Of a stretch of DNA of 47,007 nt, positions 1 through 47,007 are shown piece after piece. The notes under the pieces were generated by a model. That model was given only the letters and a program-made list of their open reading frames with translations, searched no databases and had not been told where the DNA came from. How positions within the stretch are numbered: position 1 is the stretch's first letter; each line of letters opens with the position of its first letter. Origin of the DNA: a virus; the IMG/VR virus record IMGVR_UViG_3300022745_000049, positions 1 through 47,007 of that record; one strand, given 5' to 3'. Position numbers and translations under genes: made by a program.

Positions 1-6
1 TACACA

Positions 7-50
7 AAAATCATCAGTTTGACTCAAATTTGCTGTTTTTTGATGATTTT
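7..50 (+). terminator. Possible terminator-like inverted repeat
   Basis: Ten-base arms AAAATCATCA (7-16) and TGATGATTTT (41-50) are exact reverse complements around a 24-base spacer. The T tract lies within the right arm, so a terminator for an upstream gene outside the window is possible, but the long loop is atypical. A second dyad, TGATGAA-AA-TTCATCA, follows at 62-77. Confidence 0.35.
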
Positions 51-91
51 AGTGCTCATTTTGATGAAAATTCATCACTTTTTAACACAAA

Positions 92-143
92 AGTATCACG
101 AAAAGATACTAATTTCTAAAATTTACTATCACAAAATGATAGT
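92..143 (+). promoter_or_regulatory. Paired TATCA-N5-TGATA dyads upstream of the first gene
   Basis: Two hairpin or operator-like dyads precede the first gene. One is AGTATC-N7-GATACT (92-110). The other is ACTATCA-CAAAA-TGATAGT (125-143), whose core TATCA-N5-TGATA recurs in other intergenic regions of the window (22373-22387, 42887-42901, 43213-43227). The second dyad runs into a purine-rich stretch, TTTAAAGAAAG, just ahead of the start at 162. A repressor site or a promoter-associated element is inferred; no clear -35/-10 pair is visible. Confidence 0.4.
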
Positions 144-161
144 TTAAAGAAAGAAAACACT

Positions 162-455
162 ATGCTAAAAGTTATCAACCATCGAAACAACAAAATACCT
201 GTCGGAGTCTATTGGCCAATAAGACTCAAAGCTCTTCGTCGATTCAAGAAAAGACTCAACAATTCTCTTGGAGAATACATCTGGTGTGTAATCATCTATG
301 ACAATCAAATGTATATTGTTGTCTATGAATCATATCCCGACGGTATTCGTAATCTCTACGAACAACTCATGTTGACTGATCGTACCTGTATTCTCACTCC
401 TACAGGTTTTCATTGGAAACCCTCACCAAAGAAGAAGAAATGCCAAATCTCTTAA
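162..455 (+). CDS. Hypothetical protein, 97 aa
   Basis: A small basic protein that I do not recognise. It opens MLKVINHRNN and ends with a Lys-rich tail (PSPKKKKCQ). The centre (residues about 35-60) is rich in aromatic and beta-branched residues and looks like beta strands. The start is an ATG about 10 bases after a purine-rich AAAGAAAGAAAA stretch that may serve as ribosome binding site. It is the first gene after the dyad-rich leader, and its end overlaps the helicase start by 16 bases, so the two are probably translated together. Confidence 0.6.
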   Translation: MLKVINHRNNKIPVGVYWPIRLKALRRFKKRLNNSLGEYIWCVIIYDNQMYIVVYESYPDGIRNLYEQLMLTDRTCILTPTGFHWKPSPKKKKCQIS

Positions 456-1909
456 TATCAGCCGGACCCGGTTGTGGTAAAACCCACACTCTAGTCGATA
501 GTTACCTTTACTATCAAACACCAACTCCACTCATGTGGAGACAACGATTCCCATGTACTGACGAACAGTTTGCAATTTACGAATGGATTCGTAAGACAAT
601 GCCCAAAGGTATTAAAACAGTACCTTACATTGCCTACAACAACACAATCGTCAAAGAACTGGAAAAGAAAATCCACGAAGATTGTGAAGTTCACACTCAT
701 CACGGTTGGGGTTACTCGGTCATTCGAAAGAAGTTTGGACACGTTCCCATGAATCCAAAACGATCAGAAATTCTGGTTGCTAAGATTACTGGACAAGACA
801 TGTCTCAACTCAAAAACAAATTCGAGTGGTTGACAACAATCAAATTCATCGAGAAACTCAAAGACGAGTTGCTCGAAGTCAAAATGGAAAACTTCTACTT
901 ACTTCAGTCAAAATATTCTGACCTTGCTCCGTTTCGGATTCACCAAAACATCTGTCAACAAGCAAGTCAGCTTATCACAGCAATGAAACAAGTAGATCGA
1001 TCCATTGGAATCGAATTCATCGATCAAATTTGGTTAGCACTTTTCATTCTCGACAAACCTTGGTTCGAATTCGGATTTGTTGACGAATGTCAAGACCAAT
1101 CACCTGCTCGATTACTTCTTGCACAAAAACTGTGTAAGCACTTAATCTGTGCAGGTGACGAAAACCAAGCAATTAATGCTTGGACAGGTGCAGATCCTTA
1201 CGCAATCGACAAGATTCGAGCAAGTTCCGATCTTGAACTTCCACTCAAACTCTCTTTCCGGCTTCCACCAAACCGAGTCGAAAGAGCAAACCAAATTAAA
1301 CCTTTAGCCAACCTGAAAGGACAATCCACCACCCCAGGAATCGAAGCGTCGGTAGACGGTGAGAATCTACAAGAATGGATCAAAGACACAGTACAATACA
1401 ATCCACTGATTGTTTGTCGGTACAATGCTCCACTTGTTCGACTAGGAATTCATTGCATCAAACTCAACATTCCTGCAAAAGTTCTTGGTTCTTCTCTTTA
1501 CGATGCACTTGTTCGAACTCTCGAAAATCGTCAAGCAAGAGACATTCCAGATGCTCTCCACAAACTTGACTTATTCGAAAAACGATGTCTTGAAGTTGGA
1601 GACGATATGGCAAAAGAAGGAACAATCGATAAAATAAATGCTTGTCGATTCATCCTCGGACGTTGTACAGTTCTCTCAGACTTCAAAGTGATTGCCAAAC
1701 GACTGACCAATCCACCAAAATCAGAAACTAAGATTACTGGATTGACAGTCCACCGAGCAAAAGGTCTCGAAGCTAATGTTGTTGGAGTTTTAAATCCTCC
1801 AATTGCTTCTTCAAAAGCAAAAACTTCAACACAAAAACTTCAAGAAGAAAATTGTATGTTCGTAGGTGAAACTCGAACTCGTCGTGACCACTACTATCTT
1901 TCGTTCTAA
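440..1909 (+). CDS. Superfamily 1 (UvrD/Rep-like) DNA helicase
   Basis: An ATP-driven DNA translocase/helicase of about 489 aa, probably used in phage replication or recombination. Visible SF1 motifs are Walker A AGPGCGKT (residues 8-15), motif II VDECQDQSP, motif III CAGDENQAINAW, motif IV-like LSFRLPPNR, motif V-like TVHRAKGLEA and motif VI-like VGETRTRRDHYY at the very C-terminus. It is shorter than bacterial UvrD (about 720 aa), so accessory subdomains are reduced. I chose the ATG at 440 because it puts Walker A directly at the N-terminus, as in relatives, and follows GAAGAAGAA; an in-frame TTG at 413 is possible but would overlap the upstream gene more. DNA ligase follows after 9 bases. 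Confidence 0.92.
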   Translation: MPNLLISAGPGCGKTHTLVDSYLYYQTPTPLMWRQRFPCTDEQFAIYEWIRKTMPKGIKTVPYIAYNNTIVKELEKKIHEDCEVHTHHGWGYSVIRKKFGHVPMNPKRSEILVAKITGQDMSQLKNKFEWLTTIKFIEKLKDELLEVKMENFYLLQSKYSDLAPFRIHQNICQQASQLITAMKQVDRSIGIEFIDQIWLALFILDKPWFEFGFVDECQDQSPARLLLAQKLCKHLICAGDENQAINAWTGADPYAIDKIRASSDLELPLKLSFRLPPNRVERANQIKPLANLKGQSTTPGIEASVDGENLQEWIKDTVQYNPLIVCRYNAPLVRLGIHCIKLNIPAKVLGSSLYDALVRTLENRQARDIPDALHKLDLFEKRCLEVGDDMAKEGTIDKINACRFILGRCTVLSDFKVIAKRLTNPPKSETKITGLTVHRAKGLEANVVGVLNPPIASSKAKTSTQKLQEENCMFVGETRTRRDHYYLSF

Positions 1910-1918
1910 GGAAAAATC

Positions 1919-3073
1919 ATGGAAACATCAAAGACTCTTTACAAACTGAACAACAGAGGCGATGTATCATGGTGGAAAATCGATTTAGTTTCTGAAATTG
2001 ATGACACTGGATTTCCAATCCATCACCTAACTCGTTCTTGGGGTCATCAACTTCCAGTCAAACCAACTGATAACATTATCAGTGAAGATATCGAAGATGA
2101 ACAGAAAGCATCTGCAAAGATGAATTCGTACATCAACGAACAAAAAGAACGTCGTGGTTACACAGAAGAAATTCCAACTGCCCCACCACCACTTCCAATG
2201 TTAGCTCAAGAATACAAAGGAAAAATTCCTTTCAAGAAAGTTGCACTCCAACCAAAACTTGACGGTATCCGTTGTATTCTTTCAGAAGAAGGTCTCCGTT
2301 CAAGAAGAAACACTTTCTTTGGATCGTGTCCCCACATTGAACTCTACCTTCCTCAATTCAACCATCCCGATCTACCAAAAGGAATCAAATTCGACGGTGA
2401 ACTAATCATCAAGAACACTCCTTTCAACATTATCGAAGGTTTTGTCATGAGACAAACTCCTGACCAATCGATGTGTTTCAAAGAAATCGAGTACCACGTA
2501 TTCGACTGTGTTGACCTCGATGAACCATTCTCTGTCCGAATCAAGATGGTCGAAAAGTTCATTCAAATCATGGAAGAAGCATACATCAAGTATATGCAAC
2601 CAAACCATGCTTTGAACAAACACCGATACTTCTCAAAGAAATGTCCATTCAAGATGGTCCAAACACTTCTGTACGAGGACGACCAACTCACCCCAGAAGA
2701 ATTGGCTGTTGTGATGGCAGAGTATCGTGCATCCGGTTACGAAGGTGTGATGATTCGTAACATTGAAAGTTCCTACCAACTTAACTATCGATCACCAAAC
2801 CTTTTGAAACTCAAAGAATTTCAAGACGATGAATTCAAAATCATCGGTGTTGTCGAAGGTGCAAAGAAAGAAGGAATTCTCATTTGTCAAATGCCTGATG
2901 GAAAAACATTTCGATGTTCATTCCGAGGTAACGCAACAATTCGTCAATCAATTCTAACCCACAGATTCTTGTGGGTTGGTAAAATGTTAAAAGTCGAACA
3001 CGAAGGTTACTCCGAACACGGTATCCCTCGTTGTCCTGTAGGTGTTCACAAATACGACAAGGAACGTGTCTGA
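1919..3073 (+). CDS. ATP-dependent DNA ligase
   Basis: Seals nicks using ATP, probably joining Okazaki fragments during phage replication. The adenylation motif is QPKLDGIRC with the nucleophile K113. Motif III is FDGELII (E161), motif IIIa YHVFDCVDL, motif IV EGVMIR (275-280) and motif V LLKLKEF (about 295-301), followed by an OB-fold with RCPVGVHKYDKER at the end. The first 80 residues (LYKLNNRGDVSWW, then an Asp/Glu/Lys-rich stretch) resemble the small N-terminal domain seen in many phage ligases. The length of 384 aa is normal for this class. The stop codon overlaps the next start as TGATG, which points to coupled translation. Confidence 0.95.
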   Translation: METSKTLYKLNNRGDVSWWKIDLVSEIDDTGFPIHHLTRSWGHQLPVKPTDNIISEDIEDEQKASAKMNSYINEQKERRGYTEEIPTAPPPLPMLAQEYKGKIPFKKVALQPKLDGIRCILSEEGLRSRRNTFFGSCPHIELYLPQFNHPDLPKGIKFDGELIIKNTPFNIIEGFVMRQTPDQSMCFKEIEYHVFDCVDLDEPFSVRIKMVEKFIQIMEEAYIKYMQPNHALNKHRYFSKKCPFKMVQTLLYEDDQLTPEELAVVMAEYRASGYEGVMIRNIESSYQLNYRSPNLLKLKEFQDDEFKIIGVVEGAKKEGILICQMPDGKTFRCSFRGNATIRQSILTHRFLWVGKMLKVEHEGYSEHGIPRCPVGVHKYDKERV

Positions 3074-3831
3074 TGAAATTCGGTAAACTTGCTCCAAGCA
3101 ATGATGAACGTACACTCAATCTGGCTAACTATCTCAATCTTGAGATATTACCAGTTCCTCCTGAAAACGTTGGTTACTCTGACAGTGTTGTTGTTCCGTG
3201 GGGGATACTCGGAAACGACAAATACGGTGACTGTGTTCTTGCTGGAGCAGCACACGAAACAATGTTGTGGAATGCACTAGGACAACACAACGTCAGTTTC
3301 AACGAATCTTGTGTTTTGTCTGATTACTCAGCAATCACAGGTTTTGATCCTCGCAGACCTTCAACAGATCAAGGAACAAACGTCCTTGATGCAGCAAAAT
3401 ACCGACAAAAAATCGGTATTGTCGATACTCAAGGCAATCGACACAAGGTTGCTGCTTACATGAAGATTCCAGCAGGTAACACAAACCTGCACAGAGTTGC
3501 TGTTTACTTGTTTGGAGCAGTTGGAATTGGTATTGAAGTTCCAAAATCCGCACAAGATCAGTTCCAGAAACATCAAGTTTGGGATATCCCAACTTGGTTT
3601 GGTGGTCGTCGAATCATCGGTGGTCACTACATTCCGATTGTTGGATTTAAGAAAAGTGCTCCATTTTGCGTAACTTGGGGCCGAATACAACCGATGACAG
3701 AAGCATTCTTCAAACGATACAACGACGAATCTTACGTCTACCTATCCGAAGAAATGCTTGTCAACGGAAAAAACATAGTTGGTTTTGACAAAGACCAACT
3801 TCTGGCCGACTTAGCTGCTCTAAGGAAATAG
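3073..3831 (+). CDS. Papain-like (C1-type) cysteine peptidase-like protein
   Basis: A 252-aa protein with the layout of the C1 peptidase-like family found in phages and bacteria. It has a Cys in NDKYGDCVLAGAAHE near residue 55, a His in GGHYIPIVGF, and the family's closing block VTWGRIQPMTEAFF followed by ESYVYLSEEM. The usual Asn of the triad (NSWG) is Thr here (VTWG), as I recall for this phage subfamily. There is no signal peptide, so it acts in the cytoplasm or in the virion. Its target is unknown; it sits in the replication block rather than beside the capsid genes. The ATG at 3073 overlaps the ligase stop; an in-frame upstream extension to 3031 is unlikely. Confidence 0.75.
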   Translation: MKFGKLAPSNDERTLNLANYLNLEILPVPPENVGYSDSVVVPWGILGNDKYGDCVLAGAAHETMLWNALGQHNVSFNESCVLSDYSAITGFDPRRPSTDQGTNVLDAAKYRQKIGIVDTQGNRHKVAAYMKIPAGNTNLHRVAVYLFGAVGIGIEVPKSAQDQFQKHQVWDIPTWFGGRRIIGGHYIPIVGFKKSAPFCVTWGRIQPMTEAFFKRYNDESYVYLSEEMLVNGKNIVGFDKDQLLADLAALRK

Positions 3832-3832
3832 T

Positions 3833-3937
3833 ATGAAAGAAGTTAACTCTTTCTTGCAAACACTTTGCCTGATTCTCGGATCAGGCATCTTGTTGTACGT
3901 TTTTTACTGTATCGTCTACGTCAATCTTTCTCGTTAG
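3833..3937 (+). CDS. Single-span membrane micropeptide, 34 aa
   Basis: A short reading frame starting 2 bases after the peptidase gene. The translation begins MKEVNSFLQTLC, continues with one hydrophobic helix (LILGSGILLYVFYCIVYV) and ends NLSR. TAAGGAAATAGT upstream gives a usable ribosome binding site, and the next gene starts 9 bases after its stop. Its compact placement between two genes in the same operon supports reality. The function is unknown; small phage membrane peptides often act in lysis or superinfection control, but nothing here shows that. Confidence 0.55.
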   Translation: MKEVNSFLQTLCLILGSGILLYVFYCIVYVNLSR

Positions 3938-3946
3938 GAATCTAGT

Positions 3947-4246
3947 ATGTCTCAAGGACCGATTGTAGCTGCAACGCATTTCGCAAAAATCATTAACAAT
4001 GCAATGCAACATGCTTCAAAGCTCTCACAACTTAAGATTGGTGATCCAATTGCAACAGCAATTACCACCAACGAAGCATTCCCTCTCTCCCCAGAGACTA
4101 GAGACGTAGATGTTCGAATCGAATCTCAGATTCGTATTCAAACAGCCTTTTTACGATGTTTCAATCATCTTGCTGAAATTCAGCAAGAGCTTTATCAGAT
4201 AGGAATTTATGAGGAACAAATTCCGACCGAACAACAAAGTTTATGA
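3947..4246 (+). CDS. Hypothetical protein, 99 aa
   Basis: A small, probably helical protein (MSQGPIVAATHFAKIINN) ending in an acidic/Gln-rich tail. No family is recognised. The start ATG follows TTAGGAATCTAGT. Its last 38 bases overlap the following nuclease gene in another frame, in keeping with the compact layout of this block. Confidence 0.6.
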   Translation: MSQGPIVAATHFAKIINNAMQHASKLSQLKIGDPIATAITTNEAFPLSPETRDVDVRIESQIRIQTAFLRCFNHLAEIQQELYQIGIYEEQIPTEQQSL

Positions 4247-4715
4247 CAGTAACTTTGAAGAAAACTTTCATAAACTATGGAAGCAACATTCGTCCTACCC
4301 AATCGTCTTTCATCATACTGTTTGTTGTCCCAATACTCTAGACCCAAGTAAAAGTCGAAAATGGGAACTCGACTTTTGTTTCCCTGCTGAAAAGCTAGGA
4401 ATAGAGTTACAAGGACACGGAACAGGACATCTTTCATACAAAGGTATGAGAAGAGATTGTGAAAAACACAACGATTTAGTATCAAACGGATGGACACTTC
4501 TATATTTTATGACTATTCATTTAAACGAATGTCCAGACTCTGTTATTTCTCTGATTATTCAAAGACTGGAACACAAAAATGAGCGAATCCGATGTCACAC
4601 GAATGTTACAAGTAGATCAGTCCATACTGATCTTTCAAAAGAAGGAGGACAAATCAAATCCAGTCGTCTTGCTGACCTCCAAAGAAGGTTATCAAATCAA
4701 AGACCTGATCGATAA
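4209..4715 (+). CDS. VSR/DUF559-like PD-(D/E)XK endonuclease
   Basis: A 168-aa protein with the core of very-short-patch/DUF559-type nucleases: SRKWELDFCFPAEKLGIELQ gives the E-x-D and E-x-Q acidic strands, followed by KGMRRDCEKHNDLVSNGW and a closing strand LLYFMTIHL. Relatives cut DNA, and some are free-standing homing endonucleases in phages. The first 38 bases overlap the previous gene and the last 137 overlap the next one. The C-terminal tail after about residue 125 is low in hydrophobics and has no counterpart in the fold, as expected for overprinted sequence. It could be a phage recombination nuclease or a selfish gene. Confidence 0.72.
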   Translation: MRNKFRPNNKVYDSNFEENFHKLWKQHSSYPIVFHHTVCCPNTLDPSKSRKWELDFCFPAEKLGIELQGHGTGHLSYKGMRRDCEKHNDLVSNGWTLLYFMTIHLNECPDSVISLIIQRLEHKNERIRCHTNVTSRSVHTDLSKEGGQIKSSRLADLQRRLSNQRPDR

Positions 4716-5079
4716 CCTCTCCCCAGGAAAAGCAGCAGACTACTGCAGAAAGATTGGATATCAACCCTCAAATTACCATGCCTTACTTGGAGGAGGGCGT
4801 AAATGTTCACTCGAAGTATTGAACAGAATCCTATCGGGAATCCGATACGAGGCACACGTCTCTACTACAATTGTCATACAGCCTATGCAGACTGGGGCAG
4901 TTGCAACAGATGTATCCTTGCTATCGGCCGACGAAGAGTCAGTCTTAGATTCGATGGCGAACACCATTACGGAATCGAACCCAAGCCTACAATCCTCTTC
5001 ATCGGAGATCATCCCGACGGAGCAGAAAATGCAACCGGAATTCCTTTCACCGGAAGAAGTGGCACGATTATGGACATAA
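4579..5079 (+). CDS. HTH-like protein with a disordered tail overlapping the UDG gene
   Basis: A 166-aa protein. Residues about 45-95 (SPGKAADYCRKIGYQPSNYH, then ALLGGGRKCSLEVLNRILSG) look like a Cro/CI-type helix-turn-helix: helix, GYQPSNYHALL recognition helix, then a closing helix. From about residue 100 the sequence is Ser/Thr/Glu-rich and probably disordered, and this part overlaps the uracil-DNA glycosylase gene by 277 bases in another frame. The ATG at 4579 lies inside the end of the nuclease gene. It may be a regulator; the DNA target is unknown. The long overlap could also reflect a sequencing frameshift, which I consider less likely because both frames stay open. Confidence 0.6.
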   Translation: MSESDVTRMLQVDQSILIFQKKEDKSNPVVLLTSKEGYQIKDLIDNLSPGKAADYCRKIGYQPSNYHALLGGGRKCSLEVLNRILSGIRYEAHVSTTIVIQPMQTGAVATDVSLLSADEESVLDSMANTITESNPSLQSSSSEIIPTEQKMQPEFLSPEEVARLWT

Positions 5080-5474
5080 TGTGGTCCTACTTGAAAATTG
5101 GATTTCGATACACAATCACCGATCTTGTTTGTTGTCAGCCAAAAACTGTCATCATGGAAGATCGAGGAATCATCGACAGTCCAACTCAAGTAATCTCAGA
5201 CCGCATTCTCGATATCGTAGACATAGGACGAAAACCAACAACAAAAGAAATCGAACATTGCACACCGCATATCGATCAACTTGTTTCTGAAATTCGTCCT
5301 CATGGAATTGTGTACCTAGGAGCACTAGCTTCTATTTACCGAACAAACAAACCAAACATCATCCTCAAACATCCACGAGAAATTCTTCAACTAGAGAAAA
5401 AAGTTCTCACAATGAAGAAACAAGCTCGTAAACTTGAACAATTTATCAAAGAACTTTCAAATTCTTTGCACTAA
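4803..5474 (+). CDS. Uracil-DNA glycosylase, family 4-like
   Basis: Removes uracil from DNA (base excision). The family 4/5 layout with a probable 4Fe-4S cluster is visible: C34-x2-C37 (SCNRCILAIGRRR), the active-site strand PTILFIGDHPDGAENATG followed by IPFTGRSG, a third Cys in TDLVCCQPK, a fourth in EIEHCTPHIDQ, then IVYLGALAS and the closing KHPREILQ motif where HP is typical. It is 223 aa long, near family size, with a Lys-rich helical extension at the C-terminus. The N-terminus overlaps the preceding HTH-like gene, and an upstream GGAGGGCG sits at ribosome-binding distance from the ATG. The role in the phage may be repair of deaminated or dUTP-derived sites. Confidence 0.85.
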   Translation: MFTRSIEQNPIGNPIRGTRLYYNCHTAYADWGSCNRCILAIGRRRVSLRFDGEHHYGIEPKPTILFIGDHPDGAENATGIPFTGRSGTIMDIMWSYLKIGFRYTITDLVCCQPKTVIMEDRGIIDSPTQVISDRILDIVDIGRKPTTKEIEHCTPHIDQLVSEIRPHGIVYLGALASIYRTNKPNIILKHPREILQLEKKVLTMKKQARKLEQFIKELSNSLH

Positions 5475-5543
5475 TTGTTCTTTCGTCCTGCATTGCAGAT
5501 TTCTCGTTTCACTACTCTCACTCCATTAACCCACTATGAATAA

Positions 5544-6563
5544 ATGCAATGGAAATGGAAAGGACCGTATGAAGGAGGAATAACACAATCGTTAATGGTT
5601 GCTTACGAGCAAGACCCATTCTCGTTTGTCCTTTATTATGGTCTAGGTCTTGAAGAACCTGCCGAACTCGAACCAAACCTTCCATGGGGTACAGTATTCC
5701 ATAAAGGATTAGAAGTTGCTCTTGAAAATCCTAAGAGGATCAAGGACTTCACCCCAGAAGAATGGGCTTTAGTTCGTAGGGCTGTTCTTGATGAATGTAA
5801 ATTTTATCCACAGTTATCTCAAGTGTCTCAATTGTCAATCTTGACAATGTTGAAACTCTACGATGACTCGTACAAGCAAGAATGTATTTCAATTGAAACA
5901 GAAGTTGAGTTTCGTAAACCATACACAACTCAACATGGTTCAAAAGTACATATCATGGGTAAAGTTGACGGATATTGTATGACCACAAGTCATACTCCAC
6001 TTCTTCTTGAACACAAATGTAAAGGTTCATACGATAGATTTCAATTCAGAAAAGAAGCAGAAACTGATCTGCAAATCAATCTTTATGCTTACGCAATGGA
6101 TGTCTACAACATTCTTTATGATAACATAACGATTCCTGAATTAAAGTATGGTGCTCCTAAACAACAAGTTCAGGAAACTCATTTGTCATACATAAATCGT
6201 CTGTATAACACTCATCAATACGGTGCTTATCCAGTGATTTATAACAAACTAGAATGGCTCGATCAGTACCCATTCTCAATAACAAAAGAATTCAACGAAC
6301 TTTATCGTCAACAAACAATTGATCCAATCATCGATCAAATTTGTGAATTGTATGAATACTGTTCCCAAGATTCTTTTGATATTCACAATCCGACTTGTTT
6401 CAACAAGATTTTCTACAAACGTCCACTACGTTTGTTTGATCCATCACAAGCTCCTAAATTCAAAAAGAAATACTGGTTGTATCTCACCAATCAACTAGAT
6501 TTCGAAAACCTCAAGCCTGTTGAACATTTGTTCAAAGAACTCTCAAAGGTAACAAAAGAATGA
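5544..6563 (+). CDS. Cas4/RecB-like PD-(D/E)XK nuclease
   Basis: A 339-aa single-strand exonuclease-type protein of the PDDEXK_1 family. Visible landmarks are WGTVFHKGLE (metal His), IMGKVDGY (Asp), LLLEHKCKG (E-x-K) and the QxxxY helix in TDLQINLYAYAM. Phage members usually process ends for recombination-dependent replication and travel with Sak4-like ATPases, as here. I do not see a four-Cys cluster clearly enough to claim the Fe-S domain of Cas4. The gene starts after a 69-base gap in which I see nothing, and it overlaps the following MazG-like gene by four bases (ATGA type). Confidence 0.82.
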   Translation: MQWKWKGPYEGGITQSLMVAYEQDPFSFVLYYGLGLEEPAELEPNLPWGTVFHKGLEVALENPKRIKDFTPEEWALVRRAVLDECKFYPQLSQVSQLSILTMLKLYDDSYKQECISIETEVEFRKPYTTQHGSKVHIMGKVDGYCMTTSHTPLLLEHKCKGSYDRFQFRKEAETDLQINLYAYAMDVYNILYDNITIPELKYGAPKQQVQETHLSYINRLYNTHQYGAYPVIYNKLEWLDQYPFSITKEFNELYRQQTIDPIIDQICELYEYCSQDSFDIHNPTCFNKIFYKRPLRLFDPSQAPKFKKKYWLYLTNQLDFENLKPVEHLFKELSKVTKE

Positions 6564-7141
6564 ACGTAGACTACATCGAATTTACAAAGAAAATATTTGC
6601 CTACAAACCTGACAAGACAATGAACATCCTTCATTGTGTTCTCGGTCTTATCGGCGAATACTTTGAATCGTGTTTGGAAATGACCAAATACGACAAAGCT
6701 CAATTAGCTTTGATGAGATACAAAGCTACCCACACTGAATACGACTCAACACTCACAGAACTTCGTGTTGATATTGAAAAACAAGAAAAGGCAATTCAGA
6801 AAGAGTTCGGAGATATGATGTACTACTTCCACAAGTTGGAAGAGTTTCTTCCGTTCCTTGAAAGAGCAGAAGATGCTCAACTCATGGAATCTGCATCAAA
6901 GATGACTTTGACATTCATCATTGATCAATTCCTCGACCAAGTAAAGAATCGTATTTTCTACAATCGAGACGTAGAAATCGAACCTATCTTCTTCTTCTTG
7001 AAAGTTGTCGAAATGATCCAACACTGTGGTCTCAATGTCAACGAAATCATCGAACAGAACAAAGAAAAACTAAATAAGCGGTATCCAGAAGGCTTCTTCT
7101 CCCCAGAAGCTGCGGCAGCTAAAGCAGATGCAACGACTTAA
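6560..7141 (+). CDS. MazG-like nucleotide pyrophosphohydrolase
   Basis: A 193-aa all-alpha protein. The family hallmarks are LGLIGEYFES (metal-binding Glu helix), KEFGDMMYYFHKL (the E-x2-D helix) and the C-terminal NKEKLNKRYPEGF that closes most MazG-like proteins. These enzymes hydrolyse (d)NTPs to monophosphates; phage versions tune nucleotide pools or ppGpp. A central insertion of about 60 residues separates the two motif helices from the KRYPEGF block. It overlaps the nuclease gene and is followed by a 54-base gap before the Sak4-like ATPase. Confidence 0.78.
   Translation: MNVDYIEFTKKIFAYKPDKTMNILHCVLGLIGEYFESCLEMTKYDKAQLALMRYKATHTEYDSTLTELRVDIEKQEKAIQKEFGDMMYYFHKLEEFLPFLERAEDAQLMESASKMTLTFIIDQFLDQVKNRIFYNRDVEIEPIFFFLKVVEMIQHCGLNVNEIIEQNKEKLNKRYPEGFFSPEAAAAKADATT
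7092..7110 (+). repeat. CCCCAG-type hairpin
   Basis: GCTTCT-TCTCCCC-AGAAGC: a perfect six-base stem with the motif spanning loop and right arm, inside the MazG-like gene. Confidence 0.65.
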
Positions 7142-7195
7142 ACTGTTTCTTTTCATCGTGTTGTGTGGTTTCATTCCTATCCTCGTGGAGTTGTT

Positions 7196-7972
7196 ATGCG
7201 TGGTTTTGGTGGTTGTATTTATGGTCGTGAAGGTATGGGAAAGACAAGTCTAGGACTTTACTTTCCTGGTCCTGTGTGGTGCAAATCTGTTGGTGAGTCT
7301 GGTTACGAAACTCTTGAAATTGCAGGAGACGTTCCAGAAAACACAATGAACAGTGTAATTTCATCTTACGAACAACTCGTAGCTGAAATTCGTAACACAA
7401 AGACAGGTACGATCTTGATTGATGCACTTCGTGGTGTACAACAATTGATCATGGATTCTGTCTGCAAAGAAGAATTCCAAAACAATTGGAAATTGTTCAA
7501 CGACTATTCTCAAGGTCTACGTCGTAACTGTGTCAACCGGCTTCAAGTATTTCTTGATGTCTGTTCACAAAAAGTTCGTGAAGGTGTTAATATCGTATTC
7601 GTAAGTCATGCGATTACAACACCTATGCCAAACACTATGGGTGCAGACTTCTTGTGTCACGTTATCAACCTCGATGACAGTGACAAGGGAGCAGGTATGC
7701 GTAGTATTTTTACTGCTTGGTGTGAGTTCATTTTCTTCTTAAATCTCGGTGTCGATATTACTATCGCAACCGAAACAAACAAACAGAAGATTGCAACAGA
7801 AGGTAAAGCAAGTCAAATTGCAAACCGACTGATTTACACTTCTCTTGCAACTGGACACCAAGCAAAGAATCGATGGAAAATGCCTCCTATCATCCCGATG
7901 GGTGAGGATGCAAAAACAGCTTTTGAAAACCTTTGGAACTATTTCCCTCCGGCATATAAGAAAGGACAGTAA
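7196..7972 (+). CDS. Sak4-like RecA-fold ATPase
   Basis: A 258-aa protein with Walker A YGREGMGKTSL at residues 9-19, Walker B-like GTILIDALRG and a sensor strand NIVFVSHA. It matches the short RecA-like core of Sak4/AAA_24 phage recombinases, which anneal or exchange single strands together with an SSB. The two following genes and the upstream PD-(D/E)XK nuclease fit a phage recombination set. The ATG at 7196 follows CGTGGAGTTGTT, a good ribosome binding site; a GTG 33 bases upstream is in frame but less likely. Confidence 0.8.
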   Translation: MRGFGGCIYGREGMGKTSLGLYFPGPVWCKSVGESGYETLEIAGDVPENTMNSVISSYEQLVAEIRNTKTGTILIDALRGVQQLIMDSVCKEEFQNNWKLFNDYSQGLRRNCVNRLQVFLDVCSQKVREGVNIVFVSHAITTPMPNTMGADFLCHVINLDDSDKGAGMRSIFTAWCEFIFFLNLGVDITIATETNKQKIATEGKASQIANRLIYTSLATGHQAKNRWKMPPIIPMGEDAKTAFENLWNYFPPAYKKGQ

Positions 7973-8035
7973 TCCGGAGACCCTTTCACAACCTTTTTAA
8001 ACCTGTGTGGTTTTTTCAACAAAGTAGAGAGTATT

Positions 8036-8728
8036 ATGAACAAAGTTAAGATTTCTCCTGAATTCCAACAATTCTTCGGTCAAAACTCCCAAGTCGTTGA
8101 GGACGTTAAGAAAGAAGAATCTCGATCCAACAACGTACCAGTTCCAATCGGAGTTTCTGGTGTTTGTTTGATCACCGGATTCATGATGGGTCAAACTCCC
8201 AAGAAAACGAATGAAGATGGGACGACAAAAGAAGGCAGTCCGTTCTGCCAGATCGAACTGACCATCATCGAACATCCAGAACATCAAGGAAAAATCTTGA
8301 AGAAAACTTGGTGGTTGAACCCAACTGCCAAGCAAACCGTCAAGGATAAATTCCAACGAATGTTCGACGATTTCGAACGTTTGGGTTGGCCTCGTGAAAA
8401 GCGTCTGTCACTTCGTCAACCTGACGAAATCGGTTCGTTCTTCTTGGAAGCACAAGCAACTTATCGTTTCGAAGTTGTTTACGATGCCTACGCAGGTCTC
8501 GACGACAACAAGAGTATCCGTCTTGTGCAAACAGCAGGACAACTCCCTGAGAACGATTCGGTCGTCCCAGGAAATACAGCAGCACCTGCTCCTGAGAAGA
8601 AACTCGTTGTTTGGAACGAGCAAAAATGGTTCCTAGAAGAAGATTTCGGTACGAAACTTCAATTGACCAACTGCGAAAATCCTTCTATCACGAAGATCGC
8701 ACCTAAAGACGACTGCCAAATTCTCTAG
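8036..8728 (+). CDS. DUF669-like probable single-stranded DNA-binding protein
   Basis: A 230-aa protein next to the Sak4-like ATPase. Residues about 38-120 hold an OB-like beta region (VCLITGFMMGQTPKK, QIELTIIEHPEHQGKILKKT, WWLNP), followed by a helical stretch and an acidic, Pro/Ala-rich linker. This layout resembles DUF669-type proteins that serve as SSBs for Sak4-like recombinases. The assignment rests on context plus overall shape, not on a strict motif. The leader (7973-8035) holds a short AAACC/GGTTT hairpin followed by T residues, and the gene ends 22 bases before a strong terminator. Confidence 0.6.
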   Translation: MNKVKISPEFQQFFGQNSQVVEDVKKEESRSNNVPVPIGVSGVCLITGFMMGQTPKKTNEDGTTKEGSPFCQIELTIIEHPEHQGKILKKTWWLNPTAKQTVKDKFQRMFDDFERLGWPREKRLSLRQPDEIGSFFLEAQATYRFEVVYDAYAGLDDNKSIRLVQTAGQLPENDSVVPGNTAAPAPEKKLVVWNEQKWFLEEDFGTKLQLTNCENPSITKIAPKDDCQIL

Positions 8729-8750
8729 TCGTCAATTTGTCAACTTTACT

Positions 8751-8774
8751 AACCCTCACTTCGGTGAGGGTTTT
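8751..8774 (+). terminator. Rho-independent terminator with TTCG loop
   Basis: A perfect nine-base stem, AACCCTCAC and GTGAGGGTT, closes on a TTCG tetraloop and runs into TTTT. It ends the helicase-to-SSB transcription unit. Confidence 0.9.
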
Positions 8775-8842
8775 CACGGAGGTAATTATGAAGTAACAAG
8801 TTAGTACGGAAAAGTATAGAGAAAAGTTTGAAAGAGTTTCAG

Positions 8843-8860
8843 TTCACAGTTTAAAGAGAG
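8843..8860 (+). promoter_or_regulatory. Shared leader element TTCACAGTTTAAAGAGAG
   Basis: This 18-base sequence lies just before the CAP-domain gene and is nearly repeated at 30904-30920 before the decoration-protein gene (TTCACACTTTAAGAGAG). A shorter relative, TTTAAAGAAAG, precedes the first gene at 162. The GAGAG part can act as ribosome binding site, and the upstream half may be promoter or an mRNA-stabilising leader. Confidence 0.4.
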
Positions 8861-8866
8861 ATCAAT

Positions 8867-9370
8867 ATGATTCAGAAAACCATTCTTGCCATCGTGGCAT
8901 TCTTTTTGTTGATTCCACAGGTTCAAGCACAATCTTGTTCAGGAACACGATCAACTCCAGTTCGCAACGTACTTCGTGGTGTGGCCAGAGTAGCTGTTGC
9001 TCCTGCAAAGTTTGTCGCAACCCACAAGCCTGTAAGATCAACTCTTGCCAAGCTCGTCCGACCAGCTTCTACTTGTAGTGGAACTTCGGCAGCAGCAACA
9101 ACTTGCCCTTGTGGTTGTCACTCCTCCCCAGCAAGTGGAGCCGCAGTTGCAGATACAAAAGGTGCATATCATTATGCAGCATACCTTGATTCGACAGGAA
9201 GTTTTGCTCACGACCAAAATTACGTCGGAGTAGAAAATCTTTATCGATCACAAGGTGTAGCAACTCCGGAACAAGCTGTTCAATATTGGCAAACAAGTGC
9301 CGGACATCGACAAAATCTTCCGTACATCACAACAATCAAGTGTGTAAACGGTACTTGCGTCGGTCGTTAA
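8867..9370 (+). CDS. Secreted CAP-domain (SCP/PR-1-like) protein
   Basis: A 167-aa exported protein. A signal peptide (MIQKTILAIVAFFLLIPQV, cleavage probably after AQA near residue 22) is followed by a basic linker, a Cys-rich stretch (CPCGC) and a CAP core: SFAHDQNYVGVENLYRSQG, TPEQAVQYW, then TSAGHRQNL. The pattern His, Glu, W-x3-S-x-GHR matches the CAP family, although the core is short and lacks the first alpha helices. CAP proteins are extracellular or envelope-associated and of varied function. A phage-encoded exported copy is uncommon and may modify the host surface. It forms its own unit between a terminator and the tRNA-like gene. Confidence 0.75.
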   Translation: MIQKTILAIVAFFLLIPQVQAQSCSGTRSTPVRNVLRGVARVAVAPAKFVATHKPVRSTLAKLVRPASTCSGTSAAATTCPCGCHSSPASGAAVADTKGAYHYAAYLDSTGSFAHDQNYVGVENLYRSQGVATPEQAVQYWQTSAGHRQNLPYITTIKCVNGTCVGR

Positions 9371-9376
9371 CTCTTT

Positions 9377-9419
9377 AGTCTTAAACTAGGATTCCATACC
9401 GCTGGATTTGTTTAAGACT
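9377..9419 (+). ncRNA. Ten-base-pair hairpin ahead of the tRNA-like gene
   Basis: AGTCTTAAAC (9377-9386) pairs perfectly with GTTTAAGACT (9410-9419). The 23-base loop holds a possible inner TCC/GGA pairing. No U tract follows, so a plain terminator is unlikely. It lies 22 bases upstream of the tRNA-like sequence and could be part of the same transcript. Confidence 0.45.
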
Positions 9420-9441
9420 CTCAACAAAATTATATAGTGGT

Positions 9442-9501
9442 AAAGCCGTTAGTTTAATATTGGTAAAATCTATGATGTGGGTTCGAATCCCTCACGGCTT
9501 T
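9442..9501 (+). tRNA. tRNA-like gene lacking the anticodon arm
   Basis: Eight-base arms AAAGCCGT and ACGGCTTT form an acceptor-like stem. Inside are a D-arm (GTTT, loop with TTGGTA, AAAT) and a canonical T-arm (GTGGG, TTCGAAT, CCCTC, with one mismatch). Between the D-arm and the T-arm only a few bases remain (CTATGAT), so no anticodon stem-loop can form: the unit is 60 bases long instead of about 72. The retained D-arm and T-arm resemble bacterial tRNA-Gly. No CCA is encoded. It could be a decayed tRNA, a processed tRNA mimic, or an attachment-site relic; its flanks and stem are intact. Confidence 0.6.
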
Positions 9502-9523
9502 CTGTTCAACAAAGGAGAATACC

Positions 9524-9835
9524 ATGAACAAATTTTCGTTACGTTTTTCTTCTCGTAACTCGCTGCATGTGTTTGCAGTTCATTGTTTTACTCGAAATAA
9601 CTTGAAACTTCGACGTTGTTGGGGATCAGGTTCAAACCCAAATGTATATGAATTGTCTATGGTACAATTTATCAATCGAACAGCAACTTTACAAGTTGTG
9701 TTAAACTACAAAATAAAAGAAGTTGTAATTCTTTACTCAAACAACCGTCAACGTAAGAATTTTCTTGAACTCCAACAAGTATTGACATCAATCCATGGAA
9801 AAGAAACCTCTAGTCTCCGTAAAGAAAACTTGTAA
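9524..9835 (+). CDS. Hypothetical protein, 103 aa
   Basis: I do not recognise this protein. It is basic, with beta-like stretches (TLQVVLNYKIKEVVILY) and a CW near residue 32. AAAGGAGAATACC gives one of the best ribosome binding sites of the window at 8 bases from the ATG. It directly follows the tRNA-like gene, and its end overlaps the next gene by 41 bases. Confidence 0.65.
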   Translation: MNKFSLRFSSRNSLHVFAVHCFTRNNLKLRRCWGSGSNPNVYELSMVQFINRTATLQVVLNYKIKEVVILYSNNRQRKNFLELQQVLTSIHGKETSSLRKENL

Positions 9836-10016
9836 AGACTGCAAGAAAGAATTTCATTTTCAATTTACTCCTGAACAAATTGAAGATTATTACAATCGAG
9901 AACCAGTTCAAGTTTGTTTTCCTGAGCTTTCAGCAGACGAACGAGAACTATTTACATCACTAGGAATTTGCGGTGCTTGTTTTGACAAACTTTTTGAAGG
10001 AATGGACGATGATTGA
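9795..10016 (+). CDS. Small zinc-ribbon protein, 73 aa
   Basis: Two CxxC knuckles, CKDCKKEF near the N-terminus and CGACFDKL near the C-terminus, suggest a zinc-binding fold. Between them is a helical segment, FTPEQIEDYY. Such tiny zinc proteins are common in phage accessory blocks; the partner is unknown. It overlaps the genes on both sides, and the stop TGA sits inside the next start region (ATGATTGA). Confidence 0.65.
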   Translation: MEKKPLVSVKKTCKDCKKEFHFQFTPEQIEDYYNREPVQVCFPELSADERELFTSLGICGACFDKLFEGMDDD

Positions 10017-10260
10017 CATTTTCTGTCTAACTTTTTTCATGATAGTAGCACTCGGACTACTATTACAAATTGTAAGTAAACGTACCTATCTCATGGTCTT
10101 TCACGTTAATGGACGTTACATTAACGTAACCAAAACAACAAGACTTCCTCTTAGTTACGGAATGATCGAAAATGCCGTTAAAGCGATCCAAGAAGAAGGG
10201 TTCCAAAACCCGATCCTCATTAACATCAAAAGAATCCCAGGCAAACCCAAAGGAGTGTAA
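10009..10260 (+). CDS. Hypothetical membrane-anchored protein, 83 aa
   Basis: An N-terminal transmembrane helix (CLTFFMIVALGLLLQIV) is followed by a soluble part with TYLMVFHVNGRYINVT and a basic C-terminus. I chose the ATG at 10009, which overlaps the previous stop, rather than the upstream in-frame start at 9973. Function unknown. Confidence 0.55.
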   Translation: MIDIFCLTFFMIVALGLLLQIVSKRTYLMVFHVNGRYINVTKTTRLPLSYGMIENAVKAIQEEGFQNPILINIKRIPGKPKGV

Positions 10261-10351
10261 GTGCGGTTCTCTCCCCAGAGTAGTGCACGGCTGGTACTTC
10301 TGCTATCGTTGTTTAAAATTTACAGGTCAACAATGGAAATCTCGCTCATAG
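10172..10351 (+). CDS. Possible small Zn-ribbon protein, 59 aa
   Basis: A reading frame of 59 codons overlaps the end of the previous gene. It starts MPLKRSKKKGSK with a basic, probably disordered tail, then has CKCGSLPRVVHGWYFCYRCL, which looks like a C-x-C/C-x2-C zinc ribbon. Pro, Gly, Trp and Cys fall where a ribbon would need them, which is hard to obtain by chance. If real, it fills the stretch 10261-10332 that otherwise lacks a gene. The weak start and the overlap keep it uncertain. Confidence 0.45.
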   Translation: MPLKRSKKKGSKTRSSLTSKESQANPKECKCGSLPRVVHGWYFCYRCLKFTGQQWKSRS

Positions 10352-10605
10352 CATTATTTGTTATCAGTTGTGTTTTCTTCTTTCAATCTGAAAGATACAG
10401 ACAACTTTACCTTAATTTACTTTCTCAAAACCATAGACTCAAACTAGAGAATATGGAATTGGAATACAAAACTCGAAAATTCCTTGATCATTGTGATGAT
10501 CAAGAATGCGTAACTTGTTCTCGGATCATATGTCCATACAATGATCCTTTACACTTTCATCACGACGGATGTCCCTCATGCGTATTTACATCGCAGGCCC
10601 AATGA
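10333..10605 (+). CDS. Membrane protein with coiled coil and Cys-rich end, 90 aa
   Basis: An N-terminal membrane helix (ISLIALFVISCVFFF), then a probable coiled coil (YRQLYLNLLSQNHRLKLENM), then a Cys/His cluster (CDDQECVTCSRIICPYND, HFHHDGCPSC) that may bind metal. The architecture recalls small phage spanin-like or membrane-tethered proteins, but no family is recognised. An in-frame GTG at 10261 with AAAGGAG upstream would add 24 residues; I prefer the ATG at 10333 because it starts at the membrane helix. Its end overlaps the DUF4406 gene. Confidence 0.55.
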   Translation: MEISLIALFVISCVFFFQSERYRQLYLNLLSQNHRLKLENMELEYKTRKFLDHCDDQECVTCSRIICPYNDPLHFHHDGCPSCVFTSQAQ

Positions 10606-10880
10606 CCGGAAGAGTTGATCTTAACATTGAAGAATTTCACAATGCAAAAGATCATCTTGAAAAACAATTCGGTCCAAACGTTGAGATTCTGATCCCTCAT
10701 TATTTCGGTACAATCGACAAAGTACCAATGATCGACATTATTCGTTTCGATCTTATGGTCGTTACAACTGTCGATTGTGTTTACATGCTCAAAGGTTGGG
10801 AAAACTCAAAAGGTGCCTCAACAGAACACGCAGTTGCTACTTGGTGTGGAAAACGTATCGTCTATCAATCATCTAACTAA
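10578..10880 (+). CDS. DUF4406 protein (nucleoside 2-deoxyribosyltransferase-like)
   Basis: A 100-aa protein opening MRIYIAGPMTG, the signature of DUF4406, a relative of nucleoside 2-deoxyribosyltransferases. Further landmarks are the central DLMVVTTVDCVYMLKGWENS and KGASTEHAVATWCGKRIVY, where Glu/His contribute to the nucleotide site. Family members are common in phage nucleotide-metabolism blocks, and ThyX follows 9 bases downstream. An ATG three codons upstream (10569) is also possible. The real substrate is unknown. Confidence 0.85.
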   Translation: MRIYIAGPMTGRVDLNIEEFHNAKDHLEKQFGPNVEILIPHYFGTIDKVPMIDIIRFDLMVVTTVDCVYMLKGWENSKGASTEHAVATWCGKRIVYQSSN

Positions 10881-10889
10881 GGAAATACA

Positions 10890-11846
10890 ATGACTCATCC
10901 ACTCACCTGGAAAAAATACTACCCACTCTCTGACAAGAACGCATTCATTTGCTTAGTAGATCATATGGGAGACGATTCTTCCATAGTCCAAGCAGCAAGA
11001 GTCTCTTACGGTAAAGACGAACAAAAAGAAGAACACAAAGAAAAGAACGGAAGAAGCGTACCATGCGTACCCTTTCTTCCTGAAAAAGATCGACAACTAA
11101 TCCGCTATCTCATGAACCATTCTCACACCACACCTTTCGAAATGGTTGAAATTAAGTTCATGGTTCAAGTTCCAATGGATTGCTGGAGACAATGGATTCG
11201 TCACCGTACTGCTAATGTCAACGAATATTCAACTCGTTACACAGAAGCAATCGATGCCATGCAGACCACTTCCCCAGAAGAATGGAGGCTACAAGCTACA
11301 GACAACAAGCAAGGTAGTGATGGATATTTAGATAAGCAATTAGGATACCTAATTACAGTAGAAGAAGCAGAAGACTTGATTCAATTCATGCCAAAAATGG
11401 AATACTTATCAAGCACCGATGGAGGATTTGTCTTAAGTAGAGAAGAATCTCTATTCCATAAAGCTGCTCGTAAAGTTTATGAGCTTCGTCTCAAATTTGG
11501 AATAGCAAAAGAACAAGCTCGTAAAGACTTACCTCTTTCAACTTACACTCGTGCTTACTGGAAGTGCGATCTACACAACATTTTCAACTTCCTTCGACTT
11601 CGCATGGATTCTCCTGCTCAGCTAGAGATTCGTTCATTCGCAAACTGTATGTTTGAAATTGTCAAACAATTATTTCCAGTATCGTGTGAAGCATTCGAAG
11701 ATTACGTTCTTCATGCAAAGAAGTTCTCACGAATGGAAATGGAAATGATTCGAGGTTTACTAACAACAAATAAACCTCACAGCAATTTTAAGCATAAAGA
11801 AATGACTGATCGAGAATGGAAAGAATTTTTGGCTAAACTATCGTGA
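10890..11846 (+). CDS. thyX: Flavin-dependent thymidylate synthase ThyX
   Basis: Makes dTMP from dUMP with methylene-tetrahydrofolate, FAD and NADPH. The family motif RHRxxSxNExSxRY appears as RHRTANVNEYSTRY (about residues 107-120), with Ala replacing the first Ser of the consensus. FLRLRMDSPAQLEIRSFA near the C-terminus is the second conserved block. At 318 aa it is longer than typical bacterial ThyX (about 220-260), through an insertion around residues 125-180 and a C-terminal extension. TAAGGAAATACA precedes the ATG. The stop overlaps the next gene. Confidence 0.95.
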   Translation: MTHPLTWKKYYPLSDKNAFICLVDHMGDDSSIVQAARVSYGKDEQKEEHKEKNGRSVPCVPFLPEKDRQLIRYLMNHSHTTPFEMVEIKFMVQVPMDCWRQWIRHRTANVNEYSTRYTEAIDAMQTTSPEEWRLQATDNKQGSDGYLDKQLGYLITVEEAEDLIQFMPKMEYLSSTDGGFVLSREESLFHKAARKVYELRLKFGIAKEQARKDLPLSTYTRAYWKCDLHNIFNFLRLRMDSPAQLEIRSFANCMFEIVKQLFPVSCEAFEDYVLHAKKFSRMEMEMIRGLLTTNKPHSNFKHKEMTDREWKEFLAKLS

Positions 11847-12028
11847 AACCATACCAAATTAAAGCTCTCGCCAAAGATTTATTTCAACAAATCTTAGTTG
11901 AAAACTTTGGACCGTATATCACAGACGACGAACTTACCGTAATTGCTGAACGAACAATACGAGCAGCAATTCTTTTTAATGAAGTTTGTGAACAAGAACT
12001 ACCACAAAGAGAACAAAATGAGGAATAG
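11843..12028 (+). CDS. Hypothetical protein, 61 aa
   Basis: A small helical protein (LAKDLFQQILVENFGPYI, then ELTVIAERTIRAAILF) with a charged tail. Its start overlaps the ThyX stop. No family is recognised. Confidence 0.55.
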   Translation: MKPYQIKALAKDLFQQILVENFGPYITDDELTVIAERTIRAAILFNEVCEQELPQREQNEE

Positions 12029-12034
12029 ATTCTC

Positions 12035-12349
12035 ATGAAAGCAAAATTCAGTCACGTTATGAACGATCCTGATACAGGAATAACTTTCTTGTATTTTGAA
12101 GGTGGTACAATTCAATCTTTAAACGACGAAGATCACGATGTTGATTTTGAGTCTGAATTCTGTATTCACCTTGACTCTCAAGATCATAAAAAGTTAGAAG
12201 CAAGATTAAGGAAAGAACCTTATGATTGCACAATTTTCAACAAAGAAGAAATGAAACTAATAAGTGATTTCTTCGTTACTGAACTAACAGAAAAACCTGA
12301 GTCAATGACCGAAGAAGAATGGAAAACATTTTTGGACAAACTAATATGA
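12035..12349 (+). CDS. Hypothetical acidic protein, 104 aa
   Basis: Unrecognised and strongly acidic (DEDHDVDFESEFCIHLD). It ends TEEEWKTFLDKLI, which closely resembles the end of the ThyX gene (DREWKEFLAKLS), perhaps by duplication of a short coding end. The stop overlaps the next ATG (ATGA). Confidence 0.55.
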   Translation: MKAKFSHVMNDPDTGITFLYFEGGTIQSLNDEDHDVDFESEFCIHLDSQDHKKLEARLRKEPYDCTIFNKEEMKLISDFFVTELTEKPESMTEEEWKTFLDKLI

Positions 12350-12534
12350 AAGTTTCAGATTTAATAGCTATTCTTGAGAAAGCTAATCAAGATTACGACG
12401 TAAAAATTGTTGCAAGTTATACATCAATAACAATCAACGAAGTAATCTTGAACGACGGATCGGACAATGTTTTAGTAGGTTACGACATACCTCCTGAAAT
12501 GCATGGATTAGACTACAAATATGAGGATGAATGA
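12346..12534 (+). CDS. Hypothetical protein, 62 aa
   Basis: Begins MKVSDLIAILEKANQDYDVK, a pattern common in small phage proteins of unknown role, where SDLIxxLxxxxxD is followed by strand VKIVASYTSITINEVIL. I chose the ATG at 12346 because it overlaps the previous stop. It ends within four bases of the next gene. Confidence 0.55.
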   Translation: MKVSDLIAILEKANQDYDVKIVASYTSITINEVILNDGSDNVLVGYDIPPEMHGLDYKYEDE

Positions 12535-12779
12535 TGATTTGTGATCTTTGTGGACTAAACGAAAATTACTGTAATTGTTTCAATAATGAAGAACGACTTA
12601 AAATCTTCAAACCTGATCCTGAAACAGCTTACGACAAATCAGTCGACATAATTTCCGAAATCATTCTTCAAATTACAAGTGGAATGATGGAACACGAAAT
12701 TGCAAAACATAATGCAAAAGCATTACTATCTCGTCTTGCATCAAACAATATCATCGTAAAGTTTGCAAATGAAAAATAG
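12531..12779 (+). CDS. Hypothetical Cys-containing protein, 82 aa
   Basis: The N-terminus carries CDLCGLNENYCNC, a likely metal-binding knuckle, followed by two helices (DIISEIILQI, IAKHNAKALLSRLA). Two adjacent ATG codons (12531, 12534) could serve as start. Unknown function. Confidence 0.55.
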   Translation: MMICDLCGLNENYCNCFNNEERLKIFKPDPETAYDKSVDIISEIILQITSGMMEHEIAKHNAKALLSRLASNNIIVKFANEK

Positions 12780-12798
12780 AAAGTTATGGAGACAGAGA

Positions 12799-13029
12799 AT
12801 GAGTAACTTTTACAACTCACATACTCTTGAAGAACTTGACAAAATGCACCCGTGTCAACGACACAACATGTGTGGTTCCCTAGACTTAGGACCATGCGGT
12901 CTTTGTTACGGAAGAGGATGGGTTGAAGAAATGTTTGGAAATGGATTTGAATGTCCAAATCAGAAACAAAACGAAGAAGCATATCAAGAGTGGAGAAGAA
13001 AACATCTTGAAAACTTGGACGTACAATAA
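12799..13029 (+). CDS. Hypothetical Cys-rich protein, 76 aa
   Basis: Five Cys in the order CQRHNMC, CGLCYGRGW and ECPN suggest a zinc-binding fold similar to DnaJ-type CxxCxGxG fragments (CGLCYGRG). ATGGAGACAGAG precedes the ATG at 12799; an in-frame start upstream at 12763 is less likely. The last 89 bases overlap the next frame. Confidence 0.55.
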   Translation: MSNFYNSHTLEELDKMHPCQRHNMCGSLDLGPCGLCYGRGWVEEMFGNGFECPNQKQNEEAYQEWRRKHLENLDVQ

Positions 13030-13183
13030 ACAAGGTGTTTATGCAGTAGTCTCAAGTGATTGTATTGAACTCGCAATCAAACAATTACTTTCTGTGGGAA
13101 TTAAAGCTAAACCAGAGGATTTAGTTCCCCTCCCAGTAAATCACAGGTACGTTCGTCGTCTTGACAAAAAGGAAGAATCATGA
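12941..13183 (+). CDS. Hypothetical protein, 80 aa
   Basis: The informative part is GVYAVVSSDCIELAIKQLLS followed by VGIKAKPEDLVPLPVNHRYV, which looks like a compact alpha/beta protein. No start codon is available after the end of the previous gene, so the ATG at 12941 (89-base overlap) or a TTG at 12923 must be used. The overlapping N-terminus is basic and may be unstructured. Function unknown. Confidence 0.45.
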   Translation: MDLNVQIRNKTKKHIKSGEENILKTWTYNKQGVYAVVSSDCIELAIKQLLSVGIKAKPEDLVPLPVNHRYVRRLDKKEES

Positions 13184-13257
13184 CAGGACCAAAAGACCCA
13201 AATAGTCTCACAAGTTGGTTGTGGTATTTGTTCAAAACTTTGATATTGAGAAAATAA
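13180..13257 (+). CDS. Possible micropeptide, 25 aa
   Basis: MTGPKDPNSLTSW is followed by a short hydrophobic stretch (LWYLFKTLIL). AAAAGGAAGAATC upstream is a good ribosome binding site, its ATG overlaps the previous stop, and its own stop overlaps the next ATG (TAATG). The gene-like spacing is the only evidence. Confidence 0.35.
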   Translation: MTGPKDPNSLTSWLWYLFKTLILRK

Positions 13258-13493
13258 TGCCTCGTAAAAAGAAATCGTCTCGTAGAGGTCGAATGGCAAA
13301 AAGAATGATTCAAATTCTTGATTTAATCATTCTAAACTATGACGGTCCATTTCGACTTCATCAATTACATGAAAAACTTTGTGAAAAAGGTTTCAAGTGT
13401 TCACAAAGAACAGTCCGTAGAGATTTAAAATCTTTAGAAGAAAACAATCTCATTCGTCACGAGAAAAATAAAGCAAAGTGGATCAAACTATGA
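13257..13493 (+). CDS. Winged-helix transcriptional regulator, 78 aa
   Basis: After a basic N-terminus (PRKKKSSRRGRMAKR) comes a DeoR/HTH_11-like winged helix: ILDLIILNYDGPFRLHQLHE, then FKCSQRTVRRDLKSLEENNL with SQRTVRRDL as recognition helix, and the wing IRHEKNKAKWIKL. No ligand domain is present, so it is likely a small DNA-binding switch. The ATG at 13257 overlaps the micropeptide stop. Confidence 0.7.
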   Translation: MPRKKKSSRRGRMAKRMIQILDLIILNYDGPFRLHQLHEKLCEKGFKCSQRTVRRDLKSLEENNLIRHEKNKAKWIKL

Positions 13494-13867
13494 CCAAACT
13501 AACCCCGCAAGAAGCGTTTGAGCATGTAAAGGCGTTGTGGCCTGATACGGTATCAATCAGGTTACACAATCACGGAAACACTTTGTTGATTGATAACCAA
13601 TCGTTGCTGATGCACCTTGAATTGAAATTCGACTGGCCTCCAGGCATTACCGAGTGGCCTCCTCAACCAAAATGGGAAGAACCTGTCTTACCTGATGATT
13701 GGGGAAAGTTATGTGAACTATCACATGACAGTATTACTTGGCAAACTGAAAAACTGGCAGGATTTACAAAATTAAATGATAGGGACGAAAGACTATGGCG
13801 TAATACGGAAGGTAGATGGTTTAAGTATTGCCGCATTGACCGCAACAAATATCCAAGAGAATCATGA
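13490..13867 (+). CDS. Hypothetical protein, 125 aa
   Basis: Unrecognised. It is Trp-rich (WPPGITEWPPQPKW; RLWRNTEGRWFKYCR) with a first helix TPQEAFEHVKALWPDTVSI. The start ATG overlaps the regulator stop and the end overlaps the next ATG (ATGA). Its base composition is slightly richer in GC than its neighbours, which may mark a separate origin. Confidence 0.55.
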   Translation: MTKLTPQEAFEHVKALWPDTVSIRLHNHGNTLLIDNQSLLMHLELKFDWPPGITEWPPQPKWEEPVLPDDWGKLCELSHDSITWQTEKLAGFTKLNDRDERLWRNTEGRWFKYCRIDRNKYPRES

Positions 13868-14175
13868 AAACCAACAATTTTTTAGAAAGTTCTCTCTTTG
13901 AAGGTGGTCTTTTTCTTTCTGTTTATACTGTTCATATTGATGATACAATCATGATTTGTCAAGATTTATATACAGTACTAAATGGACGCGTTTGTGAATT
14001 AAAAGGAAATTTACCAACTCCAACTGGTGATAGTTTAAAAGAAATGTATTCTTGTAAACGTATAGGAGAGTACGATAACTCCGTAACTTACACACCACCA
14101 GAAGTAATTATGATGAAAACAAAAACCTTCTTAAAAAGAGTCTCGAAGAATCATGAAAGTAGAAAAGACAGATGA
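13864..14175 (+). CDS. Hypothetical protein, 103 aa
   Basis: Unrecognised; beta-rich N-terminal half (LFLSVYTVHIDDTIMICQDL) and a Lys/Arg-rich tail that overlaps the next gene by 23 bases. Confidence 0.5.
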   Translation: MKTNNFLESSLFEGGLFLSVYTVHIDDTIMICQDLYTVLNGRVCELKGNLPTPTGDSLKEMYSCKRIGEYDNSVTYTPPEVIMMKTKTFLKRVSKNHESRKDR

Positions 14176-14368
14176 AAAAGAGATTTTGCTTGTTGGTCCT
14201 AGATGGCTTAACATAGTCATTGCAACCTCAAAGAAAAATGATATTGGTGAAGATACCGTATTTGTTGGTGATTGCCAAGACGAACTGCATCTAAACAAAG
14301 AAGAGGTTAAAGACTTCATAAAGCATTTGCAAACATGGATCGATACAGGAAGTTTTGAGGTATCTTAA
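14153..14368 (+). CDS. Hypothetical protein, 71 aa
   Basis: Unrecognised; predicted strands (EILLVGPRWLNIVIATS) then an acidic helix (KEEVKDFIKHLQTWID). It overlaps both neighbours; the stop shares a base with the next ATG. Confidence 0.5.
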   Translation: MKVEKTDEKEILLVGPRWLNIVIATSKKNDIGEDTVFVGDCQDELHLNKEEVKDFIKHLQTWIDTGSFEVS

Positions 14369-14598
14369 TGTTGAAACTTGTTCAAAAAGTTGAAGCTTTA
14401 ATATCAATTGATCACGTTGCTACTGGCTGTTGTGTTCGAGAATATCGTAAGTCTAAAAAACTTAAGATAAAAGATGTTGCTCATGTTATGAATTGCACAG
14501 TTACCTATCTTTCTCATTTAGAATTAGGTAGACGAAAATGGAATGAAGAAAGACTTAACAAAGTTGTCAACATAATAGACAGTCTAAGCCATGAGTAA
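14368..14598 (+). CDS. Small XRE-family HTH protein, 76 aa
   Basis: A Cro/CI-type helix-turn-helix occupies residues about 20-65: VREYRKSKKLKIKDVAHVM, then NCTVTYLSHLELGRRKWNEE with TYLSHLELGRRKW as the hallmark recognition region. Its size suits a Cro-like repressor or switch. It is one of two clear small HTH proteins in this block, with the winged-helix protein at 13257. Operators are not identified; the TATCA-N5-TGATA dyads elsewhere are candidates for one of them. Confidence 0.75.
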   Translation: MLKLVQKVEALISIDHVATGCCVREYRKSKKLKIKDVAHVMNCTVTYLSHLELGRRKWNEERLNKVVNIIDSLSHE

Positions 14599-14794
14599 AC
14601 GCGGAACTCATAAGACTAACGGTCATTTTCATGATCCACAACTAAACAAATTTCTTATGAGAAAATATTCTCAAAGAAATCAACAGAGACTCTACGTTTC
14701 AAAGAAATTTCATGGACCCAAACGAACTGTTAAGACGAATCCAAGAAGAAACAGAAATAGACGAACTATGTCAGAACCTCAAGACTTGGCTTGA
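14591..14794 (+). CDS. Hypothetical basic protein, 67 aa
   Basis: Highly basic (KFLMRKYSQRNQQRLYVSKK; NPRRNRNRR), probably nucleic-acid binding or unstructured. ATG overlaps the XRE stop; the last 83 bases overlap the next frame, so the C-terminus may be overprinted. Confidence 0.45.
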   Translation: MSKRGTHKTNGHFHDPQLNKFLMRKYSQRNQQRLYVSKKFHGPKRTVKTNPRRNRNRRTMSEPQDLA

Positions 14795-14930
14795 AGCTGA
14801 CGGATTCCACCCATTTTGGATTATGTACCCTCAAGGTAAAAAGAAGTATCAACAATGGTTGAAGAACAAACTGCATCAAAATCAGACGTACTCGGAACCA
14901 ATTGCCAACAAATCCCATACATCGGATTAG
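14712..14930 (+). CDS. Hypothetical protein, 72 aa
   Basis: Helical, acidic N-terminus (DPNELLRRIQEETEIDELC) followed by LKTWLEADGFHPFWIMYPQG. Overlaps by about 80 bases on each side. No family recognised. Confidence 0.5.
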   Translation: MDPNELLRRIQEETEIDELCQNLKTWLEADGFHPFWIMYPQGKKKYQQWLKNKLHQNQTYSEPIANKSHTSD

Positions 14931-15169
14931 AAGAAGTCGGCAAAATCTTCAAAGAAGGAGAGATCAAGTACGGCAGAGGAAACTGGAAATCCAACCCCAC
15001 CCCAGAATTCAGGGCGGAACGCCTGGAACATGCAATTCGTCATTTGATGTTATGGGCTAATGGTGATCGTGAAGAAAATCATCTAGCAAAAGTCGCATGG
15101 TTTTGCTTAACCGAAATCTATCATATTTCAACACGAGGAGACGTTTTGCGTGATGCAAAAAATACGTGA
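14855..15169 (+). CDS. DUF5664-like (dATP/dGTP diphosphohydrolase N-terminal-like) protein
   Basis: A 104-aa protein with the DUF5664 pattern: EVGKIFKEGEIKYGRGNW, then EFRAERLEHAIRHLMLWANG and HLAKVAWFCLTEIYH. The invariant KYxxxNW, the RHL helix and the closing HLAxxAW helix are present. In phages this domain is annotated as the N-terminal part of a dATP/dGTP diphosphohydrolase; the catalytic role of the isolated domain is not settled. With ThyX, DUF4406 and MazG it forms a nucleotide-pool group. Confidence 0.7.
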   Translation: MVEEQTASKSDVLGTNCQQIPYIGLEEVGKIFKEGEIKYGRGNWKSNPTPEFRAERLEHAIRHLMLWANGDREENHLAKVAWFCLTEIYHISTRGDVLRDAKNT

Positions 15170-15665
15170 GAAGTATCAAGCTGCTGGTAGAGGATTTTGT
15201 TCAATTTATCTTTGTGACGAATTCTTCACACCTTTTGTGTGTGCACAACATCCAAAGAAAGTATTTGTTTTCAGTGACAACCTTCAACGTGAAGGTACAG
15301 GTGGTCAGGCTTGTATTCGTCATTGCGAAAACAGTGTTGGTATTCGTACAAAGAAATTTCCTCAATATGAACCATCAGCATATTTTACAGATGCTGACTT
15401 TGACAAATTTGTCAACTATGTCAATCATGACATAGCTTGTTTGAAAGACTTAAATAAATACCATCCATTGGTATTTTCATCTCATGGATATGGTACTGGT
15501 TTAGCAGAAATGCCTAAACGAGCACCAAATTGTTTCATTTATCTTTGCAAATCTTTGAACGAGTTTATTGGAAAAGGAGTTTTTACATGGTCGCAATATT
15601 TCGTTACGAAACCGGAGAAACAAAAAGAGTCGAGTATCCAACACCACCATCCGGACTTGTTATAA
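15150..15665 (+). CDS. Phage protein with VFVFSDNL motif (DUF7831-like), 171 aa
   Basis: The pattern KVFVFSDNLQREGTGGQACI, followed by GIRTKKFPQYEPSAYFTDAD and then LVFSSHGYGTGLAEMP, matches a conserved phage family in which GDNL-x4-GGQA and YFTDxD are the hallmarks. The biochemical role is not known to me; the fold may be Rossmann-like or macro-like. The last 79 bases overlap the next gene, and the final 20 residues lie beyond the family core. Confidence 0.65.
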   Translation: MMQKIREKYQAAGRGFCSIYLCDEFFTPFVCAQHPKKVFVFSDNLQREGTGGQACIRHCENSVGIRTKKFPQYEPSAYFTDADFDKFVNYVNHDIACLKDLNKYHPLVFSSHGYGTGLAEMPKRAPNCFIYLCKSLNEFIGKGVFTWSQYFVTKPEKQKESSIQHHHPDLL

Positions 15666-15808
15666 CAAAACGAGCAAAACAACAGATTCTTTTCATTCGA
15701 CCAACCTCCGTTACTTTTGTGGATGAACCAAGTGACTCAAGAAAAGACCAACGAAACATCGAACAATGGCAACGACTTTGCAACACAGCCACTCGACCAC
15801 GAACGTAA
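15587..15808 (+). CDS. Hypothetical protein, 73 aa
   Basis: MVAIFRYETGETKRVEYPTP, with a second strand pair (KQQILFIRPTSVTFVDEP), looks like a small beta protein. GGAAAAGGAGTTTTTAC provides a strong ribosome binding site for the ATG at 15587; the longer frame from 15530 overlaps the previous gene and lacks one. Confidence 0.55.
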   Translation: MVAIFRYETGETKRVEYPTPPSGLVITKRAKQQILFIRPTSVTFVDEPSDSRKDQRNIEQWQRLCNTATRPRT

Positions 15809-15938
15809 TTATTCAATTGTTTTGAATCTTCGTCAAATCAAAATCATTCAAAACGCACTACAACAATTATTCCAAAATAATGATGTAGTTGAACTTCGTC
15901 TATCGTTATTGGATCAAATTCATGATACTAGCAGTTGA
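15723..15938 (+). CDS. Hypothetical protein, 71 aa
   Basis: Polar N-terminus (NQVTQEKTNETSNNGND), then a helical segment (SIVLNLRQIKIIQNALQQLF). Overlaps the previous gene by 86 bases and the polymerase start by 17. No family recognised. Confidence 0.5.
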   Translation: MNQVTQEKTNETSNNGNDFATQPLDHERNYSIVLNLRQIKIIQNALQQLFQNNDVVELRLSLLDQIHDTSS

Positions 15939-17871
15939 CACAGAAACAACTGGAACAGATTCATTTCATGGATGTCGTCCATTCCTTGTCACAGCTTGTG
16001 ATGGAGTCTACGACTATACCTGGGAAGGTTCTGTTCATCCGTATACTCGTGAAGTTTTCTTTGAAGATGGTGAGATTGACCTTCTTCAAAAATATCTCGA
16101 TCAAGCTACAACACTTGTGTTTCATAACACTCAGTTTGATATGAGAATGCTCAGTTCAATTGGTATCAAAATCGATCACTTATGGAGAAAAGTAGAAGAT
16201 ACTCTAGTAGCTGCTCACGCAATCAACTCAGCTAAAGAAACTGAAAACAAAGACAAGAAAAAGAAACCAGTAGGTAGATCACTCGGTCTTAAAGACTTAT
16301 CAATCGAATACCTTGGTTACTTTGACGATGATGAGAAACGTCTTGAATTAGCAGTTCGTGCCAAAGTTGATGCTGCTCGTAAGATGGGTTATCGAGTAGC
16401 TAAAGAAGGTGATCCACACTTCCCAGGAATCAAGAAGAACGGTACGTCTTTCTGGAAGATGGATTACTGGTTAGCACCTACAGAAGTCAAAGAATATGGT
16501 TCTCACGATGCTCGTCGTACACTTGCATTATGGTCCCCATTCAAAGACTCTTTGATCCGTGATGGTCTGTGGGAAGTCTATCGTAAACGTATGAAACTTC
16601 TTCGTATTGCTTACGATATGCAAACCTACGGCAAATTCTTCTACACTCCATTAGCAGAAGAAAAGCTGAATGAACTCGACGATCAAATCAAACGATGTAA
16701 AACAGCAATTCGTAATCTTTCTGGTCTAAACTATGCATTTGACTCAGACAAGAAAGAACACTTGAAAGACTTGCTGTTTAACTACTTGAAGATTACTCCT
16801 GAATATTTCACAAAAGGAAGAAATCCTCAACCACAAGTCGATAAAGCAGCTATTGAAGCATACACAAAAAAATACAGTGACACAAAATGCTTACAATATC
16901 TCGCTCGACTTCGTAAACTGATCAAACGTCGAACAGATATCCTTTCATACATTCGTTGGACAGACGAAAACTCTCGACTCCACAGTAACCTTAATGTTAC
17001 AGGCACTCGTGAAACCCGTCAATCATCATCTTCTCCTAACGACCAAAACTTCGAGAGAATGATGAGAGCAATCCTCACAGGTCCTCCCCCAGGATCAGTG
17101 TGGATTTCCACAGATATGGTGAACATAGAACTTCGTATTTGGGCTTACTCTGTTAACAACAAAGAACTCATTCAGAAGTTCGAACAAGGTTATTCTGTTC
17201 ACGAAATGATCATGGAGATCATCTATCCGGAAGAATTCAAACTAATCAAATTAGTTAAGAAAATTCCAGAGAAAGACTTAACTAAAGATCAACTTCATAT
17301 CGTCAATTGCTACGGTTACGTCAAAAACGGTAACTTTGCATTGATTTATGGTGGATCAAAGAACAAAGTCAACATGACTTACTACGGTGGTAAAAAGAAT
17401 CCACCAGACTACATTAGTAAGATCGACAAACAATTCCCAGGTATTCAAGATTTCACTAAATCTCGAATCGAAATGTGTGAAGAAAATCTAAAACGTTTTG
17501 GAACTTACTCTGTTATTACTCTTGGCGGTTATCGTCTTGAAGTACCAACAGATGAACCGTTCAAAGCATGTAACTTTTACATTCAAGGAGGTGCCGGACT
17601 TATTATGACAGACTGTATGATCGATTGGTCAGAACACCCGACGTACTTCAAACACGACTGTCATATGTTTTCACAAGTCCATGACTCACTCGATACAGAA
17701 GTTAAGATCACCGAACATCTTCGTAAAATCATCAAGGACAAACTAGAGTGTATGAGTAATGCAGGAAAGAAGTATATTCCAACTTGCGATATTTCCTACA
17801 AACTTGTTGTCCATTCCTCTGACAAAGAGAATCCTATCATCAAGGACCTCTTAGAGAACCCAGTCAAATGA
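15922..17871 (+). CDS. Family A DNA polymerase with 3'-5' exonuclease domain
   Basis: The replicative polymerase, 649 aa. Exonuclease: Exo I LAVDTETTG (D6, E8), Exo II VFHNTQFDMRML, Exo III YGSHDARRTLALW. Polymerase: motif A VWISTDMVNIELRIWAY (catalytic Asp), motif B region VKNGNFALIYGG, motif C FSQVHDSLDTEV. Motif C is normally HDE in this family; here Ser replaces the Glu while the catalytic Asp is kept. Motif A also reads TDMVNIELR rather than DYSQIELR. The ATG at 15922 puts Exo I at the N-terminus; a start at 15889 is less likely. It overlaps the next small gene by four bases. Confidence 0.93.
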   Translation: MILAVDTETTGTDSFHGCRPFLVTACDGVYDYTWEGSVHPYTREVFFEDGEIDLLQKYLDQATTLVFHNTQFDMRMLSSIGIKIDHLWRKVEDTLVAAHAINSAKETENKDKKKKPVGRSLGLKDLSIEYLGYFDDDEKRLELAVRAKVDAARKMGYRVAKEGDPHFPGIKKNGTSFWKMDYWLAPTEVKEYGSHDARRTLALWSPFKDSLIRDGLWEVYRKRMKLLRIAYDMQTYGKFFYTPLAEEKLNELDDQIKRCKTAIRNLSGLNYAFDSDKKEHLKDLLFNYLKITPEYFTKGRNPQPQVDKAAIEAYTKKYSDTKCLQYLARLRKLIKRRTDILSYIRWTDENSRLHSNLNVTGTRETRQSSSSPNDQNFERMMRAILTGPPPGSVWISTDMVNIELRIWAYSVNNKELIQKFEQGYSVHEMIMEIIYPEEFKLIKLVKKIPEKDLTKDQLHIVNCYGYVKNGNFALIYGGSKNKVNMTYYGGKKNPPDYISKIDKQFPGIQDFTKSRIEMCEENLKRFGTYSVITLGGYRLEVPTDEPFKACNFYIQGGAGLIMTDCMIDWSEHPTYFKHDCHMFSQVHDSLDTEVKITEHLRKIIKDKLECMSNAGKKYIPTCDISYKLVVHSSDKENPIIKDLLENPVK

Positions 17872-18071
17872 GTTTAACAATCAAATCTAAGCTAATCATT
17901 GCTAAAGGAACTCTGGCCGAGATATACTATGACCTAGACAACGACTCCTCCCCAGAAGCTGTAGCCCGCACGTTGGAACGGATTCGACGTGTACTAAACA
18001 ACCCTAGCAATGCAGACCTTCAATACCTCTTGATTTTGAAAGAAAAAGTCGAGTCAAATGAACATATTTGA
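17868..18071 (+). CDS. Hypothetical protein, 67 aa
   Basis: A helical protein (KLIIAKGTLAEIYYDLDN, VARTLERIRRVLNN) wedged between polymerase and primase-helicase with overlaps on both sides. It might be a replication accessory factor by position only. Confidence 0.55.
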   Translation: MSLTIKSKLIIAKGTLAEIYYDLDNDSSPEAVARTLERIRRVLNNPSNADLQYLLILKEKVESNEHI

Positions 18072-20106
18072 GTTTCACACAGGTCTCAAACCTGTCTCAC
18101 ATGCAAATGACAATGAGTCAATCGATTGTCCTTTCTGTGAGAAAGAACATAAATTTTTTTACAACAAAGAGTCTTTTCTTTGGCAATGTAAAGTATGTCA
18201 ACGTAGTGGTAATCACGTCACGTTTGTTAGAGAGCTATATGATCAATTTAAAACAGCAACAGAAGCTCAGACGTTCTTAGCAAATCTTCGTGGTTTACCT
18301 ATTTCTGCTTTTGCAGATTTGAAACCAAAATACAATACAATGAACAATTCTTATATTGTTCCTTCGTACCGTCACGGAAAGATCAACAACTTATACAAAA
18401 TCACTCAGGTACGAAAACAAGATAAGAAAACTGGTGAATGGAAAGACAAATGGATTGTGATGAACAGTCCTGGTCCTTTCAAACCAACAGTCACAAACTG
18501 GGACGAAACAACAGAAGATACCGTCATGGTTTGTGAAGGAGTTATTTGGGACAGAGCAGCAGCTAAAGCAATCATTGGCAGTAACCCAATCACACCTATC
18601 GGTATCCCCGGAGCAGGAACATGGAATGCTGAATGGTGTGAAATACTTGCCGAGAAAGACGTTATCTTTGCCTACGATAACGACTCTGCTGGTCGACAAG
18701 GGTTTGAGAAAGTAATTATAAATCATATCGCACAATCTCAATTCAAACCCAAGTCAATATCATTCCTCAAATGGCCCGAAAACAAACCAGAAGGTTACGA
18801 TCTTAACGATCTCTATAACGATGAAGGTAAAGGTTCATTTGGTAAACTAAAGGAATGGATCAAACCTTACACCGCCCCAGAAAATGTTGTGGTCGTTAAG
18901 AGCACAATCGATACTGTCGAAGCTGATATGTCGTGTGATACATTTGACAAACTACTTTCGTCGTTTGAATCAGTGTACCATACAACAGAACAAATGAAGA
19001 TGGCTCTACTTTTAGTTCTAACTTCGATTTACTCAACCAAAGTCGAAGGTGAGCAATTATGGATTCGTCTCATTGGTGCTCCATCTTCCGGTAAAACAAC
19101 AATTGCTAAAACTGTTTCAGGTTCTAGCCAAGTTGTGTTAAAATCAACTTTTACAGGATTGTTTTCTGGTTGGAAAGACGACAAAGGTACAGACAATTCT
19201 CTAGTTCCTTTGATTGCCGGCAAAACTTTGATTGTTAAAGATGCTGACGCATTGATGCAACAAGGTAACATCCAACAAATTATGTCGCAACTTCGAGACT
19301 TTTACGATAAAGATAGCTCGACGTTTTATCGACACGGTTTGTCTCACGATTATCGTAACATTCGATCAACAATGGTACTTTGCGGTACTCGTGTTCTTCG
19401 TCGTTCCGATCAATCATTCCTTGGTGAACGATTCCTTGACTTTGAACTCGAACTAACAGAACGAGACAGAGAACTGATCGAAGAACGTATGCTTCAACGA
19501 TCCATGGCAGTAGCTATGAACCAGAGTTCCCTTCCCCCAGACACTCCGGTGATTGCAGCAGCCAAAGGTTTTCTTGAACATGTTCTTGCTCGTTCAGTTT
19601 CCACAGTCCTTGGTCCAAGAGAACAAATGAACATTCGGATGTGGGCTAAACTAGCAACACAACTTCGAACCAAAGTTGACCGTGAAAAGTACGGACACAG
19701 AGATATCACGTTTGAACCTGTTATCGAAGTCCCTGCTCGTCTAATCGGTCAGCTAACCAAATTGTACATGTGTGCTCCTGTTATTTTCAACGAAAGTAAA
19801 CCAAATGAAATCGTTCATCGATTGGTCGCAGATGTCACAAAACATATCATCGACACTAAATCTCTTCGATACCGAATTGTCAAACAAATTGCAAGAGACT
19901 GGAAAAGTCGTGATGAACTTCTTTATGGATTGTTGCCGGAAGAAATTGATCCAGAAAGAATGAACAGAGAGTTGCAAGACTTAATGGCTCTAAAACTTAT
20001 CAATGCTGCCAAAATGAACAATTCTTCTGGAATTGGTCGGCACGTTATTAAGTTTCAAGTAGTTGATAAACTAAAAGAAGGACTCGAACACTTAGGAATC
20101 GACTAA
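18058..20106 (+). CDS. Primase-helicase (zinc finger, TOPRIM, ATPase)
   Basis: A 682-aa replication protein. Residues 24-47 form a zinc finger (C24-x2-C27, C44-x2-C47). A TOPRIM-like domain follows with VCEG (E160) and AYDNDSAGRQG (D207, D209). The C-terminal half is a P-loop ATPase: Walker A GAPSSGKTT (340-348), Walker B LIVKDADAL (about 391-399), and GERFLDFELE as probable arginine-finger/sensor region. It would prime and unwind DNA at the fork beside the polymerase. The ATPase does not look like DnaB/T7 gp4; it is closer to AAA+ helicase modules fused to primases. It shares one base with the terminase start. Confidence 0.85.
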   Translation: MNIFEFHTGLKPVSHANDNESIDCPFCEKEHKFFYNKESFLWQCKVCQRSGNHVTFVRELYDQFKTATEAQTFLANLRGLPISAFADLKPKYNTMNNSYIVPSYRHGKINNLYKITQVRKQDKKTGEWKDKWIVMNSPGPFKPTVTNWDETTEDTVMVCEGVIWDRAAAKAIIGSNPITPIGIPGAGTWNAEWCEILAEKDVIFAYDNDSAGRQGFEKVIINHIAQSQFKPKSISFLKWPENKPEGYDLNDLYNDEGKGSFGKLKEWIKPYTAPENVVVVKSTIDTVEADMSCDTFDKLLSSFESVYHTTEQMKMALLLVLTSIYSTKVEGEQLWIRLIGAPSSGKTTIAKTVSGSSQVVLKSTFTGLFSGWKDDKGTDNSLVPLIAGKTLIVKDADALMQQGNIQQIMSQLRDFYDKDSSTFYRHGLSHDYRNIRSTMVLCGTRVLRRSDQSFLGERFLDFELELTERDRELIEERMLQRSMAVAMNQSSLPPDTPVIAAAKGFLEHVLARSVSTVLGPREQMNIRMWAKLATQLRTKVDREKYGHRDITFEPVIEVPARLIGQLTKLYMCAPVIFNESKPNEIVHRLVADVTKHIIDTKSLRYRIVKQIARDWKSRDELLYGLLPEEIDPERMNRELQDLMALKLINAAKMNNSSGIGRHVIKFQVVDKLKEGLEHLGID

Positions 20107-22274
20107 TGGCAGTAGTAGACCCATTTGCACCTTTTGATGACGACGAAGACCCACTGGAAAAGTTCGGTCTCGACTACAATCAATTCCAAACATTCAAACG
20201 TAGAGAAATAGAAAGGCGATCACAACGACGTAAAGCAAACGAACTCAATGAACTAGGCAAACCTCCAACTCTCCCCCCAGAAATTCTGGCGGAGCGAGAG
20301 TTGTATCGAAATGATTATACGCTACTCCATGAAAAAATGTTTCCTCACAGTACGGGGGTGAAACCTTTTGGAGAACAACAAAAGACAGCAATCAGACGAT
20401 TTCAACGTATCATTCAAGGTCAAGGTAAACTTGTTCAAGCCGAACCTCGTAGTTTTGTGAAAACAGGTAGAGCAGTTAATCAAATTGTTAAAGCTGTTCT
20501 TGATGGTGATAGTAAATTTGTTCTTATTGTTTCTTCTGCAAAAGCAAAATCGGAAGAAATTCTTGAACAAATTAAAACAGAATTGATTGACAATGAAGAA
20601 ATCGAACGATTGTATCCAATGGTTGCAAAAGCTTTCCAAGCAATTGCTGACAACCCGACAAAAGCAGGTCGTCAAACAGTTGAAGGAAAACTAACAAACA
20701 TTGGTATGACTCGAGATTATATTCGTTTTCCAGCCATTCCAGGAGAACCCTCGTCAGGTTCTATGATTATGGTGAAAACGAAAGATAACATTCGAGGATT
20801 ATCTAAGAAAATTCGATATGGTCCTAGTTCTGGTCAATTGATTCGACCAGACTTTTGTTTGTTAGACGACATTCAGACAGATAAAGAAGCAAAAAGTCCG
20901 ACTGTTGTTTCAAACATTGTCAGTGTTATCAAACGATCTCTAGCTTTTGCCGGCTCACACAGCACTCGTTTGAGAGTTATCATGACGATTACTCCAAACT
21001 GCAAAGGTGACGTTGCTTCTCACTTCATTCTCAAAGAACCTTCTTATGAAGTTGCAACTTACTCGATGATCGAGAAGATGCCTGAAAGAATGGACCTTTG
21101 GAATGAGTTTGGTCAAATCATTCTTAACTTCGATAAATACGTCGAAGGTGACTGGATGAAAGCCCAACTTCGTGGTAAGCAATTTGTTCTTGATAATTAC
21201 GAAGAACTTCACAAAGGTTCTAAAGTAGCATGGGAATGGGCATATGACTGGAAGAACGAAGAATCGTTCGAAGTCTCTGCTTTGCACCACGCTATGATTT
21301 TGTTTTACGAAGAAGGTGTTGAAGCCTTTAACTATGAATGCCAATGTATTATTCCAACAGAAGAATCAGGTGGTGTTCAATACAAGGCTTCTTACGAACA
21401 AATCAACGATAAAATTGTAAACCTTCCTCGTTACAAAGTACCTTTAAGAGTAAAAGATATTGTTACGCATATCGACTGTAACCAAGATTTGCTAACATAT
21501 CTTACAATTGGATCAGACGCAACTTTCACACCACACATCATAGACTATGGAATTTTCCCTCCCCAGCCAAGTGATTTTTGGTCAAAGTCGTCTATTCATT
21601 ATACTCTTGCTTCGTACTTTTCAAATGTTCCAAAAGGTGACGTTTCAACACTTATTTACCAAGGTGCTTCTGAGTTAATTAAACTCTTAGGCAATAATCG
21701 ATACGTTAGAGAAGATAACTTTGAATTAACAAATCGTCTCATAGGTATCGACGTTAACTGGGAAGGTGAATCTGTTTATCGAGCAATTCGAGAATCTCCT
21801 CACCGAAATATAGTTGTTGCAACTCAAGGTTTGTTCTATGGTGTTAAAGACAAACCTTTGATGGAACAAAGTGATACTTCTCGTGATTTACACTTTCATT
21901 GTTATACTGCTCCTGGATCAGACAAAGTAACTCCGTGTCTTAGAATGGATGTTAACAACATCAAAACTCTAGTACATAGAAGTTTTATTGCTGCCAAAGG
22001 AACAATAGGTTCATCTACTATCTTCCTCCCAGAAGAAGGGCTGAACCATATGTTGTACAATCAACATCTTCAAGCAGAAGACCCAACTCAATTAGTAAAC
22101 GAGAAAGACGAAAGAGTTGTTGTTGAATGGCATAACAAACGTGACAATGATAACGAGTATTTTGATAACACTGTTGGAGGTTTTGCTTTACTTTTCAAAT
22201 TAGGAAGATCATTGCAAAAGATGATACCTAAAACAAGTTTTACTGACATCAATGATTGGTTTCAGCAAGACTAG
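20106..22274 (+). CDS. terL: Terminase large subunit
   Basis: The genome-packaging motor, 722 aa. The ATPase part shows a divergent Walker A, QAEPRSFVKTGRAVNQ (usual form PRGHGKS), Walker B DFCLLDDIQTDKEAKSP and a coupling-motif-like VIMTITP. The C-terminal RNase H-like nuclease includes IGIDVNWEGESVYRAI with the first metal Asp. A small subunit is not recognised upstream. It is the last gene before a strong terminator, so packaging is transcribed with the replication genes rather than with the capsid genes. Confidence 0.88.
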   Translation: MAVVDPFAPFDDDEDPLEKFGLDYNQFQTFKRREIERRSQRRKANELNELGKPPTLPPEILAERELYRNDYTLLHEKMFPHSTGVKPFGEQQKTAIRRFQRIIQGQGKLVQAEPRSFVKTGRAVNQIVKAVLDGDSKFVLIVSSAKAKSEEILEQIKTELIDNEEIERLYPMVAKAFQAIADNPTKAGRQTVEGKLTNIGMTRDYIRFPAIPGEPSSGSMIMVKTKDNIRGLSKKIRYGPSSGQLIRPDFCLLDDIQTDKEAKSPTVVSNIVSVIKRSLAFAGSHSTRLRVIMTITPNCKGDVASHFILKEPSYEVATYSMIEKMPERMDLWNEFGQIILNFDKYVEGDWMKAQLRGKQFVLDNYEELHKGSKVAWEWAYDWKNEESFEVSALHHAMILFYEEGVEAFNYECQCIIPTEESGGVQYKASYEQINDKIVNLPRYKVPLRVKDIVTHIDCNQDLLTYLTIGSDATFTPHIIDYGIFPPQPSDFWSKSSIHYTLASYFSNVPKGDVSTLIYQGASELIKLLGNNRYVREDNFELTNRLIGIDVNWEGESVYRAIRESPHRNIVVATQGLFYGVKDKPLMEQSDTSRDLHFHCYTAPGSDKVTPCLRMDVNNIKTLVHRSFIAAKGTIGSSTIFLPEEGLNHMLYNQHLQAEDPTQLVNEKDERVVVEWHNKRDNDNEYFDNTVGGFALLFKLGRSLQKMIPKTSFTDINDWFQQD

Positions 22275-22328
22275 GTTTTATTATCATAAAAAAATAATTG
22301 TTTTTTGCGTGATTTTCTATTCACTTTT

Positions 22329-22370
22329 GGGCGTTTTTTCGTATAATTTATACGGAGAACGCCCTTTTTT
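22329..22370 (+). terminator. Strong rho-independent terminator
   Basis: Stem GGGCGTT (22329-22335) and AACGCCC (22358-22364) with an inner palindrome CGTATAA/TTATACG, followed by six T. It ends the replication/terminase transcript. Confidence 0.93.
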
Positions 22371-22371
22371 C

Positions 22372-22388
22372 GTATCATAATCTGATAC
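22372..22388 (+). promoter_or_regulatory. TATCA-N5-TGATA dyad before the accessory/structural unit
   Basis: GTATCA-TAATC-TGATAC lies directly after the terminator and 26 bases before the protease start. It has the same core and spacing as the dyads at 127-141, 42887-42901 and 43213-43227. It is a probable operator for the next transcription unit. Confidence 0.45.
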
Positions 22389-22414
22389 TAAAACCCTCAA
22401 CAAAAAGCACTTTT

Positions 22415-23350
22415 ATGTCTACTCAAGACTTAGGACCTATTGTAACACTTCCACCGGACCTTGTTGCCGATGTTGAAGTTCTCGCAGCACCAGGAAATCT
22501 CTGGCATATCCCGTCTGACGTATTCAACAAAATTTGGGAAAAGACAAAAGGTACTGGTATCAAGGTAGCTATCCTTGATACAGGTATGAATTCACATGAT
22601 CTGTTACCCGAACCAATTGAGGCACGTTCTTTTATAGCTGGTGAGAGCTATAGAGACGGCAATGGGCACGGAACCCATTGTGCAGGGACCGTCCTAGGGC
22701 GAGAGGGTATAGGACTGGCCCCTGCTGCCCAATTGATTGTGGGTAAAGTTCTTTCCAACAGTGGGTCAGGTTCATCAGATGCAATTGCTCAAGGCATTCG
22801 TTGGGCAGTTGACGTAGGAGCAGACATCATCAGTATGTCTCTCGGTTCTCCATCACCGTACAGTCCAATGCAAGAAGCATTGCAATATGCTTGGCAGAAA
22901 CACGTTATTGTTGTTTCAGCAGCAGGTAATTCAGGATTCAACGGAGTATCCAATTCAATTGGATATCCAGCCCGATACACAGAATCTTTGTGTATTGGTG
23001 CCTACCGATCAGACGGACAGCGAGCCTCATTTTCATCTGGAGGCCGGGAATTAGATGTCTGTTGCCCAGGGCAAGACATCATTTCTTGTTCTACGACGAA
23101 TGGTTTCCGTAGCATGTCGGGAACCAGTATGGCAACTCCTTTCTCAGCAGGATTGTTTGCTCTGATCCTGGAACTGATGAGAAAAGAAGGGAATTCCGAA
23201 TTTGCCAACGTAGAAGCTGTCCGCACATTTTTATCAAAATACTGTGAGGATAAAGGAACACCTGGTAAAGACCCCTATTGGGGAGTCGGTATTCCAAAAA
23301 CCTCTGAGATTGTTAAAGCACTCAGCAACGATACACTGGAGTACCTATGA
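22415..23350 (+). CDS. Subtilisin-like serine protease (S8 family) without signal peptide
   Basis: A 311-aa subtilase with the full triad: D55 in VAILDTGMNSHD, H85 in GHGTHCAGTVLG and S238 in SGTSMATPF, plus the oxyanion Asn N172 in SAAGNSGF. There is no signal peptide and hardly any propeptide (about 45 residues before the catalytic core), so it is not a classical secreted subtilisin. It is the first gene of the unit that runs on to the portal, and could process virion proteins or act in host lysis. Base composition is somewhat richer in GC than the neighbours, which fits acquisition from a host. Its stop overlaps the next ATG. Confidence 0.92.
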   Translation: MSTQDLGPIVTLPPDLVADVEVLAAPGNLWHIPSDVFNKIWEKTKGTGIKVAILDTGMNSHDLLPEPIEARSFIAGESYRDGNGHGTHCAGTVLGREGIGLAPAAQLIVGKVLSNSGSGSSDAIAQGIRWAVDVGADIISMSLGSPSPYSPMQEALQYAWQKHVIVVSAAGNSGFNGVSNSIGYPARYTESLCIGAYRSDGQRASFSSGGRELDVCCPGQDIISCSTTNGFRSMSGTSMATPFSAGLFALILELMRKEGNSEFANVEAVRTFLSKYCEDKGTPGKDPYWGVGIPKTSEIVKALSNDTLEYL

Positions 23351-23664
23351 GACAATTGTTACGAAATGATCGACCTATTCGATCAATTGAACTTGCGGCC
23401 GATACCAACACGATTATCGAACCAGCCAACAACAACCGAACCACGTTCGAAATCCAAAACATTGGTGCAGCCGATGTTTACTTGCAATTCGGCAGACCAG
23501 CAATTGTCGGGCAATGTTTCAAACTCACCCCAGGAAGTTCCTGGTTTGCCCCAGTCAACGGTATGCCTTACAAATCCATCAACGTAATTGCTGATGGTGC
23601 CAATTCCAAAGTTGCCGTCTATAGTGATTATGTCACTACAGACATTGTTGTTACCCTCGAATAA
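23347..23664 (+). CDS. Small beta-sandwich-like protein, 105 aa
   Basis: A repeated-strand pattern (NNNRTTFEIQNIGAADVYLQ, then FGRPAIVGQCFKLTPGSSWF) is typical of small phage or host surface-associated beta-sandwich proteins. The order of strands recalls the protein at 26266. It may be a virion decoration or fibre-associated subunit; no family name can be given. Confidence 0.55.
   Translation: MRQLLRNDRPIRSIELAADTNTIIEPANNNRTTFEIQNIGAADVYLQFGRPAIVGQCFKLTPGSSWFAPVNGMPYKSINVIADGANSKVAVYSDYVTTDIVVTLE
23530..23544 (+). repeat. CCCCAG-type palindrome
   Basis: CCAGGAA-G-TTCCTGG, a perfect 7-1-7 palindrome starting within CACCCCAGG, inside the gene at 23347. Confidence 0.65.
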
Positions 23665-23676
23665 GGATTTTATGTT

Positions 23677-23976
23677 ATGAATCAAGAAACCACTTGCACT
23701 CCAAAGTTTCCGAATGAAGTGCAACTTTCTTGTGTTATTGCTTTGGTTCAAGAAATCAAAGCAAACGGACTTTCTGTTGAAACAACAAAGTCGATACTAT
23801 GGATTGCTGGAAGTCTGCTTGAAAAGTTCAAACCATCTGACGTTGTGTCAATGATGGCAATGATCGAAAAGGAAGACCCAGAACTTCACAAACTATTGGT
23901 GGAAACAAAAACATTTCCCTGGATGGAATTGATTCCACTCATCATCCAAATCATCCAACTCATTTCCAAGAAGTAA
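23677..23976 (+). CDS. Hypothetical protein with hydrophobic C-terminal helix, 99 aa
   Basis: A helical soluble part (VVSMMAMIEKEDPELHKLLV) ends in a hydrophobic stretch, FPWMELIPLIIQIIQLISKK. A C-terminal membrane helix close to the protease and to a secreted protein makes a lysis-related role possible, but the helix is short and amphipathic. Confidence 0.5.
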   Translation: MNQETTCTPKFPNEVQLSCVIALVQEIKANGLSVETTKSILWIAGSLLEKFKPSDVVSMMAMIEKEDPELHKLLVETKTFPWMELIPLIIQIIQLISKK

Positions 23977-24006
23977 CACCAACTCTCTTTCTCACCAGAG
24001 TCAATC

Positions 24007-24717
24007 ATGTTCAACAAAACAATAGTAACCGTTGCGATCTGCCTATTTCTTCAACTTTCTCACCAATGTTTTGGTGAAGCAAAAGCTGTAATCAAAGGTC
24101 CGAAAGAAGTTCTTGCCGGAACCCTATTGTTTTTATCCTATGAGGACTCTGTTGGTGACAACAAAGTTTGGATGATTCCTGACGATCTGAAAAATACTGC
24201 TGCAACTTGTGGCAGTAACATTTTCTTTTCGATTCCAACTCCTGGTACTTACAAATTCACACTGATAGTTGCAGATAAAGAAGCAAATATCAGTTATGCC
24301 ACACAGGAGGTTGTAGTCAAGGCAAGCCTAGTACCGACCCCTTCCCCAGAAACACCGGAGACGAAGCCTCCAGCACCAGTTGATACTGCATCAATCACAG
24401 CAGTTTCAAAATCTGGTGTAATTGCTTTGAATGATTCAACAACAACGAGAGCCTTACAAACTGTACTTACTTCGGTAATCACAAAGTTCAACGATGATTT
24501 ACCAACAGCAAAAAGTATGGTTAGTTCTTCAATCGAAACAACATTCTTGTTTCGAAGTGCAGAATCTCGATCTAAAGACTGGTTAAATTTATGGAGAAAA
24601 CCAGTTGAAGATGAAATCAAAAAACTAAATCCAACAACATCAGCACAATACAAAGAAGCAATTAAAGCTGTCATTCGAGGATTGTGCATCGATGGAACCT
24701 GTCCAAACATTCCTTGA
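24007..24717 (+). CDS. Secreted PKD-like domain protein, 236 aa
   Basis: Signal peptide (TIVTVAICLFLQLSHQCFG), then an Ig/PKD-like beta domain (GPKEVLAGTLLFLSYEDSVG, TPGTYKFTLIVADKEA, TQEVVV) and a Pro/Thr-rich linker (VPTPSPETPETKPPAPVD). The C-terminal half is helical and of unknown type. The domain with GP-x-EV-x-AGTLLFLS and PGTYKFTL recalls the PKD-type domains of planctomycete secreted proteins. It is exported, perhaps to the host surface. Confidence 0.6.
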   Translation: MFNKTIVTVAICLFLQLSHQCFGEAKAVIKGPKEVLAGTLLFLSYEDSVGDNKVWMIPDDLKNTAATCGSNIFFSIPTPGTYKFTLIVADKEANISYATQEVVVKASLVPTPSPETPETKPPAPVDTASITAVSKSGVIALNDSTTTRALQTVLTSVITKFNDDLPTAKSMVSSSIETTFLFRSAESRSKDWLNLWRKPVEDEIKKLNPTTSAQYKEAIKAVIRGLCIDGTCPNIP

Positions 24718-24725
24718 GAGAAATC

Positions 24726-25082
24726 ATGGCTTTTCAACCGATCCCTACCGAATCTCCTGCTAAGTCACTTGCTCGTATAGCAATTAACAAAGCAGTCTCC
24801 ATTCCCAAAGCAATCATTCAACTCCACCAAGACGAATACAAACGATTTTGGTACATCTTCGGCACTAACAAACTTCGAAGTGTTGAAGAACTGAATGCAA
24901 TCTTTGATGAAATGGATGCAAATGCTCCTGGTCAATCTGCTTTGTACTTTCAAGAAGCAATGGAACTTGTAACTTTCATTCTTGAAAAGTGCAACCCAGG
25001 TCCAAACTTTGTTTACCTTCCACCCTATCCGTATCAAATTGATGCTCAGGGTCATGTGACAGTTCAACCAAAGAGTGAGTAA
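24726..25082 (+). CDS. Hypothetical protein, 118 aa
   Basis: Helical (SLARIAINKAVSIPKAIIQL, EELNAIFDEMDANAPGQSAL) with a Pro-rich C-terminus. TTGAGAGAAATC precedes the ATG at 24726. Unknown; the position among fibre-like genes suggests a virion or assembly protein. Confidence 0.5.
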   Translation: MAFQPIPTESPAKSLARIAINKAVSIPKAIIQLHQDEYKRFWYIFGTNKLRSVEELNAIFDEMDANAPGQSALYFQEAMELVTFILEKCNPGPNFVYLPPYPYQIDAQGHVTVQPKSE

Positions 25083-25087
25083 CAACT

Positions 25088-26266
25088 ATGCCGTTTTCAG
25101 GTGGTGGATCGAGTGGTGGTGGAGGAGCAACTAACGCAGTTCTTTACACCACCCAAACTCTCAACGAAGAAGATAAGCTCATAGCTCAGTCAAATATTCT
25201 AAGCTATGACTGGACAGAAGGAAAATCATTTCAAACCAACTATGGTTCATTTCCAGGTTATCCTGGGTATCCTTTAGCTTATCAAAAGTTTACTGGGTAT
25301 GACGGAGGAACTCCAAATCAGTTTTACTATGAAGTAACTCAAGGGATAAGCATACCAAATGATGCTTGTCCGGCTACAATAGTAAATTATTGGCCTGATC
25401 ACGACAACTCTGATGTATACAAAAAAATTGTAAGCAAAATTGATCCATATGCAACCAACTATCATGTTCAAGCAGAGGACAACAATGTTGATTACGATTA
25501 CTTTAATCGAGCATTTTTGGATATTTATCCAAACATAGTTTCGCTTGAATCATACATGCAAGATAATACTGTCACAGCTAAACTAAAGCTTGGTGATGGT
25601 GAAGGAGTTCGCATTGAATCAAACGGAGCAAATGGATTTGTTTCAAGAACAATGAACGAAGGTCTGACTCGTGATGGGTCTTACTATGGTGCAAACACAC
25701 TAGATATGTATATGGGTAATGACCAGAATTACGATACGTTCTGGCATCGAACCTACGTTTACAATGATGACTCTGGAAATTATGTAGACGTTCAAATTGA
25801 TCCAAATGGTCATTCAATCTTAACAAAGATTGATAATGGTTTTGTACCTTTTAGAGCTACAAGAGTAGTCACTATTGGCGGTGATTGGTCTGTATATACA
25901 GAAGATGCTCCTCAAGAACAATTCACCAATATTCAATCTGGTTGGGATCGGGGTGATGAAGAATTTAGAAATAGATTTGTAGTCGATACTAATTCAGCTG
26001 ATGGAAATAGGACAGAAATCTACCAAACAAGGACAACAATCTATTTAACATCAAACTCAGGTACTGGAGCATCTGTTATTGGTCTTGATGGAAGTTCTGA
26101 AACAATCATCATAAGAGGATTCAAAAACTTCATCAATGGAATTGCAAACCAAGCCGCAATGACAGTGGCAAAAGAATGGGGTCCTGTTGAAGATACTTCT
26201 GATGGTAAAGTTTATCTTGTCTGCAAGAATAGTGCGGGTGTTTTCAAGAAAGTCGAGCTAACCTAA
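25088..26266 (+). CDS. Probable tail-fibre or virion surface protein, 392 aa
   Basis: Begins with a Gly/Ser run (PFSGGGSSGGGGATN) followed by LYTTQTLNEEDKLIAQSNI, a start often seen in phage fibre proteins. The rest is rich in Tyr, Asn, Asp, Gly and short strands (FWHRTYVYNDDSGNYVDVQ, TIYLTSNSGTGASVIGLDGS), consistent with a beta-helical or beta-sandwich surface protein. It overlaps the next gene by one base. It sits upstream of the portal, unusual for a fibre gene, but other beta-rich genes cluster here. Confidence 0.6.
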   Translation: MPFSGGGSSGGGGATNAVLYTTQTLNEEDKLIAQSNILSYDWTEGKSFQTNYGSFPGYPGYPLAYQKFTGYDGGTPNQFYYEVTQGISIPNDACPATIVNYWPDHDNSDVYKKIVSKIDPYATNYHVQAEDNNVDYDYFNRAFLDIYPNIVSLESYMQDNTVTAKLKLGDGEGVRIESNGANGFVSRTMNEGLTRDGSYYGANTLDMYMGNDQNYDTFWHRTYVYNDDSGNYVDVQIDPNGHSILTKIDNGFVPFRATRVVTIGGDWSVYTEDAPQEQFTNIQSGWDRGDEEFRNRFVVDTNSADGNRTEIYQTRTTIYLTSNSGTGASVIGLDGSSETIIIRGFKNFINGIANQAAMTVAKEWGPVEDTSDGKVYLVCKNSAGVFKKVELT

Positions 26267-26601
26267 TGTCAAATCAAACACAAACAGTACGGTTCGATGC
26301 TACAGCAGACGAGTCAACAGCATTCACCCTCCCCCAGGGCTACGCAGTAACCGCCATGCGGTTTACTGGAAGCTACGAAGAATGTAACATTTCATTCCTT
26401 GTTAGCTTCGACGGAGGTACTTCTTGGCAAGCAATTCAAGATGTTGATGGTGATTACGTCATCAGCATTGAAAACACTTTCAACAAAGTTGTTGCAAACA
26501 TTCCTCGAAACATTACCCTTGGAATGCCTCGCATCAAATTGTTTGCAAGTGTAGCTCAAACTTCCGATGTTGAAGTCATTCTTGTTCTAACACGAGGTTA
26601 G
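26266..26601 (+). CDS. Small beta-sandwich-like protein, 111 aa
   Basis: Alternating strand pattern (SFDGGTSWQAIQDVDGDYVI, PRIKLFASVAQTSDVEVILV) typical of a carbohydrate-binding or decoration-type sandwich. It resembles the protein at 23347 in size and style. Function unknown; a virion surface role is inferred. Confidence 0.55.
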   Translation: MSNQTQTVRFDATADESTAFTLPQGYAVTAMRFTGSYEECNISFLVSFDGGTSWQAIQDVDGDYVISIENTFNKVVANIPRNITLGMPRIKLFASVAQTSDVEVILVLTRG

Positions 26602-26603
26602 AG

Positions 26604-27269
26604 ATGTGGATTAGTTCAATTGATTGTACTTATTTAAAAACATTTTTGGTTTCCTCACACATCCCAATTCTTGTTTCAAAGTTAGACGGAACCATTCTTT
26701 GGGCCAATAACAGTTTTTGTGAATGGTCTAAGTACAGTCTTTATGAACTTCAACAATTGGGTTGGAAAAAACTATCATATCAAGACGAAAATCTTGATGC
26801 TGATTTAGAACAAGTTAAACTTCTCAACGAGTATAACTTGTCATACACCCTTCGCAAGCAGTACATTCCAAAAGGAGAAAAACCCGCGTGGGGAACTCTT
26901 ACTGTTATGCGATTTCCTGCTTCTGGAGAATTGCAGTTTTGCATTTGTACTTGGGAACCTTTTCAAAATGGTACCGCAACAGCTTTATCAACTGTTATGG
27001 AACACAATGAAGAACTCAAAGATACTCTTGTAACAATCAAAACTGCAATACAAGAACTTTCCAATTATTCAGCCGAAGATAAATGGATTATGAGTACAGT
27101 TGAAATGGCACGAAAACATCCTAAGATTTCGATTTCTTTCTTTGTGATTGCAATGTCAGTCTTGGGATTCAACAATGTCGTTCAAGCTTTACAAAATCTT
27201 CATGTACTTCCTCCGGCAGTCAAAGTAGAAGTCCAACAACAGAGAGAATCAAATGGCAACCGAAATTGA
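26604..27269 (+). CDS. PAS-domain protein with C-terminal membrane helix, 221 aa
   Basis: Residues about 18-115 match a PAS fold: HIPILVSKLDGTILWANNSF, then CEWSKYSLYELQQLGWKKLS and a closing TLTVMRFPASGELQFCICTW. A helical linker (TVMEHNEELKDTLVTIKTAI) follows, then one membrane span (ISISFFVIAMSVLGFNNVV) and a Gln-rich tail. PAS domains sense ligands or mediate dimerisation, usually in host signalling kinases; no kinase or cyclase is attached here. The protein lies just before the portal and overlaps the next small gene. It could be a lysis-timing or superinfection sensor, or a holin-like antiholin; this is inference. Confidence 0.75.
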   Translation: MWISSIDCTYLKTFLVSSHIPILVSKLDGTILWANNSFCEWSKYSLYELQQLGWKKLSYQDENLDADLEQVKLLNEYNLSYTLRKQYIPKGEKPAWGTLTVMRFPASGELQFCICTWEPFQNGTATALSTVMEHNEELKDTLVTIKTAIQELSNYSAEDKWIMSTVEMARKHPKISISFFVIAMSVLGFNNVVQALQNLHVLPPAVKVEVQQQRESNGNRN

Positions 27270-27468
27270 ACAACTAGCCGAACTCCAAGCAACAATTGGA
27301 CCAAAACGAGTCAAGACGACAGAAGTAGAAGTTGAGTCACACTCACTTCAAGATTTGCTGAAAGCACAACGTCAACTCGGACAAGTTAAGCCAGTTTTGG
27401 CTAGCATGTTCGTTCAAATCGCTACTCCTCATGGATGCTCTTGCGTAAGGAGTACCCATGAAAGTTAA
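27253..27468 (+). CDS. Hypothetical protein, 71 aa
   Basis: Helical, charged (EIEQLAELQATIGPKRVK; LQDLLKAQRQLGQVKPVLAS). It overlaps the PAS gene by 17 bases and the portal by 11. A small assembly factor is possible; nothing more can be said. Confidence 0.5.
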   Translation: MATEIEQLAELQATIGPKRVKTTEVEVESHSLQDLLKAQRQLGQVKPVLASMFVQIATPHGCSCVRSTHES

Positions 27469-28822
27469 CATCGGTTCTGTCAATAATTCACAATCATCTT
27501 CTTGGGATGAAATTCCAAAAGATCGATACATGTATGCAATCCAACATCCTTGGATGCGTAGAAAACTTGTGAATGTCAGCATCGAACAAGATCGAGAAGG
27601 TAGTCACTACCACGGTATTCTAAACAATCTTGCACTCGACTGTGTTGGTCCAGCACCAATCATCATTGGTACTACCGACAACGAAGATGTAAATGCTCAA
27701 CTTGAGGACAACTGGTTAACCTTTTGTGCTCAAACAGGACTTGGACAAGCAATTCGTCTAGTTCGTAGAGCAGCAGCAAGAACTGGTATCGGAATTGCAA
27801 TCCCATACAAGAAAGAAACTCCTAATCCGATTAAACTTGGATTTCGAGTTATTTCTGCTCGTAAACTTAAAACACCAATGGGTTCTACTGAGAAAGATAG
27901 AATCTATGACGGTGTTGAGTACAACGAGAACTGGGAACCAATCAAGATTTATCTTGACACTGGAGAAGAATACGAAGTTAAAGACATCATCTTCTGGTGG
28001 AAACAAAAAGACGAAGAAAATGTCTGTGGTATTCCTGAGTGCTCTCCAGCACTTTGTATTTTCCCAAGTGTCAAACGATACCTTGACTCGATCATACGAT
28101 CAGCAGAGTTTCGATCCTCGATTCCTATGGCTATCAAACTAGACCCAAACATCTGGGGAAAGCAAGAAGCCTCAGCAGCAGGAATCGGATTACCTAAAGG
28201 TAAATGGAAATACGAACCAGGCATGATTCCAACCCTCCTCCCAGGAACAACCCTGGAAGGGTTATCTTACTCAGGTTCTACTTCCGAAGATATCGATGCT
28301 CTTGATGCAGTCGTTGGTGCAGCAGCACGTTGTATCAACATGCCAATCAATCTTGCAACTGGTAACAGTAGCAAACACAACATGGCTAGTAGCCAAGTTG
28401 ACTTTGGTCCGTGGCAAAACTACATTCGAACAGACCGAGAAGATTTCGTAGTTGTGCCACACAAGATCATTAAAATCTGGATGGACGGTGGTGTTGAACA
28501 ACCAAAGTATTTCTCATCAATTACTAAGAAATACATTGACACTGGTATTCTACCATATGCACTAAGCTATGGTAAAGTATTCAACCATCCAGACCCACAA
28601 AAAATCAGTAACTCTACTATGACTGACTTCATTAGTGGAGCTTTAACTCTTGTCGAGTATTACACGTCAACAGGAAGAAATCCTCGACGTGTTCTCACAA
28701 GAGAAGCTCAACTTTTGAACATCGAGTACGACGAACTGTGTAAAATCATCCTAGCAGGACGTACTCCTGCTACACTTCAAATCCTTAACCAGAGTTTGGT
28801 AAATGACAATCAACCTCAATAA
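27458..28822 (+). CDS. Portal protein
   Basis: A 454-aa portal of the lambda/Mu-type family, forming the dodecameric DNA gate of the head. Landmarks are RRAAARTGIGIAIPYKK (wing region), IIFWWKQKDEENVCGIPECS (the conserved strand before a G-x-P-x-x-x-P turn), and GAAARCINMPINLATGNSSK in the clip/crown region. The length is normal for this type. It overlaps the fused protease-capsid gene by 20 bases. Confidence 0.85.
   Translation: MKVNIGSVNNSQSSSWDEIPKDRYMYAIQHPWMRRKLVNVSIEQDREGSHYHGILNNLALDCVGPAPIIIGTTDNEDVNAQLEDNWLTFCAQTGLGQAIRLVRRAAARTGIGIAIPYKKETPNPIKLGFRVISARKLKTPMGSTEKDRIYDGVEYNENWEPIKIYLDTGEEYEVKDIIFWWKQKDEENVCGIPECSPALCIFPSVKRYLDSIIRSAEFRSSIPMAIKLDPNIWGKQEASAAGIGLPKGKWKYEPGMIPTLLPGTTLEGLSYSGSTSEDIDALDAVVGAAARCINMPINLATGNSSKHNMASSQVDFGPWQNYIRTDREDFVVVPHKIIKIWMDGGVEQPKYFSSITKKYIDTGILPYALSYGKVFNHPDPQKISNSTMTDFISGALTLVEYYTSTGRNPRRVLTREAQLLNIEYDELCKIILAGRTPATLQILNQSLVNDNQPQ
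28231..28263 (+). repeat. CCCAG-type compound hairpin
   Basis: Outer arms AACCCT/AGGGTT and inner arms CCAGG/CCTGG around AACAAC, inside the portal gene. Confidence 0.65.
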
Positions 28823-30881
28823 CCTCCCCCCAGAAGCAAAAGTGCATGCACCGAAAGATGGTGAAGCAGTTTTCCGTCTGTCAATGGAGCTAAAGAATAG
28901 CAAGGATGAGAAAGGTTTGACCAAACTCTCATTCCAAGGATATTCTGGTGCTCCTGTTAACTTGTCTGATTATGGATTGAAATATCCAATGATCTACAAT
29001 GTCAATGGAATTGAAAACAAAGATTCCATTCCGATCTTGTACGAACACTGGTATCCACTCGGACATACAACAGTTCTTTCAAAGACTGATTCGTCGGTTT
29101 CTGGAGAAGGTGTTGCAAGTTACCCAAGTGATATCCGAGACACTGTTATTGGTGCTTTGGATAACGGTTTCCCATTCGAATCATCGATGGGTCTAAGAAT
29201 TGAGAACCAAGATCATATCACGTTCTTGGAAAAAGGTCAGAAACGAATCATCAATGGTGCTGAACGAGTAGGCCCGATGTACGTTGCTGAAAAATCAGTT
29301 CTCAAAGAAATGACAATCACGATGAGTGGTCGTGATTCGAATACAAGTTTCAATCTGCTTAACGAGGAAGCAATCGCAATGATTAAGAATTCTGCTGGAA
29401 GTGGACCTGCACCAACTCCAACTCCAACCCCTGCTCCAGTTCCAGTTCCCATCAAGAACAACGATCCTGCACCAACACCGGCTCCTGTCCCACCCACCCC
29501 AGCACCAGTGGTGAACAACAGTTCTCGCAAGGACTTTGTTTCGTTGCTCAAGCTGCAAAACAGCTATCCACAACATATCGAATTGATTCACAACAGCTAC
29601 GAAGCTGGTGATTCATTCGAAACCATCGAAATGAAGATCAAAGCCCAATTGTGGGAAAACAATCTTCCGAAAGTTCCAAACATCAACAACACCGATAAGA
29701 CTCAAGAACAATCGAGTCTTACTGTTGATGTTGCTCTTGCTTTCGGTATCAAGCCCGAAACGTTGGAACGTCATGGTTTTGACAAGAAAACTATCGACAA
29801 CTCCAACAACCGACCAAAGGTTTCGTGGCACGAAGCTCTTACCAACATTGCTAACGCAATTGCTGGTGAACGTCGTTGGTCTGGTCACAGTGACATCGAA
29901 ATGCTCTTGAGTGAAATCAAGAACCACAACCGAGCAGTTGCTCTTGGATTGAACAAGATCAACAATGCTGGTTTCAGCACTTTCGACATGCCTAACCTTT
30001 TCAAGAAGGTTACGGAAATGAAGTTGGAAGAACGTTGGACCACCGATGCTCCTTTTGCTCCTCGTTTCCTTCGTGAAGAATCCAACAAGGACTTCCGTAA
30101 GACCGAACGATACCGAGTTTCTGGAGGTCAAGTGTGGGAACGAGTGAACGAAGCTGGCAAGCTTGAACTTGCTCAATTCGGTAAGGAAACTCGTTACACC
30201 AGTGAACTCGATACTGTTGGTCAAGTTGCGGTTTGGAACCGTCAACAAGTCATCAACGACGATCTTGGTGTGATCAACGATCTTCTCGATGCAATGGTCG
30301 AAGGAGCAATGATTGTTCCTGACAAGAAACTCTTGGCACTATTGACTGGAAGTTCAACCTTCTGGACCAACGGAACCAACAGCTTCACCAACCTTGCTTT
30401 GACCTATGCAAACTTCCTTGCACGATTCAAGGCAGTTCGTACCTACGACGAAAACCGAGGTAAGCTGATCAAGACCCTCGTCCCAGGACGATGGACCCTC
30501 GTCACTGGTACGGATATGGATGATATTGCTTTTGAGTTGTTCGGACAAGAATACATTGTCAACGACACAACAGCAAACACTCGAACTGGTGCTCGTAACT
30601 TCTTGTATAAGAAGGTCGATACGGCTACGTTCTCTCAAATCGGAAACGAAAGCCTTGCATCTGCTTCGTTGTTCAACAACAGCCAAGCATGGTGGTTGTG
30701 GCCAAGCGATCAACGTTTCAGCCCATACTCCATCACCTATCTACGAGGTCAGAAGAAGCCAACAATCGAAGTTGTTGATCTTCCACACGACGTTCTCGGT
30801 TTCGGTGTTCGAGGATACTGGGACGTTGAAATCAATGAACGAGAAGCAACAGCTATCGTTCGTTGCACTCCAGACGACTAG
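28803..30881 (+). CDS. Fused prohead protease and HK97-type major capsid protein
   Basis: A 692-aa polyprotein. Residues 1-190 resemble an S78/U35-type prohead protease: IPILYEHWYPLGHTT with candidate catalytic H82, the Ser region PFESSMGLRIE (S127/128), and the closing EMTITMSGRDSNTSF. A Pro/Ala-rich linker (201-236) follows, then a scaffold-like helical part and a capsid domain from about residue 320, including TSELDTVGQVAVWNRQQVIN and LVPGRWTLVTGTDM. Fusion of maturation protease and capsid is known in a few Mu-like phages. It would put one protease on every subunit, with release by self-cleavage near the linker. Confidence 0.8.
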   Translation: MTINLNNLPPEAKVHAPKDGEAVFRLSMELKNSKDEKGLTKLSFQGYSGAPVNLSDYGLKYPMIYNVNGIENKDSIPILYEHWYPLGHTTVLSKTDSSVSGEGVASYPSDIRDTVIGALDNGFPFESSMGLRIENQDHITFLEKGQKRIINGAERVGPMYVAEKSVLKEMTITMSGRDSNTSFNLLNEEAIAMIKNSAGSGPAPTPTPTPAPVPVPIKNNDPAPTPAPVPPTPAPVVNNSSRKDFVSLLKLQNSYPQHIELIHNSYEAGDSFETIEMKIKAQLWENNLPKVPNINNTDKTQEQSSLTVDVALAFGIKPETLERHGFDKKTIDNSNNRPKVSWHEALTNIANAIAGERRWSGHSDIEMLLSEIKNHNRAVALGLNKINNAGFSTFDMPNLFKKVTEMKLEERWTTDAPFAPRFLREESNKDFRKTERYRVSGGQVWERVNEAGKLELAQFGKETRYTSELDTVGQVAVWNRQQVINDDLGVINDLLDAMVEGAMIVPDKKLLALLTGSSTFWTNGTNSFTNLALTYANFLARFKAVRTYDENRGKLIKTLVPGRWTLVTGTDMDDIAFELFGQEYIVNDTTANTRTGARNFLYKKVDTATFSQIGNESLASASLFNNSQAWWLWPSDQRFSPYSITYLRGQKKPTIEVVDLPHDVLGFGVRGYWDVEINEREATAIVRCTPDD

Positions 30882-30903
30882 TCCCAACACAACCAACCAA
30901 CAT

Positions 30904-30920
30904 TTCACACTTTAAGAGAG
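30904..30920 (+). promoter_or_regulatory. Second copy of the TTCACA-TTTAA-GAGAG leader
   Basis: TTCACACTTTAAGAGAG lies 10 bases upstream of the decoration-protein ATG and matches the leader at 8843-8860 except for one substitution and one base gap. It suits a highly translated gene. Confidence 0.4.
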
Positions 30921-30930
30921 GATATTTTTC

Positions 30931-31428
30931 ATGCCTATCGCAACACCAAATCGAGTTGCTGATCCTGTACAACTCGAACGGTACAACCCACCTTGCCGAC
31001 TGTTGCATGGTGATATGGAAGTCAACTACTTCAATCCAACTGGTTATACCATCCTGCAAGGAGAACCAGTCCTTGTTGGTGGTCGAGTCGGAATTGCCGC
31101 AGCAACGATTCTTCCCAATCATCAGGGAACAGTCTACATGATGTGGACTGTCGAAGCAACCTTGAATCCTTCGTTGTCTGGAACCATTGCACAATCTGCT
31201 TTGGTTTACTGGGACTACGACCTGGTAGGAGTTGCTTCGGGAATCGGAGCTGTTGGCAAGAATGCTCCAACCAACGGATTCAAGTTCGGTTATGCTTTGA
31301 TGCCAACCGACAGTTCCTTGGTTGTTTCCACTCACGCAATCGCAGCAAGTGCTGGCGATGCAACCATTCGAGTTCAGAACTCGATGGAACTTGCAACTAG
31401 CTACGGTACTGTACCTAACTTCAACTAA
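30931..31428 (+). CDS. DUF2190-type capsid decoration protein
   Basis: A 165-aa protein with the DUF2190 pattern: NPTGYTILQGEPVLVGGRVG, IAAATILPNHQGTVYM, SALVYWDYD, GYALMP, and GDATIRVQNS at the end. DUF2190 proteins decorate or stabilise HK97-type capsids and often form trimeric knobs. Position immediately after the major capsid supports this, and its leader carries a strong purine-rich ribosome binding site. Confidence 0.85.
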   Translation: MPIATPNRVADPVQLERYNPPCRLLHGDMEVNYFNPTGYTILQGEPVLVGGRVGIAAATILPNHQGTVYMMWTVEATLNPSLSGTIAQSALVYWDYDLVGVASGIGAVGKNAPTNGFKFGYALMPTDSSLVVSTHAIAASAGDATIRVQNSMELATSYGTVPNFN

Positions 31429-31430
31429 CC

Positions 31431-31784
31431 ATGAATATTTTATCTAACGGCCTCAAATGGCTTGAAAAACAACTACAAACTTCAACTGACGAACCAATCT
31501 TGATCGTCATTGAAGATGGTACAGAAGTTTCAGTAGACGCAACAATTGTTGCTGTCTCACAAACTCTGAACCAAAATGGAGTCAAAGTTCAAGCCATAAG
31601 AACGAGATTCCTCATCCCCAGAGAAGTGTTCGCTTCGAAAGGTATTCGAATCCAACGAGGTACGAAGATAATTTATGGTGGTTGTCAGTATGAAGTTGTA
31701 CTAGGACCGAAAGGTGTTTACTATCACAATGACCACCTGAATCTTCGGGTGGTCGTTGAAACCAACAAAATAGGTGAGCTATGA
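31431..31784 (+). CDS. Head-tail connector-like protein, 117 aa
   Basis: Beta-rich (EPILIVIEDGTEVSVDATIV; FLIPREVFASKGIRIQRGTK), with the placement of head-tail adaptor or stopper proteins between decoration protein and tail terminator. It overlaps the next gene by four bases. The family is not recognised from sequence alone. Confidence 0.55.
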   Translation: MNILSNGLKWLEKQLQTSTDEPILIVIEDGTEVSVDATIVAVSQTLNQNGVKVQAIRTRFLIPREVFASKGIRIQRGTKIIYGGCQYEVVLGPKGVYYHNDHLNLRVVVETNKIGEL

Positions 31785-32284
31785 GTTTAGTTAGTCTAAC
31801 AAACACAGTTATTGATCGATTAAACTCAATGCCATCCGAAGCATGGTCTTACTATCAAGTCTCTCCTGACCCATTAAATAGTCTTGCTTTTGTCAAAGCT
31901 GAATTTGCTCTTGACCCAGACGTTATTCTTTCAGTAGAAAAGTCTGCAAGATTATTCATCATTCCGTTATTTAACGGTTATGAAATTAGTGAGTCTGGTG
32001 GTCGTGATAAGAAAAGACAGATCGAAACAAACCCAACGTTCTCCATGAACTTGTTAGTTCCTTTTCGTCAGTTTTCCGAAGCTGACGTTTCTTCTCAAGA
32101 AGAAATTCAAAGAGTTCTCAATCTTCGAGAAGAAATTGAACTAGCAATAATTCGTGGTAACTACGGAAAGTACAAAATAAAAGATGTAAGTCCAGAACCT
32201 CCTCTTGAAATCGAACTAAATGAAAAGTTGTTCTTGGGGACTACTGAATTCCAATTTTCACACGGAGTTTGTGGTGAGTCTTAA
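31781..32284 (+). CDS. Probable tail terminator/neck protein, 167 aa
   Basis: Size, position and the mixed alpha/beta pattern (VLNLREEIELAIIRGNYGKY, FLGTTEFQFSHGV) fit a tail-terminator or head-closure protein. Placement before a gp10-like gene and the tail tube supports this. Assigned by context. Confidence 0.5.
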   Translation: MSLVSLTNTVIDRLNSMPSEAWSYYQVSPDPLNSLAFVKAEFALDPDVILSVEKSARLFIIPLFNGYEISESGGRDKKRQIETNPTFSMNLLVPFRQFSEADVSSQEEIQRVLNLREEIELAIIRGNYGKYKIKDVSPEPPLEIELNEKLFLGTTEFQFSHGVCGES

Positions 32285-32705
32285 ACTTACATTCAAATCC
32301 ATTTTCTACTTACAGAGAGTTACTTCTCAAATAGAAAAAGGAAAAAGAGCAGGACTTTTCCGTATATGCGGATATATCCGTGGTGCTTGTATCAGATCAC
32401 TGAGGATAGCAAAGACAGCCTCCACCCCAGGAAATCCTCCCCATGCTCACACACGGGGTGGATTAAGGCTTATTGAATACTCTGTTTACGAAAACGGTGG
32501 GATCATTGGTCCTATCAAATTTACGTCATCGAATTTCTTTAATGAACCAATCCCTCACATTCATGAATTCGGTGGAACCTACATGCATCGTAAAGGTTAC
32601 TCACAATATCCTCAACGATCCTACATGGGTTCAACACTCGCAAGACTTCATCAACGTGGAGTAATTCCCAAAGAATTCTCTGCATCACTAGCTAGATACA
32701 TTTAA
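32274..32705 (+). CDS. HK97 gp10-like neck protein, about 143 aa
   Basis: The C-terminal part, HIHEFGGTYMHRKGYSQYPQ followed by RSYMGSTLARL, resembles HK97-gp10-like proteins (HEFGG, then RPF/RSYM). The start is a GTG at 32274 (or 32271) overlapping the previous stop; the longer frame from 32220 lies inside the previous gene. It contains the CCCCAG hairpin at 32422-32461. Confidence 0.6.
   Translation: MSLKLTFKSIFYLQRVTSQIEKGKRAGLFRICGYIRGACIRSLRIAKTASTPGNPPHAHTRGGLRLIEYSVYENGGIIGPIKFTSSNFFNEPIPHIHEFGGTYMHRKGYSQYPQRSYMGSTLARLHQRGVIPKEFSASLARYI
32422..32461 (+). repeat. CCCCAG-type hairpin
   Basis: CCACCCC (32422-32428) pairs with GGGGTGG (32455-32461), inside the gp10-like gene; the motif lies at the left arm. 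Confidence 0.6.
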
Positions 32706-32713
32706 GAGGTAAC

Positions 32714-33559
32714 ATGGAGACAACAACAAATTTGACCATGTGTGATAAGAAGGGTTCTGAGGGATCACTTTATTATGACACAGCCGACGATCCATCGATT
32801 GCAGGTGGAAGTCTTTGTACTTCACCAGTCTGGGTTTTCAACAAAGCCGTCACTGGTGACTTGGAAATGAACGATACAGTTTCTGAACAAGAACTGTCGT
32901 CTCGTGATCCACAAATGGTTTACAAGCAATATGCTGAGTCCAAACCAGACTTGGAAATCTCTGGTGAACTCATGTTCGATCCACTGTACGAAGGATTCAG
33001 CTATGTTGATTCCATCCGACCAGGATCGTTTGCTCGAAACTTTCTTGCACTCTCGGGACCAATCAGCCAAGTTGGTGAGATCGGTTGGAAAGGCAAGTTC
33101 CGTAACTTCGACTTTGCTCGCTCCTTCCCAGAAGAAGGTGCCCCAAAGCAGAAGTTCAAGCTGAAACCAGCAGCTTGTATCAATGCAGGATGTCGAATTC
33201 AAGCAGTTGAAATTGCAACTGCAAACACTGTAACGACGTACAATCCAGGTACGTTTGTTGCAGCCGACGACATCACTGAACTCGTAAAATCGATCAAAGC
33301 ATTGACTTTGTACAAAGTTCTTGCTCGTCGAGATTATGCAGATGATGAAGTTGCCTATGCAGACGTAAGTCCTTTGTTCAAGGTTTTCTCCGAAGAACAA
33401 ATTGACGGAGTTCTTGAGAGCTTGGTTGAATCTCGACCGATGGTTCCAGTTCTTCCAACTCGATCTGCAATGCGAGTCAAGCAAACACGAGTAGGTCTTG
33501 GAGGCTTTAACTGTAAAGCTCTCAAGGCTCTCTTCGATGAAATTGTTAACAACGCTTAA
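32714..33559 (+). CDS. Major tail tube protein
   Basis: A 281-aa beta-rich protein directly upstream of the tail chaperones and tape measure, the standard place of the tail tube subunit. Patterns such as DLEISGELMFDPLYEGFSYV and IGWKGKFRNFDFARSF fit the tube fold, with an additional helical C-terminal region. TTAAGAGGTAAC precedes the ATG, and a terminator follows the gene. Confidence 0.7.
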   Translation: METTTNLTMCDKKGSEGSLYYDTADDPSIAGGSLCTSPVWVFNKAVTGDLEMNDTVSEQELSSRDPQMVYKQYAESKPDLEISGELMFDPLYEGFSYVDSIRPGSFARNFLALSGPISQVGEIGWKGKFRNFDFARSFPEEGAPKQKFKLKPAACINAGCRIQAVEIATANTVTTYNPGTFVAADDITELVKSIKALTLYKVLARRDYADDEVAYADVSPLFKVFSEEQIDGVLESLVESRPMVPVLPTRSAMRVKQTRVGLGGFNCKALKALFDEIVNNA

Positions 33560-33585
33560 CGTTTCCTACAATCTAAAATTCCGAA

Positions 33586-33618
33586 AAACTCTAGTAGGTT
33601 CGTCCTACTAGGGTTTTT
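33586..33618 (+). terminator. Rho-independent terminator after the tail tube gene
   Basis: CTAGTAGG (33591-33598) pairs with CCTACTAG (33604-33611) around TTCGT, flanked by AAAAA and seven T. It probably attenuates readthrough into the lower-expressed tail assembly genes. Confidence 0.9.
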
Positions 33619-33643
33619 TTATTGTTCTCACCAACAGAAAATC

Positions 33644-34054
33644 ATGACCAAAGCAATTGCAAAGTTCACTCTCAACGGTAAGTCTTATCCAATCGAAATC
33701 AAATGGAGTATGGCTTACAGTATATTTCCCAAACAGTACAACATTCACCTTATGACTCTATTCGTAGAGCCAGAAGAAACACAAAAGACAGTTGCACGAA
33801 TTCTCACAGACGATTCTCTTGCATTCGATCTTTGTTGGTTTTTCCTTGAGAAACAAGTCTCTTACGACTTCAATAAATTTCTCGAACTACTCGATGAAGA
33901 ACCAGACGCAATAGAACAATTCAGAGAGGTATTCTATGGTGCAATGGTAAATTTTTCCTCCCCCCAGAAGAAGGGGGCTTTAAAGGAACTGTGGGAAAGT
34001 CTGAAACGGGAAATGAAAGAGTTCAAGATCGAACAAGATACCTCATCCGAATAG
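33644..34054 (+). CDS. Tail assembly chaperone (gpG-like), 136 aa
   Basis: The first of two tail-assembly chaperone frames between tail tube and tape measure. It is predicted helical (LAFDLCWFFLEKQVSYDFNK, FLELLDEEPDAIEQFREVFY) with an acidic centre, consistent with the family. A -1 slip near its end (33949-33955) would join it to the frame that ends at 34281, as in lambda G/GT. Confidence 0.72.
   Translation: MTKAIAKFTLNGKSYPIEIKWSMAYSIFPKQYNIHLMTLFVEPEETQKTVARILTDDSLAFDLCWFFLEKQVSYDFNKFLELLDEEPDAIEQFREVFYGAMVNFSSPQKKGALKELWESLKREMKEFKIEQDTSSE
33949..33977 (+). other. Programmed -1 ribosomal frameshift signal
   Basis: Slippery heptamer AAATTTT, read as A-AAT-TTT in the zero frame of the chaperone, is followed after five bases by a stem-loop CCCCC-AGAAGAA-GGGGG (33961-33977). 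A slip by one base puts ribosomes in the frame that stays open to 34281. The layout of heptamer, 5-base spacer and stem is classical. Confidence 0.72.
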
Positions 34055-34281
34055 CTTTTTCACTAAAGTCAAGAGGAATTGACATTGACGATCTAACTCT
34101 GGGTGAGATTCTTTACCTAGAAGAAAAGGCTTCTGAAAGAGAACAGATAGATAGGGCTTGTGCAGCACAAAGTCCTGAAATGATGCCTAAGAACTCAAAC
34201 AAAGTTAGTGGTTCACAAGCAATTCGAGATTCAATAAAGGGAAGATACAAACATGGGACGGAGAGAGATACAAGCAGGTAA
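33956..34281 (+). CDS. Tail assembly chaperone -1 frame extension (gpT-like)
   Basis: The C-terminal part of the frameshift product. After the slip the reading continues through RVQDRTRYLIRIAFSLKSRG and DIDDLTLGEILYLEEKASER to the stop at 34281. It has no convincing start of its own (a GTG at 33991 is inside the overlap). In lambda-like tails the T part binds the tape measure protein, whose gene starts inside this frame at 34253. Confidence 0.68.
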
Positions 34282-37200
34282 AGCAGTTATTGTTGTTGAA
34301 TTGGCTGACAAAACAACTCGTCAGTTCAATCAAATAGCAATGAAGCTAAACAATGGAGCACGAGTATTTCGTGATCTCTCAACGAACGCATTAGGTGGTG
34401 CCCTAGGTACAGGCTTAGTCACCAAACAAATGTTGTCGAACTTTACTGAATTTGAAGATGTTATGTTAAACCTAGCTGCAAAGCTAGGTTACTTTGGTAT
34501 CCAAACTAAAGAACAAAAAGCAACACTTGCTGAACTTGAAAAACAAATCATTGACTTAGGACGCTCTTCGTCTTATACATCAAAAGAAGTTGCTCAAGGT
34601 GCAGTATCTCTTGCTCAAGCAGGTTTTACTGCAAAAGAAATTGGTGGCAGTCTCCAAGCAGTTCTTGATCTTTCTCGTGGAACAGGTTTAGCAATTGGTG
34701 AAGCAGGAGATATTCTTGCTAACACTGTTCGAAACTTTAAGATTTTCGGAGCAAATGATACATACGAACAAAGAATGATCAAAGCAACCGACGTATCTTC
34801 AAAGTTCGTCAAAGCTGCTCGAATGGGAACTATCGAACTTTCCGATCTTCGTGAATCACTTCGATATGTTGGTGGAAAGTCTAATGATCTTGGAGTTTCT
34901 CTTGAAACTACTCTCGGATTTCTAGTACAGATGTCCGAAGCAGGATTGAAAGGCAGTCTTGCAGGTACATCATTAAACACAATGATGTCTAACTTGACAG
35001 CTAACCTTGACAAGATTCAAAAACAATTTCCAACATTTGTAATTCAATTAAATTCACTTGGTAAAGTTGATCTCGTAGCAACAGTTCAAGAATTGCTTCG
35101 ATTAACAGACTCAATGAACTTTCTTGATAAAACAACTTTCTTTCAAGAAGTGTTTAATATTCGTGGTGCTCGTGCATTTGCTGCATCTATGGATATTAAC
35201 AAAATCAAAAAATATATTGAAGAAATTCATAAAGCAGCAGCAGAATCTCGTCTTGCAGCACAATTGATGGAAAGTGGTAGTGGGGGTGCTTTTCGTAGAT
35301 TAACAAGCGGTATTGAAGCTTTTTATATTACACTAACAAAAGAAGCTTCACCTGCATTAAATGTTTTTATGGATACAATAACTGAATCAATCCATAGAGT
35401 AGAAAAGTTTTTCTTAGCTAACAAGTACCTGATTTTTGGATTACTTTTGACTCCTCCAGCTTTTGCTGCAATGGGTCTTGGAGCTTTGACTTTATCCTTT
35501 ACTTTGTCTAAACTAAGTTTAGTAATGAGAGGGTTATATGCAGCAAGTAAACCACTTCGAGCTTTCGGATCATTTCTTGGAGGTTCATTACTTTCAGTAG
35601 GAAAATCATTAACAAATAGTCCTGTAAAGAGACAAGCAGCATTAGTTGCCTCCCTCCAGAAAGGGATCGACGCAAAGCTAGCAAGAGGAGCTGATCCAGC
35701 TAAACTAGCAAAATCAGCATCAATGAAAAAACTGATTAGTGCTAGTTTGAAACTTAAGCAACTCCAAAAAGGTACTCTTTTTGGAATGGTAAAGTCCAGT
35801 ATTGGATCAGTAGGTTCAGGAATTGGTCGAGCTATCGGTGGAACATTTTCAAGAATCAAAGAATTTCAAGCAATTCGTGAAAGTAACAAAGAAATACGTT
35901 CACAAATTAAACTTGAAGGTATTTTGATTGGAAAGAAACGAGAACGAGCACTTGCTGAAATCAAAGCAATCAAACCTCTCAAAACTTCTGCTCTTGCAAG
36001 AGAATTGAAAGCTATTCAACTTGAAGGTCAAGCTCAAACAATGACTGCAAAACGAGCAGTCATGACACAAAGACTTGGAAAAGAACAACGACGATTACAG
36101 TCTTTACAAAGTGTTCATGCTAAAGCTTTTCCTGCAAGAGAAAAAGTTATTCAAGATGCTTATGATCAGTTGTACTACGTTCGTAATCAAATGAAAACTG
36201 CTCCACAAGGTAGCATGACTCGTGATTACTTACTAAAACGAGAAGCATCTTTATCGAAAGTTATTAACACTAACCAAGCAAAACAAGCTGCAACTGCTGG
36301 AAAGATTGCTAGATCACAACGTAACATTGGTATTTACAATAAAGCCATCGCTACAACTGATAAAGCAATCTCAACAACAACAGCACGAGCAGCAAGAGTA
36401 AGAGCACAAATCCCTCTCGCCCAGAAAATAGAGGCCCAGCTCCAAGCTCGTAAGCTCGGTATTGCTAATCGACTTGCAACTGCTGAAAAACTTTCACAAG
36501 CTCGTACAATGCGAGCAACTATGAACCTTAAAAATCCATTCACGGCTTTCAAAGGTATTGGTTCTGGATTCAGTATGCTTAAAGGCGGATTAAATCTAGG
36601 AAGTTTTGCTAAAGCAGGTACAAGTCTACTTTCACTTGCTGCTGGTTTTGGTAGACTTGCAATGTCTATGGGAAGATTTGTCTTCTCATGGAACTTTGTT
36701 GGTCTAGTGTTTAATGCTTTACTTTTGTTTGGTGACAAGATTCCAGTCATTGCTAATGCTTTTACTGCTCTTGGACAAGGTTTTGCTGGAGCTTTTGGTG
36801 AGATTGGAAAGATTGCACAATATGCTGGACCAGCTTTGAAATTGTTTCAACTATCGTTCGAAGCATTTCTTCAAGGTGATACAAGTACAGGTATTGCTGC
36901 ACTTTCAGCAGGTTTTAGTGGTATTGTTGAAATCATTCAGAATCAACTTGCTGCTGCTTGGGATAGATTTATGGAGAAAGTAGGATATATCTTTACTTTC
37001 TTTGAACAAATTTATAAATCTATCGAAACAATCATCAAGAGTTTAGTTTCAGGTATTTCTTCTGCTGTTGGATTTGTTGCTGGACCTGTGTTCCGTAGCT
37101 TTGGAGATATCTTCAACAGTCTTTCATCGGGTAATGGCGGAGGGCTAGTTGAAGGTATCGTAACAGCAGTCGATAGTTTTATCACAGCTTTCTTCCAAGC

Positions 37201-37828
37201 TGTTATTCGAGTTCAACAAGTATTCGACAGTTTCTTGTTTAAACTTGCTGAAACACTCGGAGGAATCATCGCTCTCCTCCCAGGAGGAAAGTCGGCTGGT
37301 GAAAACATTCTTGCTCAAGCTAAGAATGATAAAACAACCAGAGATATGGAAGCTAGTATTGCTATCGGTAAGCTCGAATATGAACGTAAACAACGTGAAA
37401 AAGAGCTTAAAGCTACTCTTGGTCAAGATACTGGATACAATGCAATCCAACGTGGTAAGAGTGCTGATGCAAGAAATTATGCTAACACAGAGATAATGTT
37501 TAGTCTTGAAAAGACTTTCGAGAAGATTCAAGGAACTTTGGAAAGAAATGTTGCAGAACGTGACAGACAAATCCAAAGTCTCCAACAACAAACAAGTGGT
37601 AGTCAAGAACCTCAGTCTCGGTACATGTCTAATGACAATCCAGAAGATGTTCCGACGAAGCTGACCCGTCATGTTAAGAGAATGATTCAAGCCATTACGG
37701 GGTCTGTTAGTTCTACTCGTGGTTTGCTCAAGATCGACACAGAAACTCTGCAAGAAATTCAACAAGAACAACTCGACGTTCTTGAACGAATTGACAAAAC
37801 CCTTTCCATCAATGGTGGTGTTAGATAA
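34253..37828 (+). CDS. Tail tape measure protein
   Basis: A 1191-aa tape measure of the TP901-type. The conserved N-terminal PhageMin_Tail part reads SYTSKEVAQGAVSLAQAGFT, with AGEAGDILANTVRNF-like and GTIELSDLRESLRYVGG patterns. Long Ala/Lys/Gln-rich helices occupy residues about 540-770, with hydrophobic segments near residue 395 (FGLLLTPPAFAAMGLGAL) and near 820 (FVGLVFNALLLFGDKI) that may enter the host membrane. At about 1.5 angstrom per residue, the length implies a tail of roughly 180 nm. Confidence 0.92.
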   Translation: MGRREIQAGKAVIVVELADKTTRQFNQIAMKLNNGARVFRDLSTNALGGALGTGLVTKQMLSNFTEFEDVMLNLAAKLGYFGIQTKEQKATLAELEKQIIDLGRSSSYTSKEVAQGAVSLAQAGFTAKEIGGSLQAVLDLSRGTGLAIGEAGDILANTVRNFKIFGANDTYEQRMIKATDVSSKFVKAARMGTIELSDLRESLRYVGGKSNDLGVSLETTLGFLVQMSEAGLKGSLAGTSLNTMMSNLTANLDKIQKQFPTFVIQLNSLGKVDLVATVQELLRLTDSMNFLDKTTFFQEVFNIRGARAFAASMDINKIKKYIEEIHKAAAESRLAAQLMESGSGGAFRRLTSGIEAFYITLTKEASPALNVFMDTITESIHRVEKFFLANKYLIFGLLLTPPAFAAMGLGALTLSFTLSKLSLVMRGLYAASKPLRAFGSFLGGSLLSVGKSLTNSPVKRQAALVASLQKGIDAKLARGADPAKLAKSASMKKLISASLKLKQLQKGTLFGMVKSSIGSVGSGIGRAIGGTFSRIKEFQAIRESNKEIRSQIKLEGILIGKKRERALAEIKAIKPLKTSALARELKAIQLEGQAQTMTAKRAVMTQRLGKEQRRLQSLQSVHAKAFPAREKVIQDAYDQLYYVRNQMKTAPQGSMTRDYLLKREASLSKVINTNQAKQAATAGKIARSQRNIGIYNKAIATTDKAISTTTARAARVRAQIPLAQKIEAQLQARKLGIANRLATAEKLSQARTMRATMNLKNPFTAFKGIGSGFSMLKGGLNLGSFAKAGTSLLSLAAGFGRLAMSMGRFVFSWNFVGLVFNALLLFGDKIPVIANAFTALGQGFAGAFGEIGKIAQYAGPALKLFQLSFEAFLQGDTSTGIAALSAGFSGIVEIIQNQLAAAWDRFMEKVGYIFTFFEQIYKSIETIIKSLVSGISSAVGFVAGPVFRSFGDIFNSLSSGNGGGLVEGIVTAVDSFITAFFQAVIRVQQVFDSFLFKLAETLGGIIALLPGGKSAGENILAQAKNDKTTRDMEASIAIGKLEYERKQREKELKATLGQDTGYNAIQRGKSADARNYANTEIMFSLEKTFEKIQGTLERNVAERDRQIQSLQQQTSGSQEPQSRYMSNDNPEDVPTKLTRHVKRMIQAITGSVSSTRGLLKIDTETLQEIQQEQLDVLERIDKTLSINGGVR

Positions 37829-38145
37829 TGCAATCAGAAGATCAAGAGATACAAGTCGTAGCATCTTTGCTACGACTTCTGGGGTCAAGGAAAACCCCAA
37901 CTATGTCATTCTTCTACCAAGACTGGATGAACAGATTTTCCAAACACAAAGTTCCCGCAAAACAAATCATATCTGCTCCATCAGATGCAGCAGACCCTTC
38001 TACAAATCGTCCTGTTATTGTAATTGTTGATCGTCTCCAAGCTATTGAATTTCTCAAAAAACGATACAACTTCTACAGTAGAACAGAAATGACTCAAATC
38101 CTTGAGGAAGAAGCACAATGCTTGAACTCCACTTCGAAGAAATAA
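37828..38145 (+). CDS. Hypothetical tail protein, 105 aa
   Basis: A small protein between tape measure and distal tail gene. MSFFYQDWMNRFSKHKVPAK and RLQAIEFLKKRYNFYSRTEM show a helical, basic character. Inferred tail component by position. Its end overlaps the next gene by 28 bases. Confidence 0.55.
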   Translation: MQSEDQEIQVVASLLRLLGSRKTPTMSFFYQDWMNRFSKHKVPAKQIISAPSDAADPSTNRPVIVIVDRLQAIEFLKKRYNFYSRTEMTQILEEEAQCLNSTSKK

Positions 38146-39299
38146 GTTGGGACAGTAGAAAGTTCACTGTCAGCAGAAAAAACGTCAGTAAAGAGTTCGT
38201 GTTCGTCGTCTCTTCTCCTGACTTTGTGAGTGAGGCAGATGAATACCCTCTCCCAGGAACAGACCTGACGATGCTAGGTGATGATAAACTTGTTCAACAA
38301 CAAGTTCTTCCACTCTTCAATGGTATTGCTCCATTGATGTATGAATTTTGGTTTGACGAAGAACACAGTATTATGCTCTATGCAGCAGAAACTTCTGTTA
38401 CTCAAATCAATTTTCAAACATGGGAAATCAAAATCACCTATGATATTCCCGAAGATAACGGTTCTAACTCTGGTGGTGGACAAAACAACGGAGATACTGG
38501 ACCGTCAGACGGTGAAAAGAACAGTGAACAATTTACTCAATTAGCTTTTAACTTTTCAACTGGTACTGAAAAGATTCAAATAGCTAAAACCAACAGTGTT
38601 CACAAAAACACCAGTCGAGACGTATCAGAACCTGTTCATTTCAACATTGGTGGCTACAACCTGATTGGTGCAAGTGATGAAGGAGTTGAAGGTGCAGAAG
38701 TCTACACTCGTCAATTCAAATTCACAATCACTCAGTACATGCCTCCAACAAAGTTGACTTACAGTTATGTTCGTCGACTCCGTAACTTAGGAACGTGTCT
38801 CAACAGCAAACCCTTCTTTGGCTTCCCCCCAGGAAGTGTGATGCTCGTAGGAGCATCTGGGGAAGGTAGTATCTATGAGAATGTTCCAGTTAGTCTTGAA
38901 TTTGAAGTTCGTCCAAACTTCAAGATAATTCAAGGTACAGGTGATCCAATTGCTGCTCCACCTGACGACGAAGTTGAATACAACGACGACGGAAGTAAAC
39001 GTATTAAAGTTTACCAACAATACGACATCTTCTACGAGTCAATGTTCCCTTCGACCGAAAAAGTCAGCAATGTAGGTGGTAGTCCAGACGATTACTACAA
39101 TCCTTACATCAAAGCTGCAATCATTGCAGAAGGTGGAACAGAAGCCCAAGCTAAAGGTATTCACTCTGGTTGGGATATTCTGTCTTACTTATACAAGCAG
39201 AAAGTCAACACTTCTTCTAAAAACGTTATTCGTGAACCAAGCCATCGTGCTATTTACGAATACTACATTTATCAAGACTTTGAGAAACTGGAGTTATAA
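38118..39299 (+). CDS. Distal tail / baseplate-type protein, 393 aa
   Basis: Follows the tape measure, where the distal tail protein is expected. It consists of an N-terminal beta domain, an Asn/Gly linker (NGSNSGGGQNNGDTG), a second beta domain (FNIGGYNLIGASDEGVEG, YVRRLRNLGTCLNSKPFFGF) and an Asp-rich C-terminus. The protein at 39299 follows it as partner. It contains the longest CCCCAG-type hairpin (38822-38865). Confidence 0.6.
   Translation: MLELHFEEISWDSRKFTVSRKNVSKEFVFVVSSPDFVSEADEYPLPGTDLTMLGDDKLVQQQVLPLFNGIAPLMYEFWFDEEHSIMLYAAETSVTQINFQTWEIKITYDIPEDNGSNSGGGQNNGDTGPSDGEKNSEQFTQLAFNFSTGTEKIQIAKTNSVHKNTSRDVSEPVHFNIGGYNLIGASDEGVEGAEVYTRQFKFTITQYMPPTKLTYSYVRRLRNLGTCLNSKPFFGFPPGSVMLVGASGEGSIYENVPVSLEFEVRPNFKIIQGTGDPIAAPPDDEVEYNDDGSKRIKVYQQYDIFYESMFPSTEKVSNVGGSPDDYYNPYIKAAIIAEGGTEAQAKGIHSGWDILSYLYKQKVNTSSKNVIREPSHRAIYEYYIYQDFEKLEL
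38822..38865 (+). repeat. CCCCAG-type long compound hairpin
   Basis: CTTCCCC with its adjoining CAG pairs with CTGGGGAAG (38857-38865); an inner stem ATGCTC/GAGCAT (38841-38856) closes on GTAG. It is the largest member of the family, inside the distal tail gene. Confidence 0.7.
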
Positions 39300-40069
39300 T
39301 GGGACCATTCACACCTGCTAAACGTGGAGATAAGTTCCGAGACGTATTCACCAGTAAGTTCCACAACGAAGTAACCAAACTTATTGGAGCAACAACAGGA
39401 AGCAACCTTCCTACCTTCTCCCAGGAAGAAAGCGACATCGCATTAGCTACAATTAACACCGATGTAGGTGGAAGTATCTCTCCATTTCAAGCAGTTTTGA
39501 TCGAACAGCCTATTTTTGAATACAATACGAATGTCAATACCGAGATTCCAAAAAATACGATCCGTGTGTCTCCGATGTCTGCATATGCTTTGGGGACTCA
39601 TGGTGCAATTCCTAATTGGGGTATTGCTTTGGATTTTATCAATGGGACTGATGACGGCCGTGTCTTACTTAACGGGGCTTGTTGGTTAGAACTCACTTCA
39701 ACTATTCCAGCAAGTAATCGAAGTTTGTATCGAGCAATTGATTACAGACTTGGTACTCAAGTATTTGATATGGCTGGTAGAGCAGAAATAATTGGATCAC
39801 TAGCTAGTGGTAAATCCCACGCAATGGTCCATCTTGCTCGACAAACAACCAAAAGTATTCACGGAATTACCACAGGTGGTGGAATTTCTACTGATTCTAG
39901 TGGTTTAATTTTCTATCGTAAACGTAACAGTTCAGGATGGGAAACAACCACAGTAACATTCACAGCATTCAATCCTTCCACAAGTTTCAACATACCAGGA
40001 GGTAAACGAGTTATCTGTAACTGGATCGACAACGAATGGGTTGTAGTCTGGGCAGATTGCACAGCTTAA
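39299..40069 (+). CDS. Tail-tip or receptor-binding candidate, 256 aa
   Basis: Beta-rich C-terminal half with a galectin/jelly-roll-like strand pattern (SIHGITTGGGISTDSSGLIF, WETTTVTFTAF, KRVICNWIDNEWVVVWADC). The N-terminus is helical (FRDVFTSKFHNEVTKLIGAT). The WVVVWADC end is common in proteins with small surface beta domains. Its position in the distal tail block suggests a tip protein. Confidence 0.5.
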   Translation: MGPFTPAKRGDKFRDVFTSKFHNEVTKLIGATTGSNLPTFSQEESDIALATINTDVGGSISPFQAVLIEQPIFEYNTNVNTEIPKNTIRVSPMSAYALGTHGAIPNWGIALDFINGTDDGRVLLNGACWLELTSTIPASNRSLYRAIDYRLGTQVFDMAGRAEIIGSLASGKSHAMVHLARQTTKSIHGITTGGGISTDSSGLIFYRKRNSSGWETTTVTFTAFNPSTSFNIPGGKRVICNWIDNEWVVVWADCTA

Positions 40070-40071
40070 TC

Positions 40072-41364
40072 ATGGCAAAATTTAACTGTATAGGTGATTG
40101 CCAGTGTGAAAGTACACCGCCTCCCCCAGAATGTTGTATCGCAAGTGCTGCTGATGCATTTCCTGGTGGAGGTTTTGTTTTAACAATCGGTAGCCTTTCT
40201 CTCACTGTTCCAAATAGTGCTTGGAGTTGGCCTGGAAGATGTTGTATTCAAACAGGCTTAATTTCTCTCCTAGGTATTTCATCCTGGGAGAAGAAGTGTT
40301 CTAAACAATGGTCTTACTCTTCCGAAGAACAATTTAGTCTTAGACGATATGCTCGTCTAAAACCTATCACTAACTTAGGTGGTCCTAGTATTATTCTTCC
40401 TGGTTGTTCCAACTGTACAACTAACTCTATCAACGAAGTTGCAAGAGAAACTGTACTACTTCACGAAGATGGTGAATTGTATTTTGCTAGTGCTATTCGT
40501 CCTAGTACAATTCAATTCAGACTAGGTAAAGCTATTCGAACATGTTACGGTAGTCCAGAATGTGTTTACATTCTCTCAGCTACTCTCAACTATTGGGTAC
40601 ACTTCCAAAACTTAAGATCAACTTTTAAACAAGACAAAAAAACAAGTGTGATCTACAATAGTTGTTGGAGTTTGTCTGGTCCTTCTGTCAACACAATTAC
40701 TCGTACAACTGGTACTTCTCGTCCAATGTGCGATTACTACAACCCAGGATTGTTTAGTTCCTTTTGGGCTATAACTAGAATGAAAGTTCTAGGAAGTCTA
40801 GGTGGACCACTAACTCTCACTAGTACAGACGACACACCAACCCTATGTGACCTCACCCCAGATAAAGTGTGTGGTTCCACACCGAGTAGTCAAACGTTGA
40901 TTGTTCGTAACAATATGTCGACTCCACCGATATATACACAACGAACAACTACAACAACTAATATCAACGTAAACTGTGACTACTACGGTTACTACACACA
41001 ACCTTCTGGAGTGGTAGCTTGTACAGAGTTTCAATCTGCAACTCCTAACACAGTAGTACCACTTACTGTTGAAAACATTGAAGCTGGTAAACTTCAATAC
41101 ATTTCAGACTTTACTGAGTTTCCAACACAAACATTCTACAACACAGCAGACAGTAGTTGTTACAAACTAAAACCCTGTGGACCAGACACAGTAAACACAG
41201 GTAAAACAGTTTGTGGTGTTGGTAACACAGGTATTGATTTTAAGATGTATGAAGAAGTCAAGAAAGATTTCATCACAGAAACTTTTGACTATACTTCTGA
41301 CGTTCGATCTTCACCAGTTGAACACACTTACACTTCTCCTACTTGGACACTAACACCATTATGA
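40072..41364 (+). CDS. Cys-rich distal tail protein, 430 aa
   Basis: Unrecognised; about 25 Cys (FNCIGDCQCESTPPPPECC, LPGCSNCTTNS) suggest disulphides or metal clusters outside the cytoplasm. Ser/Thr/Asn-rich regions indicate a surface protein. The ATG at 40072, right after the previous stop, is preferred to an internal frame start at 40036. It overlaps the next gene by four bases. Confidence 0.55.
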   Translation: MAKFNCIGDCQCESTPPPPECCIASAADAFPGGGFVLTIGSLSLTVPNSAWSWPGRCCIQTGLISLLGISSWEKKCSKQWSYSSEEQFSLRRYARLKPITNLGGPSIILPGCSNCTTNSINEVARETVLLHEDGELYFASAIRPSTIQFRLGKAIRTCYGSPECVYILSATLNYWVHFQNLRSTFKQDKKTSVIYNSCWSLSGPSVNTITRTTGTSRPMCDYYNPGLFSSFWAITRMKVLGSLGGPLTLTSTDDTPTLCDLTPDKVCGSTPSSQTLIVRNNMSTPPIYTQRTTTTTNINVNCDYYGYYTQPSGVVACTEFQSATPNTVVPLTVENIEAGKLQYISDFTEFPTQTFYNTADSSCYKLKPCGPDTVNTGKTVCGVGNTGIDFKMYEEVKKDFITETFDYTSDVRSSPVEHTYTSPTWTLTPL

Positions 41365-42590
41365 GTTTAGACCCAATTGTTCTCATAGTCGATGAAGGAA
41401 TTGACTACTGGACCTACGAACTTCTCTCTTCTGACACAGAAGAAGAATACACAACTGAATTCAGTACAGCAATTGGTGAAGCAGGTTATATGGGAGTTAT
41501 TCCACTCCACACTCCTACTTCTGACCGATTATTAATTACTGTTGCAACAGGAGACGAATTCCACCAACTCCTCGAATACAGTCGAACATCTTTCATCGAG
41601 TATGCCAACAAAGTTGGTGCTGACTACATAGAACTAACCGACACCACCCAGAAATGGTGGGGTTACGAGAAGTTTCGAGTACACGAATGGGCAAAGAAGT
41701 ATAAAACAACAATGTTTATCGATGCCGACTGTGTTATCAGTTCACAGTGTCCAGACTTGTTTGAAGAAATAGAACAATCAGAAGTTGAAACACTCATTCA
41801 CGATGACTTTCCATACCAAGTTAATACAGACTGGATGTACGTTGAACGTGAAACTGTGTTAGTGTCTCAGAAAGTAGAAGTTTTACAACCAAAGATTCTA
41901 CTCAACTCCGGGGTTGTTATCTCTAAGAATCCAGACACCTGGCTACCACCTAACTTCCCTCTCCCAGAAAGTCACTGTGCTGAACAGTTTTGGGTTGAGT
42001 ATAACATATTGAATCAAAACTATGGATTGTTAGACTCAACTTACAATTGGCAGTATTGGTTCCCCTGCTATTCTTCTGGGAAGAGTAGTTGTCTCATTCA
42101 TCACTATGCAAACTGTCCAGACAGACTAACACAAATGAGTACACCAATTTCTTGTAAGTTTCTCGAAGAAGATGGTCGTTGTAACATCATTTCCGAGTTA
42201 ATCAACGACGATTACTATGTTGACAATCGAACTTGTATTGGATGTTCTCGATGTAAACAACCACAAACTGTCAACGAAATCACTCGAATTATTGCTAACA
42301 AAGAAAGACTAGCAAAAAACCAAAAACCACTCTTAGACGTAGGTACAGGTCCAGGTACATATTTGAAAACAACAATCAGTTGGTTTATGAATGCACCTGC
42401 TGGTTGTAACTGTGAAGAACGAGCAGCTATTATGGATGCTTGGGGAGTTGAAGGTTGTAGAGAAAATCGTGCAAAGATTCTCGGATGGTTACGAGACTCT
42501 GCTTATAGTGCTGGTATTCCCTACAGTGAAATTGCAATGTCTATCATCCTTGAAGGAGTCATAACAACAGCATCATGGAAAAACTCTTAA
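41361..42590 (+). CDS. Glycosyltransferase-like protein with Cys-rich C-terminal domain, 409 aa
   Basis: Residues about 55-260 resemble a nucleotide-sugar glycosyltransferase (GT-A/GT8 style): GYEKFRVHEWAKKYKTTMFI leads into the DAD motif at 121-123, followed by ILLNSGVVISKNPDTW and a His in SSCLIHHYANC. A second part holds Cys-rich knuckles (CIGCSRCKQP) and a C-terminal domain with CNCEERAAIMDAWGVEGCRE then NRAKILGWLRDSA. That last domain recurs in planctomycete proteins as I remember them. It may glycosylate virion or host surface proteins; its place at the end of the tail genes fits. Confidence 0.6.
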   Translation: MSLDPIVLIVDEGIDYWTYELLSSDTEEEYTTEFSTAIGEAGYMGVIPLHTPTSDRLLITVATGDEFHQLLEYSRTSFIEYANKVGADYIELTDTTQKWWGYEKFRVHEWAKKYKTTMFIDADCVISSQCPDLFEEIEQSEVETLIHDDFPYQVNTDWMYVERETVLVSQKVEVLQPKILLNSGVVISKNPDTWLPPNFPLPESHCAEQFWVEYNILNQNYGLLDSTYNWQYWFPCYSSGKSSCLIHHYANCPDRLTQMSTPISCKFLEEDGRCNIISELINDDYYVDNRTCIGCSRCKQPQTVNEITRIIANKERLAKNQKPLLDVGTGPGTYLKTTISWFMNAPAGCNCEERAAIMDAWGVEGCRENRAKILGWLRDSAYSAGIPYSEIAMSIILEGVITTASWKNS

Positions 42591-42886
42591 TTGTTTTGTG
42601 TTTGTTTATTGGATGTACTCCAGTTGCTCACACAGAATCTCGTTCACCACAGTGGAAAGAAGTTCGATCAGAATACATTCAAGCACACCCAGAGTGTGAG
42701 ATATGTTCAAGTAAAGATGCACTCAATGTACATCATATCTATCCATACCATCTCTTCCCAGAAAAGGAGCTGGACGTGGGTAACTTGATTACGTTGTGTC
42801 GTCGTTGTCACTTTGTTTATGGTCACAAGAAAAACTGGAATGACTATGATCCTAATGTAAGAAGATACGTTAGGAAGAAGATTTAA
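42575..42886 (+). CDS. HNH endonuclease with lipoprotein-like N-terminus, 103 aa
   Basis: The nuclease core is clear: structural Cys C41-x2-C44 and C75-x2-C78, active-site NVHHIYPYHL with the HH pair at 53-54, ELDVGNLITLCRRCH with N70, and H84. Oddly, it begins with a hydrophobic signal-like segment, KLLIVLCLFIGCTPVA, with a lipobox-like Cys at position 14. An exported HNH nuclease would be unusual. The overlap of 16 bases with the previous gene fixes the start region. It could be a virion-linked or homing nuclease. Confidence 0.82.
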   Translation: MEKLLIVLCLFIGCTPVAHTESRSPQWKEVRSEYIQAHPECEICSSKDALNVHHIYPYHLFPEKELDVGNLITLCRRCHFVYGHKKNWNDYDPNVRRYVRKKI

Positions 42887-42904
42887 TATCATGATATGAT
42901 AATG

Positions 42905-43037
42905 AGTCGCTCGTTTCCCGCATTGTACCTATAGGGCGTCCAATGTATCGAAACTAGAGTGAAAGCTAGTCTAAAGCGATGCCGAGGGCCTTAAATCACG
43001 AATTCGCGGCTAGTTTCACTACTACCTAGGGGGCGAC
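42905..43037 (+). ncRNA. Candidate structured RNA downstream of the HNH gene
   Basis: About 130 bases of non-coding sequence with many complementary arms: GTCGC (42906-42910) with GCGAC (43033-43037), CATTG (42921-42925) with CAATG (42941-42945), and GAAACTAG (42950-42957) with CTAGTTTC (43010-43017). The last right arm can instead pair as AGTGAAAGCTAG/CTAGTTTCACT (11 pairs, one bulge), and ACTAG/CTAGT forms a local alternative. Mutually exclusive stems suggest a switch or compact fold. It does not match group I intron, hammerhead or tmRNA cores that I know. Confidence 0.4.
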
Positions 43038-43155
43038 CTTAGTATATTATTATGATATTAAACGGGAAAATCCAAAAGTGATATACACTTGCTCGCAAAT
43101 GAAAATTATACTTTTATGATAGTAAAAATCTTTAAATAATCCTCGAAATAGCACT

Positions 43156-43210
43156 ACACTTTGACGGTTTAAACCGTATTATTATAGTGTAAGTCGTTTC
43201 GCAGTCGTTT
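43156..43210 (+). promoter_or_regulatory. Large palindrome with direct repeats
   Basis: A perfect 14-base palindrome ACGGTTTAAACCGT (43164-43177) is flanked by ACACT (43156-43160) and AGTGT (43186-43190). Two direct copies of AGTCGTTT (43192-43199, 43203-43210) follow, then a TATCA-N5-TGATA dyad (43213-43227). The whole looks like an operator cluster or origin element. Confidence 0.5.
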
Positions 43211-43229
43211 ACTATCATATGGTGATATC

Positions 43230-43427
43230 TTGGCTAATCTCGATAGTCTCAATTTTGTTTCGTCAACAGTAGTTGCTTCCAATGTTCATCGTGCAATTGT
43301 TTCGTGCATCAATGAAGATACTTTCGAAGTCGTTTTGCTTTCAGACAATCCTACGTCTAAAATCGTAGACGGTGACTCACTCAATGATTTTCTTTCCAGG
43401 CTTTCTTGCCGGATTGATTACGAATAA
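43230..43427 (+). CDS. Possible small protein, 65 aa
   Basis: The frame starts at a TTG with a weak GGTGA upstream and reads ANLDSLNFVSSTVVASNVHR, ending FLSRLSCRIDYE. Composition is protein-like and it directly follows the palindrome/dyad cluster, but the weak start keeps it uncertain. Confidence 0.35.
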   Translation: MANLDSLNFVSSTVVASNVHRAIVSCINEDTFEVVLLSDNPTSKIVDGDSLNDFLSRLSCRIDYE

Positions 43428-43462
43428 CATTCGTATCTGACTATTCCAATAATCGTACTGAC

Positions 43463-43565
43463 AAAAAAACCCAGAAAAACCGTTGTACACGGACACCCCC
43501 AGACAAAAAAACCCAGATTTTCATAGTACACGGTTTCCTGGAAAAAAACCCAGAAAAAAACCCAG
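43463..43565 (+). repeat. Four copies of AAAAAAACCCAG
   Basis: The exact 12-mer AAAAAAACCCAG occurs at 43463, 43505, 43542 and 43554. Between copies are two GTACACGG blocks and one ACACCCCCAG. The CCCAG core is the same as in the window-wide dispersed motif. Open frames run through on both strands, but neither has a credible start or ribosome binding site. Confidence 0.7.
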
Positions 43566-43649
43566 ACATAGGTATATACGTGGACACCTGGTAGTCGAGG
43601 ATCGAACCAAACTGGACAAAGTTGTACGATTTGGAAATTCTGACAAGCT

Positions 43650-43775
43650 GTCATTTTTTGACAGTTCGTCAATTTTTGACACCGAGTCAAATTTTGACAA
43701 GCCGTCATTTTCTGACAACGAGTCATTTTCTGACAGTTCGTCAAATTTTTACTTTCCGTCAATTTTGAAATTTCA
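43650..43775 (+). repeat. Tandem array of seven 18-bp dyad units
   Basis: Consecutive 18-base units start at 43650, 43668, 43686, 43704, 43722, 43740 and 43758. The first five follow GTCANTTTYTGACANNNN, each containing the small palindrome TGTCA/TGACA-like; the last two are decayed. The regular phase places identical sites about 1.7 helical turns apart. It ends eight bases before a sigma-54-like promoter, so it may bind an activator or repressor cooperatively; an iteron function is the alternative. Confidence 0.85.
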
Positions 43776-43782
43776 TCAGGTT

Positions 43783-43797
43783 TGGCACGGAAAATGC
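43783..43797 (+). promoter_or_regulatory. Sigma-54-like (-24/-12) promoter
   Basis: TGGCACG-GAAA-ATGC matches the consensus TGGCACG-N4-TTGC at all but one base, with exact -24 GG to -12 GC spacing. Transcription would start near 43809 and lead into the genes at 44126 and 44545. Sigma-54 promoters need an enhancer-binding activator, and the tandem array immediately upstream could be its site, although activator sites usually lie farther away. Confidence 0.45.
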
Positions 43798-43809
43798 GAA
43801 CACGCGGTT

Positions 43810-44125
43810 CCTATTATTGTCGTGGGAGACTGACGAAATTTGACTCGCTCAACAGTCGATTTTCAAGTTAGGGTTAGACTTCTGCCCATAGCCTAGCGAT
43901 AGTGGCGGTTTAGCTTCCCATATTGCCTAACGGTTTTGTAATGATGCAAATACTAACTGTCCAACTAGGAAAGTCGAAAACTTTCCAAATAACGTAACTC
44001 CTTATCCTACCTAGACTTACGAACAATCTTCGAAAACTCCCTCTAGTTTTTATTTTGTTCGTGCCGATGATGGTTGTGTCGAACACGACATCAGACGAAA
44101 ACGTTCCTTTAACCGAGTTAGAAAA
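43810..44125 (+). other. Long leader region without a clear gene
   Basis: About 300 bases between the promoter-like site and the next gene. I see TTGACTCG-type sequences near its start and AT-rich runs, but no convincing gene on either strand apart from a possible 20-codon frame at the end. A possible untranslated leader. Confidence 0.4.
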
Positions 44126-44129
44126 ATGA
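44067..44129 (+). CDS. Possible leader peptide, 20 aa
   Basis: MMVVSNTTSDENVPLTELEK ends in a TGA that overlaps the ATG at 44126, as expected for a translationally coupled leader peptide. There is no strong ribosome binding site. Confidence 0.25.
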   Translation: MMVVSNTTSDENVPLTELEK

Positions 44130-44593
44130 TTACACGAAACAACGTCGAGCGAATCACGCGAATTGGAGCAAAAGCAGCAAAACGGAAGTTTGATTACATT
44201 GAAGTTTTGCAAGTATGCTTGCAAACATATGACAATCCACGTTCTGCTTTTGCTCAGTCGATCTATTTGTCGCATGTCGAATTCTTGCGAAACAAAATTC
44301 GATCCTATGATCGATGGATTCTATGGAGCGTAAATAAGATGGTGCAAGTGTACGAAACATCAGCCCAATTGCGAAAAATGAGGTATGGTAACAACGGAAC
44401 GATAGACCTTCACCCCAGAATGCAATGGCTCAACGATGGTTCGATTCCGTCGGCATTCTCTGCCATAACAGTTATGGCGATTATTTCCGGCTCTTGTGTT
44501 GACATATCACAAGAGTCTAACCCTTTCTCAATGGAGAATTTACTATGTCAAAGTATGCAAACCCAGTGGCATCCAACTATGCTCTTAACGTAG
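44126..44593 (+). CDS. Hypothetical protein, 155 aa
   Basis: Unrecognised; basic helical N-terminus (NNVERITRIGAKAAKRKFDY) and EFLRNKIRSYDRWILWSVNK in the centre. The C-terminal 50 residues overlap operator-like palindromes and the start of the next gene, so the real protein may be structured only up to about residue 110. Confidence 0.55.
   Translation: MITRNNVERITRIGAKAAKRKFDYIEVLQVCLQTYDNPRSAFAQSIYLSHVEFLRNKIRSYDRWILWSVNKMVQVYETSAQLRKMRYGNNGTIDLHPRMQWLNDGSIPSAFSAITVMAIISGSCVDISQESNPFSMENLLCQSMQTQWHPTMLLT
44462..44515 (+). promoter_or_regulatory. Two operator-like palindromes before the ParB-fold-like gene
   Basis: GCCATAAC-A-GTTATGGC (44462-44478) is a perfect 8-1-8 palindrome. CTCTTGTG-N9-CACAAGAG (44491-44515) is a perfect 8-base inverted repeat whose spacer contains TTGACAT. 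Both lie 30-83 bases upstream of the ATG at 44545 and could serve autoregulation by its product. Confidence 0.5.
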
Positions 44594-46032
44594 CCAATGT
44601 TGATGAAATTTTGGCGATTTTCGACAGTGTTAAGGCTAACACTGTGGAGCAGGTTCGAAGCGACGAATTGACAGCCGAACAAGTTGCAATTCTCAACGCT
44701 GGAATTGTCGGCAATACATTTGCGGCTCTTGTTCCCGCAACAGCTGACAATATTCGAACACTTCTCGGTTTGCGAGAAGCAAAATCGGATGAACTCCCCG
44801 ATTGGACGATTGGAGAGAAAGGTTACATCTTCGAACGTAACCGCAAGAATCGACCCAAAACGCTTTCCCGCATCATGCCCGCAACGAAACTCGGAACGTA
44901 TTCGAACCAGATGGTTCGGGGCTTGTGGGGCAGTTTGGCGGGTGTTCTGCTCTACACTGATGAAGCAAGCATTGCGAGTGCTCAACATACGTTATGCGGC
45001 GGATTGGTCAAAACTCACCTTGACCCCGAAAACAAGTCGAATTTGCATTTCCTTATCGTTGTGGGACTACCGCCACAGTTTGCGGATTGGTCTGATAAGG
45101 GACGTTCTAGAAACGTGGTGCAAGATTCCTTCCGAGATGAAAGATTGTTTGAAGAGTCTGTTTTTGTTGGTGTTCAACCAGTTCGAACCGCACCAAAAGA
45201 GCGAACAAAAGAGCGTACTGGATTGTTGGCATTGTCCAAGAAAATTGCAGAGTGTTGCTTGAACCGCTTCGAAGGGAAGGATATTCCCGAAACAGGTGGT
45301 AAACGTACATGGGGTGAAGAGTCGGCATTCTATGCCCGGTTTGCTCCTCGAAATTGGGTCGCATCCATTGAAGTACCCTCGAAGGATAACCCCGAAACTT
45401 CCGAGATACAATCGATTGACAAGAGCGACCCTGCAATTGAGTCACTGGCTCTCACTCTGTGGGAAGCTGGTAAGAGTAGTTCGGGAAAAATGGAGCGAGA
45501 CTGGCTAACCTATTTCTCCCCCAGTGTGGTCGCCTCTGCTCTGGTACTTGCAAGCAATGACGAAACACGAATATCCGCATTGTCGCAATGCGAGAAACTT
45601 CCTGATGAAACCGTCGAGGAATTCGTAACACGTTCGCAAGAATTGAGGCTGTCGGCTCTTGCTCCAGATTCGTCACTTGTCATCGATTGGGAATTGGTTT
45701 CGACCGTTGTGGGAATGCTCACAAATTCGACTGACAAGGCTGGACCATTGCAAGCCGTGTTTGCTGATCTATCGGAAAGAATGAAGAAGGACAAGCAGGC
45801 GAGCGACAAGAGTAAGTACCTTTATTCTCCGTTGTCTGTTGGTTCGATGTCGGCTTGTGTTCAACTCATTAAGAACATTCGTTCCGGCGACCTCACTTCA
45901 TCAGTTTGGACGAAGTACAAGGAAACCGGAAAGGGCGATGACAAAGAAGTATCGCCGGTCTATCGATGTTTCGGCGGAGTTGACGTAGGGTATATCCAAA
46001 CTACTCGCAAGGGTAAAAAATCTGACGAATAG
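44545..46032 (+). CDS. ParB-fold-like (DGQHR-type) DNA-binding protein candidate, 495 aa
   Basis: Residues about 120-200 show the order of ParB/Srx-like phage proteins: NQMVRGLWGSLAGVLLYTDE, then ASIASAQHTLCGGLVKT where DGQHRL is usual, then FLIVVGLPPQFADWSDKGRS followed by RNVVQDSFRDE. Relatives bind DNA or nucleotides; here several consensus residues differ, so the call rests on layout. The C-terminal 280 residues are helical and unrecognised. ATGGAGAATTTACT gives a good ribosome binding site. A terminator follows. It may be a partition-like or regulatory protein, or a nuclease-related factor. Confidence 0.5.
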   Translation: MSKYANPVASNYALNVANVDEILAIFDSVKANTVEQVRSDELTAEQVAILNAGIVGNTFAALVPATADNIRTLLGLREAKSDELPDWTIGEKGYIFERNRKNRPKTLSRIMPATKLGTYSNQMVRGLWGSLAGVLLYTDEASIASAQHTLCGGLVKTHLDPENKSNLHFLIVVGLPPQFADWSDKGRSRNVVQDSFRDERLFEESVFVGVQPVRTAPKERTKERTGLLALSKKIAECCLNRFEGKDIPETGGKRTWGEESAFYARFAPRNWVASIEVPSKDNPETSEIQSIDKSDPAIESLALTLWEAGKSSSGKMERDWLTYFSPSVVASALVLASNDETRISALSQCEKLPDETVEEFVTRSQELRLSALAPDSSLVIDWELVSTVVGMLTNSTDKAGPLQAVFADLSERMKKDKQASDKSKYLYSPLSVGSMSACVQLIKNIRSGDLTSSVWTKYKETGKGDDKEVSPVYRCFGGVDVGYIQTTRKGKKSDE

Positions 46033-46046
46033 TTGAAACCGTTTTT

Positions 46047-46080
46047 AACCCCTCTAGGATTGTTTCTAGAGGGGTTTCTT
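46047..46080 (+). terminator. Rho-independent terminator
   Basis: AACCCCTCTAG (46047-46057) pairs perfectly with CTAGAGGGGTT (46066-46076), followed by TTCTTTGTTT. It ends the ParB-fold-like gene's transcript. Confidence 0.92.
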
Positions 46081-46114
46081 TGTTTCGTTGTGTAGTTTCA
46101 TAGGATCATAGAAA

Positions 46115-46546
46115 ATGACGTTAAAATTCAATTTTGAAGGTTTGGATTATCTTGGCATCGCTCGCCATAGTTCCGATATTCCGAAAGAGCACAAATTTGG
46201 AATCGTAACTTGTGAAGATACCTTGGAAGTGTGGAGAGCCGAACGAGGTTACGAAAACAGTTTACTTCAATTGTGTCGAAACAGGTTTGAAACCGAATTC
46301 GATATCACTTGGATCGAACCATCGATTGGCGATACTATCGACGGGATAGACTTCGAGACGAAAACCTCACTAACTAGACTGATGCAAGAATTAGCTTACC
46401 ATTGTGAGGATCTTGCATTCAAACTCGCAATTGCATCGACCAATTTCCAAGGAAATAAGGTAGCTTGGTTACACTTCCAAACTGCTATAAACTATCTTAG
46501 ACTCGCCGATAATGCTTTCTCACTATCGTCTGAGAGTCTAAGTTAA
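46115..46546 (+). CDS. Hypothetical protein, 143 aa
   Basis: Unrecognised; an N-terminal beta-like part (TLKFNFEGLDYLGIARHSSD) and a C-terminal helix bundle (LTRLMQELAYHCEDLAFKLA). TAGGATCATAGAAA provides a weak ribosome binding site. A terminator follows at 46566. Confidence 0.6.
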   Translation: MTLKFNFEGLDYLGIARHSSDIPKEHKFGIVTCEDTLEVWRAERGYENSLLQLCRNRFETEFDITWIEPSIGDTIDGIDFETKTSLTRLMQELAYHCEDLAFKLAIASTNFQGNKVAWLHFQTAINYLRLADNAFSLSSESLS

Positions 46547-46565
46547 CATATCATCTTACAAATAT

Positions 46566-46601
46566 GATCCTCAGTCTAACATTGTTAGACTGGGGATTTT
46601 C
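46566..46601 (+). terminator. Rho-independent terminator
   Basis: A 14-base stem (ATCCTCAGTCTAAC with GTTAGACTGGGGAT, one G-U pair) with loop ATT runs into TTTTC. Confidence 0.88.
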
Positions 46602-46850
46602 TCATTATTAGACTATTAGTTTTTCTAATGCTAGTCTATCTTAACATTAGCCTACATTCTAGTAGGTTATCTTATCATCAGTCTAGATTCTAATAGATTG
46701 TCTAATCGACCCTCCCCAGAATTAGGTGTGCTAATGTAGTTGCATCAGTATGTCTAATGCTAGATCAGTAGTCTGTCTAATAGTGTGTTCTGAGCATTAA
46801 TTATAGTTATGATAAGATGTACTAATGATGCCATTCTAGCATTAGATAAA
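46602..46850 (+). repeat. Iteron-like region of TCTAATGCTAG repeats
   Basis: Non-coding. TCTAATGCTAG occurs exactly at 46624-46634 and 46753-46763 and inverted at 46836-46846, with many shorter TCTAAT, CTAATG and CTAG relatives in between. A CCCCAG motif lies at 46714. An origin, partition or packaging region is possible. Confidence 0.65.
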
Positions 46851-46906
46851 CTACTTCAGCAATCCGATTGCAGTTAGACTGCAATTCGTGTGTAATTGCA
46901 ATTCTA

Positions 46907-46957
46907 TTGCAAGAGAAAATTGTTTGCAAGAGAAAATTTATTGCAAGAGCATAGAGT
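46907..46957 (+). repeat. Three 17-bp direct repeats (TTGCAAGAG)
   Basis: TTGCAAGAG begins at 46907, 46924 and 46941, exactly 17 bases apart. The first two copies share AAAATT after it; the third diverges. The inverted half TTGCAATT lies just upstream. Together with the preceding iteron-like region they form a 0.4 kb gene-free end of the window. Confidence 0.75.
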
Positions 46958-47007
46958 GTGCAACTGCACAAAAAATAGGTTCTTGGTGGCCGAAAAGGCA
47001 GGTGGCA

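Follow-up and report, generated by a model that had tools for sequence, protein, structure and literature searches.

An anticodon-armless tRNA at a phage gene border, apparently one of a recurrent and undescribed class of phage tRNAs that cannot decode

A virus fragment of 47,007 nt (IMG/VR record IMGVR_UViG_3300022745_000049, positions 1 to 47,007; hereafter the window) carries, between two genes, a tRNA reduced to its acceptor, D and T arms. The element has a tRNA fold, its acceptor, T arm and elbow are under selection, its anticodon domain is free to vary, it lies at a gene border and elements of its kind recur in unrelated phages. Together they seem to form a recurring class of phage tRNAs, dead for decoding, that has gone undescribed. 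By form, the armless elements are a variant of tRNA-like elements; by distribution, they appear to be a new class. A search of the open-licence literature found no description of an anticodon-armless tRNA class in phages. We give a probability of about 0.5 to the reading that the element, much as t-elements do in plant mitochondria, marks a site between genes for processing by host RNase P and RNase Z.

The element occupies positions 9443..9501 of the plus strand and comprises 58 nt followed by a discriminator T (9501, plus strand) with no encoded CCA. The acceptor strands AAGCCGT (9443..9449) and ACGGCTT (9494..9500), both read directly on the plus strand, pair at 7/7 positions, or 8/8 when A9442-T9501 is counted, which agrees with the 8-bp acceptor-like stem noted in an earlier sequence-only reading. 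Positions 8-9 of the element are TA. The D arm, GTTT-AATATTGGTA-AAAT (9452..9469, plus strand), is supported by both the sequence and the Rfam alignment; its stem forms 4/4 pairs including one G-U, and its loop contains GG and TTGGTA. A 7-nt linker, CTATGAT (9470..9476, plus strand), stands for base 26, the anticodon arm and the variable loop. The T arm, GTGGG-TTCGAAT-CCCTC (9477..9493, plus strand), completes the structure. The same reading had reported a D arm with TTGGTA, a TTCGAAT T-loop and about seven bases for the anticodon arm, all of which can be read in the sequence. The T stem forms 4/5 pairs with one T-T mismatch. The tertiary pair 15-48 is A-U, position 48 being the final T of the linker. 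As the anticodon is missing, decoding by the element is excluded.

Against the tRNA family RF00005 of Rfam the element scores 36.9 bits (gathering score 29), spanning the whole model length with the anticodon positions deleted. It thus passes the Rfam cut-off and also has the 7-bp acceptor, D-arm GG and T-arm TTCRA loop of a canonical tRNA, and carries a 7-nt linker instead of an anticodon arm with a 7-nt loop. ARAGORN called no tRNA at the element, no second tRNA match was obtained in the 47-kb virus fragment, and no Rfam family other than tRNA matched across the window. A scanner for acceptor, D arm and T arm returned one match in the window and none in 18.8 Mb (both strands) of Markov sequence of the window's composition. 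An armless-tRNA model, R1, scores the element at 50.9 bits, the element itself being one of the 47 training rows. Plain minimum free energy folding of the 59-mer gives z = -0.9, which is not diagnostic. Support for the element comes from its match to the tRNA consensus and from comparison with other phages.

The truncated form, which the earlier reading had proposed to look for in related phages, turned up in unrelated phages. IMG/VR was scanned with patterns comprising the consensus D arm and T arm separated by a short spacer, with the acceptor left unconstrained; successive scans matched 75, then at least 119, then 26 contigs and yielded at least 109 non-redundant anticodon-armless tRNAs. 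In the first scan, which allowed spacers of 4-21 nt, none was shorter than 10 and the commonest was 11, equivalent to a linker of 8. Among the matches listed from the wider scans with at least 6/7 acceptor pairs, linkers of 5, 6, 7, 8, 9 and 10 nt occurred 1, 1, 3, 51, 31 and 12 times, so that 82 of 99 had an 8- or 9-nt linker. Because the scan pattern leaves the acceptor unconstrained, pairing of its strands is an independent test. Among the matches listed, 62 of the 109 non-redundant elements showed 7/7 acceptor pairing, as against 1.1% with swapped partners, and each of the seven pairs exceeded all 1000 shuffles (109 elements among the matches listed). Rows with broken acceptors are also present among the listed pattern matches, and some armless elements sit in tRNA arrays.

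The elbow gives a further signal. The Levitt pair 15-48 is present in 72 of 79 elements among the matches listed (shuffle mean 43.8; reached in 0 of 10,000); linker positions other than the last, a base that the pattern leaves unconstrained, do not pair with position 15. In an alignment of 47 sequences the pair is found in 46/46, as 30 G-C and 16 A-U; these sequences were chosen for acceptor and T-stem pairing, which biases the counts for those two stems. Within three syntenic families the armless form persists over divergence: L241, L334 and L345 share a neighbour at ~40% identity and have differing, paired acceptors, and both L296/L367 and L223/L258 show compensatory acceptor changes within an armless pair. 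The scans were extended to 356 bacterial genomes over two phyla, where the armless pattern occurred in 0/296 genomes from the phylum of a Chitinophaga genome and in 0/60 from that of a Sphingomonas genome; normal matches numbered ~7 per genome in 41 genomes of the former set.

Relatives of the window were gathered via ThyX, the polymerase and Sak4, the core group having polymerases 42-53% identical to the window's, and the border compared was the stretch that separates the polymerase from the homologue of ORF 8036. Most relatives have a tRNA-like element with a paired acceptor at that border, mostly right after the secreted-protein gene. In two of them (L074, L075) a GUCA tetraloop caps a 5-bp anticodon stem, the stems AGGGC/GTCCT and AGGAA/TTCCT being compensatory. 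Others have a GUAA tetraloop (L410), a triloop in the anticodon domain with a degenerate T arm (L073), element middles of 55-80 nt (L008/L009, L086, L076) or a 7-nt loop with an atypical D arm (L007). On sequence comparison, then, acceptor pairing is kept in the window's clade and the anticodon domain is variable. A full tRNA in relatives, which the sequence-only reading had named as one finding that would overturn it, is not what the clade shows at this spot; the anticodon domains there are aberrant, and the deletion is therefore not private to one isolate. The same stretch of L408 and L410 additionally contains an element that resembles a tRNA-Arg(UCU) of near-normal form. Two related lineages, L077/L078 and L081, have no element at the border, and the element is therefore dispensable. 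A query with 8-11 kb of the window matched no phage at the nucleotide level, and the exact T-arm/acceptor string had no match in IMG/VR.

Further tRNA-like elements occur at other places. A 98-nt element with an enlarged anticodon region lies just 3' of a thyX relative in L024 (6531-6628) and L049 (8881-8978). L206 and L212 (each 1501-1579, minus strand), located elsewhere in the L008 and L011 records, have anticodon-region loops of ~15 and ~12 nt, and several tRNA-like elements per genome are possible.

A similar range of forms is seen in crAss-like phages. They are an independent case, reached through cr60_1 (NC_055891, Buchavirus), one of the pattern-scan matches. In cr60_1 an armless element ends ~20 nt before the DNA polymerase start, and armless elements are likewise found ~20 nt upstream of the DNA polymerase in cr109_1, cr113_1 and cr52_1. 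The T stem GAGGG/CCCTC is replaced by AAGGG/CCCTT in cr113_1, a compensatory change. The acceptor of cr52_1, CCCCTG/CAGGGG, is unrelated yet paired, and the element scores 47.3 bits with a model built without it. The same place is occupied by a normal tRNA-Arg in cr115_1 and by an element with a 12-nt loop in cr4_1. To judge from these sequences, the crAss-like range of anticodon forms resembles that of the window's clade. Two further elements lie at this same place upstream of the DNA polymerase. That of cr56_1 (L492 1384-1471) is tRNA-like with a ~60-nt insert in the anticodon region, and that of cr53_1 (NC_055889; L495 1416-1487) is annotated as tRNA-His and reads as a stem GCTAC/GTAGT with a TAT loop, a three-base closure with which it may not decode histidine.

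In the window, the element sits between two co-directional ORFs. The upstream gene (8867..9370, plus strand) encodes a small secreted-type protein with a homologue in the same place in L077 (49% identity); resembling proteins, judged by eye, occur in L008, L073, L076 and L081, and searches of Pfam, PHROG and plasmids gave no match. The downstream gene (9524..9835, plus strand) starts with an ATG 24 nt past the element, with an AAAGGAG ribosome-binding site in the gap; it has no Pfam or PHROG match and is seemingly not conserved across the clade. A hairpin (9377..9418, plus strand) with a stem of approximately AGTCTTAAAC/GTTTAAGACT lies between the upstream stop codon and the element; region 9370-9420 folds with z = -4.0 and the whole 80 nt upstream with z = -1.2. 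Elsewhere, the window encodes a helicase, ligase, Sak4-like annealing protein, ThyX, DNA polymerase, primase, terminase, portal and tape measure. Towards its end lie an 18-nt unit repeated in tandem ~6 times (43635-43750), each unit containing the spaced palindrome TGAC...GTCA, possibly an iteron-like protein-binding array, and a 495-aa ORF without a PHROG match (44545-46032), near the record end.

Proximity to a downstream start codon extends beyond the window. Counting ORFs of at least 50 codons, an ATG-ORF begins 18-32 nt 3' of 19/79 armless elements (among the matches listed) and of 18/228 normal tRNAs on the same contigs (Fisher p = 4e-4); random positions have a start codon at this distance in 7% of cases. 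About three quarters of the listed armless elements have no start codon at 18-32 nt, so other roles are possible. In the L306 family of a T7-like phage, the element lies between the major capsid and tail tubular genes: 46 nt, containing a strong hairpin, separate it from the capsid stop codon upstream, and the tail tubular ATG follows 25 nt downstream; in L218 the element is 23 nt ahead of the DNA polymerase. Hairpins precede the element in the window, L306, L218 and L316. An upstream hairpin was considered as a feature of the class and rejected: upstream regions of armless elements and normal tRNAs did not differ significantly (p = 0.09), and the hairpin is therefore a local note only. The capsid/tail border of Pelagiphage HTVC019P has a hairpin and no tRNA-like element. 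In L316 (6905-6989, non-coding) a hairpin is directly followed by an armless tRNA with the stem GCGACTG/CAGTCGC, and in Glutamicibacter phage BIM BV-113 (L488 1434-1510), 5' of the terminase, a hairpin is followed by GCGCTAC/GTAGCGC with a different interior; the non-coding region is common to both, and compensatory changes preserve the stem.

RNase P and RNase Z read the acceptor, T arm and elbow of their substrates and do not need the anticodon arm. As the retained parts are those that these enzymes read, and as the elements stand at gene borders, mRNA processing is the favoured reading. Binding to either enzyme, suggested in the earlier reading, would fit on both counts. The decoding-dead tRNA, reduced to its elbow between two co-directional phage genes, would be transcribed inside a polycistronic mRNA and take the shape of the upper part of a tRNA L. 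Cuts by two host enzymes, RNase P at the 5' end of the element and RNase Z at the 3' end, would part the upstream message from the downstream one and give the latter a new start ~20-30 nt before its start codon. As neither enzyme reads more than the acceptor, T arm and elbow, the anticodon arm would be dispensable, free to be lost, to shrink to a tetraloop or to grow, and its loss would also keep the excised RNA out of decoding; that the phage benefits from these cuts is what we infer. With about three quarters of elements outside the 18-32 nt spacing and some in tRNA arrays, one role may not fit all. The two lineages that lack the element, the mismatch in the window's T stem and an upstream hairpin that is not specific to armless elements count against the processing reading as well.

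A tentative alternative is that the armless tRNAs form a class of non-coding RNA found throughout phages, excised and acting in trans: a free ~60-nt mimic that, having no anticodon, takes no part in decoding and escapes anticodon nucleases, and that titrates a host protein binding the elbow or acceptor. Its targets may lie in tRNA processing, modification, EF-Tu or tRNA-targeting defence, with RNase P, the CCA enzyme, EF-Tu, tRNA-modifying enzymes and a tRNA-targeting defence nuclease as candidates. Conservation of the elbow, 15-48 pair included, despite the impossibility of decoding would fit such a mimic, as would the copies within tRNA arrays; the ties to gene borders and the fixed start-codon distance in a subset would be unexpected for a trans factor. 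It also counts against the mimic that neither acceptor sequence nor discriminator is conserved between armless elements, so that no single aminoacylation identity is discernible. A glycyl identity was rejected, the acceptors being unrelated, and the glycyl-tRNA synthetase put forward as a target in the earlier reading is not supported, since acceptor sequences are wholly different between elements. Slightly more doubtful is a structure that stays uncut in cis, either stabilising the 3' end of the upstream message or forming a leader that sets downstream translation. The close start-codon spacing and the hairpins upstream of four elements speak for it, but any hairpin would serve that purpose, the downstream gene seems not to be conserved in the clade, and conservation of a full tRNA elbow down to the Levitt pair points to a tRNA-specific partner.

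Drift of true tRNA genes after a deletion of the anticodon arm is unlikely. Near-normal tRNAs at the same border (the tRNA-Arg of cr115_1) or nearby (L408, L410) suggest that the ancestor was probably a tRNA, and the broken acceptors among the pattern matches would be expected of decay. However, the armless state is maintained with compensatory changes in cr60_1/cr113_1/cr52_1 and in the three syntenic families, which argues against drifting pseudogenes; linker length is sharply 8-9 nt among the matches listed; and none of the 296 Chitinophaga-phylum genomes has the armless form despite their normal matches. Covariation of the acceptor, T stem and 15-48 pair in armless relatives is selection on pairing of a kind that a tRNA pseudogene lacks, and it supports the sequence-only reading on two points, that the truncation is not random decay and that the element is an anticodon-less tRNA mimic. 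The suggestion in that reading of an attachment-site relic, left by an element that had integrated by way of a host tRNA gene, did not hold up and is very improbable. Phages often integrate at tRNA genes, but attP usually keeps the stretch of one side, and here both acceptor strands are maintained by compensation across the class; the scanned proteins of the window, a 47-kb fragment, include no integrase; and the T7-like and crAss-like positions are gene borders in replication or virion operons.

A recurrent elbow-only class in phages means that the tRNA shape has been reused for a non-decoding job. If the processing reading is true, host tRNA maturation enzymes would serve phages as general mRNA scissors, as they do at mitochondrial t-elements, and some phage 'tRNA genes' at gene borders, such as the annotated tRNA-His of cr53_1, may be punctuation rather than translation helpers.

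To our knowledge, natural tRNAs that lose an arm lose the D or T arm and not the anticodon arm. RNase P and RNase Z also process the tRNA-like end of MALAT1 mascRNA and its kin, which does not decode; these RNAs are eukaryotic and keep a small anticodon-like arm. The M3 and C4 RNAs are not known to have a tRNA body of D arm, T arm and acceptor. RNase P cuts non-tRNA substrates too, phage M3 RNA and antisense C4 RNA among them (PMC11143913). Whole arms are missing from the minimal mitochondrial tRNAs of nematodes and mites (PMC2797822): there the D or T arm is gone and the anticodon arm stays, the reverse of the phage element. The tRNA punctuation of animal mitochondria likewise lies between genes and is excised from polycistronic RNA, but those tRNAs decode, which the phage elements cannot. 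Closest are the t-elements, described in PMC8003010 (citing Forner 2007 and Hanic-Joyce 1990) as tRNA-like structures marking intergenic cleavage sites in plant mitochondria. These t-elements share with the window's element a non-decoding tRNA-like structure at a gene border, and they guide the cuts of processing enzymes. Compared with t-elements, the phage element is a near-complete upper half of a tRNA, with acceptor, D arm, T arm and 15-48 pair, from which precisely the anticodon arm has gone, and its cleavage is a prediction.
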